Shown here: piece after piece, positions 1 through 64,000 of the stretch
Numbering within the stretch: position 1 is the stretch's first letter
Layout of the letters: the number at the start of each line of letters is the position of its first letter
Source: Trichocoleus desertorum ATA4-8-CV12
GTDB lineage: Bacteria; Cyanobacteriota; Cyanobacteriia; FACHB-46
Assembly: GCA_019358975.1 (NCBI GenBank)
Contig: JAHHIL010000006.1
Location: forward strand, 1-64,000
Reading direction: 5' to 3'
Length of the DNA stretch: 64,000 nt
Program-made: the position numbers and the translations under genes
The notes under the pieces: generated by a model
Told to the model about the DNA's origin: nothing
The model's database searches: none
The model's input: the letters and a program-made list of their open reading frames with translations, nothing else

Positions 1-126
1 CGCAAAGTAAGCATAACGCTAGGGCTTGACCTTAGCGGAGTGTCTAGAGGCGCTTTGACTTCGCCTTTAAGAGTTCGATTGTGGACTACTTAAGAATCCC
101 CGTCTCTTTAGAGCGGGGAGTGTCAA
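1..126 (+). mobile_element. 3' end of a probable IS200/IS605-type tnpB element
   Basis: Frame 1 is open from the window edge to a TAA at 91-93 (about 30 codons). It is followed at once by a strong stem-loop at roughly 98-118, in which CCCCG and CTC pair with GAG and CGGGG, and then by GTCAA ending at 126. A short stem just after a stop codon and ending in TCAA is how the right ends of IS608-like elements look. A second relic in this window (24047-24100, minus strand) also ends in TGTCAAA after a hairpin. I infer that 1-93 is the last part of a tnpB gene and that 94-126 is its right end, where the 3' part of an omega RNA would lie. The 30 residues visible are too few to confirm the protein family. 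Confidence 0.4.
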
Positions 127-303
127 ACCATAGCAAAAGCCCCTCTAGCTCGGTCACAAACTGAACACCAATCCGGAGGGGGTTATGAAAGATATGCAGT
201 TGTAATGGCAGTTGTAATGAGAGTGCGATCGCGGCTCAACACGCTGCGGCACACAATATTTAGTTAGCCGCTAGCCGTCTGCTAATTCCACTACTAGTTC
301 GCA
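127..303. other. Intergenic, no gene seen
   Basis: This stretch lies between the element tail and the DUF1232 gene. It has one HIP1-type site near 225 and no convincing reading frame. The 16-20 bases after 126 would be the guide-like flank of the element to the left if that call is right. Confidence 0.4.
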
Positions 304-651
304 CTACTTAACGGAAACAGCATCCACATCAACCGTGCTGGACCCCGTGGCAGAAGCATTATTGGTGTAAGCATTATTGGTGTAATCAGAAGCTTCACCC
401 GACTCGCTGGTCTTAGAGTCAGACTGCGAGGCCGACTTCAAGCGAGAAGTTAGCATCTGGGAGACTTCACCAATCAAGAGGGTCAGAATTACGGTATCGT
501 CGATCCAACCAATGACGGGAATAAAGTCGGGTGCAATATCAATCGGGCTGAACAGGTACAGCAATGAACCCAGGATAATCCACCAACGATATTTGGGATT
601 CCGGATGGTGTCACGGTACCAGTTGTAAACGCCTTGAATAGAGAAGTTCAT
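304..651 (-). CDS. DUF1232 (YkvA-like) small membrane protein
   Basis: This 115-residue protein carries the DUF1232 core: a short hydrophobic helix followed by LFSPIDIAPDFIPVIGWIDD, the family's hallmark proline/aspartate-rich segment. A second hydrophobic stretch and a Ser/Thr/Asn-rich C-terminal tail follow. The family is small, membrane-associated and without known biochemical function. The frame stays open to 735, but the ATG at 651 is preferred: AAGGA lies 7 bases upstream, and the product then begins with the usual family N-terminus, MNFSIQ followed by a tyrosine/tryptophan-rich segment. It is transcribed away from the ExbB gene, and the 218-bp gap between them should hold both promoters. 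The tail contains a short AYTNN duplication. Confidence 0.8.
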   Translation of the reverse strand: MNFSIQGVYNWYRDTIRNPKYRWWIILGSLLYLFSPIDIAPDFIPVIGWIDDTVILTLLIGEVSQMLTSRLKSASQSDSKTSESGEASDYTNNAYTNNASATGSSTVDVDAVSVK

Positions 652-869
652 AAGCTTGTCCTTAAAGTTATCTTGATCTTGGCAAACTTTTCCCAGAACT
701 TCCGGTGTGGATATCTGGTGTATCAGGTCTGGCAAGCTCTACCTAAAAACTCTTTTAATTTTCTAGAAACTATTTCAGCGGGCGATCGCTCTCTACTTCT
801 TGGCACCAATTGCAGGTACCCTGTAGAGAAAACGCTGGCTTGAGGAATGCACGGAGGCAAGAAATAACT

Positions 870-1580
870 GTGAATATTGCAGAACTATTTCAAAAGGGCG
901 GAATCGCAATGTGGCCGCTACTGGTCTTGTCGATCATTGCTCTGAGTGCCATTATTGAGCGCTTGTGGTTCTGGTCTCGCATCTTGACCCAAGAGAAAGA
1001 AACTGTGGAACGGGTGATGGATGCGGCTCCGCACGACTGGGGTAAAGCCGCCGACTTAGCTAGAAGAGCTGATGATCAACCCATTGGGCGTTTTCTCTAT
1101 GCGCCTCTAAAACTGCAAAACCCAGACCCAGAGCTATTTAAGCTAGCACTAGAAGCCTCAGCCGACGAAGAACTAGCAGCAATGCGCCGAGGTGACAAAG
1201 CGTTGGAGGCAGTGATTGCGCTCTCTCCCCTCTTGGGACTTTTAGGCACGGTCGTCGGCTTGATCCAATCCTTGCGATTGATTCGGCTTGGTGACATTGG
1301 TACTGCTTCGACGGCTGGCGTGACTAGTGGTATTGGTGAAGCCTTGATTAGTACAGCGGCTGGTTTGATCGTGGCAATTCTAGCCCTGGCATTTTATCGG
1401 TTATTTCAAGGGCTGTTGTTTAATCAAGTGAAACTGTTTCGTAAGGCGGGCAATGACTTAGAACTCCTCCACCGTCAGCAATGGCTGGAAAGACACGGGG
1501 TCTCGCCTTTGGTAGGCAGTGCTGCCACCAACTATCCTACAGAGACGAAAACGGATACTCCCAATCTGACTGACTATTAA
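870..1580 (+). CDS. exbB: MotA/TolQ/ExbB proton-channel family protein
   Basis: A 236-residue inner-membrane protein of the ExbB/TolQ family. These proteins form the proton channel that, with ExbD/TolR, powers TonB-dependent uptake or envelope processes. An N-terminal membrane segment (about residues 12-32) follows a short amphipathic start. The conserved pair of helices is seen around residues 115-140 ([15 protein letters not shown]) and 155-185 ([17 protein letters not shown]). The frame extends to 810, but the GTG at 870 has GGAGG 12 bases upstream and gives the family-typical N-terminus [11 protein letters not shown]. The gene is followed 40 bp later by exbD on the same strand, so the two form an operon. 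No tonB-like gene is next to them, so which process the pair energises is not shown. Confidence 0.88.
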
Positions 1581-1620
1581 TTTCTGACTATTAATTTCGC
1601 TGCCCTATTTTCACAAAGCC

Positions 1621-2331
1621 ATGAAAATCAACCTGGATTCCCCCGCCGAAGAAGTTCAAATCCAGATTATTCCGCTGATTGATGTCATCTTCTGTATCCT
1701 GACATTTTTCATCTTGGCAGCTCTGCAATTGACGCGACAGCAAGGGATTAATGTAGATTTGCCACGAGCGGGTACGGCGGCGACGCAGATGCGAGAAATG
1801 TTGGTCGTCAGCATTGATTCGGTGGGGCAAACCTACATTGACCAAAACCCGGTGACGGAAGCGGGCCTTTATCAGCAACTCGTGGGCTACCAGCAAACTA
1901 ACCCCGGCGGCATGATTGTGCTGTATGCACCCAAAACTGCTATCTATGACGATGTGGTGCGGGTGCTGGATTTGCTGCGATCTGTGGGGGGCGATCGCGT
2001 GGCCCTAGCGACCCTACCCGGCAGTCCGAATCCTGCGAACAATCAAACGAATCCTGCCAACCCCACCTTGCCTGGTTTATCTCCTCTTCCGGGTGGATCA
2101 ACCTTGCCTGGGGGTGCCTCACCTTATCAGTTGAATCCTTTAGAGACGCCAGGGGCTAATCCATCTCCTACGTTTAATCCCAATGTGCCGCTTTTCACCA
2201 CTCCAGGGCAGGGGCCAAATGGGGCTGGGCCAAACGGTGCTGGGTCGAATGGTGCTGGGTCGAATGGTGCTAGGCCAAACTCGACGGGTACTTTGACTCA
2301 GCCGATCGCACCTGAGGCGGCTCCTCAATAA
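1621..2331 (+). CDS. exbD: ExbD/TolR-family biopolymer transport protein
   Basis: This 236-residue protein has the ExbD layout: a short cytoplasmic N-terminus, one membrane helix (about residues 17-38, IIPLIDVIFCILTFFIL) containing the proton-carrying aspartate of the PLIDV motif, and a periplasmic domain to about residue 135. It would pair with the ExbB encoded 40 bp upstream. The remaining 100 residues are unusual for the family. They are rich in Pro, Asn and Gly and contain four copies of a five-residue unit close to GPNGA. This C-terminal extension is probably disordered and periplasmic. A C-rich palindromic repeat follows the stop codon. Confidence 0.88.
   Translation: MKINLDSPAEEVQIQIIPLIDVIFCILTFFILAALQLTRQQGINVDLPRAGTAATQMREMLVVSIDSVGQTYIDQNPVTEAGLYQQLVGYQQTNPGGMIVLYAPKTAIYDDVVRVLDLLRSVGGDRVALATLPGSPNPANNQTNPANPTLPGLSPLPGGSTLPGGASPYQLNPLETPGANPSPTFNPNVPLFTTPGQGPNGAGPNGAGSNGAGSNGARPNSTGTLTQPIAPEAAPQ
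2212..2271 (+). repeat. In-frame 15-bp tandem repeat in exbD
   Basis: Four 15-bp units (2212-2226, 2227-2241, 2242-2256, 2257-2271) with a partial fifth. Units three and four are identical, and the others differ at a few bases. Each encodes one Gly-Pro/Ser-Asn-Gly-Ala unit, so a change in copy number would keep the reading frame. Confidence 0.85.
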
Positions 2332-2353
2332 AGCTCCTAAAAGATCTTTGCTT

Positions 2354-2389
2354 CCCCTTCCCTTGCAGGGAAGGGGCTAGGGGTTAGGT
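2354..2389. repeat. Dispersed C-rich palindromic repeat, copy A
   Basis: A stem (CCCCTTCCCT paired with AGGGAAGGGG) followed by the tail CTAGGGGTTAGGT. It sits between the converging ends of exbD and the aspartokinase gene. Closely similar copies occur at 6139-6173 and 9855-9890. It could act as a two-way terminator, but it lacks a clear T-run on either side. Confidence 0.7.
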
Positions 2390-2392
2390 CTC

Positions 2393-4210
2393 CTAAGCGG
2401 GAACTTGAATTTTTTGGCTACCGGAGAGGTTGAACGCGGCGTGGATGGCTTGAAGGGCGATGACGCCTTGGTCTTGAGCCACAACGCAGCTAACTTTGAT
2501 TTCAGAGGTGGCGATCATTTGGATGTTGATTTGGTGCTGAGATAGCGCTTCGAACATCTGGGCGGCGATGCCTGGTTTACCGACCATGCCAGTACCAACG
2601 ATGCTGACTTTGGCGATCGCAGAATCCACAACAATTTCGCCACAACCTAGTTCAGGTGCAGCTTTCTCTAGGATGGTGCGCGCGGCTTCGGCATCGATTT
2701 GGGCGACGGTGCAAGCGATATCGCGGGTGCTGGCTCCGTTGACGACTCGGCAGCGCTGAGACTGGATGATCATGTCTACGCTGATGTTTTGTTCGGCCAA
2801 AATTTGGAAGACTTTTGCGGCCATACCGGGACGATCGGGGACGTGACGGATCGCGAGGCGCGCTTGGTTCAGGTCTAGCGCTACACCGCGCACAGGAGGT
2901 TCGTCGGGGGTGTGAACTTCGACGGCGGGGGTGAGCTTGGCGGAGGAACTGTGGACTTCAAAGGCTTCGCATAAGGTGGCAATGGCGCGATCGCAATCCT
3001 CGGCATCAATTACGCAGCTCACCTTCACTTCTGAGGTGGAAATCATCTGAATGTTGATGCCAGCAGCAGCCAAGGTAGAGAACATTTGGGCAGCTACCCC
3101 AGGACGACCAATCATTCCTGCACCCGCAATGCTGACTTTGGCAATCTGACGTTGCACCATCACATCTGCGGCATCAGAACCCGTATCAAGTGGGATGCCC
3201 AAAGCAGGTACGATCGCGGCGGCGACAGCTTCAGCTTGGTTCAAAGAATTTTTGGTGACGGTGAAGGCGATGTCGTTGGAGTTGCCTTCATGAATAGATT
3301 GAATGATCAGGTCTACATCCAAATCCTGAGTGGCAATTTCACCGAACAAGCGGGCTGCAACTCCTGGGCGATCAGGAATGTGCAACAAAGCGACCTTAGC
3401 TTGGTCGGTGTCAAACTCCACGCCATCGACGGGACGCGCCAGTTCTAGGTTTTCTAAGGGGCGGGGTTGGGGTGTGGGGGAAACAACTCTGGTTCCAGGC
3501 TCCTCTGTCCAGCTAGAGCGCACGACCAAAGGCACGCCGTAATTGCGGGCAATTTCTACCGCGCGAGGATGCAGAACTTTGGCTCCTAGGCTGGCCAGCT
3601 CTAGCATTTCGTCGCAGGTAATCTCAGACATCAGTTGCGCGTCTGGTACCAAGCGCGGATCGGTGGTCAAAATGCCAGGGACATCGGTGTAAATTTCGCA
3701 GACATCGGCTCGTAGTGCTGCTGCTAAGGCCACGGCTGAAGTGTCAGAACCACCCCGACCTAACGTGGTAATCTCTAGTTCTTCTCGACTAGCAACCCCT
3801 TGGAATCCTGCCACTACGACTACTTTGCCTGCTGCTAATTGCCGTTCTACGCGATCGGGCTGGATGTGCAGAATCCGGGCGCGGCTATGCTCAGCTTCGG
3901 TGACAATGCCCACCTGTGCCCCAGTCATCGAAATGGCGGGTTGACCGAGCTCTTGAATCGCCATACTCAGCAGGGCGATCGAAACTTGCTCCCCGGTCGA
4001 GAGCAGCATATCCATCTCCCGTCGATTGGGATGGGTGGAAATTTCGTGGGCAAGCTTGACTAAACCATCGGTGGTTTTGCCCATTGCCGAAACCACCACT
4101 ACCAAGGAGTTGCCAGCCTTAACCGCCTTCACCACTCGCTGAGCAACTGCTTGAATGCGTTCTACCGAACCGACAGACGTTCCACCGTACTTCTGGACAA
4201 TCAGCGCCAT
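2393..4210 (-). CDS. lysC: Aspartate kinase with four ACT domains
   Basis: Phosphorylates aspartate, the first step of the lysine, threonine, methionine and diaminopimelate pathway. The 605-residue protein begins with the kinase domain: KYGGTSVG at the N-terminus for ATP/aspartate binding, and [16 protein letters not shown] near residue 165. From about residue 265 two tandem ACT-domain pairs follow, shown by repeated [28 protein letters not shown] and [40 protein letters not shown] blocks. A duplicated pair, giving four ACT domains, is the known cyanobacterial arrangement and implies amino-acid feedback control. The ATG at 4210 is chosen over the open frame to 4261 because the family starts [10 protein letters not shown]. 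The gene stands alone. Confidence 0.95.
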
Positions 4211-4420
4211 GACCCTTACCCTACAACCCTCCCACTCTGCTGTGAACAGTTGTAGCGTCAAATCTGTCAGGGAGCAGGCAGGTACTAATAATTAAATTAA
4301 CCTAATAAACTTATCAGAATGGACTAGGCGGAAACAGCAAGATTGAGACTAAACCTTACAAGTTTTTCGCCAATGGTAGCCAATAAGAATCGAAACCAAG
4401 CAATTTTTATCCCCAGGAAC

Positions 4421-4437
4421 GAGGTATATTCGACCTC
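4421..4437 (+). promoter_or_regulatory. Possible promoter/operator upstream of mcdA
   Basis: GAGGT and ACCTC form a 5-bp inverted repeat with a 7-base spacer, and the spacer overlaps TATATT (4425-4430), a fair -10 box. It lies about 70 bp before the TTG start. No good -35 is visible. This is a weak call. Confidence 0.25.
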
Positions 4438-4497
4438 AGAGGTGCTTAGATAGCATTTAACTGGCCAACTTCTAGACCGCGCAAAAGGAGATCATCT

Positions 4498-5148
4498 TTG
4501 ACGTCAGCGTCCCCGCCACAAAAGATCCTCGCTGTACTGAATGGGAAGGGCGGAGTTGGTAAGACGACTACAGCAGTTAATCTGGCAGCAGCGTTCTCGG
4601 ACAAATATCGAGTGTTGCTAGTGGATTCAGATCCACAACATTCTGCCAGTTGGTGGGTGGAGCGGAGCGAGAAGGGCATTGGCTTTGATTTAACACGTGA
4701 GACAGATGCCACGCGCCTAGCAGACCTGCGAAAAATAAAAGGTTACGAGTTAATTGTGGTCGATACGCCCCCTGCTCTCGGTTCGGATGCGTTAGCAGCA
4801 GTGGTGCCAGCGGCAGATTATCTTGTACTTCCCAGCCCTCCTGCGCCAATGGATTTAACAGTTTTGATTGAAACAGTGAAAACGGCGGTGATACCTACTG
4901 GCGTAATGCATCGAGTGCTGCTAACCAGAGTTGATCCGCGCAGTTTGGCAGAAGCGCTAGAAGCTCAAAACACCTTACTAGAGTTAGGCATCCCTGCTTG
5001 TAATGCCTTTATTCGAGCCTATAAAGCTCACGAGCGGGCAGCTCTAGATGGATCGTCAATCATGCAGTGGCGGGGCAAAAATGCTCGTGAAGCTGAAGCA
5101 GACTACCGTCGAGTTGCAGAAGAGATACAGAGAGACTGGAGGAAGTGA
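4498..5148 (+). CDS. mcdA: ParA-family ATPase, probable McdA (carboxysome positioning)
   Basis: A 216-residue ParA/MinD-type ATPase. The deviant Walker A motif NGKGGVGKTT at residues 15-24 keeps the signature lysine, followed by LLVDSDPQ (Walker A' region) and LIVVDTPPALGSD (Walker B). Such ATPases bind nucleoid DNA and position cargo. The TTG at 4498 is the start because AAAGGAG lies 7 bases upstream. The gene overlaps the next one (stop and start share TGATG), and that neighbour looks like McdB, the adaptor that links McdA to carboxysomes. Signature-lysine McdA is the known 'type 2' form common in cyanobacteria. The partner, not the ATPase, makes the McdA call. A plasmid-type or orphan ParA remains possible because no carboxysome genes are in the window. 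Confidence 0.75.
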   Translation: MTSASPPQKILAVLNGKGGVGKTTTAVNLAAAFSDKYRVLLVDSDPQHSASWWVERSEKGIGFDLTRETDATRLADLRKIKGYELIVVDTPPALGSDALAAVVPAADYLVLPSPPAPMDLTVLIETVKTAVIPTGVMHRVLLTRVDPRSLAEALEAQNTLLELGIPACNAFIRAYKAHERAALDGSSIMQWRGKNAREAEADYRRVAEEIQRDWRK

Positions 5149-5960
5149 TGGCGAAGAAAGGCTTAGGCGATTTGCTACGAGAGGAGGCTCAGAAGTCCCT
5201 AGAATCAGAAGTAGTTGGAACTGTTGAAAGGAGTCCGGAGTTGGTGCAAACGTCCCCTAATACCCCCAAGAATGCCGAGCCCGCCTCAGCACAAACTGTA
5301 GATGTCAAAGCTCAACCCATTGTGGCTCCTGATCAGCCTGAAGATGACGCGGCTGCTAAATCTAAGCGTGGCTCTAGTACAGCTAGCAAGTCCACCAATG
5401 CTAAAGCTGCGTCTACGAAAACAGCCAGTAGTAAGGCTAGTGCTAGCGAGAGTGATGCTAGCGCTAAGCAAGATACACTCGACACTTCAGGTTTAGAAGC
5501 GGCGATCGCGGAGTTACGGCAAAATCTAGAAGCGGCTCGGAAAACTGAAAAGTCCTTACTAGACAAGATCTCGGCGATCCAATCGGATTTAGACGAGCAA
5601 AAGTCACTGGCTCAGAAGTTGCAAGCCGAAGTGAAACACACCAAAAAGCTGGAATCTGAACTGGAGGAAGCTAAGAAGGTGATTCTGCAACTGACTGAAT
5701 CCAACGCGAAGCCAGAACCCGCAGCAAAGCCAGAACCCGCAGCTAAAGCAGCACTCGCAACAAAGCCCGCAGAAAAGAAGGAGCTTGCTAAGCCCCAAAG
5801 TGGGCAACTGGCGCGTACAAACCAACGCCCTGTTGACCCAAATAATAGAGACTACCGATCGCACCGCGTTGTGCTACAGGAGCGCATTCCTCAACACTCA
5901 ATGCACCAGCACTACCCTAGCAAAACCACTTCCGATTCTGACCTGGGTTGGTTTGACTAA
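5148..5960 (+). CDS. mcdB: Coiled-coil partner of the ParA ATPase, probable McdB
   Basis: A 270-residue protein with the three-part layout described for McdB: a charged, Ala/Ser/Lys-rich, probably disordered N-terminal region (residues 1-115), a central coiled coil (about 118-185, rich in E, K, L and Q), and a basic tail ending in LGWFD, so a tryptophan lies three residues from the C-terminus. A near-terminal tryptophan is the invariant feature reported for McdB proteins. The first residues, MAKKGLGDLLREEA, also recall the N-terminus of ParB, the other ParA partner class. The ATG at 5148 is used because GGAGG ends 5 bases before it, and the start overlaps the mcdA stop codon, indicating translational coupling. 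There is no ParB DNA-binding domain, which argues against a plasmid partition pair. Confidence 0.7.
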   Translation: MAKKGLGDLLREEAQKSLESEVVGTVERSPELVQTSPNTPKNAEPASAQTVDVKAQPIVAPDQPEDDAAAKSKRGSSTASKSTNAKAASTKTASSKASASESDASAKQDTLDTSGLEAAIAELRQNLEAARKTEKSLLDKISAIQSDLDEQKSLAQKLQAEVKHTKKLESELEEAKKVILQLTESNAKPEPAAKPEPAAKAALATKPAEKKELAKPQSGQLARTNQRPVDPNNRDYRSHRVVLQERIPQHSMHQHYPSKTTSDSDLGWFD

Positions 5961-5987
5961 AGCCAATTTTTAATTGAATTAATTACA

Positions 5988-6022
5988 GGCGATCGCTTCT
6001 CAAACAGGGGCGATCGTTTTTT
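5988..6022 (+). terminator. Rho-independent terminator after mcdAB
   Basis: CGATCGC (5990-5996) pairs with GCGATCG (6010-6016), followed by six T residues at 6017-6022. It lies 28 bp after the mcdB stop codon. The stem is built from two HIP1-type sequences. Confidence 0.6.
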
Positions 6023-6138
6023 AACCTGAGTATTATCTGGTGCGTGATGCTGACGCTCACAGCATCCTACATATTTATTAGATCAGACCTCTCCCTAAAT
6101 CCCTCTCCTAAGAGGCGAGGGACTTTGAAGCTCTTGCT

Positions 6139-6173
6139 CCCCTTCCCTGTAGGGAAAGGGCTGGGGGTTAGGT
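6139..6173. repeat. Dispersed C-rich palindromic repeat, copy B
   Basis: CCCCTTCCCT and AGGGAAAGGG form a stem followed by CTGGGGGTTAGGT, as in the copies at 2354 and 9855. The TTA inside GGGTTAGG supplies the TAA stop codon of the minus-strand gene ending at 6168, so the repeat overlaps coding sequence. A related but diverged C-rich block precedes it at about 6087-6124. Confidence 0.65.
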
Positions 6174-7730
6174 TTCCAAATGCGATCGCAAGGCTGGCAT
6201 CAAATATTGAGTCAAAGTAAAGGCATCAACTCCTAACTCAGTGCGCTCTTGAGCCGCGAGAAGGCCTGCTTCCGCGTGCCACCAAACCCCCGTTTGCACC
6301 GCTGCCTCGACCGGAGCTGACTGCAACACATCTTGGGCCAACAATCCTCCAATTAAGCCTGTCAGCACATCACCGCTACCACCTCTGGCTAAGGCAGGGG
6401 TACTGGCTGGGTTGATCCAGACTGTGCCCTCTGGAGTGGCGATCGCTACTCTTGCACCTTTCAGCAACACCACCGCTCCAGTTTGCTGAGCTGCTTCCCG
6501 AACTGCGATCGCTCGATTCGTCATTGCCTCGGCTATAGCTGGGAACAACCGCTTAAACTCGCCGAAGTGGGGTGTAAGAACTGTAGGAGCTTGACGTTTA
6601 GTGAGAGTTGGGATGGTGCCTGTTTGAGCCAAGACATTCAAGCCATCGGCATCTAAAACTAAGGGGCGATCGCTGGCTATGACTCGCTCTACAACACTGC
6701 TGGCATCCATCGTTAGGCCAGGACCACAGGCGATCGCATTGTACGAACCGAGTTCTAAACTTTCGGGGAGCTGGGCGATCGCGCCACTAGCTGTTTCTGG
6801 GCAACCAATGATCAAGGCTTCAGGTAACTGAGCGGAAAGCAACGACTTAATTGACTCTGGCACCGCCACGGAAAGCATGCCAACGCCACTACCCCGCGCC
6901 CCTAATGCCGTCAGAATCGCTCCCCCTGTATAGCGACGAGAGCCGCAGATTGCTAGCAAGTGCCCCATTTTGTATTTGTGAGCTGTGGCAGGGCGAGGTA
7001 GGGGTAGATTGGCGATCGCGCTCTGCGGGGTAATTCGATGAATGCGAGAGGAATCAGCCAGTACTGCCTCAATATCCGCTAGAGGTAGACCAAAATCAAT
7101 TAGCTCCGCAGTGCCGACATATTCTAAGGCGTTATCTTGTAGCAACCCTAACTTCCATAACCCTAAACACAGCGTTCGGGTGGCTCGAACGGCGGTGCCT
7201 AAAGCGGCTCCTGTATCGGTGTGCAAACCAGAGGGCAAATCAATGCTGACGACGGGCACTGACCACTGATTGAGCTGATTTACCGTCTCGGCGATGGAGC
7301 CGGAGAGCGATCGCTCCAGCCCAAACCCAAATAAACCATCGATTAGAAAGGCACAAGACTGTAGCCCTTCGACCTGCTCTACCAAGGGAATCCCCAAACT
7401 TTCCGCGTACTGGGCATGCTGCTGAGTTAATTCCTTCAGTTTAGGAAATGGGCGATAAAGGAGAACTTCGTATCCCTGTAAGTGCAACTCACGCGCCACA
7501 ACTAGGGCATCGCCACCGTTATGTCCTGGCCCAACCAGCACCCCGACTTTCTGATCAGTAGAAAGCGGATAGAGTGTTTGCATCCGTCGCGTGATCAAGC
7601 CAGCCACTTTTTCCATCAGTGCAGCCACAGGCAACCCAGCCGCAAACGCCCGACCCTCGATCGCCCGCATTTGCTCAGCAGTCACAATAAACTGCTGGAT
7701 TTTCTCTAGCCTGTTTTGTCCTTGCGCCAC
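6168..7730 (-). CDS. nnrD: Bifunctional NAD(P)HX epimerase/dehydratase
   Basis: Repairs hydrated NADH and NADPH. The N-terminal half (to about residue 215) is the YjeF_N epimerase domain, with VGPGHNGGDALVVARELHLQG (nucleotide binding) and FLIDGLFGFGL. The C-terminal half is the ribokinase-like ADP/ATP-dependent dehydratase, with AHKYKMGHLLAICGS, VLTPHFGEFKRL and the catalytic-loop motif ARGGSGDVLTGLIGGLLAQ near the end. The fusion is the usual bacterial form. The frame is open to a TTG at 7757. I chose the GTG at 7730 (520 residues) because GGGGAA lies 7 bases upstream and relatives start close to this point, but the start is uncertain by up to 27 bases. The stop codon lies in a dispersed repeat. 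Confidence 0.9.
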   Translation of the reverse strand: MAQGQNRLEKIQQFIVTAEQMRAIEGRAFAAGLPVAALMEKVAGLITRRMQTLYPLSTDQKVGVLVGPGHNGGDALVVARELHLQGYEVLLYRPFPKLKELTQQHAQYAESLGIPLVEQVEGLQSCAFLIDGLFGFGLERSLSGSIAETVNQLNQWSVPVVSIDLPSGLHTDTGAALGTAVRATRTLCLGLWKLGLLQDNALEYVGTAELIDFGLPLADIEAVLADSSRIHRITPQSAIANLPLPRPATAHKYKMGHLLAICGSRRYTGGAILTALGARGSGVGMLSVAVPESIKSLLSAQLPEALIIGCPETASGAIAQLPESLELGSYNAIACGPGLTMDASSVVERVIASDRPLVLDADGLNVLAQTGTIPTLTKRQAPTVLTPHFGEFKRLFPAIAEAMTNRAIAVREAAQQTGAVVLLKGARVAIATPEGTVWINPASTPALARGGSGDVLTGLIGGLLAQDVLQSAPVEAAVQTGVWWHAEAGLLAAQERTELGVDAFTLTQYLMPALRSHLET

Positions 7731-7775
7731 AGTGTCATTCCCCAGCAATTTTTTCAAGCTAACAAGCCGGTAAGC

Positions 7776-8594
7776 TCAACGTCCGTAATAAACCCGTGCA
7801 TTAGTCAGGCCGAAATCGTTGACATAGCGGTTCCAGGAATTGGCAGCATTCCAATTGGTGAAAGGGCCAACGGCAATATGGTTGCCTCGTGGCTGATCGC
7901 GCGAGATCACGCTTACCCTTAAATCACCTGCTAGTCGTTTTACTTGGGCTTGAACAGCAGCAAGCGCCCCACTGCTAGCAGGAATCACCACATAGTAACC
8001 CTTTGGGCTGGCTGGAGCTGAACTGCCGCTGCCAGAGCCAGAAACTTGCGCGACCTCTGCTCGAATTCCTTGGTCTTGCAATGCTTCGGCTCGGCGTCTG
8101 GCATTTGATTGATCGATAAATTGCCCTACTTGAATCACAGTACGACCCCGATATTCCTTGCGGAACGCCTCTGGCTCCACTCGTCTCACCTGTTCCAACA
8201 TCAAAGGGCTATTGCCATTGACGTAAACCAAATAGGTTTGCGAGGGCAATGCCCGGGTGGGAGGTGCTGAAATTGGAGCTGGGCTATTTGGGAAAGGAGC
8301 GGGAGCAGGCTCTAAAGTGGGCAAAGTAGGGTCACGCGGCACAATCACCGGAGGAAATTGGCTAGATGGCGGGGGCGGAGGTGCCTCAAAATTAAATTCC
8401 TGCGCCACCAAGACGCTGCTCGGTTCAGCCGCGATCGCCTCATGAGCTGCCAGTGCCAATCCACCTTGCCAAAGTAGGAAGGCCAAAGGTGCAGCCCAAC
8501 TCCATTGTGGTTTCATACTAGGTTTGGTTCCAACCAAGCATCGTTGAGGTTTTTGATTAGATTCCTGAGATTTATTGCCTGAATGAATGGTCAT
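7776..8594 (-). CDS. Exported proline-rich protein with SPOR-like repeat
   Basis: A 272-residue protein with a hydrophobic segment at about residues 31-55 (WAAPLAFLLWQGGLALA) after a basic N-terminus, which is a signal or anchor sequence. A linker very rich in Pro follows (about 70-112). The rest holds two short blocks typical of SPOR-like sequences: VIQVGQFIDQSNARRRAEAL, and YYVVIPASS with a related IAVGPFTNWNAAN motif. SPOR domains bind denuded peptidoglycan, so a wall-associated role is possible but not shown. The gene lies directly upstream of the nnrD gene with less than 50 bp between them and could be cotranscribed. Its start codon contains part of a HIP1-rich leader. Confidence 0.65.
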   Translation of the reverse strand: MTIHSGNKSQESNQKPQRCLVGTKPSMKPQWSWAAPLAFLLWQGGLALAAHEAIAAEPSSVLVAQEFNFEAPPPPPSSQFPPVIVPRDPTLPTLEPAPAPFPNSPAPISAPPTRALPSQTYLVYVNGNSPLMLEQVRRVEPEAFRKEYRGRTVIQVGQFIDQSNARRRAEALQDQGIRAEVAQVSGSGSGSSAPASPKGYYVVIPASSGALAAVQAQVKRLAGDLRVSVISRDQPRGNHIAVGPFTNWNAANSWNRYVNDFGLTNARVYYGR

Positions 8595-8678
8595 AGCGAT
8601 CGCAACCCTATTAATATTTCCTAATACTTTCGGCGATAAAAATTTGCGGTTAGTGTAGCACGGAAAAAGCTCTATCTC

Positions 8679-8710
8679 TTGACAAGCTCTGGGCGAGAGA
8701 ATGTTAGCCT
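8679..8710 (+). promoter_or_regulatory. Possible promoter of mnmA
   Basis: A perfect -35 hexamer TTGACA at 8679-8684 is followed by weak -10 candidates at 8702-8707 (TGTTAG) or 8705-8710 (TAGCCT). It is placed immediately before the RBS at 8711-8716, so the 5' leader would be very short. Tentative. Confidence 0.3.
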
Positions 8711-8726
8711 AGGAGAGTTAGCTTAT

Positions 8727-9830
8727 ATGTTTCGGCAGTATTTGCAGTCCATGAATAAAGTTGTGGTAGGACTCTCCGGTGGAGTTGATAGTTCCGTTAC
8801 AGCCGCCATCCTCCACCAGCAAGGTTACGAAGTTGTGGGCATGACCCTGTGGCTGATGAAGGGTAAAGGCCAATGCTGTTCTGAGGGCATGGTGGACGCT
8901 GCCCGAATTTGTGAGCAGTTGGAGATTCCTCACCACATCGTTGACATCCGAGAAACCTTTCAAACCTACATTATTGATTACTTAGTGTCTGGTTACAGCG
9001 CTGGAATCACACCACTGCCCTGCTCACAATGCAACAAAGCCGTGAAGTTTGGGCCGATGCTCCAGTATGCCCGTGACAACTTTGGCATCGATCGCATTGC
9101 CACGGGACACTATGCTCGGATTACTGTGGACGAAACCACAGGCCGCTATCAACTGCGCCGAGCCGTCGATCGCAGTAAAGACCAAACCTATTTCCTGTAT
9201 GACCTGAGCCAAGAGATTCTCGCCGGGGTGCTGTTTCCCTTGGGCGAATATCCCAAAACCGAAACCCGTCGCGTTGCCGCCGAGTTGGGCCTCTACACTG
9301 CCGAAAAGCCTGAAAGCCAAGATCTATGCTTGATTGAAGCACATGGCTCGATGCAAAAGTTTCTGGATCAGTACATCACGCCCCAAAAAGGCGACATTGT
9401 CGATCAAGCAGGGCAAGTCTTGGGCCAGCATGAAGGTGTACATCACTACACGATTGGTCAGCGCAAAGGCTTGGGCATTGCTGCTGCTCACCCCCTGTAT
9501 GTCATTGGCCTAGATGCGGGGCGAAATCGAGTCATCGTAGGCGAGCGCACGGAAGCTCAAAACCCAGAATGCACCGTGCATCGGGTGAATTGGGTAGCGA
9601 TCGCTCCTCCCACCGCTCCGATTCGCGCGGAAGTTCAGATTCGCTATCGATCGCCTGCGGTTCCAGTAACGGTGATCCCGCTAGAAACTCAGGACGGGAG
9701 CGATCGCGTCAAGCTGGTATTTGACGAACCTCAGTTCAGCATCACCCCTGGTCAAGCTGCGGTTTGGTACGACGGAGAGGTATTGCTCGGTGGCGGCATC
9801 ATCGAACCTTTAGAAACTTCCAATTCCTAA
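8727..9830 (+). CDS. mnmA: tRNA-specific 2-thiouridylase MnmA
   Basis: Makes 2-thiouridine at the wobble position of Lys, Glu and Gln tRNAs. The PP-loop ATP-binding motif [12 protein letters not shown] is at residues 12-23. The cysteine of PLPCSQCN and the one in [10 protein letters not shown] are the two sulfur-transfer cysteines of the family. GHYARI and [11 protein letters not shown] are also conserved. The length (367 residues) is normal. The ATG at 8727 is preferred over 8751 and over the upstream open frame because AGGAGA is 10 bases before it; this adds eight residues before the usual [11 protein letters not shown]. The stop codon is followed by a dispersed C-rich repeat. Confidence 0.95.
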
Positions 9831-9854
9831 GAAACCTCACCCCGCCTTGCGGCA

Positions 9855-9890
9855 CCCCTCTCCTAGTAGGAGAGGGGCTGGGGGTTAGGT
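9855..9890. repeat. Dispersed C-rich palindromic repeat, copy C
   Basis: A perfect 11-bp stem (CCCCTCTCCTA with TAGGAGAGGGG, one-base loop) followed by CTGGGGGTTAGGT. It is 25 bp after the mnmA stop codon and is the best-formed palindrome of the family in this window. Confidence 0.75.
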
Positions 9891-10037
9891 GAATGCGTCA
9901 ATTTCTTGACCAGACAAAGTGCGATCGCTCCAAAAACAATTGCCCAAATTCGCACAGGGGTACCGGGGAAAGGTAGGATAAAAATTAGAAAAAATTAACA
10001 ATCTTCTCGTCGAGCTAACCAGGAAGAGGGAATTATC

Positions 10038-11216
10038 TTGAGTCACCATTCAGACGGCATTGCACCCCACGGCGGCCACCTGATCAATCGCATCGTTACG
10101 CCAGAGCAAAAACAAACCTTTCTAGAAAAAGCGGACTCTCTGCCTCGTGTTCAACTAGATGAGCGAGCCACCTCCGATCTGGAATTGATTGCCATTGGTG
10201 GCTTTAGTCCTCTGACTGGTTTTATGGAACAGGCCGACTACATTAATGTGGTCGAGAACATGCGCCTAGCCAATGGGTTGCCTTGGTCCATTCCTATCAC
10301 CCTGTCTGTCACCGAAGAAGTTGCAGCGCCTCTGCAGGAAGGTGGTTTGGTGCGTCTAGACAATCCCCAAGGTCAGTTTATTGGAGTGCTAGAGCTGACA
10401 CAGAAATATACCTACGACAAAGCCCACGAAGCGATCAACGTCTACCGCACCGACGACGAAAAGCATCCTGGCGTGAAGGTGGTTTACAACCAAGGGTCAG
10501 TGAACTTAGCGGGGCCAGTATGGTTACTGCAACGAGAGTCGCACCCTCTGTTCCCCCAATACCAAATCGACCCTGCCGCATCGCGGGCCATGTTCAAGGA
10601 AAAGGGCTGGAAAACCATTGTGGGCTTCCAAACCCGCAACCCTATCCACCGCGCTCACGAATACATCCAAAAGTGTGCGATGGAAACGGTGGATGGTCTG
10701 TTCTTGCATCCCCTGGTTGGTGCTACGAAGGAAGACGACATTGCCGCAGATGTGCGGATGCGCTGCTACGAAATTATTCTGGAGCACTATTACCCTCAAG
10801 ATCGGGTGATTCTAGCCATTAACCCCGCTGCTATGCGTTATGCTGGCCCCCGCGAAGCCATCTTCCATGCGCTGTTGAGGAAGAACTACGGCTGCACCCA
10901 CTTTATTGTAGGTCGCGATCATGCTGGAGTCGGTGACTACTACGGCACCTACGATGCTCAGCACATCTTCGATGAGTTTGAACCCGGTGAACTAGGGATC
11001 ACTCCGATGAAGTTTGAGCATGCTTTTTACTGCACTCGCACGCAGGGTATGGCGACGACCAAAACTAGCCCCAGCACTCCTACGGAGCGGGTTCACCTCT
11101 CTGGCACTAAAGTCCGCGAAATGCTGCGTCGCGGCGAGTTGCCACCCCCAGAATTCTCTCGTCCTGAAGTAGCGGCTGAGCTAGCACGGGCCATGCGAGT
11201 TGCTGTCGAGGCGTAA
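10038..11216 (+). CDS. sat: Sulfate adenylyltransferase (ATP sulfurylase)
   Basis: Activates sulfate to adenosine 5'-phosphosulfate, the first step of sulfate assimilation. The 392-residue single-chain enzyme shows [13 protein letters not shown] (the QxRNPxHxxH active-site motif), [24 protein letters not shown] and [15 protein letters not shown], and ends with [19 protein letters not shown]. The start is TTG at 10038, supported by AGGAAGAGGG ending 7 bases upstream. No APS kinase domain is fused to it. The gene stands alone with a terminator downstream. Confidence 0.95.
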
Positions 11217-11255
11217 GCGTTGCAAACTAGTTGCAGACTAATTGATTAACCTTGT

Positions 11256-11287
11256 GTAGGGGCGTACAACAGTGCGTCCCTACTTTT
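11256..11287 (+). terminator. Rho-independent terminator after sat
   Basis: GTAGGGGCG (11256-11264) pairs with CGTCCCTAC (11275-11283) with one G-T pair, followed by TTTT. It lies 40 bp past the sat stop codon. Confidence 0.7.
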
Positions 11288-11431
11288 CGTCTATACTGGC
11301 AGTCGTTAAGGCTGGATTCTCCCAGCTACAGCCAACGTCAATGGCGAGGCTGCGGCACTAGGTGCTCCAAAATCCATTTGGGATCGAGCATGTTTACGTG
11401 AGATCTAGACAGCCGTAGGGGAAACAAAGGC

Positions 11432-13930
11432 ATGGGATTGAAGCGACGAGCCTTTTTGCAACAAGCTGGCTTAACCTTAGCAGCCTTAGGCATGAGTGAT
11501 GCGGGGTTGTTGCGACTGAGCGATCGCTACTCTCAAGCTTTGGCGGCACCCACCGCCCGAAAGTTAGCCTTACTGGTAGGCATTAACCAATATCCGGACA
11601 GTCTGTATCACCGAACTGCCACTCGCAGCTCAGCCTTAGCGGGATGTGTGACCGACGTTGAGTTGCAGCGAGAGTTGTTGATGCATCGGTTTGGGTTTAG
11701 CGATCGCGACATCCTGACGCTGACCGATCGCCAAGCTACTCGCCAAGCCATTGAGTCCGCTTTTCTAGAGCATCTGACCGAGCAAGCACGTCCAGGAGAT
11801 GTCGTGGTGTTCCATTTCAGCGGCTATGGAGGCCGAGTCCAGGCAGATAACTCAGCGGAAACGGTGCAGAGTAGCTTAGTTCCGGCTGATGCGATCGTAT
11901 TGACCAACCAGGGCGAGGACACCGTCAACGACTTACTAGAAGAAACCCTGCTGTTGCTGCTGCGATCGCTGGCTACTGACCGAGTGACCACAATCTTAGA
12001 TACTAGCTATCTTTACCCCGGTAGTTCCTTACAAGGCAACTTACGGCTGCGAGCCAAACCCAAACCTAAATTGGGCAAACCCAGCCCAGATGAACTGGCA
12101 TTTCAGGAGCAACTCTTAAGCCGTATTCAGGCATCGCGAGAACAAGTGGGCGTGCAACGGCGCTCTGGTCAAGTTCCTGGGGTGGTTTTGGCAGCGGCCA
12201 GTTTAGATGAATTAACCAGTGCTACGACCCTTGATTCTGCTCAAGCGCAAGCCTTTGAAACCCAGTGGGGTAGCTTTAGTGCGGGGCTACTAACTTATGC
12301 CTTGACCCAACATCTCTGGTCGATGTCTCCCGCTACCACTGTTCAAGTCAGCTTCAAGCGGGCTGCCGCCAGTATTGCTCAATGGGTAGGCAAAGAACAG
12401 CCAACTCTGACGGGGTTGCAAAGCCGAGATCAAGCTTTACTCACCTACTCTGTAGCGCCCAGCGATCGCTTTGGAGCCGAAGGGATTGTGACCAGCGTGG
12501 ATGACGATGGTAGAGCAGGTGAGCTTTGGCTGGGTGGTTTGTTTAGCCCTGGTCTGGAAGCTTACGGTTTGAATGCTGTGCTAAGCGTCGTCTCACCGTC
12601 CAGTTTCACAGATTTAGCAGCTCCCCCTACCCAGATTGAGTCAAGCGCGATCGCCTCTGGCATCTCTAAACCTGCTAGCGCCTTGGAAACTGCCACACCT
12701 GCTAGCGCCTCGGAAACTGCCACTAAAGCTCAACCCGTACAAGTGCAGATTTATGCTCGGAATGGCCTGACTGCGAAAGCTCGAATTGCCAATGTGGGGG
12801 ATGCGGCGGCAAATCTCAAGCTCCAAGTTGGGCAACTGGTACAAGAAACCGTCCGGGTGATCCCACGCAATCTGAATTTAGCGATCGCCTTAGACTCAAC
12901 TTTAGAGCGGATCGAACGAGTGGATGCGACCAGTGCTTTTTCCGCCACACCTTATATCACCGTGGTCACGGCAGGAGAGCAAACTGCGGACACATTGTTG
13001 GGTCGGGTTAACGAAACCAGTCGTTCCACTACTACTACGGCAACGGCTGAGATAGCCACAACCGAGGCCAGCATCAGTCGCAGCAGTGACTTCAGCGCCG
13101 CTCCACGCGGCTATGGTTTGTTTTCAGTCAGTCGGGAATTAATTCCAGACAGCTTAGGAGAAGGTGGAGAAGCGGTCAAGTCAGCGATTCAGCGGCTGTT
13201 GCCTCACTTCAAAACGCGCTTGGCTGCTAAGCTGCTGCGACTCACTGCTAACGAAGCAGCGTCACACTTGGGCGTTAAAGCGGTTTTAGAACTCGTCACG
13301 CCTGAACCTGCGATTCTGCTCAGCCGATCCACGCTGCGGGCACAGAGCATTTCCTTTAGCCAGCGGACGACTCCAGCCCCACTCAATGAGTTAGGCGTTC
13401 CTACTCTGCCGATAGGTAGCCAAATTCGTTACCAAGTTTCTAACTATAGCGATCGCCCAATTTATGTCGTAGCTCTAAGTTTGGACAGCAGTGGTAGCCT
13501 GATTGCGCTTTACTCTAGCCAAGCCACCCCTCCCACTGAAGATGGCGAAACTAAATCTATTTTGAAGCAGGAAGCGATCGCGCCTGGGGAAGCGCTGAGC
13601 GTCCCACAAGTGAAAAACTCTCTCCAGTGGACCGTCAGAGGGCCAGCGGGCTTTGCCGAAACTCATCTCATATTTAGTGATGCGCCTTTTAGCCAAACTT
13701 TAGCGACCTTGGAAGCTGCAATGCGACCTATGGGGGGAATACAGCGATTGGGTGCTCCTGCCAACCCGCTAGAAGTTGCCCACGCTCTTTTGCAAGATTT
13801 GCATCAAGCGAGTGTGGTGCCCACGCAGACCCTCAACATTCCAACTGATGTGTGGGCCTTAGATATGAATCATTGGGCGACACTCAGCTTTTTGTATCAA
13901 GTCGTCGAACAGCCGAATAAGCAATTGTGA
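11432..13930 (+). CDS. Tat-exported caspase-family protein with substituted catalytic residues (pseudo-orthocaspase)
   Basis: An 832-residue protein starting with a twin-arginine-like signal (KRRAFLQQAG then a hydrophobic run), so probably exported folded. Residues 43-330 form a caspase p20-type domain: ALLVGINQY, DVELQRELLMHRFGF, then FHFSGYGGRV where the catalytic histidine is replaced by tyrosine, and TILDTSYLYPG where the catalytic cysteine is replaced by serine. Tyr/Ser variants are known from cyanobacteria as pseudo-orthocaspases and are presumed inactive as proteases. The C-terminal part has a DUF4384-like region (RYQVSNYSDRPIYVVALSLD, then VRGPAGFAETHLIFSDAPF). The middle has an Ala/Ser/Thr-rich linker with a short SALETATPASASETAT duplication. 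A binding or scaffold role is likely. Transcribed alone. Confidence 0.88.
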   Translation: MGLKRRAFLQQAGLTLAALGMSDAGLLRLSDRYSQALAAPTARKLALLVGINQYPDSLYHRTATRSSALAGCVTDVELQRELLMHRFGFSDRDILTLTDRQATRQAIESAFLEHLTEQARPGDVVVFHFSGYGGRVQADNSAETVQSSLVPADAIVLTNQGEDTVNDLLEETLLLLLRSLATDRVTTILDTSYLYPGSSLQGNLRLRAKPKPKLGKPSPDELAFQEQLLSRIQASREQVGVQRRSGQVPGVVLAAASLDELTSATTLDSAQAQAFETQWGSFSAGLLTYALTQHLWSMSPATTVQVSFKRAAASIAQWVGKEQPTLTGLQSRDQALLTYSVAPSDRFGAEGIVTSVDDDGRAGELWLGGLFSPGLEAYGLNAVLSVVSPSSFTDLAAPPTQIESSAIASGISKPASALETATPASASETATKAQPVQVQIYARNGLTAKARIANVGDAAANLKLQVGQLVQETVRVIPRNLNLAIALDSTLERIERVDATSAFSATPYITVVTAGEQTADTLLGRVNETSRSTTTTATAEIATTEASISRSSDFSAAPRGYGLFSVSRELIPDSLGEGGEAVKSAIQRLLPHFKTRLAAKLLRLTANEAASHLGVKAVLELVTPEPAILLSRSTLRAQSISFSQRTTPAPLNELGVPTLPIGSQIRYQVSNYSDRPIYVVALSLDSSGSLIALYSSQATPPTEDGETKSILKQEAIAPGEALSVPQVKNSLQWTVRGPAGFAETHLIFSDAPFSQTLATLEAAMRPMGGIQRLGAPANPLEVAHALLQDLHQASVVPTQTLNIPTDVWALDMNHWATLSFLYQVVEQPNKQL

Positions 13931-14062
13931 AAAGCAAATCAACTTATGGATCGCTTTATTAAGTGTTTTGTAACTCTTGTGTCTTCTTGTGTGAACCCAA
14001 GTTTGGTATTTCCAGATCAAGATATGGTTGAAAAGTGAAAAGACAATTAAGGAAGAGAATGT

Positions 14063-14287
14063 ATGACTCCTTTAATGCTTCGCCAGTTATGGGCGGTGGT
14101 TGAGTCAGCTCAAGCCCAAATATTGCTAAATTTGGATGATTCTAGCCTAGCTCAGTGGTTGCTACGGCAATTAAAGGCTCAGCGATCGCTAGATTCTGAT
14201 GAAACCAACCTGTTGAATGCCTATATTCAGACCAAAATGCCTCTCATCCGTGATTTAGCCGAAGAGCACTTAGTTCCTCATTCTTAG
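14063..14287 (+). CDS. Small conserved hypothetical protein
   Basis: A 74-residue, mostly helical, acidic protein with no signal or membrane segment. AAGGAAGAG lies just upstream of the ATG at 14063. I do not recognise the family. The composition (Leu, Gln, Ala) resembles the small unannotated cytoplasmic proteins often seen in cyanobacteria. It follows the pseudo-caspase gene by 130 bp on the same strand, but the gap argues for its own promoter. Confidence 0.6.
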   Translation: MTPLMLRQLWAVVESAQAQILLNLDDSSLAQWLLRQLKAQRSLDSDETNLLNAYIQTKMPLIRDLAEEHLVPHS

Positions 14288-14460
14288 ATTTCTCAATATA
14301 TTGCAGAACTTAGTACCGTAATGCCAGCAATAGACTCTTTGAAGCCTGTAAGATAAGACTCGATCGAAGGTTTGAGGCCAGAACCAGACCTAGTACCTTG
14401 CATTTCTGGTTATACCTCTTGTCTCCCTGGGGTCTATTCAAAGAGAGTAAAGCTGCATTT

Positions 14461-15492
14461 ATGCGTCAATGGCATTCTTTCATCATGGCAACCGTGTTGC
14501 TGGGACTATCCTTAGCAGGGTGTAGTCAACAGCAGCGGCAAAGCCAACTAGACACCATCATTAGTCGTGGCAATGTGGTTTGTGGTGTCAGTGGCGAACT
14601 ACCAGGATTTAGTTTTGTAGGGCAAGATGGCAAATATTCGGGACTCGATGTAGATGTGTGCCGAGCGATCGCCGCTGCTCTGTTCGATAACCCGGACGCC
14701 GTAGAATTCCGCAACCTCAACGCTAAAGAACGCTTTACCGCCGTACAGACAGGCGAAGTCGATGTGCTCAGCCGCAACACCACCTGGACGATGAGCCGCG
14801 ATACTTCCGTCGGTCTGGAATTTGCCCCAGTGGTCTTTTACGACGGGCAAGGGGTGATGGTGAAACAGAATGGCGGCATCAAATCCTTGGCTGACCTGAA
14901 AGGCCGCTCCATCTGCACCCAAACGGGCACCACCAACGAGCAGAACTTGGCCGACGAAATGCGGAAGCGCAACATCAGCTACACTCCGGTGGTGTTTGAA
15001 GATGTCAATATCGTGTTTGCGACCTATCAAGAGGGCCGTTGTGATGCGGTGACATCCGATCGCTCGCAGTTACTTTCCCGGCGTAGCGCCTTACCCAAGC
15101 CCGAAGAGCATGTGATTTTAACTGATGTAGTTTCCAAAGAACCTTTAGCTCCCGCTGTCGCTGCTGGAGATGCCAAGTGGAATGATGCGGTGCGCTGGGC
15201 GATCTACACCTTGATCAATGCCGAAGAAATGGGGATTAACTCTAAAAACGTCACACAACTCGCTAGCAGCAGCAAAGATCCGGGGATACGTCGCTTCTTA
15301 GGCGTAGAAGGCAACTTAGGGGAAGGTGCAGGCTTACCCAATGATTTCACCGTGCGAATCATTAAGCATGTGGGCAACTATGGCGAGATTTACGATCGCA
15401 ACTTAGGGCCAAAAACTAAATTGAACTTGCCGCGCGGCCAAAACCAATTGTGGAATCAGGGGGGACTGCTCTACGCACCCCCGTTTAGATAA
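14461..15492 (+). CDS. Polar amino-acid ABC transporter substrate-binding lipoprotein
   Basis: The periplasmic binding protein of an Aap/Bzt/Nat-type general amino-acid importer. A lipoprotein signal is clear: a hydrophobic run ending in LAGC, giving an N-terminal lipidated cysteine about 20 residues in. SBP family 3 features follow: GVSGELPGFS, GLDVDVCRAIAAALF, TVQTGEVDVLSRN-type residues, FAPVVFYDGQG and LKGRSICTQTGTTNE. The ATG at 14461 (343 residues) fits the signal peptide; the frame is open to 14398 but would put 21 extra residues in front. Two permease genes follow within 10 bp of each other. In Anabaena the equivalent system is NatF-NatG-NatH with BgtA, and the order here agrees. Confidence 0.9.
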   Translation: MRQWHSFIMATVLLGLSLAGCSQQQRQSQLDTIISRGNVVCGVSGELPGFSFVGQDGKYSGLDVDVCRAIAAALFDNPDAVEFRNLNAKERFTAVQTGEVDVLSRNTTWTMSRDTSVGLEFAPVVFYDGQGVMVKQNGGIKSLADLKGRSICTQTGTTNEQNLADEMRKRNISYTPVVFEDVNIVFATYQEGRCDAVTSDRSQLLSRRSALPKPEEHVILTDVVSKEPLAPAVAAGDAKWNDAVRWAIYTLINAEEMGINSKNVTQLASSSKDPGIRRFLGVEGNLGEGAGLPNDFTVRIIKHVGNYGEIYDRNLGPKTKLNLPRGQNQLWNQGGLLYAPPFR

Positions 15493-15500
15493 GCGATCGC

Positions 15501-16661
15501 ATGAAAACACAGGGCTCTATTCCCCTCTGGCGAGATGCTCGGTTTTGGTGGGTCGTCGGGCAGGTGCTAGTTGTACTACTCACTGCGATCGCGATCGCCA
15601 TTTTCTGGAGCAATCTCAGCCACAACTTACAGCAGTTGGGAATTCAATTTGGCTTTGGCTTTCTCAACTCGCAAGCCGCCTTTGATATTGGCGAAACCCC
15701 CATTTCCTACCTGCCCTCCGATAACTATGCCCGTGCCTTACAAGTCGGTCTCGCGAATTCTTTGCGAGTCACCGTTTTTGGCATTGTCTTGGCAACCGTC
15801 GTGGGAGTGACTGCTGGCATCGCCCGCCTCTCAGATAATTGGCTAGTGCGGCAACTGGCATTGGTTTATGTGGAAACGCTACGCAATACCCCCTTACTCC
15901 TACAACTGTTTTTCTGGTATTTTGCAGTTTTTCTTGGTTTTCCGCGTCTACCTGCCCATATTCAGTTACCAGGACCGATTTATCTAACCCAACAGACTGT
16001 AGCCTTACCTTGGTTTCATACCACCCGTGATACAAATATCTGGCTTTTGATGTTGGGGGCTAATTTAGTCTTGGTTTGGGCTTGGCATTGGTGGGATAGT
16101 AGAGCCGCTGCTCCCGCTTTGCCCTTGCTGCTGAAATTGTTAAGCACCCTGGTTTTGACAGTTGCGATCGCCCTGAGCGTGCTTGAGAGCGAATTTTTGC
16201 GTTGGGATGCCCCCCGCATTGTCGAGGCCAACATTACGGGCGGCTTGCAACTCTCGCCAGAATTTGGCGCTTTGTTGGTGGGCTTAAGTTTATATACCGC
16301 CACATTCATTGCTGAAATTGTCCGGGGTGGCGTGCAGTCGGTATCCCAAGGCCAGTGGGAAGCGGCTCGGGCTTTGGGCTTAAAACCTGGCTATATTCTG
16401 CGCCTCGTGATTTTTCCGCAAGCACTGCGATCGATCGTGCCTTCCTTAGGCAACCAATACCTCAATCTTGCTAAAAACTCCAGCTTGGCGATCGCGATTG
16501 GCTATCCTGACCTGTACGCGGTGGCTTCTACCACCTACAACCAGACGGGTCGAGCGGTGGAAGTCATGGTATTGATCTCAGTGACTTATCTTTCTATCAG
16601 CCTGGTTATTTCTAGCTTGATTAATTGGTATAACCGCACAGTGCAGTTGGTGGAGCGCTAA
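15501..16661 (+). CDS. Amino-acid ABC transporter permease (first subunit)
   Basis: A 386-residue inner-membrane permease of the HisM/AapQ/BztB type. It has an N-terminal extra helix, then the core with LANSLRVTVFGIVLATVVGV and the EAA loop VSQGQWEAARALGLKPGY followed by LRLVIFPQALRSIVP, which contacts the ATPase. Relatives of this length have eight or so membrane segments, and hydrophobic runs at about 14-38, 90-115, 175-220 and 245-375 fit. The start is 9 bp after the binding-protein stop codon, so it is in the same operon. Confidence 0.9.
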   Translation: MKTQGSIPLWRDARFWWVVGQVLVVLLTAIAIAIFWSNLSHNLQQLGIQFGFGFLNSQAAFDIGETPISYLPSDNYARALQVGLANSLRVTVFGIVLATVVGVTAGIARLSDNWLVRQLALVYVETLRNTPLLLQLFFWYFAVFLGFPRLPAHIQLPGPIYLTQQTVALPWFHTTRDTNIWLLMLGANLVLVWAWHWWDSRAAAPALPLLLKLLSTLVLTVAIALSVLESEFLRWDAPRIVEANITGGLQLSPEFGALLVGLSLYTATFIAEIVRGGVQSVSQGQWEAARALGLKPGYILRLVIFPQALRSIVPSLGNQYLNLAKNSSLAIAIGYPDLYAVASTTYNQTGRAVEVMVLISVTYLSISLVISSLINWYNRTVQLVER

Positions 16662-16669
16662 ACAAACCT

Positions 16670-17869
16670 ATGACGCTAGATGACGCTCCCCCACCCGCTT
16701 TATCGATTACCCCGTGGCACTGGCTACGTCGCAATTTATTCAACACTTGGTACAACAGCCTGCTGACGCTGGTTTGTCTGTGGCTGCTCTTCCAAGTGTT
16801 GCAAGCGGTTCTGGGATGGGTGTTTACGCAAGCTCAGTGGACGGTGGTGCAAACCAACTTGCGCCTCTTCTTCATTGGTCGCTATCCACCCAACTTAGCT
16901 TGGCGAATATGGCTTGTGTTGGGGACTGTAGTTGGTTTAGCAGGACTTTCTTGGGGCAGCTTGGCACCCCCGCGATCGCCTTGGTTCAAGCGAGGAGTCA
17001 GCATCGTTACAGCGATCGCCTTAGGAGTGGCTATACTCTTGCCCTTGCCACTACCACCCCGCCTTTGGTTAGGCGCGATCGTCCTACTCCTATTTGGCAG
17101 CTTTGGCTTAGGAAAACGCTTTGCAACTCTACTGAAACCTCAGCTAGTTTGGGCTTGGCTGGGCGCTTTTCCTATACTGCTGTGGCTAATTGGCGGCGGG
17201 CTAGGACTGCGATCGGTCAGTACAAATCTCTGGAATGGTCTGTTGCTGACGATGTTGCTGGCAACCACCAGTATTGTACTAGCGTTTCCCTTTAGTGTGT
17301 TGCTAGCACTAGGGCGGCAGAGCAATTTACCTGTGGTGCGCTGGTTTTGCACCCTTTTTGTAGAAATCGTGCGCGGCCTACCCTTGATCGGCATTCTGTT
17401 TCTAGCGCAGGTAATGTTGCCGCTGATCTTGCCTGTGGAGTTACGGCTAGACCGATTGTTACGAGCGATCGCGGGTCTGGTGCTATTTAACGCGGCTTAC
17501 CTGGCAGAGAATGTCCGGGCGGGTCTGCAAGCCGTACCCAGAGGTCAAAGCGAAGCTGCTCGTGCTTTGGGACTCAACCCACTATTGGTATTGTGGCTGA
17601 TCGTGTTACCCCAAGCCTTACGGGTAGTAATTCCGGCGATCGTCGGTCAGTTTATTTCCCTGTTTAAGGACACCTCGCTGCTCTCAATCTTTGCCCTGGT
17701 AGAACTCACCGGAATTGCGCGATCGGTTTTGGCTCAACCACAGTTTTTAGGGCGATACGCCGAGGTATATCTGTTTGTGGGACTCATCTATTGGGTGTTT
17801 TGCTATTCCATGTCGATCGCCAGCCGACGCCTAGAGAGACATCTGGGCATCGGCCACAAAAGAACCTAA
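16670..17869 (+). CDS. Amino-acid ABC transporter permease (second subunit)
   Basis: A 399-residue permease of the AapM/BztC type, partner of the upstream subunit. The EAA loop is VPRGQSEAARALGLNPLL followed by VLPQALRVVIPAIVGQF. Several hydrophobic helices precede it, including WLVLGTVVGLAGLSW and WLGAFPILLWLIGGGLGL. It starts 8 bp after the first permease ends. The expected ATPase gene does not follow: the strand changes at 17866, and a matching ATPase appears only at 21056. The 3' end overlaps a minus-strand gene by four bases. Confidence 0.9.
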   Translation: MTLDDAPPPALSITPWHWLRRNLFNTWYNSLLTLVCLWLLFQVLQAVLGWVFTQAQWTVVQTNLRLFFIGRYPPNLAWRIWLVLGTVVGLAGLSWGSLAPPRSPWFKRGVSIVTAIALGVAILLPLPLPPRLWLGAIVLLLFGSFGLGKRFATLLKPQLVWAWLGAFPILLWLIGGGLGLRSVSTNLWNGLLLTMLLATTSIVLAFPFSVLLALGRQSNLPVVRWFCTLFVEIVRGLPLIGILFLAQVMLPLILPVELRLDRLLRAIAGLVLFNAAYLAENVRAGLQAVPRGQSEAARALGLNPLLVLWLIVLPQALRVVIPAIVGQFISLFKDTSLLSIFALVELTGIARSVLAQPQFLGRYAEVYLFVGLIYWVFCYSMSIASRRLERHLGIGHKRT

Positions 17870-18078
17870 GGGTTGATAATGCCGAAGTAAATGGCTGCAA
17901 CAAAAAAGTTTATTGCTAAAAAGACGGTTCCCAGTGCTAAACCAAAGGCCCAAGAAGGCTCGGTCTCTTTGGTCATCACGTTCTCAGCAGGTTTAGTAAC
18001 TTTAGGACCGTCTGCTCCGTCGTAAGCTTTGGTTTTATCGATGCGGCTGGTGTTGCGTTGCTTGGATTGAGTACTCAT
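17866..18078 (-). CDS. Small single-span membrane protein
   Basis: A 70-residue protein with a polar, Lys/Thr-rich N-terminal half and one membrane helix at the C-terminus (about residues 43-66, FGLALGTVFLAINFFVAAIYFG). I do not recognise it. The layout resembles small thylakoid or plasma-membrane accessory subunits of cyanobacteria, but no known photosystem subunit matches by eye. It converges on the permease gene with a 4-bp overlap. Confidence 0.6.
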   Translation of the reverse strand: MSTQSKQRNTSRIDKTKAYDGADGPKVTKPAENVMTKETEPSWAFGLALGTVFLAINFFVAAIYFGIINP

Positions 18079-18600
18079 AGGTCTAAGTTTGTTTTGGTAA
18101 ATTGTTGAAAATTGTTAAGACTGGACTAACGCCTATGTTCGCGTGCTCCTGCAAAGCCTGCATCAATCTATTGAACTAGTCTGAAAGGTAGTGCTGAGTA
18201 GGGCTGGCCTGATTTCTTGTAAATTTTTTGTAGCTGATAACACGGGCTCCGTTTAAACCCTTGCGCTTACTCAATTGTGCCTAGAAGCGATCGCTCTACA
18301 AAATCGCTTTCTATTTAGTTCGTTCAGTGGTACATGAGTTTAATGATGAGGGCGATCGCCTTACTGAAAACAGAAGTAAAAAGTGCAGTTCTGATTGATT
18401 TCAAAAGCGTGAAATTTCCTACCTTTCCATCTAGATCAGCATGTTATATTGCTGAGTCCTCAAGAGGGCAGAACAACCAAAAGCTACCTCTTGATTTCAA
18501 AATCAAGTTAGCGTGAGATTGCCGACGAGGTAGTGTTTTGAGGTTGATGGTTGAGCGATGCTCCAGAGGAGCCACTTTGTGAACGTCCAAAGGAAGCAAG
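18079..18600. other. Gene-free stretch upstream of the small membrane-protein gene
   Basis: This 522-bp region holds the promoter side of the small membrane-protein gene and the 3' side of the DMT exporter gene. The only longer frame (18334-18516, plus) has no RBS and no family resemblance. An 8-bp inverted repeat, CTTGATTT then CA then AAATCAAG, is at 18490-18507. Confidence 0.4.
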
Positions 18601-19503
18601 TTAATTTTTGATCTGTGATTTGAAAGAATTAAATGAGCGTTGACGTGGTTGATTAGTTCGTTGTCCGATCAAAACACTCATTAGAATGATGACAATCCCA
18701 ATCAGTTGAATTAGCGTAAATGTTTGGTGTAGAACGACAAATCCAACGATTGTTGCGACTACAGGACTCATCAACCCCAGATAGGAAACAGCCGATGCTT
18801 TGAGTTTATCAATCCCTCGGAACCAAAGCGCATAAGCAAGTCCAGTGCCGACTAAACCTAGATAAATAAAGCCTAACAGGTTGGTTACTGAAAGATGAGT
18901 TATTGGACCTTCAATTACTAAGGCAATTGGCATTAGAACAATTCCTCCAACGACTAACTGCCATGCTGTAAAGACAAGTAGAGAAACTGGGCGTTTCCAC
19001 CGTTTCACTAGTACCGTTCCCAAACCCATTGTTGCAGCTCCAGCAATCGCGGCCACAATGCCAACACTATCAAGGCGTGCAGCAGGTCCGAGAACCAGCA
19101 ACCCAACACCAACAAAGCCAGCGATCGCTACCGTAATGGACAGCTTAGACGGTTTTTCATTCAATATTCCCCAGGAAAACAATACGACTAGTAGAGGCTG
19201 GATCGCGCCTGCGGTTGCTGCAACGCCACCTGGAAGACGATAAGCAGCAATAAATAATAGCGCTTGAAAGAGTCCGATATTGAGGCTGCCTAAGAGCAAA
19301 ATGCGCCACCACCAAATACCTTGAGGCAATTGTCTCAGCCATGCTATGAGCAGAATACCAATTGGCAGCGAACGTAAGGCCGCCACCAATAGCGGATGGT
19401 CAGGCGGTAGGAGTTCAGTTGCCACAACGTAAGTCGTTCCCCAAGTTATCGGCGCTAGAGCAGTCAGCAAAATATCGGACAGATGAACGTGGGCTGTCTT
19501 CAT
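18601..19503 (-). CDS. EamA/DMT-family exporter
   Basis: A 300-residue inner-membrane protein with ten hydrophobic segments in two EamA halves. The first opens with the conserved TWGTTYVVATE; the second includes FIYLGLVGTGLAYALWF and LGLMSPVVATIVGFVVL. Proteins of the drug/metabolite transporter superfamily export amino acids, metabolites or drugs; the substrate here is unknown. The gene is divergent from a MarR-type regulator with 85 bp between the starts, and the shared region carries an operator-like repeat, so its expression is probably controlled by that regulator and an effector molecule. Confidence 0.88.
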   Translation of the reverse strand: MKTAHVHLSDILLTALAPITWGTTYVVATELLPPDHPLLVAALRSLPIGILLIAWLRQLPQGIWWWRILLLGSLNIGLFQALLFIAAYRLPGGVAATAGAIQPLLVVLFSWGILNEKPSKLSITVAIAGFVGVGLLVLGPAARLDSVGIVAAIAGAATMGLGTVLVKRWKRPVSLLVFTAWQLVVGGIVLMPIALVIEGPITHLSVTNLLGFIYLGLVGTGLAYALWFRGIDKLKASAVSYLGLMSPVVATIVGFVVLHQTFTLIQLIGIVIILMSVLIGQRTNQPRQRSFNSFKSQIKN

Positions 19504-19518
19504 AGCTTTTATCTCTAT

Positions 19519-19582
19519 ATCAAGATACTCTGTGTCAAGATTACAGCAGTTGTCTTGACATTAAGATAGTTGACATCAAGAT
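19519..19582. promoter_or_regulatory. Operator-like repeats between DMT exporter and MarR genes
   Basis: A perfect 8-bp inverted repeat, TGTCAAGA (19533-19540) and TCTTGACA (19553-19560), is flanked by two copies of ATCAAGAT (19519-19526 and 19575-19582). The TCAAGAT core thus appears four times counting both strands in 64 bp. MarR dimers bind such palindromes, and the divergent layout is the classic autoregulated one. The 12-base spacer is longer than usual, so alternative pairings of adjacent half-sites are possible. Confidence 0.65.
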
Positions 19583-19588
19583 TTTTAG

Positions 19589-20095
19589 ATGAGTAGCATT
19601 TTAATGAACGCCGATCCAGTCGATGCAGTTTTGGCTCAATGGCAGAAAGAGCGCCCTGACTTAAACGTGTCATCTATGGGCATCATTGGCAGGATAGGGC
19701 GGCTAACCAAACACCTAGAACGAGCGCTTCAGGAGATATTTTCAGACTTTGATTTGAATGCTGGAGAATTTGATGTGTTGGCTACATTGCGCCGCTCGGG
19801 TCAGCCGTACCAGCTTTCGCCGACTATGCTATTCAACACCTTGATGATTTCATCCGGTACAATGACGCATCGGATAGATCGCTTAGAACAAGCAGACCTT
19901 GTGCGGCGCATTCCCGATCCAAGCGATCGCCGAGGAACGCTAATTCAGTTGACCAACAAAGGTTTCAACGTGATTGAAAAAGCTGTTGAGGCTCATGTTG
20001 CCAATATGAATCGTCTCCTTAGCAGTTTAGAAAAAGCGGAACGTGAAGTTCTCGCTCAATTGCTACGTAAGCTGTTAATTTCGTTTGAGGAGTAG
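19589..20095 (+). CDS. MarR-family transcriptional regulator
   Basis: A 168-residue winged-helix regulator. The DNA-binding domain spans about residues 45-115: FDVLATLRRSG, then SSGTMTHRIDRLEQADLVRRIPDPSDRRGTLIQLT, the canonical recognition helix and wing. The helical N- and C-termini form the dimer interface. It is divergent from the DMT exporter gene and very likely represses it and itself. The ATG at 19589 is the first in frame; ATG 19604 is an alternative. Neither has a strong Shine-Dalgarno sequence. Confidence 0.92.
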   Translation: MSSILMNADPVDAVLAQWQKERPDLNVSSMGIIGRIGRLTKHLERALQEIFSDFDLNAGEFDVLATLRRSGQPYQLSPTMLFNTLMISSGTMTHRIDRLEQADLVRRIPDPSDRRGTLIQLTNKGFNVIEKAVEAHVANMNRLLSSLEKAEREVLAQLLRKLLISFEE

Positions 20096-20488
20096 CGATC
20101 GAACATAATTCAAGCCTGAATAAAGTTGTTGTGATAACCGTAAAAACGCAGCATAAAAACCCGCTTGGCTCGGACAGTTGAAAGATCTTGGTGGTGATGC
20201 CAAGGTTACTTGTTGCCGCTCAACTGGAACGTTAATACTTCATAGGCGATCGTCCCTTTAGAGTGAAGAAGATTCAATTTGCTGATGGGTATTTGTGATA
20301 GCTGAAAGCCTAATGCCAAAAGTTAAATGATACGAGCGATCGCACTTCAGCAAGAAGACAAAAGATTGTGGAGTAGGATCAAAAAAATATATGGGGTTAG
20401 AGCGATCGCACACCTAGCAAGAACGAGGGCGATACAATTTATGCAACCTTGTTAGGTGTTGAAAACCTGAAGGAAATAACTTAATTCC
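20096..20488. other. Gene-free stretch before the toxin-antitoxin pair
   Basis: This 393-bp stretch has several HIP1 sites and short frames in all phases, none with an RBS or family resemblance. A piece around 20160-20265 can be read as a short globular-looking peptide and might be a gene remnant, but I cannot name it. The left copy of the 12-bp repeat that bounds the toxin-antitoxin pair lies at its end. Confidence 0.4.
20445..20456 (+). repeat. 12-bp direct repeat, left copy
   Basis: AACCTTGTTAGG, identical to 20996-21007. The two copies bound the toxin-antitoxin genes. See the right copy. Confidence 0.7.
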
Positions 20489-20716
20489 ATGAATACCCTT
20501 GAGCAAGTACTAGAAACTGCGTTGCAACTGCCCTACGAACAGCAGGAAATGTTGATCAAAATTTTGCAAAATCGCCACCATGAAAGTCGTCGCGCAGAAA
20601 TGGCTGCGGATGCCCAACAAACATTAGCTGATTTTCGGGCAGGTAAATTTCGACCTCAGTCAGCCGAAGATATTGTTTCAGCATTACGTGAGTCCTTGCA
20701 CGAGCCAGAAGCGTGA
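20489..20716 (+). CDS. Probable antitoxin of a RelE/YafQ-type pair
   Basis: A 75-residue, acidic, helical protein. Its position directly before and overlapping a RelE-like toxin gene (TGA shared with the GTG start) marks it as the antitoxin. The N-terminal LEQVLETALQLPYEQQEMLIKIL segment is common to cyanobacterial antitoxins of this sort. The C-terminal half is probably unfolded and wraps the toxin. AAGGAA is 14 bases before the ATG. I do not see a classical ribbon-helix-helix. Confidence 0.75.
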   Translation: MNTLEQVLETALQLPYEQQEMLIKILQNRHHESRRAEMAADAQQTLADFRAGKFRPQSAEDIVSALRESLHEPEA

Positions 20717-20997
20717 GACCGCTGGTTTTAACCCCCAAATTTAAGCGGGCATTTCGTAAGTTTGTAAAGCGAAATGCTGATCTTCAGCAGCGGATTGAAG
20801 CAACTCTTCAACAAATGGAAGCAGACGTATTCGCTCCTACCTTAGGTACTCATAAACTGAGTGGTAAGTTGGATGGTCTGCAATCCTGTTCTTGCGGCTA
20901 TGACTGTCGTGTAGTTTTCTCCATTGAGCAGGATACGGAAACCAATAGTGAAGTGCTTGTCCTGATAGACATTGGAACCCATGATGAAGTTTATTAA
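20713..20997 (+). CDS. RelE/YafQ-family mRNA interferase toxin
   Basis: A 94-residue basic protein of the RelE/ParE fold: FKRAFRKFVKRNADLQQRIEATLQQM (helices), then HKLSGKLDGLQSCSCGYDCRVVFSIE and VLVLIDIGTHDEVY, the C-terminal block typical of the YafQ/RelE/StbE group. Such toxins cleave mRNA on the ribosome, and the antitoxin neutralises them. The GTG at 20713 overlaps the antitoxin stop codon by four bases. The toxin stop codon is part of the right copy of a 12-bp direct repeat. Confidence 0.85.
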   Translation: MRPLVLTPKFKRAFRKFVKRNADLQQRIEATLQQMEADVFAPTLGTHKLSGKLDGLQSCSCGYDCRVVFSIEQDTETNSEVLVLIDIGTHDEVY

Positions 20998-21007
20998 CCT
21001 TGTTAGG
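20996..21007 (+). repeat. 12-bp direct repeat, right copy
   Basis: AACCTTGTTAGG, identical to 20445-20456. Its leading TAA (with the preceding T) is the toxin stop codon. The two copies enclose 539 bp holding both toxin-antitoxin genes, as expected for a cassette captured or lost by short-repeat recombination. Confidence 0.7.
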
Positions 21008-21055
21008 CATTACAGCGGTATAACAAGGAGAAAATGGGGAGCTGACTGAGAAGCA

Positions 21056-21784
21056 ATGAGCATGATTGTGGCGGAAGAGGTACATAAGTGGTACGGCAAG
21101 TTTCATGTCTTGCGGGGGGCAAGTCTGACCGTAGAGCGGGGGGAAGTTGTCGTAATTATGGGGCCTTCTGGCTCTGGGAAATCTACCTTTATCCGCACCT
21201 TTAATGCGCTCGAAGAGTATCAAAAGGGGCGGATTGCAATAGATGGCATTGAGCTATCCCACGATCTGCGGAATATCGAAACGATTCGGCAGGAAGTAGG
21301 GATGGTGTTTCAGCAGTTCAACCTGTTTCCGCATTTGACCGTGGTGCAGAATATTACACTGGCTCCAAAATGGGTGCGGAAGTGGGCCAAAACCCAAGCC
21401 GAAGATGTCGCGATGCAGCTACTAGAGCGAGTGGGAATTTTGGAGCAAGCCCACAAGTATCCAGGTCAGCTTTCGGGAGGGCAGCAGCAACGAGTCGCGA
21501 TCGCCCGTGCCCTAGCCATGCAACCCAAAATCATGCTGTTTGATGAACCCACCTCCGCCCTCGACCCCGAAATGGTGCGCGAAGTGCTGGACGTAATGCG
21601 ATCGCTGGCCGAATCTGGCATGACGATGGTGGTGGTTAGCCATGAAGTGGGGTTTGCGCGAGAAGTCGCCGATCGCATTATCTTGATGGATGGCGGCGCT
21701 TTAATCGAGTCAGGTACCCCCACCGAGTTTTTCCAGAATCCCCGCGAGGAACGCACTCGTCAGTTTTTGGCTCAGATTTTGTAG
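21056..21784 (+). CDS. Polar amino-acid ABC transporter ATPase
   Basis: A 242-residue GlnQ/AapP/BgtA-type ATPase. Walker A is GPSGSGKST (residues 36-44), the signature motif is [15 protein letters not shown], Walker B is [14 protein letters not shown], and the H-loop is [22 protein letters not shown] after Walker B is typical for amino-acid importers. It most likely energises the permeases encoded at 15501-17869, but 3.2 kb of unrelated genes lies between. In cyanobacteria this ATPase can serve more than one importer, so a separate location is workable. Confidence 0.92.
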
Positions 21785-21801
21785 CGCTTGACTACCCTGC
21801 T

Positions 21802-22476
21802 TCAAGGCTTAGATAACAAATCTGAAGGCAATGCCTGTACGCCTGGAACAGCGGTTGCGGCAGGCTTGACAGGTGTTTTATTAAACTGCATAGACACCAG
21901 GGCATAGCCTAAATAGGCAGGCAACAAAATTGCGATGAGAGCTGCGATCGCGCTGAGCCAAGTTACCGAGTTATGGGTGGGGCCATAGTGACAGCGATAG
22001 GGGTCGTAGTTAAGGTAGTCACCCTTGATAATTTCTCGCATGGCGATCGGGCGCTTGAAGCGGACTCGGCGATCGTCCAGTTTTTCTAGCATGATCCAGC
22101 CTGCTTCCGATTCCTCCTGGCACATCCGCTGAAATACGGCTGGGTCACGAAACAAATCCCGACTCGCCCGGATAATTTTGAATTCCCAACCCATTAAGCG
22201 TGGGTCGCGCTGAGCTTCTTTGGTGGCTGCATTCGCAGTTTGTCCATTCGCAGTTTGTCCATTTGCAGTTTGGCCATTAGCGGTTTGGCGTGGAGCAGTG
22301 GTGTTCCCGTGGCCTGTTTTGGCAATATCTTCTTTCGTCTCGTAGCGGGTCAAAATTTCCTCCTCCTCACTTTGCTGCCCCAAAACTACCTGCTGCCAGC
22401 GCAACCAATTTCCTAAGAGAGTTGCCTGAGCGCCCAAACTGCCAACGAATAAGCTCAAAACCGTGATTTCCAACAT
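21802..22476 (-). CDS. Conserved hypothetical protein with two membrane helices and QTANG repeats
   Basis: A 224-residue protein. An N-terminal hydrophobic segment (residues 3-25) is followed by an acidic linker, a tandem QTANG repeat (about residues 64-83), a folded soluble segment (DPRLMGWEFKIIRASRDLFR ... WIMLEKLDDRRVRFKRPI), and a membrane helix near residues 175-200 (SAIAALIAILLPAYLGYAL). I recognise no family name; the central segment looks conserved and globular. The gene converges on the ABC ATPase gene with 17 bp between their ends. Confidence 0.6.
   Translation of the reverse strand: MLEITVLSLFVGSLGAQATLLGNWLRWQQVVLGQQSEEEEILTRYETKEDIAKTGHGNTTAPRQTANGQTANGQTANGQTANAATKEAQRDPRLMGWEFKIIRASRDLFRDPAVFQRMCQEESEAGWIMLEKLDDRRVRFKRPIAMREIIKGDYLNYDPYRCHYGPTHNSVTWLSAIAALIAILLPAYLGYALVSMQFNKTPVKPAATAVPGVQALPSDLLSKP
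22232..22290. repeat. In-frame 15-bp tandem repeat
   Basis: Units at 22232-22246, 22247-22261 (identical), 22262-22276 and a diverged fourth from 22277. On the minus strand each encodes one QTANG unit, so copy changes keep the frame. Confidence 0.85.
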
Positions 22477-22674
22477 ATCTTTATTTCCTACCTGGATTCA
22501 TTGGCAAATCCGGAATTCGAGCCTGTTTGAAAGCGCCAGTGCTGAACTGAGTTAGCGCGAATATAGCAGATATTGCTGAAGTTTAAACCTGTTTTAAGCT
22601 CCCATACTTCATCATGGTTTTTTGACATTGGTAATACAGATTTAGAGGCAGAGCGATCGCCTACTCTGCCGCTT

Positions 22675-23865
22675 CTACCGAGTCTTGGCACTGCTTTGGG
22701 GTAGATACCCTTCTATTAACAGATCTGGCCCCACCGATCGCCAGCGCAGTTTTTCTAAAGGCAAGGCTTCGGGCATGGTGAGGAAGCCTAGGTCACCCAC
22801 CGGAGAAGGGGCTGTGCTGCCACCGACAATCTTGGGAGCAATAAAGGCTAAGACTTTTTGCACCGTACCCTCTGCGATCGCTTGAGCAGCCAAGGTGCCG
22901 CCACATTCCCACAACACCGACAAAAAGCCGCGATCGTAAAGGTGGGTCATAACCTGGGCAGGTGTAAGCGGGGACAGCTCTACTACCTCTACTCCTAGTT
23001 GTCTTAGCAATGCTTGGAACTCAGGCTTCACTCCCGGCTCTGTGATCACCAAAGTAGGTGCTGCTGTGGTTTGCCACAGATGAGCTTGCTCTGGCAAATT
23101 TAGGGTGCGGCTCATCACGACCCGCAACGGATGAGGGCCATCAACTTGACGGCTGGTGAGCAATGGATTGTCAAGCCGTACAGTATTGCCACCCACGATC
23201 ACAGCATCACAAGCGGCTCGCAGTTGAAACACTTCTGCCCTGGCTGCTTGCCCTGTAATCCAGGCACTGTGGCCGCTATTGGTGGCAATTTTGCCATCTA
23301 AAGTCATGGCATATTTGAAAATGCCAAAGGGTTGATGGTAGCGAATCCGATGCACAAAAGCTTCATTTAACTCCTGGCAAGCAGCCTCTTCTACCCCTGT
23401 CACCACTTCAATGCCTGCGGCTTGGAGTCGGGCAATGCCACCTCCTGCCACTTTGGGGTTGGGGTCTACCATCCCCACCACTGCTTTAGCGAGACCCGCT
23501 GCCACCACTGCCTCGGAACAGGGAGGGGTTCGTCCGTGATGGTTGCAAGGCTCTAGGTTGACATAAAGGGTGGCTCCTTGGGCGCGATCGCCTGCTTCCC
23601 GTAAGGCAAATACCTCGGCGTGAGGTTGGCCTGCCTGAGGATGAAAACCTTCGCCAATAATTTCTCCATCTTTGACGATGACAGCTCCCACTAAAGGATT
23701 GGGAGCAGTGCGGCCTAAGGCACGTCGAGCGAGTTCTAAGCAGCGCTGCATCATGGCGCGATCGAACACCGTCCCTATGGTGGTATTGTTTACCGCTGCA
23801 ACCGAGGCAAATCCTTTACTCTGATCGCCAGTTGAGTTAATGGGGTCAAAACGTCCAGAATCCAA
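22675..23865 (-). CDS. ribD: Bifunctional riboflavin biosynthesis protein RibD
   Basis: Deaminates the pyrimidine product of GTP cyclohydrolase II and then reduces its ribose, two steps of riboflavin synthesis. The deaminase domain (about residues 35-175) has the zinc site HAEVFAL and PCNHHGRTPPCSEAV. The reductase domain follows with KYAMTLDGKIATNSGHSAWIT and VIVGGNTVRLDNPLLT. The start is TTG at 23865, with GGAGG 5 bases upstream. The first 30 residues before the conserved MMQRCLELARR are longer than in many relatives, so an inner start cannot be excluded. Confidence 0.93.
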   Translation of the reverse strand: MDSGRFDPINSTGDQSKGFASVAAVNNTTIGTVFDRAMMQRCLELARRALGRTAPNPLVGAVIVKDGEIIGEGFHPQAGQPHAEVFALREAGDRAQGATLYVNLEPCNHHGRTPPCSEAVVAAGLAKAVVGMVDPNPKVAGGGIARLQAAGIEVVTGVEEAACQELNEAFVHRIRYHQPFGIFKYAMTLDGKIATNSGHSAWITGQAARAEVFQLRAACDAVIVGGNTVRLDNPLLTSRQVDGPHPLRVVMSRTLNLPEQAHLWQTTAAPTLVITEPGVKPEFQALLRQLGVEVVELSPLTPAQVMTHLYDRGFLSVLWECGGTLAAQAIAEGTVQKVLAFIAPKIVGGSTAPSPVGDLGFLTMPEALPLEKLRWRSVGPDLLIEGYLPQSSAKTR

Positions 23866-24046
23866 AGCCGCCTCCGAGCCGCGTTCAATATCCAGAAAAA
23901 AATCTTTCCTTAGTTTGACATTCTCGTTACTCCCCCTAAGGATAAAGTTGCAGCGCGATCGCGCCGTTAGACTAGGAGAGTCGTATCGTAACCAAGTGTT
24001 ACAAATTCACAAACTCAGATTCTGTCCTATTTCAGTCGGCTTCCAT

Positions 24047-24666
24047 TTGACATCCTCTCGCCGACAACCTGACGGTGTGGCGGGAGAAACCTAAGTCTCA
24101 CGACTTAGGTTTCTGTTTCTTTCCATTACTGGTTTTCTGCAACCGCCCTTTCAACTGATGCTGATCAGGTCTTACGTTCGCTCCACAGACTTTGACCGTG
24201 TGCCCCACGGCAAGAATATTTTGAGCGGCATTTATATCTCGGTCATGGTGGGTGCCACACTGGGGGCAGTGCCATTACGCTTCTTTTTGAAGTTGGGGTA
24301 TTTCGCCCGACCCACAAAGAAGTTGCTAAAAGCGGCTTGCAGATGTCTCAAGCCTTGTTGCAATGGAACGCAACTCACCTCATTCAAAAACTGGAGGTCA
24401 TCTTGTTTCTTCCATCCGGTCAACAGGGCAGAGCTTTGAACATAGTCAATCCGCTCTTGCCGTTCATACCAGGCTTGAGTTCTCACAGCCAAGGCGCGGT
24501 TGTAAACCAATCGCACACAGCCCAACGTTCGACGCAGGAGCGACTCCTGTTCGGGAGTTGGGTAAAAACGGTAGCGATAAGCCTTTTCCATCTCTCGCAT
24601 CCTATCAAGAGAGCTGTGAGAAGCATAGACTATATGGCAATTTTGGGGCATCCAACCTCGCTCCAT
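24047..24666 (-). mobile_element. Internally deleted IS200/IS605-type tnpB element
   Basis: A minus-strand element relic. The right end has a hairpin (AAACCTAAGTC and GACTTAGGTTT, 24088-24112) and finishes at TCAA (plus TTGA, 24047-24050), the tetranucleotide used at IS608-type right ends. It holds only a deleted tnpB and no tnpA. The left end is not resolved; 24666 is an upper guess. The 3' region would encode the omega-RNA scaffold if transcribed. Confidence 0.6.
24098..24591 (-). pseudogene. tnpB: tnpB relic lacking the RuvC core
   Basis: The first 105 or so codons from the ATG at 24591 encode the TnpB N-terminal domain (MEKAYRYRFYPTPEQESLLR ... LVYNRALAVRTQAWYERQ ... GLRHLQAAFSNFF ... 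[11 protein letters not shown]). There the sequence jumps, one frame over, to the C-terminal zinc-finger end: [20 protein letters not shown] at 24274 down to 24215, then a tail to a TGA at 24098-24100. About 200 residues containing the first two RuvC acidic residues are missing. In its own frame the N-terminal part stops at 24232. It cannot make an active nuclease. The [11 protein letters not shown] block with the last RuvC aspartate is intact. Confidence 0.85.
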
Positions 24667-24732
24667 TGCCGCTCCTACCCTTCTCGCCGTTAAGTGCTGC
24701 GCACTCTAGCAGGAGTCTCTCGGAGGTTTAAG

Positions 24733-26601
24733 ATGAGCTTCTTTCAATGGAACATAGATTTAAAGGTGGGCCAAGTGCGTCGCTGGCCCCGGTGTGGGCA
24801 TTTCCGGGGAGTGATGGTGGGAGCGATCGCGCTGAGCGTAATGCCTATCTCTCTGTCACCTGTTACGGCTCAGCCTGCCACTACTCAATCTGCCACCGCT
24901 CAGCTATCCCAGACGCTCAGCCCCAATGTCCAAAAGCTAGACAGCTTCTTAACTGAGTCCAGACCCCAGGCTGATAGCGCTGATGTAACGACGAGTGAAG
25001 TGCGCTTAGATGGCAGAACTCTTTTCTCGATCGCGCTGCCAGAGGTAGCCCAAACACCAGGCCCAACCACGCCAGTGAGACAACGGGCAAGAGATGTTGA
25101 GACGATTTTGCAACGAGTTGCCTCCAGTAAATTTGATCCAGGCAAGCTTCAGGTGACCAGTGCGATCGATCAGCAAAGTGGATTGCCTGTCATCTACATC
25201 AACGATCAATGGCTGATGACAGTCACAACGCTAGATGCCCAGTTGCAAGGTCGTGACCCAGAACGCTGGGCCGATCGCCTTACCGATATTATTGGCAATG
25301 CCTTGATTCGGGCACAGCAGGAACGGCAACCCCAATTTCTGCTGCGCCAAGCTCTAATCGCAGATGGTATTGGGCTTGTGGTGATTGTCGGCAGCTATGG
25401 GCTCAATCGTCTGCAACGCCGCCTTAGGGCTAAGCAAATACAGCTGCAAGCGCAGATTCCCACCCAAGCAGAAGTATTGCCAGATGCAGTAAGCTCAGCC
25501 GATCCCAGATCCTCTATCAGTGAGCAGCTTGAAACTGCCGCGATGGTCGAGCAGCAATTGACGGCTCGACAGCAGCACAACGTCTACGATATTAAACGCC
25601 GCCTAGTGGATGGTGCCCAAGTAGGGTTGTGGGGTGGCAGCACCTATGTGATTCTGGGCTTGTTTCCTCAAAGTCGCTGGTTGCAACCCCTGTTGTTCTC
25701 AGCTCCCTTGCAAGTTCTAGGAATTGGCCTCCTGACCTATGTCGCAGTCCGCGCGGCTGAAGTTTTAATTGATCAGTTTTTAGACGCGATCGCCGAAGGG
25801 CAACTTTTAGAACCAGAAGCTTCTCAGCGTTTAGCGTTACGAGTGTCTACTTTTTCGCGAGTGCTCAAAAGTGTGGTCACGATTGTTTGCACCTTCGCGG
25901 GTGGTTTGGCAGCTTTGTCAGTCGTCGGAGTAGATCTGATCCCCTTACTTGCTGGGGCTGGGATCATTGGTCTCGCGATTTCTTTTGCTTCTCAAAGCAT
26001 TATCAAAGATGTGATCAACGGCTTTCTGATTTTGCTAGAAGATCAGTACGCTGTAGGCGACGTGATCACCGTGGGGGAAGTCTCAGGTTTCGTCGAAAAT
26101 ATGAATTTGCGGATCACTCAACTTCGCAATAATGAGGGCCGCTTAATCACCATCCCTAACAGTGCGATCGCGATTGTGCAGAATCTCTCCAAAGACTGGT
26201 CTCGGGTAGATATCGCCATTGATATTGCCTATGGCACAGACCCCGATTGTGCCATAGAGACCATTCGCCAAGTCGGAGAAGCCATGTACAGCGATCGCGA
26301 ATGGCGCACGAAAATGCCTGAAGCTCCGGAAGTACTAGGCATTGATAAATTGGATCACGCCGGAATCCTAATTCGGGTTTGGCTCAAAACTCAACCTCTA
26401 CAACAATGGAAGGTCGCCCGCGAATTTCGTCGTCGGCTCAAGTACGCCCTAGACGAAGCTGAGATTGCGATCGGGTCTCCGCAACAAGCCCTGTGGTTTA
26501 GAAGTTCCCTCGATTTGTCTAATCCAGCCTCTGTTGCAGCCGATAAGCAACCTCCACGGCAGCTCCAGTTCACTGCAACTGAGCCCGATCGCGGGTTTTA
26601 G
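24733..26601 (+). CDS. MscS-family mechanosensitive channel with exported N-terminal domain
   Basis: A 622-residue membrane protein. It starts with an arginine-rich segment and a signal-like helix (VMVGAIALSVMPISLSPVTAQ), then a periplasmic region of about 140 residues. Several membrane helices follow, ending in the MscS pore helix (LLAGAGIIGLAISFASQSIIKDVINGF). The beta domain comes next (EDQYAVGDVITVGEVSGFVENMNLRITQLR, then LITIPNSAI), and a C-terminal alpha/beta domain after it. Such channels open under membrane tension and protect against osmotic shock. The ATG at 24733 is chosen because CGGAGG lies 6 bases upstream; the open frame begins earlier at 24694. Confidence 0.9.
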   Translation: MSFFQWNIDLKVGQVRRWPRCGHFRGVMVGAIALSVMPISLSPVTAQPATTQSATAQLSQTLSPNVQKLDSFLTESRPQADSADVTTSEVRLDGRTLFSIALPEVAQTPGPTTPVRQRARDVETILQRVASSKFDPGKLQVTSAIDQQSGLPVIYINDQWLMTVTTLDAQLQGRDPERWADRLTDIIGNALIRAQQERQPQFLLRQALIADGIGLVVIVGSYGLNRLQRRLRAKQIQLQAQIPTQAEVLPDAVSSADPRSSISEQLETAAMVEQQLTARQQHNVYDIKRRLVDGAQVGLWGGSTYVILGLFPQSRWLQPLLFSAPLQVLGIGLLTYVAVRAAEVLIDQFLDAIAEGQLLEPEASQRLALRVSTFSRVLKSVVTIVCTFAGGLAALSVVGVDLIPLLAGAGIIGLAISFASQSIIKDVINGFLILLEDQYAVGDVITVGEVSGFVENMNLRITQLRNNEGRLITIPNSAIAIVQNLSKDWSRVDIAIDIAYGTDPDCAIETIRQVGEAMYSDREWRTKMPEAPEVLGIDKLDHAGILIRVWLKTQPLQQWKVAREFRRRLKYALDEAEIAIGSPQQALWFRSSLDLSNPASVAADKQPPRQLQFTATEPDRGF

Positions 26602-26659
26602 CGAAGCGTAGGAGAGCCCGGAGTGGGGCTAGCAGCAAATTCATAAATTTTTTCCAGAA

Positions 26660-26700
26660 TAAGATTCATTATCAATCGAGTAGAATAAGATTGATTATCA
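26660..26700 (+). promoter_or_regulatory. Two Zur-like boxes before znuA
   Basis: TAAGATTCATTATCA (26660-26674) and TAAGATTGATTATCA (26686-26700) differ at one base and lie 26 bp apart. Their right halves, ATTATCA, match the half-site of Fur/Zur-type operators; the left halves match only partly. TAGAAT at 26681-26686 could be the -10 box, so a repressor bound here would block it. Placement directly before a zinc-uptake gene supports zinc control by Zur. Confidence 0.65.
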
Positions 26701-26741
26701 TTTTCGCGCCAGTGGCAGGCTGGTATCTCTGGAGAAAAGCT

Positions 26742-27743
26742 GTGCTGAATGCCAACTTGCGATCGCTGCTACAAACCTTGCTGCTGGTGGCGCTGATGGG
26801 GTGTAGCCAGCCCAACCCAGGCTCCCCTTCCTCCCCTAGGGCTGAGTCCTCTGGGTCAGCGGCACCCTCCGATCGCCTGCAAGTCATGGCGACCTTCTTG
26901 CCCATGTACTTATTTACCAAAGCTGTAGCAGGAGACGCGGCAGACGTAAAAGTGCTAATTCCACCAGGGACTGAAGTTCACGAATATCAATCGAAGCCAG
27001 GGGATGTCCAGGCGATCGCTCAAGCAGACGTGTTGGTCGAGAATGGCTTAGGGCTGGAATCCTTCTTGCGGGATACTATAAAAAGTGCTCAGAATTCTAA
27101 GCTGGTAGTCGTTGACGCGAGTCGAGGCATTACACCCATTGGTGAAGTGGCTCCTAATCATCATGAATCTGATGAGCATGGGCACGCAGAGGCGGGAGCC
27201 GACCATAAAGCAGAGGCGGCAGGCCATTCGCATCCAGAAGGTAATCCGCATGTCTGGTTAGATCCGACTCTTGTTAAGCAACAAATTGCCAATATTCGGG
27301 ATGAATTAATTAAGGTCGATCCACCCAATCAATCTACTTATACAGCCAACGCCACTGCCTACATCCAGCAATTAGAAACGCTAGATCAGCAATTTCAACA
27401 AACGCTCCAAAAATATCCCAACTGTACTTTTGTCACGTTCCACAATGCTTACCCCTATTTAGCTCGGCGGTATCAGTTGCAGCAAGTAGCGGTGGTGGAG
27501 CTACCCGAAGATAATTTGTCGCCTGCCGATGTGCAAAATGCGATCGCCACCGTGAAGCAGTACAAAGTGAAAGCTTTGTTTGGTGAACCGGGTACTGATA
27601 ACAAGCTGCTGCAAAGCTTGGCCCAAGATTTGAACCTCCCCTTGCGTCCTCTGGACTCCCTAGAAGCTGGTTCTCTAGACCCGCAGTATTACTTCACCGC
27701 GATGCAAAAAAACCTCCAAACTCTCGAAGCTGCATGTCAATAG
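26742..27743 (+). CDS. znuA: Zinc ABC transporter substrate-binding lipoprotein
   Basis: A 333-residue metal-binding protein of the cluster A-I family. The lipoprotein signal ends in LMGC at about residue 24. Metal ligands include the HEYQ histidine (PPGTEVHEYQSKP), the histidine of GNPHVWLDP, the FHNAYPY histidine and the C-terminal FGEPGTDNK acidic residue. A His-rich flexible loop (HHESDEHGHAEAGADHKAEA, then GHSHPEG) at about residues 138-165 is typical of zinc rather than manganese binders. The GTG at 26742 has GGAG 7 bases upstream; the open frame begins at 26691 but would disrupt the signal and overlap the second Zur-like box. Confidence 0.92.
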   Translation: MLNANLRSLLQTLLLVALMGCSQPNPGSPSSPRAESSGSAAPSDRLQVMATFLPMYLFTKAVAGDAADVKVLIPPGTEVHEYQSKPGDVQAIAQADVLVENGLGLESFLRDTIKSAQNSKLVVVDASRGITPIGEVAPNHHESDEHGHAEAGADHKAEAAGHSHPEGNPHVWLDPTLVKQQIANIRDELIKVDPPNQSTYTANATAYIQQLETLDQQFQQTLQKYPNCTFVTFHNAYPYLARRYQLQQVAVVELPEDNLSPADVQNAIATVKQYKVKALFGEPGTDNKLLQSLAQDLNLPLRPLDSLEAGSLDPQYYFTAMQKNLQTLEAACQ

Positions 27744-28633
27744 AATTGATGAACTCCGATCAACCACATTTCGACTCTGAAGCACAGTCTTGGCAGAACC
27801 TAGACTGGCCAAAGCTAGCAAAAACTAGTCAGGAAGGGAAAACGCCCACTCTGCAAGTTGAGCACCTAGTCGTTTATCAAGGGCAGCATGCGGCGGTTCA
27901 GGATGTCTCGTTTGAGTTGCACTCCGGTACGGATACAGCCGTTGTAGGGCCAAATGGAGCTGGAAAAAGTACTTTAATTCAAGCAGTTCTGGGTCTATTG
28001 CCTCATCAGCAAGGCACGATCCAGATTTTTGGTCGTCCTCTGTCTCGTCTGGGAAACTTACGGCACCAGATTGGCTACGTGCCACAAAATTTTGTCTTCG
28101 ATCGCAGCTTTCCGATCTCGGTGAGTGAGCTGGTAGGACTAGGCTGGGTTGATTTGCAAACTGAAACCTCTCTAGCTCAACTCTGGAGACGGAGCCTGAA
28201 AGCTCTTGTGATGAAACGCGATCGCCAGCAAAGACGGCAAGTTGCGATCGCTCAAGCTTTACAACGAGTGGATGCCTATCACCTGCGCCAGCGGCCCATT
28301 GGCACCCTCAGCACCGGACAACTGAAGCGAGTGTTGCTGGCTTACTGTCTCGTGATGCCCCGCAAACTTTTGGTGCTGGATGAAGCCTTTGCAGGGGTGG
28401 ATGCTCAGGGAGAGGCCGACTTTTACGCCTTGTTGCATGAACTTAAGCAAGAACAACAGTGGACTGTGCTACAGGTGTCTCACGATTTAGATATGGTTAG
28501 TCGCCATTGCGATCGCGTGTTGTGTGTCAATCAACGCCTCATTTGTCATGGACAACCAGAGGTCGCTTTATCCCCGCAAAATCTGTTGGCTGCTTATGGG
28601 CCTGCCTTTAGTCGATACCAGCATAAACACTGA
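27734..28633 (+). CDS. znuC: Zinc/metal ABC transporter ATPase
   Basis: A 299-residue ATPase. Walker A is VGPNGAGKSTLIQAVLGLLP, the Q-loop region is IGYVPQNFVFDRSFPISVSE, the signature is the slightly changed LSTGQLKRVLLAY, Walker B is LLVLDEAFAGVD, and the H-loop is LQVSHDLDMV. The first 45 residues before LQVEHLVVYQG are an unusual extension. The start overlaps the znuA stop by 10 bases (an ATG at 27749 is the alternative), so the two are coupled. A membrane permease (ZnuB) gene, expected next, is absent from this window. Confidence 0.9.
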   Translation: MSIELMNSDQPHFDSEAQSWQNLDWPKLAKTSQEGKTPTLQVEHLVVYQGQHAAVQDVSFELHSGTDTAVVGPNGAGKSTLIQAVLGLLPHQQGTIQIFGRPLSRLGNLRHQIGYVPQNFVFDRSFPISVSELVGLGWVDLQTETSLAQLWRRSLKALVMKRDRQQRRQVAIAQALQRVDAYHLRQRPIGTLSTGQLKRVLLAYCLVMPRKLLVLDEAFAGVDAQGEADFYALLHELKQEQQWTVLQVSHDLDMVSRHCDRVLCVNQRLICHGQPEVALSPQNLLAAYGPAFSRYQHKH

Positions 28634-28837
28634 TTTTTAGCAGGCGATCGCTATTCCTGACTAGAATTTTCTCAATATGTAGTATTAATAACAACTTAGG
28701 CTCTTCAGGGTCGTTATCGTTAAAGCCATAGGTGGATGTCAAACTTTTTAACCTGAGATTGACTCCTAATTCCTTCAGCCGGGTATGACTGGGACATGGC
28801 TTTGCTGTGTCCTTCAATTATTTTTTAGTGCTTTCCC

Positions 28838-29506
28838 TTAAAATACCTCTCGCGTCTCGCCCCCCTCCAATGCTGGGTCCCGATCGTGTCCGGCTGCTTT
28901 CATTCCACGCTGATAGCCAGCACGCTGACTAACTCTTTCCAACCACGCTCGAATGCTGGGGCGGTTGCTGAGCCCCACGTTGTAGAACGCCTTCATAGTG
29001 CCAAAGGGGAAGTGCATCATGATGTCAGCTGCTGTGAACTCATCACCCGCAAAGTAGGGTACTTGGGATAGGCGAGTTTCGACCCATTGCAGGTGGCGAT
29101 CGCGCCGTTCTTGGAGCATGGGTAACAGTGGAGAGCCACTATCTGCACCCGCAGCCATTGTCGCGATCCAGTGCAGGCTCATCTGATTCATGAGACTGGC
29201 ATTGGCATAGTGGAACCAGTAAAGATAGTCAGGGTATTGAGGCGCTGTGACAGGTACTGTGAGCCGTCCATCTCCGTAGCGAGTCAACACATACTCAAGG
29301 ATGGCTCCAGACTCAGCCAGCACAACTTCACCATCACAAAGCACAGGCGCACTACCGATCGGATGAAGCGATCGCAGTTCTTCTGGCGCGAATTGGGTAG
29401 ACGGATCGCGCTGGTATACCTTTAGTTCGTACGGTAGTTCTAGTTCTTCGAGCAGCCAGATAACCCGCTCAGACTGGGAAACGTTGAGATGGTGAACGGT
29501 GAGCAT
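28838..29506 (-). CDS. Glutathione S-transferase family protein
   Basis: A 222-residue cytosolic protein with the N-terminal thioredoxin-like domain (LTVHHLNVSQSERVIWLLEE, with the catalytic serine region, and IGSAPVLCDGEVVLAESGAI with the cis-proline and ES glutathione contact). The C-terminal helical domain contains FAGDEFTAADIMMHFPF (N-capping box). It is most like the bacterial/fungal GST group active on electrophiles; the substrate is not evident. It stands alone, with 200 bp of gene-free sequence on its 3' side. Confidence 0.88.
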   Translation of the reverse strand: MLTVHHLNVSQSERVIWLLEELELPYELKVYQRDPSTQFAPEELRSLHPIGSAPVLCDGEVVLAESGAILEYVLTRYGDGRLTVPVTAPQYPDYLYWFHYANASLMNQMSLHWIATMAAGADSGSPLLPMLQERRDRHLQWVETRLSQVPYFAGDEFTAADIMMHFPFGTMKAFYNVGLSNRPSIRAWLERVSQRAGYQRGMKAAGHDRDPALEGGETREVF

Positions 29507-29556
29507 GTACCCTCAAATGACGAATTTGCACAATTTCGCCTTGAGTATAGCAACGC

Positions 29557-30546
29557 TCACGCTGCTTTAGATTGCACTACCTGCGCATTCAAGATCTGTT
29601 TTGCTTTGTTGAGCTTCAAAACTACCTCGTAGTTATCAGGATGTAGCTCATTAACAAACTGAATTAGATGATCAACTGTGCAGGGTTTTTGAAAGCCACC
29701 ATTCCAAATGTGAAATTCTTGGTGAACTACCTCTGCTAGAGTAATCAAGTTGTCTTGGCAAGCGGCGAGATGAGGATAGTATTCTTTTGAATAGATGTGA
29801 TGTACAACAAAATTACATCTGTTGTATTTGTCTCGCTTTTGATTAGTAATTTGACAGCGGCTACCGTCCCGTCTCTTGGCAGCATTCATTGCTGAATCAA
29901 TTCTCTTTTGTTGTGCTGTTTCCTCATCAATGATCATCTTAAAGGTTTTCTTGCCTACAACCTCAATGGCCCCGCACCAACTACGGCGATTTTTGACAGT
30001 TAACTCTTTGGCAAGATTCTCCGATAATCTATAGAAGCCTGCAAGAGAATAGTGCCGAACACCATCTATGTCATCAAAATCTGTATGAAGTTCAAGTGGA
30101 GAATCCGATCTTTGAATATCATCAAAGGCTTTATTTAAACGGGCAGGGCTAGTACAAAGAATATTGACAACATCTTTTTTTGAAAGAAAGTGTCTATTGT
30201 TTCTGAGTGTTAGTGAGCTAGAGTTTTCTTGAATCTTTTTGCTGATGAAAGAATTGCGAATTTTTTCTTTATGTTTGGTGATAAATTCTTTAATGCGTGA
30301 CCAAATACTCTTTTTCTCTTTCTCATCCATGTATTTGGCGATCGCATAGGCTCCTTGCTCAGAAAAGAGCCTTTCATTCAAACTCTTATTAATGTAAATG
30401 AAGTGCTCACTTTCTCGTAGCTCCCACTGGTCATTTGGATCGGAGTTAAAGAACTGTACGATTTGATCTAATTCTTTACGGGTGATTTCCAAAGCCTCTG
30501 AGAGCTGCTCTTCCCGGATCGTGAAGCCCGAATTTTTCTTTGCCAT
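29557..30546 (-). CDS. HNH nuclease of a two-gene cassette
   Basis: A 329-residue basic protein. The C-terminal third carries an HNH-type site: RRDGSRCQITNQ, then FVVHHIYSKEYYPHLAACQDNLITLAEVVHQEFH, with the metal-binding/catalytic His-His pair, the central Asn, and the last His. There are no CxxC zinc knuckles. The N-terminal two thirds (TIREEQLSEALEITRKELDQ, and a second block around residues 118-180) look like DNA-binding helical domains, including an LSKKDVVNILCTSPARLNKA segment. It begins 2 bp after the stop of the J-domain gene, so the two are cotranscribed. Base composition is AT-rich, with only one GCGATCGC site (near 30340). Homing, restriction or defence activity is possible; I do not recognise a named system. 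Confidence 0.75.
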   Translation of the reverse strand: MAKKNSGFTIREEQLSEALEITRKELDQIVQFFNSDPNDQWELRESEHFIYINKSLNERLFSEQGAYAIAKYMDEKEKKSIWSRIKEFITKHKEKIRNSFISKKIQENSSSLTLRNNRHFLSKKDVVNILCTSPARLNKAFDDIQRSDSPLELHTDFDDIDGVRHYSLAGFYRLSENLAKELTVKNRRSWCGAIEVVGKKTFKMIIDEETAQQKRIDSAMNAAKRRDGSRCQITNQKRDKYNRCNFVVHHIYSKEYYPHLAACQDNLITLAEVVHQEFHIWNGGFQKPCTVDHLIQFVNELHPDNYEVVLKLNKAKQILNAQVVQSKAA

Positions 30547-30548
30547 GA

Positions 30549-31175
30549 CTATGCCTCTGCGCTGATGCTCTTGTACATAATGGTGAGGCGGTTAAAGATA
30601 GCAGCGTCACCTGTTTTCGAATTGTCGGGATGGTAGATTTTGCTTAGTTGGTGGTAGGCATTCTGAATGTCTTTATGGGTTGCAGTTTTAGGATCTAGAG
30701 CAAAAACCTGCCAAGGCTTGAAGTAATTAAAGACATTAATGCCATTGATGCAGCCATATCCCTGCTGATTTTCTTCGCCTGGAAGAATGCCAATAAACTT
30801 GCGATATAGCTTTTCCCATCCATCTTTTGCGCCTAGATTAAGATTGTCCATGCCATCTGTTGCCATTCTGAAAGCACCAGATTTTTTAAGTTCTGTAGTA
30901 TCTTTAACTGAAAAATGTTGATAGATTGCTGCTTTGAGTTGGGCTAGCGTAAGTGGCTTGACTTTTGTACGTTCGGTAACTGGTTCTTGTTTCTGATGAT
31001 TTGCAATGACGAAACAAGTAAATTCTTCTAATGCAGTTGTACTTACACCATGTATTTCTGCAAGGCGAGAAATTTCATTTCTTAGATATGTGTTTAGCTG
31101 AGCCGACGGCTGTCCTGATTGAGCCTTAGATGATTTCTTCCTAGTTGATTTGGCTTTCGTATTAGTTTTGGGCAT
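30549..31175 (-). CDS. J-domain protein paired with an HNH nuclease
   Basis: A 208-residue protein. A very basic, disordered N-terminus (KTNTKAKSTRKKSSKAQ) is followed by a helical segment (to residue 60), a central domain with QLKAAIYQHFSVKDTTELKK and WEKLYRKFIGILPGEENQQG, and a C-terminal J domain (about 163-206) with the HPD motif in QLSKIYHPDNSKTGD. J domains recruit and stimulate Hsp70/DnaK. Here the domain is C-terminal and there is no G/F or zinc region, so this is a specialised class C J protein that would bring DnaK to a particular client, perhaps the HNH partner. Its promoter should lie in the AT-rich gap at 31176-31353. Confidence 0.75.
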   Translation of the reverse strand: MPKTNTKAKSTRKKSSKAQSGQPSAQLNTYLRNEISRLAEIHGVSTTALEEFTCFVIANHQKQEPVTERTKVKPLTLAQLKAAIYQHFSVKDTTELKKSGAFRMATDGMDNLNLGAKDGWEKLYRKFIGILPGEENQQGYGCINGINVFNYFKPWQVFALDPKTATHKDIQNAYHQLSKIYHPDNSKTGDAAIFNRLTIMYKSISAEA

Positions 31176-31353
31176 AGCTTTTTGAATTATGGAGCGTCAG
31201 TGATTCCTCTTTGCTCTCAAGCAATTCTTGCTTAAATAAAGTCTGGAATCCGGAATTTTACTAACTCTTTAAAGTCAATATTTAATGTTCTTGGTACTTG
31301 GTTAGCATTCCCATGAGGTCTGAAATAATATTCAAACAGCCAAATTTAAAGTA

Positions 31354-32115
31354 ATGAGATTTCTGGGGATTGATTTGGGGTGGCGATCGCAACCTAGCGG
31401 ACTCTGCTGCCTCGAATGGCGAGACGGCAAACTACATTTACAGAATTTGGAGCGATTAGAAGCGATCGCTGACGTTTTGGCCTGGGTAGATCACTGGGTT
31501 CCGGCTGAAGCATCGGCCATAATTGCGGTAGATGCACCAACCTTAATCCCCAACAAAACGGGGATGCGACTGCCCGATCGCCTGACTCACAAGCATTTTG
31601 GCCGCTATCACGCAGGCTGTTACCCCGCCAACTTGGGTTTACCATTTGCTGAACGGACGGTAGCTTTTGGTCTGAGCTTGGAGGCGAAAGGGTTTGATCA
31701 TGCGCCAGTACTAACAGCGCAACAACCAGGACGCTACCAAATCGAGGTGTTTCCCCATCCAGCGATGATCTACCTGTTTGGCTTGTCGAAAATTTTGAAA
31801 TACAAAAAAGGCAAGCTGAGCGATCGCCGACTGGAACTGCTGAAGCTACGTCAGCACATTCTGCAAGACTTGCCTACCTTGGAACCAAGCTTATCTCTAC
31901 TAAACCCAACCACAATTCCAGAAATCCCCAGTAAAGGCACAGAGATGAAAGCCGTTGAAGATCAACTGGATGCCTTAATTTGCGCCTATGTTGCTGCGCA
32001 TTGGTGGTACTGGGGACTAGAACGCAACTTAGTTTTGGGCGATCGCGAAACAGGCTATATCGTGGTTCCTACGCTTCTGCCCAAAGAATCAACCCTGGCT
32101 CGTAAGGACTGCTGA
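31354..32115 (+). CDS. DUF429 family protein (RNase H-like fold)
   Basis: A 253-residue protein beginning FLGIDLGW, the first strand and aspartate of an RNase H-like fold. Other conserved blocks are IIAVDAPTLIPN, RLPDRLTHKHFGRYHAGCYPAN, and YQIEVFPHPAMIYLFGL. Near the C-terminus come EDQLDALICAYVAAHWW and GYIVVP. DUF429 proteins are predicted nucleases with no proven function. The 3' end overlaps the 3' end of the converging glucan phosphorylase gene by 47 bp. Confidence 0.85.
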   Translation: MRFLGIDLGWRSQPSGLCCLEWRDGKLHLQNLERLEAIADVLAWVDHWVPAEASAIIAVDAPTLIPNKTGMRLPDRLTHKHFGRYHAGCYPANLGLPFAERTVAFGLSLEAKGFDHAPVLTAQQPGRYQIEVFPHPAMIYLFGLSKILKYKKGKLSDRRLELLKLRQHILQDLPTLEPSLSLLNPTTIPEIPSKGTEMKAVEDQLDALICAYVAAHWWYWGLERNLVLGDRETGYIVVPTLLPKESTLARKDC

Positions 32116-34636
32116 GATATTCATTTTTGGGTAGAACTCGCAGAGATAGACCCTGTAAACCACTACTGGAGTAACTGACATCAATCGTGTAGATGCTGTG
32201 CTGGTTGGGGTCTTGGCCTTGATATTCCATGACCACAGGCACACCTTCAGCGATCTCACCTTCGGCGTTGATTGCGCCTTGATACAGTTCCACCTGCACA
32301 TCCGTAGGGGTTAAAGCTCCCAAGTTCAGACGAGCTTTAACGCTAATGGTTTGGTTGACTTGAATATCCGCAGGTTGAGAGATATCAATATCTTCAATCT
32401 TCATGTCGTACCAATGCTCAAACAGGTGCGCTTTCCAGTGGGATAGCTCTTTAGCAGCGGCGTATTGGTTTTCTACCATTGCGTGGTGGCGATCGCTGGC
32501 TGGGAAGTAAGCTTGCATGGCATAATCCCGCACCATCCGCGCCGTGTTGAACCGAGGACAGTTAAGTTGGATCGCATGTTTCATCTTGGCAATCCAACCA
32601 CGCGGCAATCCGTCTGGGTCGCGATCGTAGAACAACGGCACAATCTGTTGCTCTAACAGGTCGTACAACGCATTGGCTTCTACATCGTCTTGATAGTTGG
32701 GGTCTGCATAATCTTCACCATGTCCAATCGGCCAGCCTGTTTTGACGTAATCCGCTTCATCCCACCAGCCATCCAGGATGCTGAGGTTGGGCAGGCCATT
32801 CATCGACGCTTTCATACCGCTGGTACCCGAAGCTTCGCGGGGGCGACGGGGCGTGTTGAGCCAAACATCACAGCCTGCCACCATCAACCGAGCTACATGG
32901 ATGTCATAGTCAGGGATGAACACCACATGGCGGCTCATTCCTTCCTCGCGAATAAAGTGAACAATTTGGCGAATCAGTTCTTTACCAGGGATATCTTTGG
33001 GATGTGCTTTACCTGCAATCACAAATTGCACAGCCCGATGCTTAGAGCCACCCATCAGAATTTCTTTAATTCGCTCCAAATTTCGCAGGAACAAACTGGC
33101 GCGCTTGTAGGTGGCAAAGCGACGGGCAAAGCCGATGGTTAGAACGGTGGGGTCGAGCACCTCTTGAGCTTGCGCTAACTCGCTCAGAGAACCGCCGCGA
33201 TCGCGAACATTTTTTTGCAGGCGATCGCGCACAAATACTACCAGTTCCGAGCGGCAGCGTTCATGGTTGCGCCAGAGTTCTTCGTCAGGAAGTGACTCCA
33301 CCCGTTCCCACAGCGGATGGTCTGGCGGCGCATCTGACCAACTGGGGCCGAGGTAGCGATCGTACAGCTCTTGAGTCGATTTAGCGACACAGCTCCGGGC
33401 ATGAACTCCATTGGTGATGGCGGTAATGGGCACTTCATTCGGTGGGAAATTAGACCACAAGCTTTGGAACATGTGGCGAGAAACTTCCCCATGCAATTGA
33501 CTGACCCCATTAATAAAGGTCGCTATCTTGATCGCCAGAATCGCCATGCTGAAAGGTGAGGAGAAATCGCCTGTATTCTCCCGACCGAGGGCAAGAAACT
33601 CTTCTCTAGGAAAGCCAAAAATTTCAGCGTAGTGCCCCAGATAATCCATGATTTTGTCTGGGGGAAACAAGTCAATTCCCGCTGGAACCGGGGTGTGGGT
33701 CGTAAACACCTGCGTAGACTGGGCCACTTGGCTAGCTTCGGCAAAAGTCAGTCCGTCTTCCTGGATCATCTTGCGAATCCGCTCCAAAGCCAGAAACGCC
33801 GAGTGTCCCTCATTCATGTGATAAACAGTCGGTTTCAGCCCTAAGGCTTCCAACATGCGGACGCCACCAATCCCCAGCATCATTTCCTGGTGAATCCGCA
33901 TATCGATGTCACCACCATAGAGTTCGTCGGTGATGTCATGGTCGTAGGGACTGTTCGGTTCAATATTGGTGTCAAGCAGATACAGCGGCACTGTACCCAC
34001 CTGCACCCGCCACACTCTGGCATAGACCGTCCGACCGGGATACTCTACAGAAATTCGGATCTCTGAGCCGTCTGGATGGCACTCTAGCTCCAGCGGCATG
34101 TTATAGAAGTCGTTGATGGGATAGCGCTCTTGTTGCCAGCCATCCGCATTGAGGTATTGGGCGAAGTACCCTTCTTGATACAGCAAACCTACTGCAACCA
34201 AGGGTAAACCCAAATCACTCGCAGATTTAAGATGATCGCCTGCCAAAACCCCCAAACCACCTGAATAGATGGGTAGGGAATCAGTCAAGCCAAACTCTGC
34301 TGAGAAGTAGGCGTAGCAAGCTGGTTGATCTTTAGCTTTTTGCTTACGATACCAAGTCCGCTCAGCCACATAGCCGTCTAGTTGACGGACAGCCCGCTCC
34401 ATGTGAGCCAGAAACCCTTCGTCTTCGGCTACTTCACGCAAGCGATCTTGGCTAATGGTGCCAAGCACCAGCACGGGGTTGTGGCGGCTAGACTCCCAAA
34501 GGTCTCGGTCTAAACGGCGGAATAAATCTTTCGTTTCAAAGTTCCAGTCCCAATGAAGGTTGTAAGCCAACTTCCGCAGAGGTTCTAGGCGGGAAGGCAA
34601 GGAGGGAGAGACATTGAAAGTACGAATGGGCCGCAT
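32069..34636 (-). CDS. glgP: Alpha-glucan phosphorylase
   Basis: Releases glucose 1-phosphate from alpha-1,4-glucans such as glycogen. The 855-residue protein is of the shorter, DUF3417-containing subfamily found in cyanobacteria and archaea: the N-terminal LRKLAYNLHWDWNFETKDLF, then YFSAEFGLTDSLPIYSGGLGVLAGDHLKSASDL-like blocks. The PLP site is present as EASGTSGMKASMNG, preceded by WLNTPRRPRE. ATG 34636 gives the family start MRPIRTFNVSPSLPSRLEPL; the open frame extends to 34708. The 3' end overlaps the DUF429 gene by 47 bp on the opposite strand. Confidence 0.94.
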   Translation of the reverse strand: MRPIRTFNVSPSLPSRLEPLRKLAYNLHWDWNFETKDLFRRLDRDLWESSRHNPVLVLGTISQDRLREVAEDEGFLAHMERAVRQLDGYVAERTWYRKQKAKDQPACYAYFSAEFGLTDSLPIYSGGLGVLAGDHLKSASDLGLPLVAVGLLYQEGYFAQYLNADGWQQERYPINDFYNMPLELECHPDGSEIRISVEYPGRTVYARVWRVQVGTVPLYLLDTNIEPNSPYDHDITDELYGGDIDMRIHQEMMLGIGGVRMLEALGLKPTVYHMNEGHSAFLALERIRKMIQEDGLTFAEASQVAQSTQVFTTHTPVPAGIDLFPPDKIMDYLGHYAEIFGFPREEFLALGRENTGDFSSPFSMAILAIKIATFINGVSQLHGEVSRHMFQSLWSNFPPNEVPITAITNGVHARSCVAKSTQELYDRYLGPSWSDAPPDHPLWERVESLPDEELWRNHERCRSELVVFVRDRLQKNVRDRGGSLSELAQAQEVLDPTVLTIGFARRFATYKRASLFLRNLERIKEILMGGSKHRAVQFVIAGKAHPKDIPGKELIRQIVHFIREEGMSRHVVFIPDYDIHVARLMVAGCDVWLNTPRRPREASGTSGMKASMNGLPNLSILDGWWDEADYVKTGWPIGHGEDYADPNYQDDVEANALYDLLEQQIVPLFYDRDPDGLPRGWIAKMKHAIQLNCPRFNTARMVRDYAMQAYFPASDRHHAMVENQYAAAKELSHWKAHLFEHWYDMKIEDIDISQPADIQVNQTISVKARLNLGALTPTDVQVELYQGAINAEGEIAEGVPVVMEYQGQDPNQHSIYTIDVSYSSSGLQGLSLRVLPKNEYLSSPYEPGLILWAEA

Positions 34637-34795
34637 GATCGAGCAAACTCCAAGTCCAGCTAGGGCTATTGTCCCCCAGTTTCCTCGAAAGTCCGGTACT
34701 CTTAACACTGTCTTGAGGCAGGGAGCTTGAAAGAGCTAGCTTTCTAAGGCGATCGCGCCTCCCTTGCTGCAACCCATTAGCATTCACGACGCAAC

Positions 34796-35029
34796 CTAAA
34801 AGCGCAACGACTCAAAGATAATGGCACTAGCCATAAAGCAGAGGGCGATCGCGCCCACACGCAGAAACCAGCCACCTACCACAGCTAGCAAAACGGTCAC
34901 GAGAGAACTCGCGCCTAAACCTGCCAACACAATGCAAAGAATTGAGAAGCTAAACAAGCTCAGAAAGAAATATTTAACGGTTTCGCAAGCCAATTTGAAC
35001 ATCGGGCTATAGCGCTCTGTTGTTTTCAT
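34796..35029 (-). CDS. Small hypothetical membrane protein
   Basis: A 77-residue protein with two hydrophobic helices (about residues 19-46 and 48-72) after a short polar N-terminus. I do not recognise it. The start ATG at 35029 follows an AT-rich leader with AAGATAAA but no strong RBS. It lies upstream of and on the same strand as glgP, 160 bp away. Confidence 0.55.
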   Translation of the reverse strand: MKTTERYSPMFKLACETVKYFFLSLFSFSILCIVLAGLGASSLVTVLLAVVGGWFLRVGAIALCFMASAIIFESLRF

Positions 35030-35299
35030 GATGATATTTATCTTGGTTAGATTAAATTTGCCGATCTACCGTCCTACGTGAAATGACGGAAGCTTTTGCA
35101 AATTGTTCATGAAGTGCAAAGCGCGATCGCAATGGGTGAAATAGATAGCTAGACCAGAGAAACCGGACGTTGCACTTCCCCTCTTGATTCCAAAGGGTGG
35201 TTCTGCAAATCCGGATTTCTACTGAGCCAATTTTGTTGAGTGGCAAGTTTAGCAAAGCTGCTGGAACTCAGAACCCTACCGTTCCAGCCTGTGTAACTA

Positions 35300-37333
35300 T
35301 CAGGAGGAGAGATAGGTGTAGCTGCTCAAACTGCGCTCGTAATTTTGTAGCAGCAGTTGAGATTCTTCGAGCGTGATCCGCTTTTCTTGCAGCGCATGTT
35401 CTGTCTGCTGGCGAATGTTTTCGATTAGGTCTTCGGCATCGTATTGGACATAGCCCAACACTTCGTGCATCGTGTCACCCTTGACGACATGCTCAATTCG
35501 GTAGCCTTTGGGTGTGAGGCTGATGTGAACAGCATTCGTGTCGCCGAACAAATTGTGCAGATTACCCATGATCTCTTGGTACGCCCCACCCAAGAACATG
35601 GCTAAGTAATATGGCTCCTCTGGCTTGAGGGTATGCAACTCCAAAACAGATTTGACATCGCGCAGATCAATAAATTGGTCAATTTTGCCATCGCTGTCAC
35701 AAGTCAAATCGGCCAGCGTTGCCCGTCGAGTCGGTTCCTCATTCAAGCGATGAACTGGCATGATCGGAAAGAGCTGATCGATCGCCCAACTGTCTGGAGC
35801 TGACTGAAACACCGACAAGTTGATGTAATAGATCGAGGCCATGATTTTCTCTAAATCTTCGAGATCATCCGGCACATAATCTTGCTGGCGAGCAACTTCC
35901 AAAATCTTCTCGCAGCAGGCCCAGTACAAGCGCTCAGCTCTCGCTCGCTCGGTCAGGCTAACGTAGCCAAAACCAAACAAGCTCACCGCTTCTTCTTTGA
36001 ACTGCGTGGCGTCGTGGTAAGCCTCTTGGTAATTCTCAGCAGTAATAGAGGCGTAAGTGTCGTAGAGATTGCGAATGATCAAATGCTCATCTTCGCGGGC
36101 GGGTTCTGGCGTTTCTGACGGCGGTTCACTGGTGCCCAAGACATCAAAGACCAAGACGGATTGGTGAGAGGCGATCGCTCGGCCACTTTCACTCACAATC
36201 GTCGGTACAGGCAGATTACGCTCGGCACAGGTTTCCTTGATCTCCGCGACCACATCATTGGCATAGTTTTGCATGTTGTAGTTTTTGGAGGCGTAGAAGT
36301 TGGTTTTGGAACCGTCATAGTCCACGCCCAGACCACCGCCCACGTCAATATATTTCATGTCGGCTCCAAGCTGGGCCAATTCCACATAGATTTGGCTAGC
36401 TTCGCGAATCGCATCCTTGACGACATTGATCGAAGAAATCTGTGAACCGATGTGGAAGTGCAGCAGTTGCAACGAACCCAACATATCAGCGGCTTTTAGT
36501 TGCTCGACTGCATGGAGAATTTCCGGAATGGTGAGGCCAAACTTGGCGCGATCGCCCGCCGAACAACCCCAGCGTCCAATCCCTTTGGCACTCAGCTTGG
36601 CCCGCACACCCAAAATCGGTTGAATGCCCAGTTTGCGTCCTGCCGCGATCGCCAACGCCACTTCTTCCACTTGCTCCAGCACAATGATCGGCGTTTGGCC
36701 CAAGCGTTGCGCTAGGATTGCCGTTTCAATATACTCGCGGTCTTTGTAGCCGTTGCAGATCAGCAAAGCGCCAGGGGTGTCCAGTGTTGCCAGGGCAATC
36801 ATCAGTTCTGGCTTGGAACCTGCCTCCAAACCAAACTGGTGCGGCTTGCCAAACTTGACTAAGCTCTCAACCAAGTGACGTTGTTGGTTGCACTTGACCG
36901 GAAACACACCCCGGTAGGTGCCTGGATAGTTGTACCGAGCGATCGCCCTACCAAAAGCAGCGTTGAGACGCTCAATGCGGTCTTCCAAAATATCAGAAAA
37001 GCGAATCAGTAGCGGCAACCCTAGGTTTCGCAATTTCAGGGCATTCACTAAGTCAAATAGATCCAGAGAGCCGCCGCGATCGCCTTTGGGAGACACTGTA
37101 ATGTGGCCCGCAGCATTAATGGAAAAGTAAGGCTCCCCCCAACCTTGGATGCGATAGAGTTCTTCGCTATCTTCAATCGTCCAGGATTTACGGAGATTCA
37201 AAGTTTCTGTTGGCTTCGCTAAATCCAACGGCTCCAGTTCTGGGTCAGCGTGGTTTTTTCCCAGCTGAGTTTTGTTAGCTCCGTTATTAGCACTCTTCCC
37301 CATCCCAGCGTTTGCTGCTGCCCGTCCACCCAT
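35300..37333 (-). CDS. speA: Biosynthetic arginine decarboxylase
   Basis: Makes agmatine from arginine, the entry to polyamine synthesis. The 677-residue PLP enzyme of fold type III shows the PLP lysine in YRGVFPVKCNQQRHLVESL, the FHIGSQIS motif with the PLP-contacting histidine, YIDVGGGLGVDYDG, and the substrate-site cysteine region FQSAPDSWAIDQLFPIMP. The C-terminal helical domain ends in LLLQNYERSLSSYTYLSS. The first 45 residues are low in complexity and may be a loosely defined N-terminal tail. It stands alone, with 211 bp to the divergent ndk gene. Confidence 0.95.
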   Translation of the reverse strand: MGGRAAANAGMGKSANNGANKTQLGKNHADPELEPLDLAKPTETLNLRKSWTIEDSEELYRIQGWGEPYFSINAAGHITVSPKGDRGGSLDLFDLVNALKLRNLGLPLLIRFSDILEDRIERLNAAFGRAIARYNYPGTYRGVFPVKCNQQRHLVESLVKFGKPHQFGLEAGSKPELMIALATLDTPGALLICNGYKDREYIETAILAQRLGQTPIIVLEQVEEVALAIAAGRKLGIQPILGVRAKLSAKGIGRWGCSAGDRAKFGLTIPEILHAVEQLKAADMLGSLQLLHFHIGSQISSINVVKDAIREASQIYVELAQLGADMKYIDVGGGLGVDYDGSKTNFYASKNYNMQNYANDVVAEIKETCAERNLPVPTIVSESGRAIASHQSVLVFDVLGTSEPPSETPEPAREDEHLIIRNLYDTYASITAENYQEAYHDATQFKEEAVSLFGFGYVSLTERARAERLYWACCEKILEVARQQDYVPDDLEDLEKIMASIYYINLSVFQSAPDSWAIDQLFPIMPVHRLNEEPTRRATLADLTCDSDGKIDQFIDLRDVKSVLELHTLKPEEPYYLAMFLGGAYQEIMGNLHNLFGDTNAVHISLTPKGYRIEHVVKGDTMHEVLGYVQYDAEDLIENIRQQTEHALQEKRITLEESQLLLQNYERSLSSYTYLSS

Positions 37334-37544
37334 CCTGACTTACCCTCTGAGTATCCTTTTGGACAAAAGAAAAGCCCGATCTTGACTCGTTGCTGGCAAA
37401 ATCAGACCTTACTTCGAATGCCAGTCTAGCGCATCCACCTGATGCGAAATGATCATCTAGCGCACTTTCAGCCTTACCTTCTGGCAGAGACTTTCTGGGG
37501 TAATCTGGACTTTGTAACAGTTGATGAAATATCAGGAGTACCCC

Positions 37545-37994
37545 TTGGAACGGACATTTTTGGCAATTAAGCCCGATGGTGTGCAGCGGAAATTAGTCGG
37601 TGAAATCATTCGTCGCTTTGAAACCAAAGGCTTTACCTTAGTGGGCCTCAAGATCCTCAACGTGAGCCGCGAGTTGGCCGAGCAGCACTACGATGTCCAC
37701 AAGGAAAGACCCTTCTTCGCTGGCCTCGTCGAGTTCATCACTTCTGGCCCCGTTGTGGCAATGGTATGGGAAGGCGAAGGTGTGGTTTCTTCTGCTCGTA
37801 AAATTATTGGTGCAACCAACCCCCTCGCAGCTGAACCTGGTACGATTCGCGGTGACTTTGGCATCAACATTGGCCGTAACCTCATCCACGGTTCCGACGC
37901 GATCGAAACGGCTCAACGAGAAATTGCTCTCTGGTTCAAAGAAGAAGAAATCGCAAACTGGGAACCCACCCTGATGTCTTGGACTCGCGAATAA
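37545..37994 (+). CDS. ndk: Nucleoside diphosphate kinase
   Basis: Exchanges phosphate between nucleoside di- and triphosphates. The 149-residue protein has the standard length and landmarks: [14 protein letters not shown] at the start, [23 protein letters not shown]-type blocks, and the catalytic histidine in [16 protein letters not shown]. The start is TTG at 37545, six bases after AGGAG; an upstream open frame to 37521 would add eight residues not found in the family. Confidence 0.97.
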
Positions 37995-38292
37995 AGAGAC
38001 CTAACCCCCAGCCCCTAGTTAGCCCCTCTAGCCCCCCAATACTGGGCAGGGCTGTTTCATACAACGAAAGCGTTCCCAACCAGGCCCCCCTAGCCCCCCA
38101 AATTTGGGGGGAACAAGACTCAAAGTCCCCCAGAATTGGGGGATTTAGGGGGCAGTGCAGGGAGTTGAACCACATTTCAATTTTTCCTCTTGTAACATGA
38201 AACAGCCCTGCCCAATACTGGGGGGAACTAGATTCTTGCTTCCCCCAAATTTGGGGGATTGAGGGGGCGAATACAAAAGGTCTACCACATTG
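37995..38292. other. Repeat-rich intergenic region between ndk and terC
   Basis: This 298-bp stretch holds C-rich palindromic repeats (for example CCCCCAAATTTGGGGG near 38242) and a complete MITE-like insertion at 38047-38210. No gene is present. The ndk and terC genes converge on it. Confidence 0.6.
38035..38222. mobile_element. MITE-like insertion with 14-bp terminal inverted repeats
   Basis: A 164-bp element (38047-38210) bounded by CAGGGCTGTTTCAT and its exact reverse complement ATGAAACAGCCCTG. Both sides are flanked by the same 12 bases, CCCAATACTGGG (38035-38046 and 38211-38222), as a target duplication would look. Removing the element and one copy restores a continuous C-rich palindrome, CCCCCCAATACTGGGGGG. 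No coding capacity. The long duplication recalls IS4-like DDE transposases. The interior itself carries a C-rich palindrome of the same kind as the target. Confidence 0.75.
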
Positions 38293-39027
38293 CTATTTCT
38301 TTACTTCGCTCGGCGATCGCACTTCAGCGACTTCACTACTCACTTCCAACTCTGGCTCAGCTCGCTCAGAGAAACCCCACAGGAACAGTAGGCCGATCAA
38401 ACTAATCATCAACCACTCTGGCGGCACCAAAGCTTCATTAATCACTCGCAGCAGCAATCGCAAGCCAACTAAAGCGACAGTAACGTAGCCTGCATCTTCC
38501 AAATGTGTAAACTCGTCTAACCAGCGGATAAACAGGCCTGCCATAAACCGCAAAGCAATCACTCCGATTAAGCCACCTGTAATCACTAGCCAGGTTTCTT
38601 TGGAGATCGCGATCGCTGTCGTCACACTATCTAGAGAGAAAGCTAAATCGGTAAAGGCAATTACCGGAATTGCTTGCCAAAGCGTGGCAAAGCGAGGGCC
38701 ATGATGAGAATTCTCACTGTCTTCTGGAGTGCTGAAATACTGAAACACTAGCCACAGCAAGTAGGCGGCACCCGCCAACTCAAATTGCCAGTACTTCGTC
38801 ACCCAGGTTGCTGTCAGAATCAGGGCTACCCGCAAGACGAAGGCACAGACCAAACCCAGGTTAAGCGCCCGACGTTGCAAGGTACTTCCCTCCAGCCCTT
38901 GAGCGATCGCAGCCAGGGCGATCGCGTTATCGGCTGACAGGACTGCTTCTAGCACCACCAAGACTGGTAGGAGCAAGAGGGTGTCGTACCCAAAGTTCAT
39001 CGGAGTGTTTAACAAGTGGTCTAGCAT
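38293..39027 (-). CDS. TerC-family integral membrane protein
   Basis: A 244-residue membrane protein with the TerC signatures EAVLSADNAIALAAIA in the first helices and AFTDLAFSLDSVTTAIAIS in the middle, each with the conserved aspartates. Seven or so hydrophobic segments are visible. TerC relatives are linked to metal ion (manganese) export and, in cyanobacteria and plastids, to thylakoid protein insertion; the exact role here is unknown. The C-terminus is acidic and soluble. Confidence 0.88.
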   Translation of the reverse strand: MLDHLLNTPMNFGYDTLLLLPVLVVLEAVLSADNAIALAAIAQGLEGSTLQRRALNLGLVCAFVLRVALILTATWVTKYWQFELAGAAYLLWLVFQYFSTPEDSENSHHGPRFATLWQAIPVIAFTDLAFSLDSVTTAIAISKETWLVITGGLIGVIALRFMAGLFIRWLDEFTHLEDAGYVTVALVGLRLLLRVINEALVPPEWLMISLIGLLFLWGFSERAEPELEVSSEVAEVRSPSEVKK

Positions 39028-39417
39028 TAATAGATTTTTGAAAAAGTGAGCAATTGAGAATACTTTCAGCTGAAGCCAAGCGAATCAGACAGGTTATTAA
39101 GAATTATTGCTTATTCTCTTAGCTTAGCGCTTAACTTGATCTGCTGCCGTATCCCCGTTGGGTTAGAGATTCGGTTCTATCCACCACCCTCTATTCAGCG
39201 ATCCCTCTTGCAGGTTACACTAAACCACCCAGACAGATCCGTGAATGGGTGCGATAGAACCGCGAGTCAAAAGTTCTCTCAGACAACGCCTGACATCCAT
39301 CAACCCACTCACTTAGTTTACCCAGATAAAGTTAAGGTGCAATTGAGGCAAACCACGCATAAAATGGACGTGTTTGGGGTTAACTTAGCCCTGCGATATC
39401 AGACTCCCGGTGCTGCA
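39028..39417. other. Intergenic between terC and the next gene
   Basis: This stretch includes the terC promoter side. The frame of the next gene is open back to 39136, but the translated text upstream of 39418 looks non-coding (Cys/Pro/Arg-rich, no pattern). An alternative start at 39364 is possible. No other gene is seen. Confidence 0.4.
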
Positions 39418-40383
39418 ATGCATAACCCCAGGGATCAAAATGGAAGCGGTTCTGCGAATTCCCCACGCTTTGAACTCAGCCATGTTAATCAACCTGATGC
39501 TGCACCGCTAGCTGAGCGGTCTGGGCAGTCGTTGGCTTTGTCACAGTTTCAAGCTCGTTATCCGATGGGCAGCTTGACGGCTGACTTGCTAGACATTCGG
39601 GGAGACAACTATATTGTCAAAGCTTCAGTTCAGGTGGGAGGCAACGTTTTAGCTACAGGGATGGCAGTGGCTACCAGCATTGAAGCAGCAGAAGATCGCG
39701 CCAGATTGCGGGCTTTGGAAGTATTAGGGATTCAAGCTCCCCAGCCACCCCAGCCCCCTGCTTCTCCCTCGGCTTATGAGGTGCAGGTGCACTTAATGAC
39801 TAATCACCAAAGCGAAGGGGAGTTTTCGCCTCAGCCTCGCTTGGCTGATGTCGGTAACTACCGGGAAGTTAGGCAGTTCTCAGCCCAACCGCAAAGACCT
39901 CAGCCGTTACCAGAATCAGCACCTCTAGGAATTCCTGCGATCGCGCCAGAACCCGCTTCTACTTTCTCAGGTGACTTTTCTGGCGAGCTATTCGATCAAA
40001 CCTATACAGATTCGTATCGAGATTCTTATACAGATATTGATATAGATACGGCGGCGATCGCTGAACCTGTCGTTCCTAGCCACCCAGAAGTGCAACCTGC
40101 CCCCCGTAGCAATGGGCGCAACGGCAAAAGTGCAGTAAAAGCTCGCGAGATAGCACCAGAACCAGCACCTCGCGAACCCAACCGAGAACCGATGGATTTG
40201 TCGGAAGCGATCGCCCAAACCAGTGTAGAAATTAAGCGCTTAGGCTGGACGGATGTGCAAGGCCGTACCTATCTACAACGCACCTATGGCAAGCGATCGC
40301 GCCAGCATCTCACCGACGAAGAGTTGTTGGAATTCTTAGAATACTTGCGATCGCAACCTTCTCCCAACGAATCCCCGTTTTGA
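39418..40383 (+). CDS. Conserved cyanobacterial hypothetical protein
   Basis: A 321-residue protein (if started at ATG 39418; the open frame reaches 39136). Two conserved-looking blocks are separated by about 130 residues of Pro/Glu/Ser-rich linker. Block one (residues 45-105) reads YPMGSLTADLLDIRGDNYIV, then SVQVGGNVLATGMAVATS and AAEDRARLRALEVLG, which resembles the end of a double-stranded-RNA-binding domain. Block two (residues 260-315) is IAQTSVEIKRLGWTDVQGRT and YGKRSRQHLTDEELLEFLEYL, a helical module often found at the ends of cyanobacterial hypothetical proteins. Function unknown. A hairpin with A-run follows. Confidence 0.65.
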   Translation: MHNPRDQNGSGSANSPRFELSHVNQPDAAPLAERSGQSLALSQFQARYPMGSLTADLLDIRGDNYIVKASVQVGGNVLATGMAVATSIEAAEDRARLRALEVLGIQAPQPPQPPASPSAYEVQVHLMTNHQSEGEFSPQPRLADVGNYREVRQFSAQPQRPQPLPESAPLGIPAIAPEPASTFSGDFSGELFDQTYTDSYRDSYTDIDIDTAAIAEPVVPSHPEVQPAPRSNGRNGKSAVKAREIAPEPAPREPNREPMDLSEAIAQTSVEIKRLGWTDVQGRTYLQRTYGKRSRQHLTDEELLEFLEYLRSQPSPNESPF

Positions 40384-40390
40384 TCCCCCA

Positions 40391-40415
40391 ACCCCCCTAA
40401 AAAAGGGGGGAATTT
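40391..40415. terminator. Possible terminator between converging genes
   Basis: ACCCCCCT and AGGGGGG form a stem around a run of A bases, followed by AATTT. It sits between the hypothetical gene and clpP, which converge. It resembles C-rich repeats elsewhere in cyanobacterial genomes and may be one of them. Confidence 0.4.
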
Positions 40416-40428
40416 GTAAAGGGAAGCG

Positions 40429-41037
40429 TTAGTTCACCGCAGCGATCGGGTTTTGAGCAGAGGGACGGCGCTCGATCACTTGGTCAATCAAGCCGTACTC
40501 CTTGGACTCATGGGCTGACATAAAGAAGTCGCGCTCGGTATCTTCCGCGATTTTCTCTAGAGGTTGTCCGGTGTGCTCAGCCAGCATCTCGTTCAGGCGT
40601 TGCTTGTGGTAGAGAATTTCCTTGGCCTGAATTTCGATGTCAGTAGCTTGACCTTGGGCACCACCGAGGGGTTGGTGAATCATGATCCGGGAGTGGGGTA
40701 GGCTGACCCGCTTGCCTTTGGTGCCCGCACTGAGGAGAAACGCGCCCATACTAGCTGCCAAGCCCAGACAGATGGTAGAAACATCGGCCCGGATGTGCTT
40801 GATGGTGTCGTAAATGCCCATACCAGCAGTCACAGAACCACCAGGGGAGTTGATGTAGAGGTAAATGTCTTTTTCTGGGTCTTCTGCGTCCAACAGGAGC
40901 AACTGAGCCACGATCAGGTTGGCAACATCAGAGTCGATGGCGGTACCCAAGAAGATGATCCGATCCCGTAGTAGCCGAGAGTAGATGTCAAAGGCGCGAT
41001 CGCCACGTCCAGAGGGTTCAATAACGGTAGGAATCAT
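40429..41037 (-). CDS. clpP: ATP-dependent Clp protease proteolytic subunit
   Basis: A 202-residue serine protease subunit that forms the ClpP barrel with Clp ATPases. The catalytic serine is in [19 protein letters not shown], the histidine in [15 protein letters not shown], and the aspartate in the segment [40 protein letters not shown] is also conserved. The ATG at 41037 gives the family start [20 protein letters not shown]; the open frame runs to 41058. Cyanobacteria carry several ClpP paralogues plus ClpR; the intact triad shows this is a ClpP. Confidence 0.95.
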
Positions 41038-41135
41038 GCAGTTTGCCTGTCCACGCATTTTTCCCCATTCTACCGATTGAACTGATTTTGGTGGGGTTAC
41101 GGTCGGTTTAAGCGTGCGATCGCCTCAATTTCGGC

Positions 41136-43118
41136 TTAAAGTCCAAAGATTCCAGCGATTTGAGGCAATACGTGTTTGCAGAGTTGCACGATCGCGCTGG
41201 GTTCGGCGAGTTCGGTTAGCATCCCCTTGAGCCACCGGATCGCTGATTTCGCTCCATTTTTCTTCTCAGGTTCTGCGGGATCTTTTCCTGCCTCGGCTAA
41301 GGCTTGCACTTGCTTGAGCGCTTCGGCTTTGTCTTCTGGCTTGAGTTCTTCAGCACTGGCGATCGCTCGGTGCAGTTGTTCTAGCAGTTCTTTGATGCCA
41401 GGTTCATCAGGTTGTAGGGAGGCGGGTAGCTGATTAATGGTATTGGTGACGTTACCGCTAATTTCACCGAGGTTCACAACACCGCTGACATCACCCCCCA
41501 CTAAACTGTTGATGTCGCCAATATTGCCACCAGCGTTAATATTGACTCCGCTATTTTCTGGCATGACATCTCCTCGATGATGATAGTTTTCTGTATAAAA
41601 TTTAGGCTGTTTGAGAGCTGTTTCTACCATGTTTTCTAAGCTGCGAATGCGATCGTCCTTCTCAGCAAGCAGCAGTTGTAAGTGATTTGCAGGTAGAGCT
41701 TTGAGTTGATTGTAGTCTTCAAAATAAGCTTGGCTGAGTTCAGACTTGTCTATCCCTTGGGCAGTTTTAGCCCGCAGCAAAAATTTATCTTTGCCTCGCT
41801 TCTCCATTGCGACAATTTCTAGCTCGGCTGCTGGGTTGTCTTCTGCCAAGTTTTTGAAAGCGATCGCGATCGCTCGTGGATCAACTCCATGATTGTGATA
41901 CAAATCCAGTGTGTCAGTTAAGGGTTTAATGAAATCCTCAAAATCACCCTCTGCAAAAACTTCATTTCTATTATCTGGCTTTCTTAATGGATCTGGATTC
42001 TCCCTCGTCGGTAGTCGCATATAGACATATTCACACTTAACTTCAGAAAACTTGGTTGTCGTTTTAATACCCCAATCTTGAATGAAGGCTCCGGTTAAAT
42101 GGGCACCTGTTAAGTCAGCTTGATCTAGTCTCGTTCGAATAAGGTTTGCCCTGCTAAGATCAGCTCCTCGTAAATTAGCTTGACTTAAATCTGAGTCCAT
42201 AAAAATGGAACTAGTTAAGTCGGCTTTCTCCAGATTAATATCTCTTGTCTTTTTAGTGTCATAAAATATTTGATTAGCGCCTTGTTTTGTTATCAACAAC
42301 CGATATAAATAAAAATCTTCTAAGTACGTGTCCTTGATCCATGCATCTTTGACAGTCCAAGCTTGAAACCAGCAAGTACGAACTAAATTGGATTTCCTGA
42401 AGTCAACATATGTTAGTGATGCCCTTGTAAAGTCAGCATCAGTTAAATCGGAATTTCGAAAAATTGTTCTTTTACCATCAAACAATACATTCCTAGAGGA
42501 TATAGGATATGCGAAAACAAGACCTACAAAAGCCGCAAGACACAGCCCCGGAAAGAGCCCTAGAATCATCCACAAGAATAATGCATAAGTAACTTTTGAG
42601 CTTTCTGATAAGAAGAAAATTGCCCAAGTAATAAAAGTGCATATAAAAAATGTTTTTGCTAAAAGCTTTGACTTCATTCGGGACATTCGAGATGAGCCAA
42701 ATAGCTCCATTGAAATTTGAGTTTTGTCCGCAAATTCTCCAATGAATTGTCCAGCCATTATGCTTGTGAAGCAGAAGACAAAAATTACTAATTCAAGAAT
42801 AGGAAATTTTACGTCTACTCGTAATGGGTTGTCTGAAGCCATTGTGACTTCGGACCAGTGAACTAAATCAGCAGATGAAAAAAGGTTGACAGAAACAACA
42901 GAAGTTCCCAGCCCTAAAACAGACAAGGTAATTGAAACTATAAATAAACATGCGCTCCAACTTGGAAGTAAACCTGCTTTGACCCCCGTAAAATTTGCCC
43001 CTTGCAAAATGGCACTAGTGAAGTTTGCTCCTCGAATGTCGGCGTAGCTGAAGTTGGCTCCGGTGAGGTCTTGGCCTTTGAAACTGCGGCCTCGGAGGTT
43101 TTGTCCGGAGAAGTCCAT
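41136..43118 (-). CDS. Membrane pentapeptide-repeat protein with C-terminal helical module
   Basis: A 660-residue chimera. Pentapeptide repeats (A(D/N)LXX) occur at residues 1-45 and again at about 220-355 (DLTDADFTRASLTYVDFRKS, LSQANLRGADLSRANLIRTR). Between them are four membrane helices (about 53-80, 105-125, 150-170 and 180-205). A soluble domain follows (LDLYHNHGVDPRAIAIAFKN), then a coiled coil, a Gly/Asn-rich stretch (NINAGGNIGDINSLVGGDVS ... LGEISGNVTNTINQL), and a C-terminal helical module (KELLEQLHRAIASAEELK ... LPQIAGIFGL). The last two blocks recur at the ends of many multidomain cyanobacterial proteins. The gene's middle is AT-rich and lacks GCGATCGC sites, unlike its 3' third. 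Function unknown; a signalling or membrane-attack role is only a guess. Confidence 0.8.
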   Translation of the reverse strand: MDFSGQNLRGRSFKGQDLTGANFSYADIRGANFTSAILQGANFTGVKAGLLPSWSACLFIVSITLSVLGLGTSVVSVNLFSSADLVHWSEVTMASDNPLRVDVKFPILELVIFVFCFTSIMAGQFIGEFADKTQISMELFGSSRMSRMKSKLLAKTFFICTFITWAIFFLSESSKVTYALFLWMILGLFPGLCLAAFVGLVFAYPISSRNVLFDGKRTIFRNSDLTDADFTRASLTYVDFRKSNLVRTCWFQAWTVKDAWIKDTYLEDFYLYRLLITKQGANQIFYDTKKTRDINLEKADLTSSIFMDSDLSQANLRGADLSRANLIRTRLDQADLTGAHLTGAFIQDWGIKTTTKFSEVKCEYVYMRLPTRENPDPLRKPDNRNEVFAEGDFEDFIKPLTDTLDLYHNHGVDPRAIAIAFKNLAEDNPAAELEIVAMEKRGKDKFLLRAKTAQGIDKSELSQAYFEDYNQLKALPANHLQLLLAEKDDRIRSLENMVETALKQPKFYTENYHHRGDVMPENSGVNINAGGNIGDINSLVGGDVSGVVNLGEISGNVTNTINQLPASLQPDEPGIKELLEQLHRAIASAEELKPEDKAEALKQVQALAEAGKDPAEPEKKNGAKSAIRWLKGMLTELAEPSAIVQLCKHVLPQIAGIFGL

Positions 43119-43216
43119 AGGGGAAGGATGAAGGATGAGGGAGGAAGGATGAAAAGTGAGGGAAGTAGTTTTGCTACAGGGATAGCATAAAAAGTATTGG
43201 AGAGAATCAGGATAGG

Positions 43217-43669
43217 TTATTCTGCTTTAGGTTTTAGCAGCGTGTATTCTTCCTCAAAGACTTCAGCCCAAGATAGGGAAGTTAAGGAACACCGCAGCCC
43301 CATTTCATCCTCAGCATCTTTGATGGCTCTGTCGAAGCACTTCTGCCAAATCGACTCAATATGATCTCGATTGAGGCTGGGGAATTCTTCTTGGCTGTCA
43401 GCAATTTCTGTCCGCGCATCCCGAATCGTAATTGCCCAACTTGGCGATCGCCGCTCTGGTTGGCACTTCCACTTAATCACATGGCTCATGAGTCGAGTGA
43501 GTTGGCTTTTTAGCGCTCGTTTTTCTGACCTACCCATAGAATCAATCAGTGCATGGAGTCCTTCGCCCGCTTCCATCGGTTTGCCCTCTTGCAATAGCTT
43601 CTGCACCGCGATCGCAGTTTGGTAAGGAGAACTCGCTGCCAGAAATGCCCAATCTGGTTGTGCTTGCAT
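43217..43669 (-). CDS. DUF29-like protein
   Basis: A 150-residue helical protein. The block KSQLTRLMSHVIKWKCQPER, then SWAITIRDARTEI and SLNRDHIESIWQKCFDRAIKDAEDE matches the DUF29 pattern of cyanobacterial proteins. DUF29 has no known function. It lies upstream of and on the same strand as the pentapeptide gene, about 100 bp away. Codon use is ordinary. Confidence 0.75.
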   Translation of the reverse strand: MQAQPDWAFLAASSPYQTAIAVQKLLQEGKPMEAGEGLHALIDSMGRSEKRALKSQLTRLMSHVIKWKCQPERRSPSWAITIRDARTEIADSQEEFPSLNRDHIESIWQKCFDRAIKDAEDEMGLRCSLTSLSWAEVFEEEYTLLKPKAE

Positions 43670-43838
43670 AATTCACGCCTCAACGGTCTGCTACCGTGAA
43701 CAGACTCTGGGTTTGGCTCATATTCTAATCGCTTTGCTGAATGGAGTTGAGCGATCGCCCCCAGGGTACAGCCCCTCTCCGCTTAGGCGCGATAGACTGT
43801 CGAAGGTATGCCCCTATTGAGTTCTAGAATCAGCCCCT

Positions 43839-45911
43839 ATGACGAATCGTCTGGCTCAAGCCCAAAGCCTCTACTTGCGGAAACATGCTGAGAACCCAAT
43901 TGATTGGTGGCCTTGGTGTGAGGAAGCCTTGGAAACAGCACGGCGAGACAACAAACCCATCTTTTTGTCGGTGGGCTACTCCAGTTGCCACTGGTGCACC
44001 GTCATGGAAGGAGAAGCCTTTTCTGATACGGCGATCGCAGACTACATGAACGCCAATTTCTTGCCGATCAAAGTCGATCGCGAAGAGCGCCCAGACCTGG
44101 ACAGCATCTATATGCAAACCGTGCAGATGATGACAGGGCAAGGCGGTTGGCCCTTGAATGTGTTCTTAGCTCCCGATGACCTAATTCCCTTTTATGGCGG
44201 CACCTACTTCCCCCTCGAAGCGCGGTATGGTCGCCCTGGATTTATGCAGGTGTTGCAAGCGATCCGTCGCTATTACGACAACGAACCCCAGAAAGTGCAG
44301 TCACTCAAGGAAGAATTGCTGGGGCATCTGCAAAGCTCTGCCTTGTTGAATCCAGGCCAAGAGTTAAATGACGAGTTGTTGCGGCAAGGGTTGGAGTACA
44401 ACACCGGGGTAGTCACGTCGGAGGGACACGGCCCCAGTTTCCCGATGATTCCTTATGCCGATATGGCCCTGCATGCCGTGCGATTTCAAGACCACTTGAA
44501 GTACGACGCCACCGACACTTGTACCAAACGGGGGCTGAACTTGGCTCTAGGTGGCATTTATGACCATGTAGGCGGCGGCTTCCATCGCTACACCGTAGAC
44601 CCCACTTGGACCGTGCCCCACTTTGAAAAGATGCTCTACGACAACGGGCAAATTGTGGAGTATTTGGCGAATTTATGGAGTGCGGGCATGCATGAGCCTG
44701 CATTTGAGCGGGCGATCGCGGGGACGGTGCAATGGTTGAAGCGAGAAATGACTGCGCCCCAAGGTTACTTTTATGCAGCTCAGGATGCCGATAGCTTTGC
44801 TACCCCCGATGAAGTGGAACCCGAAGAAGGCGCTTTCTATGTGTGGAGCTACAACGAACTCGAACAACTGCTGAGCGCCGAGGAACTTGCAGAGCTGACC
44901 CAGCAGTTTACCGTGACACGCAATGGCAACTTCGAGGGCCAGAATGTGTTGCAGCGTCGCCAACCCGGAATACTTAGTGACACCATAGAAGCCACTCTCG
45001 TCAAACTGTTCCAGGTGCGTTACGGAGCCGAGCCGCGATCGCTTACTACCTTTCCCCCCGCCCGCAATAATCAGGAAGCCAAAACCCAAAATTGGCCCGG
45101 ACGCATTCCTGCGGTCACAGATACCAAGATGATCGCGGCTTGGAACAGCTTGATGATCTCGGGATTGGCCCGTGCTGCCACCGTGTTCAATCAACCTGAA
45201 TATTTGCAACTGGCTGCTCAGGCGGCTAACTTTATTCGCCAACAACAATGGGCCGAAGGACGATTCCACCGCCTCAACTACGACGGCCAACCCCACGTCG
45301 CCGCTCAATCGGAAGATTACGCCCTGTTTATCAAGGCATTGCTGGATCTCCATCAATCTCGGCTAAGTGGAGAAGTTGCGGTAGAGACCCAGGCTTGGCT
45401 AGAAGCAGCGGTACAAGTGCAACAAGAATTCGACGATCGCCTGTGGAGTCCTGAGTTGGGTGGCTACTACAACACGGCTAGTGATGCTAGTCAAGATTTG
45501 CTGGTGCGGGAGCGTAGTTACGCTGACAACGCTACGCCTGCGGCCAATGGTATAGCGATCGCGAACCTAATTCGTCTAGCTTTGCTGACTGAGAATTTAG
45601 AGTATCTCGATCGGGCGGAGCAAGGGTTGCAAGCCTTCAGCAGCATTATGGAAAGTGCGCCTCAGGCTTGCCCTAGTTTATTTGTTGCTCTCGATTGGTA
45701 CCGCAACCAAACTCTAGTGCGAACCACCAGCGAGTACTTAGATCAGATCGCTCTGCAATATCTGCCGACAGCGGTTTATCTCCCAGAGCCAAATTTGCCA
45801 ACTGCTGCGATTGGCTTGGTCTGTCAAGGGCTAAGCTGCAAAGAGCCTGCGACCAGCTTCGAGCAACTGTGGGAACAACTGCTACAAAGCCAAATGCGAA
45901 CCACGGTTTAG
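43839..45911 (+). CDS. Thioredoxin-domain protein of the DUF255/YyaL (SPATA20-like) family
   Basis: A 690-residue protein. The N-terminal thioredoxin-like DUF255 domain has LRKHAENPIDWWPW, SVGYSSCHWCTVMEGEAF with the redox CHWC motif, NANFLPIKVDREERPDLDSI and GGWPLNVFLAPD. The rest is an alpha/alpha-barrel like the N-acylglucosamine epimerase/glycosidase fold, with GGIYDHVGGGFHRYTVD, WTVPHFEKMLYDNGQ and SYADNATPAANGIA. The family is widespread, from bacteria to animals, with unclear function. Length is normal. Confidence 0.92.
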   Translation: MTNRLAQAQSLYLRKHAENPIDWWPWCEEALETARRDNKPIFLSVGYSSCHWCTVMEGEAFSDTAIADYMNANFLPIKVDREERPDLDSIYMQTVQMMTGQGGWPLNVFLAPDDLIPFYGGTYFPLEARYGRPGFMQVLQAIRRYYDNEPQKVQSLKEELLGHLQSSALLNPGQELNDELLRQGLEYNTGVVTSEGHGPSFPMIPYADMALHAVRFQDHLKYDATDTCTKRGLNLALGGIYDHVGGGFHRYTVDPTWTVPHFEKMLYDNGQIVEYLANLWSAGMHEPAFERAIAGTVQWLKREMTAPQGYFYAAQDADSFATPDEVEPEEGAFYVWSYNELEQLLSAEELAELTQQFTVTRNGNFEGQNVLQRRQPGILSDTIEATLVKLFQVRYGAEPRSLTTFPPARNNQEAKTQNWPGRIPAVTDTKMIAAWNSLMISGLARAATVFNQPEYLQLAAQAANFIRQQQWAEGRFHRLNYDGQPHVAAQSEDYALFIKALLDLHQSRLSGEVAVETQAWLEAAVQVQQEFDDRLWSPELGGYYNTASDASQDLLVRERSYADNATPAANGIAIANLIRLALLTENLEYLDRAEQGLQAFSSIMESAPQACPSLFVALDWYRNQTLVRTTSEYLDQIALQYLPTAVYLPEPNLPTAAIGLVCQGLSCKEPATSFEQLWEQLLQSQMRTTV

Positions 45912-46174
45912 TCCGTGAACCAGTTCCAAGCAGGGGCGATCGCTGTGTGCAGTTGCTCATAGGCTCTCACTTAGAGAAAGAGCAAGCACTCACACAGCGC
46001 CCATCCCAAGAGAGAAAACACCATGAAGCAATACATCACGTACTCCATATCCCTATGACTCCATTACCATCTGCACCAAATCTTGCAGCGTTTTAGATTG
46101 CTACTTCAAGTTAAAAATTTGGCTCAGCCAGCACTTCTATCTGAAGTTCCAAGGTGAGACGGCATGGCATCTAA

Positions 46175-48106
46175 CTAGGGAGTTGGTTGCGGTGGGGCAA
46201 CAGGGCGAGGAGAAGTAGGCATGTTTCCAGCAGGAGGCGCGACGGGCGAGGTGGGCATCATCGGTGTATTCCAAGGTTGGTTCGCTACAGGCTGACTGGG
46301 CGGAATCCGTTCGATGGTAATCAAGGCTTCCATCACCGCTTTGACAATGGGTGCTGCCACCGTAGAACCGAAGGCATCATCTCCCTGCGGCTCATCAATT
46401 ACCGCTACCACCACATAGCGCGGAGCTTCGACGGGGAAAATGCCGACAAAGCTAGTGATTTTAGCGCGCTCATAATAGCCACCATTCGGATGTGCCTTTT
46501 GCGCGGTTCCGGTTTTACCCGCAATGCGATAACCAGGAATTTGAGCGGATTTTCCTGTGCCTTGAGCCACCACCGATTCCATCATGGCTAGCACGGTTCG
46601 CGAAGTTTCTGGCGAAAAAATTTGTTGCGGTGCAGGCAGAGAAGGCTGCCAATATGGTTGTCCTTCTGTGTTAAATAAGCCACGCACTAAATGAGGGGTA
46701 ACTAACTTACCACCGTTGGCCAAAGCTCCATGTAGCTGTACTAACTGGATAGGAGTGAGAGAAAAACCTTGACCAAAAGAAGTTGTCGCTGGCTCAATCG
46801 GTGAACTCGCAAACTGCGATCGCGGCTTCAGAGATCCAGCGATTTCAAACGGTAAATCAATCCCGACCGTTTGCCCCAAACCCAAGCGCTGCAACCAACT
46901 GTAGTAAATATCTGGCGGCATCTGCTGCACAATACGCACCATGCCTACGTTGCTGGAGAATTGTAGAATTTGAGCGATCGACAGTGGCCCTCGTGCGCCA
47001 ACATAATCGTAGTCATAGTCAGCGATCGGCCAACCATCGACGTAAATCTGGCCTTCGTCGTTGAACACACTATTGGGTTGAATCGCCCCAGATTCTAATG
47101 CGATCGCCACGTTCAACGGCTTAAAGGTAGACCCAGGTTCGTACAGATCGGTTAGTGCCCAATTCTTAAACAGCTCTACATTGAACTTGTAATACTGGTT
47201 GGGATCATAGGAAGGCTCCGAAACAAACGAGAGCAAGGAACCATCTCGCGCATCCATAACAATGACACTGCCTCGCTTGCCGTTAAACTGCTTGATTTGC
47301 TGCTGGAGCGAAAACCGAGCGGCGCGTTGCAAACGGCTATCGAGCGTGAGTTGGAGTCGTAGATCATCGACATGCAGGAAACCGCCAGGAACCTGGTCAG
47401 GAATTAAAGCTCCGCTGCCCGTACGACTGAGACGCACAGCCTGAACAGAGCGCTCTAATAACTTTTGCTGGCTATATTCCACCCCCGCTTGACCCTTGCG
47501 ATCGAGATTGACATAGCCAACCACATCGGCAAACAAGTCCTGTTGAGGATAGAGCCGCTGCTGATGACGAAGCAGCTCAACACCATCAATCTGCAAATCT
47601 TTAATTTGATCTGCAATATCTTCAGTCAGGGAGTACTCTACCTGGATGCCAGTATCAGTTCGATTGAATTGCTGAGTTAGTTTAGCGGTCGATTGCTTAA
47701 GTAATGGTGCCAACTTAGCCGCGATCGCCTCTTTCGCCTCACTAAATAAGCGAGGATGGGCGTAGAGCGTGTAAACAGGTTGGTCGATCGCTAAAACATT
47801 GCCGCCGCGATCCACAATAGGCCGCCGGGGAACAAAGGGTCGCAAATAAATCATTTGTTGATCTTGCGCCCGAACCTTTAGCTTCTCAGCCTCCACAATT
47901 TGCAGACGAAATAAATTGGCGATCAGCCCTAGCCCACTCGTCATCAACACAATCCATACCAACACCAACCGAAACTGGGAAGGCTGAGTCTGAACAGGAG
48001 GTAACGAACGCCAACGACCTCCGGCATCTTGCCAGGACTCATCCCCCGCTTCCAAATGGCGAGCTTGAGGAGAGTTAGGGGTGGAGGGAGGAACAGAAGA
48101 GGCCAT
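46175..48106 (-). CDS. ftsI: Septal transpeptidase (penicillin-binding protein 2/3, FtsI)
   Basis: Cross-links septal peptidoglycan. The 643-residue protein has one membrane anchor (about residues 44-66), the dimerisation region ([20 protein letters not shown]), and the transpeptidase with the SxxK serine in [13 protein letters not shown], the SxN motif in FSSNVGMV, and KTG in [10 protein letters not shown]. The C-terminal 50 residues are Pro-rich and specific to this type. The gene directly upstream (48161-48715) encodes an FtsL-like protein, and the two form an operon with 54 bp between them. Confidence 0.93.
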
Positions 48107-48160
48107 AAATCCAACACATTAGCAGGACAGCACGGTCAGGCAAGGAGATACAGATCGCTG

Positions 48161-48715
48161 CTAATAGCCCAGCGGCGAAAATGCAGTAGGTTTTGCATCC
48201 TGTGGCGCAATCGGCGTAACGACAGGGGCAGGACGCTGAGGCGCAGGTTGCAGGAAAATTGTATTTGCTGGATTAGAAGGCACCAGTCCTGCTCTAGAAG
48301 TTTCTGCTTGTTGGGCAATTTGATTCTTCAGTACTTCGCTGGCTGCTGTCAATTGGCGCTCATTGCGCTGCAAGTTTTCTAGCTTGCGATACTCCTGGCT
48401 CCATAGCTGCTGCGAGTACACCGTCTGACCATATACAGAGAGCACAGCAATGGAGAGCGTCCCGGCCAAAATTGACAAACTACGCTGGGCTCCAATTAGC
48501 GATCGCAACCATAGAGGTAGCTGGCGATTGTTGGGTAAGCGCTTAACGTTAGCAGACTGAACCCGACGAGGAGCAACGGTTGGCTGTAGTTTCGTAATCG
48601 GGGTGACTTTCGGGCCACTCGGATAAATCACGGTTTGACTGATTTGACTTGTTTGACTCAGCTGACTGGGGGGCAAACGCCGAGGGGGAATTCTAGATTT
48701 TAGACCAACAGCCAT
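48161..48715 (-). CDS. FtsL-like bitopic cell-division protein (candidate)
   Basis: A 184-residue protein with a basic, Ser/Pro/Gln-rich cytoplasmic N-terminus (about 75 residues), one membrane helix (LSILAGTLSIAVLSVYGQTV, about residues 82-103), and a periplasmic coiled coil (WSQEYRKLENLQRNERQLTA ... VLKNQIAQQAE), ending in a Pro-rich tail. This is the FtsL/FtsB layout. It lies immediately upstream of ftsI, as ftsL does in many bacteria, which supports the call. The ATG at 48715 has AGGAG 8 bases upstream; a GTG at 48724 is in frame but badly spaced. FtsL sequences diverge strongly, so this is inferred from layout and position. Confidence 0.6.
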   Translation of the reverse strand: MAVGLKSRIPPRRLPPSQLSQTSQISQTVIYPSGPKVTPITKLQPTVAPRRVQSANVKRLPNNRQLPLWLRSLIGAQRSLSILAGTLSIAVLSVYGQTVYSQQLWSQEYRKLENLQRNERQLTAASEVLKNQIAQQAETSRAGLVPSNPANTIFLQPAPQRPAPVVTPIAPQDAKPTAFSPLGY

Positions 48716-48724
48716 AGACCTCAC

Positions 48725-49142
48725 TCCTAAAGCAGCAACGCGGCAAAGTTTGAGCAGTTTTGTGCCGCCAAATTAAATTCATACACCCACACTCATCAGC
48801 CATCCGAACTCTACGGATCTCTTAAGACCTGTTCGCACCTTCACTCAGGTTTGGCAATTTTTGGCAATTAGCTATTCTCTGAGGTTGTGGATAGGTTCTT
48901 AGTAGAGTCTTCAGCTAAGGCTACACAGCAGAATTGCTGTTATCTTAGCCTCATTACTTCCACTCAATTCACCCTAACGGTTTTAGTTTTCCTTACTTTC
49001 CAGTTTGGCTTCTAGAATCAATAAAATTACGAAGTATAAATATGCAATTGCTCAGTCTACTATCTAATTGGAATTTCAAATAAATCTAAAGGAAGATTTT
49101 TCTGAAATAACGACTACAGTCCTGCGAATCTACCCTAATCTT
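48725..49142. other. Intergenic between divergent genes
   Basis: This 418-bp stretch should hold the promoters of the ftsL-like/ftsI operon and the DUF3288 gene. It is AT-rich near 48960-49060, with no open frame that looks coding. The DUF3288 frame is open back to 49068, but that extension is not conserved-looking. Confidence 0.4.
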
Positions 49143-49436
49143 ATGGCCGCCAACTCAGAAAGCAAAGACCAGCAACACCCCCTATGGAGTCGCGATCGCC
49201 AAGTCATCAGTAGCTTGATTGAAGCAGAAGCCAGTGACTATAACTTGGTTGAGCTAGCACGGCTACGCATTCGCTACAAAGGCTTTCCCGGCGCACGGGA
49301 TATTCAGGCAGACCTCGACAAAGCTCTGGCCCAGTGGCAACTGAGCGAGGAGGAGTTATTTGCCAAAACTAGAGACATCCATGCTGCGGCTCAGGTTTAC
49401 AAGGGCCGTGGCTCCCAACGAGATGATTGGAGTTAA
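49143..49436 (+). CDS. DUF3288 family protein
   Basis: A 97-residue soluble protein. The body, with KDQQHPLWSRDRQVISSLIE, then NLVELARLRIRYKGFPGARD and LDKALAQWQLSEEELFAKTR, is the cyanobacteria-specific DUF3288 family. Function unknown. The ATG at 49143 is chosen because relatives start with a short polar segment before DQQHP; the frame is open to 49068. Confidence 0.85.
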   Translation: MAANSESKDQQHPLWSRDRQVISSLIEAEASDYNLVELARLRIRYKGFPGARDIQADLDKALAQWQLSEEELFAKTRDIHAAAQVYKGRGSQRDDWS

Positions 49437-49499
49437 TAGCTGAGTTTGGCTGCTAAGCAATGGCTGATTCACACTGCCGATTAGCTACCTGCTGATTAG

Positions 49500-50189
49500 C
49501 TACCTAAAGATTGGAAAAAACAAGTTGAAAGTACCCCTTTCAAACATGATAAAAAACCCTAAACCAATCAAAATAATTGGAACAAATGTATTACCATAAC
49601 GGGTAATTAATTGGATGATTGAGGGGTGACGAGTTAACCATTGTGCGATCAAACACCAAAGTCCTAGCAGCCCCAAAAACACCGAAAGTATGATCCCCAA
49701 ACCGTGGCGATCGCTACTGGCAAACAAGGGTACATAGATGCCAATGTTGTCACCCCCATTCGCGATCGTGGTGATCGCAACTGCATAAATTTTGGGGTTA
49801 AATAAACTCCGCCAACTGGTAGAAGCCGCTATTTGAGGGGATGCAGCCGGAGAACCACTAGCTGAGCTATCACTAACCAGGTGGATAGCCTGCCCATCAC
49901 TCGCTGCGGAGTCACGATGCCATAATTGGTTGATCCCCAAGGCGATCGGGACCAGTCCTAGCAGCCCCACCCAAGCTGAAGAAATCACCAAGCCACCTAA
50001 AAACCCTGGCAAGCTCGCCACAATCAGCACCATAAAGCCTAGGTACTGCCCTATGACAACATGACGCTTCCGGAACGTTGAGTTAACCTGCGAGAAAAAC
50101 AGGGTTAGCAACAACAGATCATCAAGATTCGTTGCGATAAAGGCCATCACCCCCGAAGTGAGGGTTACCCAAATTCCTGCCTGAGTCAC
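49500..50189 (-). CDS. CadD-type cadmium resistance transporter family protein
   Basis: A 229-residue membrane protein with five or six hydrophobic segments. FIATNLDDLLLLTLFFSQV near the start and ITTIANGGDNIGIYVPLFAS in the second half are the twin aspartate motifs of the CadD family. QYLGFMVLIVASLPGFLGG is also typical. CadD proteins are linked to cadmium or cation export, but in cyanobacteria the substrate is unproven. The start codon overlaps the stop of the MCE gene by four bases, so the two are translationally coupled, although no functional link is known. Confidence 0.88.
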   Translation of the reverse strand: MTQAGIWVTLTSGVMAFIATNLDDLLLLTLFFSQVNSTFRKRHVVIGQYLGFMVLIVASLPGFLGGLVISSAWVGLLGLVPIALGINQLWHRDSAASDGQAIHLVSDSSASGSPAASPQIAASTSWRSLFNPKIYAVAITTIANGGDNIGIYVPLFASSDRHGLGIILSVFLGLLGLWCLIAQWLTRHPSIIQLITRYGNTFVPIILIGLGFFIMFERGTFNLFFPIFR

Positions 50190-51496
50190 GGTGCCTTCTG
50201 TTCCCCCTGGGGAGCTACTAAGGGGCTGACAACCTGCTCTAGAGCTTTGGCTGTTTCTTGAGGTGTAGCTGGCGTTTCAATCAATCGCCTCAGATCGGCC
50301 TCCAGTTCACTCGAAGCGGGCGTCACAGCTTCCTGGTTTTGCTGATCTGAAGCAGGCACTGAGGTAGAAAGGGGCGCTAACACCTGAGCGAGTTGTGCTT
50401 GCCGTTGCAATTGTTCTGTGGAAGAAACCAAGCCACTTAATCCATTAATTAAGTTGCGCAGATTGTCACGGAAGGCTGGATCTCCCGTCAACTCATCCAG
50501 ATCAGCGGTAATTTTTTGAGCATTCTGAAAGGTCGCGCGCGCCGAATCTAGAGTTTGCTGCAACACAAGAACATTCGTAGGATTGTTGAGCGATTGAGAG
50601 ACATCCCGCAAGTTGGCGGAAGCTTGGATAGCATTCAGCGAGAGGGCTTCCAAATTATTCAGCAGAGTGCTTTGCTCAAATCGGCTTAATACTGGGCTAA
50701 AGCCCTGCACCGTTACTTGAAGTTGTTCACTGGTCTGCTGAATTGTGCTCAGGGTTTCGGCTAGTGTGTTGCGATTGCTAGTCACTAAGCCGCTGACTTG
50801 GTTGGCCGTTAGACCCACCTGGGTAGCCGCTTCGCTAAGGGCAGCAGCCGTAGTGACTGCTGAAGCAGAAACCGTGTTTAAGTTTGCTTGAGTTGATTGG
50901 CTGAGAACTGCCACTTCTTTAGACAACTGCGACACCGCCGCTGCCGCCTCCGCAGTATTTTTAGCAGCAGCGTTGACATTTGTGAAAAACGTAGGATCAC
51001 TATACAGGGCAGCAAACCTGATGCTGGCACGAATTAGTTCATCAACGCTAATGCCAATTTGACCTTTGAGCCGAGAGCCATCGCAGACGATCACTGCTGG
51101 ATCGCAGTTAGCAGCCAAGGGTCTAGCCGCGATCGCCCCTTGGGGTAAAATTTTACGCGGTGTAATATCAATCGACGTTTCACTAATCAAACCAGATTGA
51201 TTCGCCTCGACAATCACATCGCTAGGAATGACAAGATCGGACGAGGAAATCTGCAAGAGGACATCTACACCGTTGGGTCCTGGCCGTACTCCTTCGATTT
51301 TGCCAATCACCACGCCTCGATACCTGACTGGGGCTCCTTCCTGCAACCCAGCTACATTGGTAAATTCGACAATAACCTGGTAAGTACGATTTCCCACACT
51401 GAGACCTCGGAGCCAAAGAATCAACGCTCCAAATAGACCCAGACCTAACAAAATTAGTAAGCCGACTGAGCCTTCTCGAACGGTTCTGGTGCGCAT
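50186..51496 (-). CDS. MCE/MlaD family lipid-transport protein
   Basis: A 436-residue protein with an N-terminal membrane anchor (LLILLGLGLFGALILWL) and one MCE domain (about residues 38-120, YQVIVEFTNVAGLQEGAPVR, YRGVVIGKIEGVRPG and LVIPSDVIVEANQSGLISET). A long helical, Ala/Gln/Ser-rich region follows that should form a periplasmic helical tube or coiled coil. Homologues in plastids (TGD2) and Gram-negative bacteria (MlaD) move phospholipids between membranes. The matching ATPase gene is 64 bp upstream on the same strand. The permease (MlaE/TGD1) gene is not in the window. Confidence 0.9.
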   Translation of the reverse strand: MRTRTVREGSVGLLILLGLGLFGALILWLRGLSVGNRTYQVIVEFTNVAGLQEGAPVRYRGVVIGKIEGVRPGPNGVDVLLQISSSDLVIPSDVIVEANQSGLISETSIDITPRKILPQGAIAARPLAANCDPAVIVCDGSRLKGQIGISVDELIRASIRFAALYSDPTFFTNVNAAAKNTAEAAAAVSQLSKEVAVLSQSTQANLNTVSASAVTTAAALSEAATQVGLTANQVSGLVTSNRNTLAETLSTIQQTSEQLQVTVQGFSPVLSRFEQSTLLNNLEALSLNAIQASANLRDVSQSLNNPTNVLVLQQTLDSARATFQNAQKITADLDELTGDPAFRDNLRNLINGLSGLVSSTEQLQRQAQLAQVLAPLSTSVPASDQQNQEAVTPASSELEADLRRLIETPATPQETAKALEQVVSPLVAPQGEQKAP

Positions 51497-51560
51497 GCCT
51501 CGTGCCTCGTTGGTACTTCGTCAAATGGGCGTAGAACTAAGTGTCTCCAGGAAAAACCAC

Positions 51561-52388
51561 TTAACCAATCACCTGGATCGGTCCTTCTACACTGCCACTA
51601 AAAAATTGTCGAACTAAAGGGTGATCTGTAGTATCAATATCATTGACTGTGCCTTGCCACTGCACTTTACCTTGGTAAAGAAACACAATCCGATCGGCAG
51701 TCCGGCGAATCGTACTATCTTGGTGGGTCACCATAGCGTAGGAGCTACAGCCACCTTGTACGCTCTGTAGTTGCCGCACTAAATCTTCAATCACTGTCGA
51801 GGCAATCGGGTCTAGTCCCGCTGTGGGTTCGTCGTAGAGGAGGACTTCTGGGGAACCATCTGGATTGTCTGGATTTGCCATAATGGCACGGGCAAAACTC
51901 ACCCGTTTGCGCATCCCTCCAGAAAGCTCGGCAGGTAAGCGATCGCCAATCCCAGCGAGACCTACCATTTCCAATTTTTGATTGACTAACTCGCGAATGC
52001 GTCGTCGCGATAAATTGGAATGCTCGTACAGCAGGAAACCCACATTCTCTGCCACCGTTAGGGAGTCGAACAAAGCGGCTTGCTGAAATACCATGCCAAT
52101 CCCAATCGGGTCAGCGCTGTCTTCAATCAATCCTTGCCGTCGTTGTCCTTGCACATAAACTTCGCCTGCATCTGGTGCCAACAACCCCGCAATAATTCGC
52201 AAGATCGTTGACTTGCCAGTTCCAGAAGGGCCAATAATGGCTAGGGCTTCTCCGCGATGAATGGTTAGATCTGCATTATCCAACACCACATTTTTGCCAA
52301 ATGTTTTAGACACTCCTTTCAGTTCAATCAGTGGCTCAGCCATGGAGTTCAAATTAGCGTCTTTAAGTTCTGTCAGTGGCTCAGCCAT
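51561..52388 (-). CDS. ABC transporter ATPase of an MCE lipid-transport system
   Basis: A 275-residue ATPase of the MlaF/TGD3 type: Walker A GPSGTGKST, a QRRQG-containing insertion, the Q-loop GMVFQQAALFDSLTVAENVG, the signature LSGGMRKRVSFARAI, Walker B LLYDEPTAGLDP and the H-loop MVTHQD. The GGM in the signature and the PTAGLDPI motif are usual for this group. It is the partner of the MCE protein encoded next to it. The N-terminus is duplicated: MAEPLTELK is followed 15 residues later by MAEPLIELK, so two in-frame ATG starts (52388 and 52343) exist; the second gives the usual family length. Confidence 0.92.
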   Translation of the reverse strand: MAEPLTELKDANLNSMAEPLIELKGVSKTFGKNVVLDNADLTIHRGEALAIIGPSGTGKSTILRIIAGLLAPDAGEVYVQGQRRQGLIEDSADPIGIGMVFQQAALFDSLTVAENVGFLLYEHSNLSRRRIRELVNQKLEMVGLAGIGDRLPAELSGGMRKRVSFARAIMANPDNPDGSPEVLLYDEPTAGLDPIASTVIEDLVRQLQSVQGGCSSYAMVTHQDSTIRRTADRIVFLYQGKVQWQGTVNDIDTTDHPLVRQFFSGSVEGPIQVIG

Positions 52389-52390
52389 AG
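52319..52390. repeat. 45-bp offset direct duplication at the ATPase start
   Basis: CAGTGGCTCAGCCAT occurs twice, 45 bp apart (about 52329-52343 and 52374-52388), with further similarity to its left. It creates two in-frame starts for the ATPase gene. Confidence 0.75.
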
Positions 52391-52871
52391 GATGTCCGGG
52401 GAAGTTCTGGCAGGGAATTTAGTAACGTTTGTCAAACCTATGTCTCAGTTTGTACTTTTAGCTTCAAGTTCAATTTAAGTAATCCAGATTCCTACTGTAG
52501 CCAACTTCTGGCGATCGCTTTCATTGAGGGGCAACGCCTATAAACCTCAGATCGCCTGCTGGTGCCTGATCAACAGCAATTCATAGACGACGGTTCTGTC
52601 TTGCAATCTCAGCCTCTAAGATAGGCAGTAACGATATGAGTTTACAAGTTGATGCTGACTCACGTCAGTACTGCTTGGAGCGAAATAGCATCTATCAAAA
52701 TCGCTCTACCTAAGGGCCACCCAATTCTGAAGACTCATTCTTAAAGACAAAGTAGCAACTTTCGGGTCTCCCCTACAGTCAAATCGCTTCTAGAAGTGTA
52801 GTTGTGCTGTTAGAGTCAGAAGCGGTTGCTGCATATTTACCTATCCAGATGTTTTACCTCCTCGCTCAGCA
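52391..52871. other. Gene-free stretch between divergent genes
   Basis: This stretch of about 480 bp lies between the lipid-transporter ATPase gene and the yvcK gene. One HIP1 site is near 52512. No coding frame with an RBS. It presumably carries both promoters; I see nothing else. Confidence 0.4.
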
Positions 52872-54239
52872 ATGACAATTGGTTTATTAAAACAAGCCCT
52901 AAATGCCCTGACGCAGGAATCTCGCCAGCGCACGCCTTTGCGAGTTAGCCGCTGGTTCAAGTGGTTAGCACCTGGATTATTCGTTAAACGCTGGTTACTG
53001 CTGAGTGCCGGAGGTGTTCTCCTAACCAGCTTAGGCCTAGCCATCTGGATTAAGCTAACCCCAGTTTTCACCTTGATTCAGCTAGTCCAGAACTTTCTAG
53101 AATTTATTACAGAAATTATTCCTAGCTACATTAGCGGGCCGTTGGTAATCATCTTTGGCCTGTTGCTAATTTTGTGGGGGCAAACCCGAACGCTCGGTTC
53201 TATCACCGAGGTACTGATGCCAGAAGGAGATGAAGAGTTAGTCGATGTACTACTCAATCACCGTCGTCTCAATCGCGGTCCCAAAATTGTCACGGTGGGG
53301 GGCGGCACGGGCCTCTCTACCTTGCTGCGAGGCATGAAAACCTATAGTGCCAACATTACTGCGATCGTGACTGTAGCAGATGATGGTGGTTCCTCAGGCC
53401 GCTTGCGTCGTGAAATTGGGGTGTTGCCTCCCGGAGATATTCGCAACTGTCTCGCTGCTTTAGCTGACGAAGAGAGATTGGTGACGGAGCTATTTCAGTA
53501 TCGGTTCCGGGCTGGCGATGGACTCACAGGACACAGCTTTGGCAACTTGTTCTTAACGGCAATGAATGACATCACGGGGAACTTGGAGCAAGCGATCGCC
53601 GCCAGTTCTGAAGTTTTGGCGGTACGGGGTCGAGTTTTACCCGCAACGCTGAGTGATGTGCGCCTATGGGCCGAATTAGCCGATGGCCGTCGGATTGAGG
53701 GCGAATCTAGCATTACCGCCGCCCAAGGCAGCATCGTCAAAATTGGTTGTACCCCAGAAAACCCGCCTGCGTTACCCCGTGTATTGCAAGCTATCCGGGA
53801 AGCAGACTACATCATTATTGGCCCAGGTAGCCTTTACACCAGCGTTATTCCCAATTTGCTAGTCCCCGAAATTGCCGACGCGATCGCTCAGCGCAAGGTA
53901 CCCCGCATTTACGTCTGCAATATCATGACGCAACCGGGAGAAACCCAAGGCTACAGCGTAGCGGATCATATTCAGGCGATCGATGCGGCTTGTGGGCAAC
54001 GGCTGTTTGATGCGGTGCTGGTGCAAAGCAAAATCCCTTCGGCTCACGCCTTGATTCGCTATGCTCAAGAAGATTCTGAGCCAGTTGCACTCGATCGCCA
54101 GACCGTAAAAATGCTGGGCTGTCGGATTGTCCTTGCCAATGTCATGGACGAAGATGAACGCACCGGACTCGTGCGGCACAATTCCCAACGCTTGGCTCAA
54201 ATCCTGTTTCGCTGGTACACTCGCACACACAGTTTGTAG
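52872..54239 (+). CDS. YvcK/CofD-like UDP-GlcNAc-binding regulator
   Basis: A 455-residue protein. A cyanobacterial N-terminal extension carries two membrane helices (about residues 40-60 and 88-108). The YvcK domain follows from residue 135: [61 protein letters not shown] and [15 protein letters not shown]. YvcK proteins bind UDP-N-acetylglucosamine and influence wall synthesis and central metabolism. The membrane anchor suggests attachment to the inner membrane. tsaE follows 24 bp later, so they are probably cotranscribed. Confidence 0.9.
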
Positions 54240-54263
54240 CGCTTCTCTAGTGAGCGGGTTCTC

Positions 54264-54794
54264 ATGGCAGTTGAGTCTCTTACGTTCGTCCTCCCGGATG
54301 CCGCCGCTACGCGATCGCTTGGCTTGACGTTAGGGCAAGCCTTACCTGCTGGTAGTACCCTCCTGCTAGAAGGTGATTTGGGCAGTGGCAAAACTACTTT
54401 GGTTCAAGGTTTGGGGGCAGGTTTAGGCATTGCAGACACCATAGATAGCCCTACCTTTACGCTCATTAATGAGTACATGGAAGGTCGGTTGCCACTCTAC
54501 CACCTAGACTTGTATCGCTTGCAATCTACCGAAGTTGCACCCCTCAATTTAGAGAGTTATTGGGAGGGAATCGACTACCCCCTGGGTATTATGGCGATTG
54601 AGTGGGCCGAACGATTGCCTTATTTGCCAGAATCTTACTTGCAGGTGCATTTGCGCTACCAAAGCGGGGCTGGAGGCGGCAAAGTGGGTAACGAAGCGAT
54701 CGCCAATCCACCAGTCTTTTCTGGACGCTACGTTGAGTTAATCGGTGTAGGTGAGTTTGACCTAGAGTTCCTGCAAAATTTAGCGGTAGGTTAG
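54264..54794 (+). CDS. tsaE: tRNA N6-adenosine threonylcarbamoyltransferase complex ATPase TsaE
   Basis: A 176-residue ATPase needed with TsaB/TsaD to make t6A37 in tRNA. Walker A is LEGDLGSGKTTLVQGLGAGL; other conserved blocks are IDSPTFTLINEYMEGRLPLY, HLDLYRL and GIMAIEWAERLP. A glycine-rich insertion (QSGAGGGKVGNE) precedes the C-terminus. The ATG at 54264 is 24 bp after the yvcK stop. Confidence 0.92.
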   Translation: MAVESLTFVLPDAAATRSLGLTLGQALPAGSTLLLEGDLGSGKTTLVQGLGAGLGIADTIDSPTFTLINEYMEGRLPLYHLDLYRLQSTEVAPLNLESYWEGIDYPLGIMAIEWAERLPYLPESYLQVHLRYQSGAGGGKVGNEAIANPPVFSGRYVELIGVGEFDLEFLQNLAVG

Positions 54795-54887
54795 CCAAAT
54801 CCTGCCAGAAAAGGGCGGCGAGAAAAAAGGGCAGGTCCAAGACCTACCCCTACAACTAGAAAATTGAGTATTTCCTACCGTCAGGCT

Positions 54888-57455
54888 TTATTCTTCAATT
54901 TCTTCGTCAGTGCCTTCAACCGAAGGTGGTACTAAAGCCACTGCGGCGATCGCGTCATCTCCATCTAGTCGCTGGACTCGCACCCCTGTCGCTGCCCGTG
55001 ACTGCGAAGAAATAGCCTTGATCGCTTGACGAATGATGATGCCCCGGCTGGTAATAATCATCAGTTCGTCTTCTTCGTTGACGACCCGTAAAGCTACTAG
55101 TTTGTCAACAGCACGCCGCGACTTGAATTTAGTTGCGATCGTACCTTTGCCCGCTCGATTTTGTAACCGGAACTGAGACACGGGTACGCGCTTGCCATAG
55201 CCTGAGCTGGTCACCACTAACACCCAAGGCCCTTGGGTTTCTGCAAGCACCGCTTCTTCTGCTTCTAGTTCCTCTTCTTCCTCCACTTCAGGGCCAGAGG
55301 CAATATTAGCAACGACACTAGCGGGCAAGATATCCATGCTGATCAGTTGATCACCAGGGCGCAAATTCATGGATTTGACCCCACGGGTGGCTCGGCCCAA
55401 CGGACGGAGTTGCTCGTTGTTCGCTCGGAAGTGAATTGCCATACCTTGGCTAGAGCCAATGATGATGCTGTCTTCCACGCGCGCCCGCCGTACCCAACGC
55501 AGTTGATCGTTTTCTTCTAGGGAGATGGCAATCAAGCCGTTAGTGCGAATGTTGCTGAAGGCAGAGAGCGCCGTCTTCTTGACAAAACCGCCACAGGTCA
55601 GCATCACCAAGTATTCGTCACTGCTAAATTCCGAAACTGGGACGATAGAGGTAATCTTCTCGTTTCTGGGAATGGGTAGCATTTGCACCACTGGCATCCC
55701 CCGTGAAGTCCTCGACCCGACTGGAATTTGGTAAGCCTTGAGGCAGTAAACTACCCCGCGATCGCTGAAGAACAAAACGCTATCGTGGTCGCAGCAAGTG
55801 ATGAAGTGTTCAACGCCGTCGTCTTCCTTCATCCGGGTGCCCGCCTTACCTCTGGTGGCTCGGCTTTGAGCTTCAAAAGTGTTGATGGGCATACGTTTGA
55901 TGTAGCCCTGCTCGGTGAGTAAAATCAGGGCTTTTTCGTTGGCAATCAGGTCTATATCCCCAATTTCCCCTTCTGCCTGCTCAATCACAGTGCGGCGTGG
56001 CGTGGCGTGGGTTGCTTTAAGCTGAGCGACTTCAGTGGAGATGATCTCTAGAATTCGTTCTCGCCGGGCCAGAATGTCTTGCAAATTCGCAATTTGGGCT
56101 TGCAAATCATCATGCTCTTGCTGAATTTTTTCTGCTTCTAGGGCCGTTAAACGCCGCAGTTGCATTTGCAAAATGGCGTCTGACTGAGCTTCGGAAAGGC
56201 CGTAAGTGTCGATTAGCTCTTGCTTCGCGGTGGGAGCATCTGCCGCATGCCGAATCAAATCGATAATGGTATCTAGATTGGTCAGTGCAATCAAGAGACC
56301 TTGCAGCATATGATCTCGATCTTCTGCCTTCCGCAACTCATAGCGGGTGCGACGAATGATCGTTTCAATCCGGAAATCAAGGAAGACCTGGAGACATTGC
56401 TTCAGCGCCAGGGTTTGAGGTTCGCCATTCACCAGCGCCAGCGTATTCACCCCAAAGTTCGCTTGGATGGGGGTTTGCTTGTAGAGGTTATTCAACACAA
56501 CGCGAGGATAAGCATCGCGCTTGAGTTCGATCACAATTCGCATACCATCGCGATCGCTCTCATCTCGAATGTCAGAGATGCCTTCCAAGCGCTTCTCGTT
56601 GACCATTTCCGCGATCTTTTCGATCAGCGCTGCCTTGTTGGTTTGGTAAGGCAGTTCAGTAATGATAATGGCTTCGCGATCGGGACGACCTCGATGCTCA
56701 ATCGTCTCAATGCTGGCCACACCCCGCATGGTGATGGAGCCACGACCCGTCATGTATGCTTCGCGAATCCCACTGGTGCCGAGGATTTGACCCCCAGTCG
56801 GAAAATCTGGGCCAGGAATCAGGCGGATGAGTTCAGCATCGCTCAAATCCGGATTTTGAATTAAGGCGGTTAAGCCATCAACCAGCTCTCCTAAGTTGTG
56901 GGGGGGAATGTTGGTCGCCATTCCCACGGCAATTCCAGAGGAGCCATTCAGCAGCAGTTGCGGAATCTGGGCTGGCAGTACTAAGGGTTCTTGCTGAGAG
57001 CCGTCGAAGTTATCACCAAAGTCAACGGTGTCCGACTCAATGTCACGCAGGAGGGCGTTCATCGTTAGCGACTGCAAGCGACACTCGGTGTATCGCATCG
57101 CGGCGGGGGGGTCGTTGTCGATGGAGCCAAAGTTGCCGTGCCCGTTAATTAAGGGAGCGCGCATGGAAAAGTCTTGGGCCATGCGGACTAAGGCATCGTA
57201 AACGGCTGTATCACCGTGAGGGTGGTACTTACCTAGCACTTCCCCAACCACACGAGCACATTTACGGAAGGGGCGGTCTGCGGTTAGCCCCAGCTCATGC
57301 ATAGCGTAGAGAATTCGACGATGAACGGGTTTCAGACCATCCCTCGCATCTGGCAATGCCCGACCTACAATTACGCTCATGGCGTATTCCAGGTAAGACC
57401 GGGACATTTCATTCCGCAGATCCGTTGGAACAATCCGCTCTGGGGAGGTGCTCAT
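54888..57455 (-). CDS. gyrA: DNA gyrase subunit A
   Basis: The cutting and rejoining subunit of gyrase. The 855-residue protein shows [20 protein letters not shown], the quinolone-region segment [20 protein letters not shown], and the active-site tyrosine in [10 protein letters not shown]. The C-terminal domain has six blade repeats. The GyrA-box position reads QNRAGKG rather than the standard QRRGGKG, a departure of two residues. A Glu-rich insertion ([13 protein letters not shown]) lies in the C-terminal domain. ATG 57455 gives the family N-terminus, though the frame is open to 57536. Topoisomerase IV subunit A is the alternative; overall pattern and length favour gyrase. Confidence 0.92.
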
Positions 57456-57638
57456 ACAGTGAAAAAAACTCCAAAAATGCAGAATTTTGGCAATGAAAGA
57501 GAAAAAACGCCCAAAAAATGCCGATAGACTGCTCAATAACTGCCAAATACTCTCTAAATTTTAACACATCTTGATGTTTCGTGGGTTCTATGGTATTAAC
57601 ACCAAGCTCAGCTGGAAAGGCGATTAGGAGTGCGATCG

Positions 57639-57673
57639 CCCTCTCCCTAACCCTCTCCCACAGGGAAAGGGAA
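57639..57673. repeat. Dispersed C-rich repeat, diverged copy
   Basis: A C-rich run of CCCTCTCC and CCCTAACCC units that ends in CACAGGGAAAGGGAAC, the same elements as the copies at 2354, 6139 and 9855 but in the opposite orientation and diverged. Confidence 0.5.
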
Positions 57674-57748
57674 CAAGAAATCGGAGTGGCTTTTTTCGCC
57701 TAGATTTTGATTGAGTAAAATCGGGGGGTAGCGTGCGGTGGGTTGACC

Positions 57749-58666
57749 ATGCTGGCGGTAATTTACTCGGATGAATTTTTGGATCATAAAACTGGGCGTT
57801 TTCATCCAGAGCGACCGGAGCGCTTAACGGCGACAGTGGCAGCACTCAAGGCCACACCTTGGGCCGACCAGTTGCAGTGGCGATCGCCCACACCCATTGC
57901 CCAACGTCCGATCATGACGGATTTGGGTCGCGTGCATCCACCCACTTACATCGAACAAATTCAGCAATTAGCACAAGGTGGGGGTGGCTATTTAGATCCC
58001 GATACGCCCGTTTCTCCGCGCAGCTATGATGTGGCTTTACTCGCCGTTAGTGCTTGGTTAGATGGCGTGGATCAGGTACTGCGAACAGGCAACCCCGTCT
58101 TTGTATTAGCTCGCCCACCAGGACATCATGCCCTCAGTGATTGTGGGATGGGCTTTTGTTTGTTTTCTAATGCGGCGATCGCTGCTTATTCCGCTTTGGA
58201 GCAACCGGGTATCAATCGGGTGGCGATTCTAGATTGGGATGTGCATCACGGCAACGGTACGCAGGCGATCGTCGAAAAGCATCCTCAGATTGCTTATTGC
58301 TCGCTGCATGAGTCTCCTAATTACCCTGGTACAGGCTTGGCAACGGAACGTGGTTTTCATCACAATGTGTTAAATTTACCCATGCCGCTGGGTAGCACAA
58401 TGGCAAGTTACCAACCCTTATTCGAGAAACAAGTTCTACCGTTTCTCACCAGCTTTCAGCCCGATTTATTAATAATCAGCGCTGGCTATGATGCCAATCA
58501 TGACGATCCTTTATCTGGCATTTCACTTAAACCAGAAGACTATGGAATCTTTACTCAATACTGTTTGCAATTAACCCCAAAAATCGTCTTTGGTTTAGAA
58601 GGTGGCTACGACTTACCTAGCCTTGCAAAATCTGTTGTAGAAACGATTAATAGGTGCCTAGTTTGA
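57749..58666 (+). CDS. Histone deacetylase-family (acetylpolyamine amidohydrolase-like) enzyme
   Basis: A 305-residue zinc hydrolase that removes acyl groups from amines. Conserved residues are all present: HPERPERL, ARPPGHHALSDCGMGFC with the catalytic His pair, ILDWDVHHGNGTQAI with the zinc-binding Asp and His, SAGYDANHDDPLSG with the second zinc Asp, and the catalytic-tyrosine loop FGLEGGYDLPSLA. The natural substrate in cyanobacteria is not known. The ATG at 57749 is used, just after GGTGGG; a TTG at 57743 is in frame. Confidence 0.93.
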   Translation: MLAVIYSDEFLDHKTGRFHPERPERLTATVAALKATPWADQLQWRSPTPIAQRPIMTDLGRVHPPTYIEQIQQLAQGGGGYLDPDTPVSPRSYDVALLAVSAWLDGVDQVLRTGNPVFVLARPPGHHALSDCGMGFCLFSNAAIAAYSALEQPGINRVAILDWDVHHGNGTQAIVEKHPQIAYCSLHESPNYPGTGLATERGFHHNVLNLPMPLGSTMASYQPLFEKQVLPFLTSFQPDLLIISAGYDANHDDPLSGISLKPEDYGIFTQYCLQLTPKIVFGLEGGYDLPSLAKSVVETINRCLV

Positions 58667-58670
58667 CCTG

Positions 58671-58740
58671 TAGGGGCGAAGCATTCGGATAGAATCTTGG
58701 CTAATCACCAACGTATTATTTGCCGAGTGCTTTGCCCCTA
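58671..58740. repeat. Imperfect inverted repeat, 18-bp arms
   Basis: TAGGGGCGAAGCATTCGG (58671-58688) and CCGAGTGCTTTGCCCCTA (58723-58740) are complementary at 16 of 18 positions with a 34-base centre. It sits just after the deacetylase gene. It may serve as a terminator for the converging genes, or be a small mobile repeat; the arms look like a type seen in other cyanobacteria. Confidence 0.6.
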
Positions 58741-58770
58741 ACAAAATTTCGCTGTAACAGTCTAGGTATC

Positions 58771-59643
58771 TTAATCTACAAGAAATTTGTACAAAGCTTT
58801 ATAGGTGGCTTCTGGAGCTTCTTCAGGTAGAAAATGACCAGAGGCGATCGCCTCACCTGATACATTTTTGGCTCTTTCTTGCCAAATTTTCAAAACATCA
58901 TATTTGCGTCCAATAATGCCTTGACTACCCCATAAAACGAGTAGAGGACAAATAATTTTTTGGGCTAAATCAGCGCGATCGTGAACTAAATCGATCGAAG
59001 CTCCAGCTCGGTAATCTTCACAAGTTGCTCGAATCGCTTCAGTCTGACTAAAGCAACGAATGTATTCCGCTAAAGCTTCAGGTGTAAATGCTGCGAATTT
59101 CTTACTCCAGCGTTCTAAACAAGTACGCAGAAAATATTCCGGATTGGTACCGATTAAAGTTTCTGGTAAGGGGTGGGGTTGAATCAGAAAAAACCAGTGA
59201 TAGTAGGCTGTAGCAAATTCTTGATCGGTCGTAGCGTACAGCTCGTAAGTTGGGACAATATCTAATGCTGCCAACTTTTTAATGCGCTGAGGATAGTCTA
59301 AGGCCATGCGGTGTGCCACTCTAGCGCCGCGATCGTGCCCTACCACATAAAACTCTTGATAGCCCAACTGCTGCATCACCTCAACCTGGTCTTGGGCCAT
59401 GACTCGCTTGGCATAGCTAGCATGGTCAGCTTCTGCTTCCGGTTTAGAACTATCTCCATAACCTCTTAAATCACTCACCACAACGGTAAAGTCTTGGGCC
59501 AGATAGGGAGCCACTTTATGCCACATCACATGGGTTTGAGGATAGCCATGTAGTAGCAAGATGGGATAGCCGTTGCCACCTTTCAACAAGTTGATGGTCA
59601 CGCTACTAGTCTGCATTTGTAGCCGCTGAAATTGAGCAAACAT
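58771..59643 (-). CDS. Fluoroacetate dehalogenase-like alpha/beta hydrolase
   Basis: A 290-residue alpha/beta hydrolase of the FAcD/haloacetate dehalogenase group. The nucleophile elbow is GHDRGARVAHRMAL, an aspartate instead of serine, followed by the two carboxylate-binding arginines. The halide site residues His and Trp occur in YYHWFFLIQPHPLPE, and Tyr in CEDYRAGASID. The catalytic histidine is in SGHFLPEEAPE. All residues known to be needed in fluoroacetate dehalogenases are present. Activity on fluoroacetate is not proven by this and the natural substrate may differ; some epoxide hydrolases share the Asp nucleophile but differ in the other residues. Confidence 0.8.
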   Translation of the reverse strand: MFAQFQRLQMQTSSVTINLLKGGNGYPILLLHGYPQTHVMWHKVAPYLAQDFTVVVSDLRGYGDSSKPEAEADHASYAKRVMAQDQVEVMQQLGYQEFYVVGHDRGARVAHRMALDYPQRIKKLAALDIVPTYELYATTDQEFATAYYHWFFLIQPHPLPETLIGTNPEYFLRTCLERWSKKFAAFTPEALAEYIRCFSQTEAIRATCEDYRAGASIDLVHDRADLAQKIICPLLVLWGSQGIIGRKYDVLKIWQERAKNVSGEAIASGHFLPEEAPEATYKALYKFLVD

Positions 59644-59964
59644 CTACATTCCCCAATTGCTCATTTTTCTGTAGTGAATTGCTTCCCGAGTTGATTAATG
59701 CGACTTCTCTAGTCGTTCTAAACTTGAGTCTAAGTGATAAACCTGTAATTTTGTTTACAAAGACTCGATCCTGCACCCTGGCTCGATAGCCTAGAAACAA
59801 CCTGTTAAACCATCTACAAAACCGCAATTACTGGGTTTCGAAGCGATAAAGCTAGGAACTTTACAGAATGCAAATTAGATATTTTGCTACTAACCGCGAT
59901 CGCTTTTAGGGATGGCAAGAGCGATCGCAGCTTTTTATTTAATACCAAGTTAGCTAATGACAAG
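59644..59964. other. Intergenic with an orphan plus-strand terminator
   Basis: Between two minus-strand genes. It holds the upstream region of the hydrolase gene and a HIP1-based hairpin with a T-run at 59896-59936. No coding frame is seen. Confidence 0.4.
59896..59936 (+). terminator. Hairpin with T-run on the plus strand
   Basis: GCGATCGCT (59896-59904) pairs with AGCGATCGC (59920-59928), then AGC and five T residues. Both flanking genes are on the minus strand, so no known plus-strand gene uses it. Read on the minus strand it lacks a T-run. Confidence 0.45.
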
Positions 59965-61653
59965 TTAGGCAACGACGAAATTTTGGGCAGTCAGAGAAAC
60001 GTCATGAAACACCGTGATCGTGTTACTGGGACTAAAAGTAATAACTGAGAACAGTTGGCCTGAGGTTGCATTGCCACTACTCGTAATTGCCCGTAGCAGA
60101 TCCGCACCTGTACTGGCCCCTAGACCTGCGGCTACTTGAATCGTGTCGTCAGCAACCACAAAGTCACCAATCACATCGGCACCATCACCCGCCTCAAACC
60201 TAAACGTATCTCTCCCAAGTTGACCCCATAAAGTATCGTTGCCAGGTCCACCAATCAGGAAGTCGTTGCCGTCTCCCCCCACCAACTGATCATTGCCCGC
60301 TTGACCGACTAACGTATCGTTACCTGCTTGGCCAAACAGCACATCCTGCCCGCCAGCACCGCTCAGAAAATCGTTGCCCGCATCGCCTTGGATTTGATCA
60401 TCACCCTCTAGGCCATCAATATAGTCAGCCAAAATAGTGCCGAGAATTAGGTCATTCCCTGCGGTGGCGATCGCAGGAGTAAAGCCTTGTGTCTGAAATC
60501 CAGCAATTTGGTAGCCAATATCTGCCAACATCGCTTGATCTAAGCGGGTGATGGTTTGGCGTACCCCAGGATTCGTAGCTCCCATCAAAATCGGTTTGCC
60601 GTCACTCAAAAAGCCATCCTGAATATGGCCTAAATCCGGATCGAGCGAGATAGGTTGTCCTCCATTCACATCTCTAGCATTAGGGCCGCTAAAAGCTCCA
60701 CCCTGACCCGTCGCTCTAAAAACTGGAGCTGTGCCAAGGCCCAACACATGACCAATTTCGTGCAAAGCCGTACTTAGAAAATCTGTTTGACTGGAAGGGA
60801 TATCGTCAGTAGTGTTAGGGGTTTGGTCAAAAAACCAAGGAGCAGGCGTCCCATTAGAAAAAGTTGGGGCCGAACTAAAAGAAATACTGCCAACCCAAGG
60901 CTCAAAGTTGGAACCGCTGAATCGATTGCTAAAAATACTGCCAGCCACATCCAATCCATCAGGTCCACCTGCTGCCAAGGCTCCTGAAAGATTGCCAAAA
61001 GGCACGGTTTGCGCTCCTACAAAAACCAATAGATCATCACTCTCGGCATCTAAGACGACTGTCTCCATCTGGCCTGTTTGGGGATTTTGTACCCGAAATC
61101 TTACGCCAGCAGGCAGGTCAGCAAACTCATCTTGAATCACTGCCTCCCAAAGTTCCGCCGCAGCCTCTAACGTCGCTCGATGCTGGGGATTGGCAAAAAA
61201 GCCGTTGGTATCAAAGCGATAGTCAAATTGAATTTGGAAGTTGGGTGGGGCACCTATGCGCTTCTCCTCCTGCCCAAAGGCAAGGAAATGCTCAAAGCCA
61301 TTGCGAAACAGACCTGCCGTAATAGCCTGAGCAACGTCAGGATACTTCGATAAGTAGTACTGGTTATCAAATTGGGCACTGGGCGATTGCCCCTCGAATT
61401 GACCTCGATCGAGGAAGTGCTGTAAACCACTACTGGAAAGCCCCTGCACGATCGATTGCGCCCCTTCAGGGTAGCGATTTAGGTAATTACTATTGCTAAA
61501 CCAGCGACTTGGATTGCGACCCTCTCGTTCTCCGAAGCGCCGAAAGTGCTCAAATCCACTGGCTAGCTCTCTTCTGGCCACTGCTGATGCTACATCAGGA
61601 TTATGGGCCAGGTAGAACGATTCATCAAAAATATCGAAAATTGACAAGGTCAT
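59965..61653 (-). CDS. RTX-type secreted metallopeptidase
   Basis: A 562-residue protein with no classical signal peptide. Residues 1-155 hold three 45-50-residue repeats (each with YLxxYPDV or HNPDV, then HFxxFGxxEGR). The metallopeptidase region has [19 protein letters not shown], giving HExxH and the following glycine, with a further histidine in DLGHIQDG and an LADIGY end block. RTX nonapeptides follow near residue 425 ([20 protein letters not shown] and repeats to about 495), which bind calcium, then a C-terminal region that would carry the type I secretion signal. ATG 61653 has AGGTGG 6 bases upstream; the frame is open to 61710. Likely exported by a TolC-type system; substrate unknown. 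Confidence 0.87.
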
Positions 61654-61710
61654 GGAAGCCACCTGTGCAGTGAAGCTTAGACAAGGCGATCCAGCTACAT
61701 CGACAGACAC

Positions 61711-61990
61711 TTCAATAGCTACATGCAGTTAGCACCAAGACAGTAATATGACGGAGTAGCTGTTGGTCAAATCCCACACACTTGATAATTTACCGCTTTA
61801 ACTGTAGTTTCTTGGCTTCTCTGCTCATAACTTTCTTTAAATCTTTAAATTGAGGTTGATTCGAGCTAAGTATGTACGTATAAATGCTGACAAGCGATAA
61901 CAAAGTTTTAGTAGTTTTAATTCAAATAGGCATACAGATACCTCAGCCACTTTAGGTCGGCCTTAGCTACACCTTGGCTCTGCCGTTCTG
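61711..61990. other. Gene-free stretch between RTX and lnt genes
   Basis: This stretch holds the upstream region of the RTX gene and the 3' flank of lnt. It is AT-rich around 61860-61930. No coding frame, repeat or clear terminator is seen. Confidence 0.4.
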
Positions 61991-63586
61991 TTAGCGGCGA
62001 TACCAGCTATTCAGGGTCAGGACAACTGCCAGCACCACAAGCAACGGAGTTAACCAATCCCCCCACCGTACAAAAAGAGTTTGGGTTTGGCGACGGTAAA
62101 TAGTTGCTGCATGAAGTTGGTAGATGTTTAGCCCTGACAGCCATTGAGTTCTGCCGTGGGGATCAATGACACCAGAATAGCCTGTATTGGTAGCACGGGC
62201 TACCCAACGATCCGTTTCCACGGCCCGCATGACATCTTGAGCATGATGTTGGGCTGTCATGGCTGGGCTGTAATGGGCATCATTAGAAGCACTGAGGATA
62301 AATTGCCCTCCCCGTGCTGCTTGCCACCGAAAATGCTCCGCAAAAGCAGATTCATAACAAATGCCCGCGATCGCTCTGCCAAAAGGAGTTTCGAAGAGGT
62401 GCCCCGTTTGCCCAGGTAGCATGTGAGCATCAAGAGGAGACAAACGATCGATTACCCGCCCTAAGACATCCTCAAAGGGAATGTATTCGCCTAAAGGCAC
62501 CAATCTCACTTTGTCGTAACGACTGAAAATCTCACCATTGCCTAGCACGGTAAACAAGCTATTGGTAATGCTGCGACCTTCTTGGCCAAAAGCGCCCACC
62601 CAAGCTACAACACCGCGATCGCGCACTGCTTGGTAAAAAGAACTCTGCGTCAAGTTCGACCCACTCCATAGAAAAGGTAGTGCCCCTTCCGGTGTTAGTA
62701 CCGCTGCTACACCCTGGTCGGCTAGCTGATTGTAGCCAGTGGTATAGCCATCCAAAGCCCGCCGCCAACCTTGCACATCTAGCTTAATTTCGTTAGGAAT
62801 ATTGCCTTGAATAATGCCTACTTTTAAGGCTGCATCTGGAGGGGACACTAAAGCTCGACTGTACAAATTCCACCCTGTGAGATGCAGTCCTACAAACAGA
62901 GCTACTGCTATGACAAAGGGAGCGATCGCCAACTTTCGGACTCGACTTTCAGAAATTTGCCCTTGGCGCGATCGCTGGTAACTCATCCAAGCTTCTGCAA
63001 GCAAACCATTCACAGCTACGATTGCCGCCGTAATCACCATCGGGCCAGACAGTTGCCCTAAGTGCAAAATGGCTAAGTTATGAGGGCTTTGGGTATAAGA
63101 CACCGAAGTCCACCACAAAGGCCCCCAACTCCAGAAGGACTCCAAACTACACCAAAGCGCGACCCCAGTTAATAAACGAACTCCGAATGGCAGCTTTAGC
63201 GTTTGCGCCAGCCAGCCCCAGCAACCAGCCCACATTGCCACCAGAACAGCGCCCCACAGGGTGAGAAGTATCCAGCAGAAGAGAGCGATCGCTAAACTAG
63301 CCAACCAAGGCACCCCCATCCAGGTCATCGGATGGACCCCCGTAATCCAACTCACCGCTAGCCCGTGATAACCAATTCCCCATGCCAAACCTAAGAGCGA
63401 TCGTTCTCGATGATTCCCCTTGGCAAACTGTAAAGCCACAGCCCACAAAGGGACTAACGCGATCCAGGCTAACGGCCAAGCATTAACTGGGGCAGGAGTT
63501 AGCCCCATCAGAATGCCTCCCCCTAACGCTATGCCCAACCGCCACAGTTGAGAGAGCTTGAGTTCAAGATTCAAAAATTTCGGCAT
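61991..63586 (-). CDS. lnt: Apolipoprotein N-acyltransferase
   Basis: Adds the third acyl chain to lipoproteins at the outer face of the inner membrane. The 531-residue protein has six hydrophobic segments in the first 220 residues and a C-terminal nitrilase-type domain. The catalytic triad is visible: Glu in LTPEGALPFLW, Lys in YDKVRLVPLGEYIPFE, and Cys in IAGICYESAFAEHFRW. Preceding helices include LGLAWGIGYHGLAVSWI. It lies downstream of a dehydrogenase gene on the same strand, 39 bp away. Confidence 0.93.
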   Translation of the reverse strand: MPKFLNLELKLSQLWRLGIALGGGILMGLTPAPVNAWPLAWIALVPLWAVALQFAKGNHRERSLLGLAWGIGYHGLAVSWITGVHPMTWMGVPWLASLAIALFCWILLTLWGAVLVAMWAGCWGWLAQTLKLPFGVRLLTGVALWCSLESFWSWGPLWWTSVSYTQSPHNLAILHLGQLSGPMVITAAIVAVNGLLAEAWMSYQRSRQGQISESRVRKLAIAPFVIAVALFVGLHLTGWNLYSRALVSPPDAALKVGIIQGNIPNEIKLDVQGWRRALDGYTTGYNQLADQGVAAVLTPEGALPFLWSGSNLTQSSFYQAVRDRGVVAWVGAFGQEGRSITNSLFTVLGNGEIFSRYDKVRLVPLGEYIPFEDVLGRVIDRLSPLDAHMLPGQTGHLFETPFGRAIAGICYESAFAEHFRWQAARGGQFILSASNDAHYSPAMTAQHHAQDVMRAVETDRWVARATNTGYSGVIDPHGRTQWLSGLNIYQLHAATIYRRQTQTLFVRWGDWLTPLLVVLAVVLTLNSWYRR

Positions 63587-63624
63587 GACAAATCAGATGT
63601 GAACGAGCCCTCAGTCCCCTTATT

Positions 63625-64000
63625 TTAAGGAGTAACCGGGCTGGCACTCGCTTCAAGTAAAGCCTGAGCCTGATTGATACTCTCACGCACCGAGTGAGCA
63701 GAGGCTTGTAAAGCAGCTCGTTCCGCATCAGTAAGGCTGAGTTGCAACACCTCTTCGACCCCACTACAGCCCAAGCGGCACGGCACCCCAATAAAAATAT
63801 CTTCTAAGCCATATTCTCCCTGCAAGTGAGCTGCAACCGGGAGCAGCCGCGATTGATTCAAGAGAACGGCTTCTACCATCAAACAAGCCGCCGAAGCAGG
63901 TGCAAAATAGGCGCTACCTGTTTTCATCAGTTCGACGATTTCAGCGCCACCATTGCGGGTTCGTTCGATCAGGCGATCGATGGTGGGAGCGTCCATGAGT
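63625..64000 (-). CDS. Malate/lactate dehydrogenase family, C-terminal part (runs off the window)
   Basis: About 125 C-terminal residues are present; the 5' end lies beyond 64000. The end of the catalytic domain is clear: RTRNGGAEIVELMKTGSAYF, then ASAACLMVEAVLLNQSRLLP, GLEDIFIGVPCRLGCSGVEE and LTDAERAALQASAHSVRESI. This is the malate dehydrogenase pattern, with typical active-site-end spacing; lactate dehydrogenase cannot be excluded because the substrate-specific residues are outside the window. Same strand as lnt, 39 bp upstream of it. Confidence 0.88.
   Translation of the reverse strand, partial: LMDAPTIDRLIERTRNGGAEIVELMKTGSAYFAPASAACLMVEAVLLNQSRLLPVAAHLQGEYGLEDIFIGVPCRLGCSGVEEVLQLSLTDAERAALQASAHSVRESINQAQALLEASASPVTP

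Follow-up and report, generated by a model that had tools for sequence, protein, structure and literature searches.

The nearest known mechanism to the one considered here is that of bNACHT25, a nuclease-type defence protein that senses phage through host DnaJ/DnaK and needs both DnaJ and its DnaK contact; its authors suggest that further antiphage systems, not yet characterised, may likewise guard host chaperones (PMC12169576). In gene arrangement, cbpA-cbpM of Escherichia coli comes closest; CbpM blocks the side of the J domain that binds DnaK (PMC4063869). Pairs of a J gene and a downstream winged-helix partner recur, and the cyanobacterial genome G177 carries a DnaJ-type gene and directly after it a CbpM-type gene (L186:1486-2700), as in cbpA-cbpM. 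Among viruses, phage RB43 commandeers DnaK through its J protein Rki (PMC3486835). HNH-type effectors are known from Septu, type IA retrons and CBASS (Cap5). Toxin-antitoxin-chaperone (TAC) modules include a SecB-like chaperone as a third gene.

Here we describe a cyanobacterial cassette of two genes, encoding a J-domain protein and an HNH protein, which shares features with each of these systems. Like bNACHT25, it would tie J-protein/DnaK machinery to a putatively DNA-degrading effector; however, bNACHT25 combines housekeeping DnaJ with a NACHT protein, whereas the cassette brings its own J protein and an HNH protein that has no NACHT domain. With toxin-antitoxin (TA) and TAC modules it has in common a small mobile operon, a toxic-enzyme-like second gene, a chaperone component and perhaps a tolerance of orphan restraint genes, but TAC modules comprise three genes and the cassette two, one for a J protein and one for a putatively toxic HNH nuclease. 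CbpA-CbpM likewise pairs a J gene with a downstream winged-helix partner of weakly similar fold, although CbpM lacks a nuclease domain and the HNH protein has one in addition to a duplicated repeat. The HNH effectors of Septu and type IA retrons (9n6b) and CBASS Cap5 resemble the HNH fold of the cassette and are its best, weak matches in PDB, with E-values that are not significant; the cassette has no ATPase, retron or cyclic-nucleotide partner and no PADLOC match. Rki and the J proteins encoded in cyanophage head regions share with the cassette a J domain containing HPD, and the head-region proteins share the whole ~130-residue module of the cassette J protein. In contrast, these phage J proteins have no HNH neighbour of the cassette family, and Rki is an unrelated early protein.

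The cassette lies in Trichocoleus desertorum ATA4-8-CV12, whose 6.06-Mb genome is of cyanobacterial type; the window (the whole stretch of 64,000 nucleotides analysed) belongs to contig G000:C6. Both predicted open reading frames are present on the minus strand and are separated by 2 bp. The cassette and its surroundings comprise the following features.

29556..31342, no strand: whole cassette, about 1,787 bp, from alignment of flank DNA; ~41 bp stand in its place in G387, of the same genus
30549..31175, minus: gene 1 (P0001), J-domain protein of 208 aa; ORF and Pfam DnaJ, E=2e-6
30564..30695, minus: J domain, residues 161-204; Pfam PF00226, and a model that matches solved J-domain folds with probability ~1.0
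30624..30632, minus: HPD motif, residues 182-184, with no variation across the family; alignment A2
30696..30947, minus: conserved module preceding the J domain, residues ~77-160; alignment A2, viral scan and module tree
29557..30546, minus: gene 2 (P0002), HNH protein of 329 aa; ORF and PHROG HNH families
30325..30525, minus: winged-helix-like repeat N1, residues 8-74; hhalign repeat homology (E=4e-8) and predicted secondary structure
30007..30195, minus: winged-helix-like repeat N2, residues 118-180; hhalign (E=4e-8), predicted secondary structure and a weak Bro-N match in a homologue
29674..29856, minus: HNH nuclease domain, residues ~231-291 (C..T...HH...N...H..FH); invariant columns and PHROG 119/144
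31176..31342, minus: AT-rich upstream region within the cassette, presumed promoter; empty-site comparison
28838..29506, minus: left flank, outside the system, glutathione S-transferase gene; Pfam GST_N (2e-14), conserved in G386 and G387
31354..32115, plus: right flank, outside the system, DUF429 gene; Pfam DUF429 (5e-29), conserved in G386 and G387

The original prediction of an AT-rich cassette of 1.6 kb was right in composition and too short in extent: no other 1.8-kb stretch of the window has so low a GC content (0.39 versus 0.50), and the empty site places its limits at about 29556-31342. Its single HIP1 site (GCGATCGC) was also counted correctly but is no oddity on its own, as 6.6% of stretches of this size are as poor (mean, 3.6 per stretch); the HIP1 core CGATCG, present once versus 5.6, is the rarer deficit (0.6% of stretches). 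Scans of the cassette for a promoter and terminator scored at shuffle level, and the consensus scan gave no convincing promoter. A second AT-rich stretch of the window (41136-43118; GC about 0.40-0.42) encodes a 660-aa pentapeptide-repeat membrane protein adjoining a clpP-like gene and a 150-aa protein.

Matches to the HNH family, remnants included, were detected in 33 of 386 cyanobacterial genomes and 21 of 143 genera, a patchy distribution. Together with five genome-collection loci and one locus from a genome of the same genus, this search yielded 37 full-length copies. In every one of them (37/37), the HNH gene is immediately preceded by the J gene on the same strand, mostly at a spacing of 2 bp; a gap of 289 bp in L061 is a start-codon artefact, as the HNH profile match starts much nearer the J gene. 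The 37 pairs span more than 20 genera and occupy different sites, and this adjacency indicates that the pairing is more than chance. Homologues of the two genes thus co-occur as neighbours, as had been anticipated, and the contrary outcome, homologues usually found apart, did not appear. The distances of the two proteins are correlated (r=0.77; none of 2,000 permutations as high), giving congruent trees, and vertical descent could account for part of this correlation. But the unit has moved between lineages as well: the window pair groups with that of strain FACHB-502, the pair of G386, from the same genus, comes from another clade, and two genomes (G280 and G185) each carry two distant copies. 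A single-sequence scan of 84,980 species, a method that reaches close relatives only, returned cyanobacterial matches only. Among close cassettes, dN/dS is 0.19-0.27 for the J gene and 0.21-0.37 for the HNH gene, showing that both proteins are under purifying selection.

The cassette is mobile and accessory, and it consists of two genes and no more. Besides the empty site of G387, the same position in G386 holds a cytochrome P450 gene and an FHA-like gene (L205:3586-5864, contig C30), and this alternative insert marks the site as an insertion hot spot. Genomes of genus g29 share a block of ~1.75 kb, 93-99% identical, that contains nothing but the two genes and some 125 bp of upstream sequence; three genomes carry it at one site and two others at different sites, and a decayed piece of it remains at the first site in a sixth (G237). 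These cases bear out the expectation that the pair lies in variable sites. Neighbouring genes differ between genera, and the GC content of the cassette is usually below that of the host. Its ends share no direct or inverted repeat of 7 bases or more and carry no transposon ends, and the insertions are intergenic and at unrelated sites, with no homing, intron or intein context found. In one genome, the mobile block is preceded, at a distance of 9 bp, by a ~143-bp repeat that contains a strong 15-bp hairpin (L049:8882-9024); dozens of copies of this repeat occur in g29 genomes. Pairing and mobility of the two-gene unit are well established, and the cassette, as toxin-antitoxin systems do, forms a two-gene mobile operon with a congruent history.

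In the J protein, the intact HPD motif and the C-terminal position of the J domain agree with the original prediction, and HPD is invariant across 22 aligned family members. The basic tail said to precede the J domain is a different matter, since the basic N-terminus is not conserved in the family. A variable N-terminal region is instead followed by a conserved module that continues into the J domain (consensus, W..LYR..I..LP.E....G..CINGINIF.YF.PW.VFGLDP), so that the conserved part is a C-terminal module of ~130 residues. Mean identity within the family is 38% for the J protein versus 31% for the HNH protein, making the former the better conserved partner.

The HNH protein matches PHROG 'HNH endonuclease' families over residues ~209-291 (best E 6e-7); the window protein has no Pfam match above the cut-off, and several homologues match Pfam HNH_2. 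Residues H249, H250, N266 and H279 are invariant, with H275 and F278 nearly so. The only invariant cysteines are C231 and C289, which leaves no four-cysteine zinc knuckle; the proposed His-His...Asn...His site without zinc knuckles is thus recovered. So are the two DNA-binding-like regions placed at the N-terminus: N1 and N2 are homologous to each other and, in a low-confidence model, both follow a strand-helix-helix-strand-strand-helix pattern. The predicted order is two repeats, a long helix and the HNH domain. The repeats resemble MerR-type winged helices in PDB and, among viral proteins, phage antirepressor/Bro-N regulators; a Pfam Bro-N match in one homologue is weak (E=0.002). Homology of the repeats to CbpM (PF13591) was considered on the basis of a fold match, gene order and an FTI...EL..IV similarity and was rejected; profile comparison with 12 CbpM sequences gave probabilities of 14% (N1) and 0.1% (N2), and CbpM therefore serves as no more than an analogy. 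The structure models have low confidence (pLDDT 63-64) and structural matches of the HNH protein are leads only, including the weak fold matches to the type IA retron nuclease and CBASS Cap5 (E 0.26 or worse). A sequence search of solved structures with the HNH profile gave chance matches only.

Losses of the cassette are unequal between the two genes. The J gene is intact in G022, where the HNH reading frame breaks off after 18 codons, and in G121, where no trace of the HNH gene is left; in G157, the J gene is truncated before the J domain. HNH pieces without a J gene are decayed remnants only (G237 and G221), and three refuse-like cassette remnants were seen among cyanobacterial genomes. In the cyanobacterial genomes searched, no intact HNH gene of the family was seen without its J gene, versus two intact orphan J genes. 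This is the pattern expected if the J protein restrains a toxic HNH protein, although an asymmetry resting on two orphan J genes is not statistically strong. A second architecture is found in G080, where a 222-aa J-domain protein is followed 10 bp on by a 348-aa HNH protein (L172:8359-10084). Its HNH domain is related to that of the main family (hhalign E=6e-13) and its N-terminal parts are unrelated; the association of J and HNH proteins is therefore broader than one subfamily, with no further pair of the G080 type in a 146-genome sample. The G080 pair lies downstream of a large gene resembling chelatase subunit H.

A location in defence islands, raised as a point to check, finds no clear support. 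Scans of neighbouring genes with PADLOC and Pfam (145 near versus 128 far) gave few defence-type matches in either set and no clear enrichment: cytosine-methylase families numbered three near versus one far, and PIN-domain genes three near. Because most neighbours are housekeeping genes, apart from some methylase, PIN and integrase genes, and defence-type genes are in only mild excess, defence islands are not the rule. The pair does appear to be undescribed, as predicted: in PADLOC-DB 2023, the J protein has no match and the HNH protein only two chance-level Cmr5 matches, outside the HNH domain, and literature searches found no paper describing the pair. A role of the cassette in defence is plausible.

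The same J module is carried by uncultured cyanophages, in 36 viral contigs (L072-L107) detected by a viral scan with the J alignment. In most of them the encoding gene lies beside portal and minor-head genes and its product, of 325-932 aa, has the module at its C-terminus or centre; in L077 the module is joined to an LPD1 domain in a polyvalent-type protein. Judged by neighbouring genes, the nearest cultured relatives of two of these contigs are Synechococcus phages S-CBS4 and S-H1, and in the module tree, viral modules interleave with picocyanobacterial J proteins. None of the 36 contigs has an HNH gene beside the module. In a T7-like contig, a 381-aa protein with an N-terminal J domain is encoded right after the J-module protein (L072:8711-9856). 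Plasmids and cultured phages searched for the J module yielded generic DnaJ only, and 50,697 phage and 72,556 plasmid records held no match to the HNH family, nor did the viral contigs scanned; an HNH gene in a phage or homing-intron module lacking the J gene, an outcome that would have spoken against the system, therefore did not appear. Viral J modules may serve virion assembly without any link to the cassette; alternatively, they may act in DnaK takeover or as decoys against the cassette.

A chaperone-gated nuclease, as first proposed, is compatible with the anatomy of the two proteins. This anatomy, the loss pattern and the bNACHT25 and Rki precedents together lead us to a model in which the nuclease is held by its own J protein with the DnaK of the host and serves in defence or in a toxin-antitoxin-like way, to which we assign a probability of about 0.5. 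We infer each of its elements, namely DNA cleavage, J-HNH binding, DnaK dependence, the direction of restraint, the trigger and the defence role. The cassette would be a stand-alone, horizontally moving nuclease module with the HNH protein as effector: its winged-helix-like repeats would bind DNA or a partner and its C-terminal HNH domain would cut DNA. The J protein would be a dedicated partner, its conserved module binding the HNH protein and its HPD motif bringing host DnaK to it. In a healthy cell the nuclease would be kept in check, either folded and held or cleared. Infection could upset this restraint, either through phage proteins that burden the DnaK system or through competition by phage-borne J modules, and the freed nuclease would then attack DNA, probably in an abortive or toxin-antitoxin kind of defence. 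An extended version, in which a dedicated J co-chaperone and DnaK gate the nuclease, virion-associated J modules of cyanophages act as hijackers or decoys, and the cassette represents a new class of immunity or killing module, is unlikely.

The main rival to restraint is activation by the J protein, which with DnaK would activate or deliver the HNH protein only once it had recognised a misfolded protein or an assembly of the phage. The pairing evidence applies equally here, bNACHT25 needs DnaJ for activation (PMC12169576), the J protein is the better conserved partner, and an orphan J gene could persist through a second use. An inactive HNH protein should, however, survive loss of the J gene, yet intact HNH genes without one were never seen, in numbers that are small; we hold activation possible, if rather doubtful. 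HNH domains are common in homing enzymes, and the cassette might instead be a selfish or genome-maintenance element, moved by a homing-type or recombination nuclease that the J protein helps to fold. Its movement as two genes alone and the likeness of the N-terminal repeats to phage antirepressor/Bro-N folds would fit, but the loci share no common target gene, intron or intein, insertions are intergenic, at unrelated sites and without end repeats, and no homing-type HNH copy without J is seen, which makes such an element improbable.

It is still harder to credit a regulator pair of HspR/CbpM type, in which the winged-helix repeats would bind the J domain and DNA to control transcription and the HNH domain would be secondary. 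The order of J gene then CbpM is the same in E. coli and in G177, CbpM obstructs DnaK binding at the J domain (PMC4063869), and the HNH model has a weak fold match to CbpM in complex with the CbpA J domain (3ucs_A; rank 43, E=1.9). Against this stand the low profile probabilities given above and the invariance of the catalytic HNH residues, which indicates that nuclease activity is under selection. That the two genes are chance or housekeeping neighbours of unrelated function has virtually no likelihood, being refuted by 37/37 adjacency, congruent trees and movement as one block.

If the proposed model holds, the cassette would be a nuclease switch under the control of a private Hsp70 co-chaperone, and it would belong to a photosynthetic phylum in which defence genes have been little explored. 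The pair offers a concrete, small (1.8 kb) and testable candidate for the idea that antiphage systems guard chaperones, and the presence of the same J module beside cyanophage head genes makes a host-virus conflict over DnaK testable.
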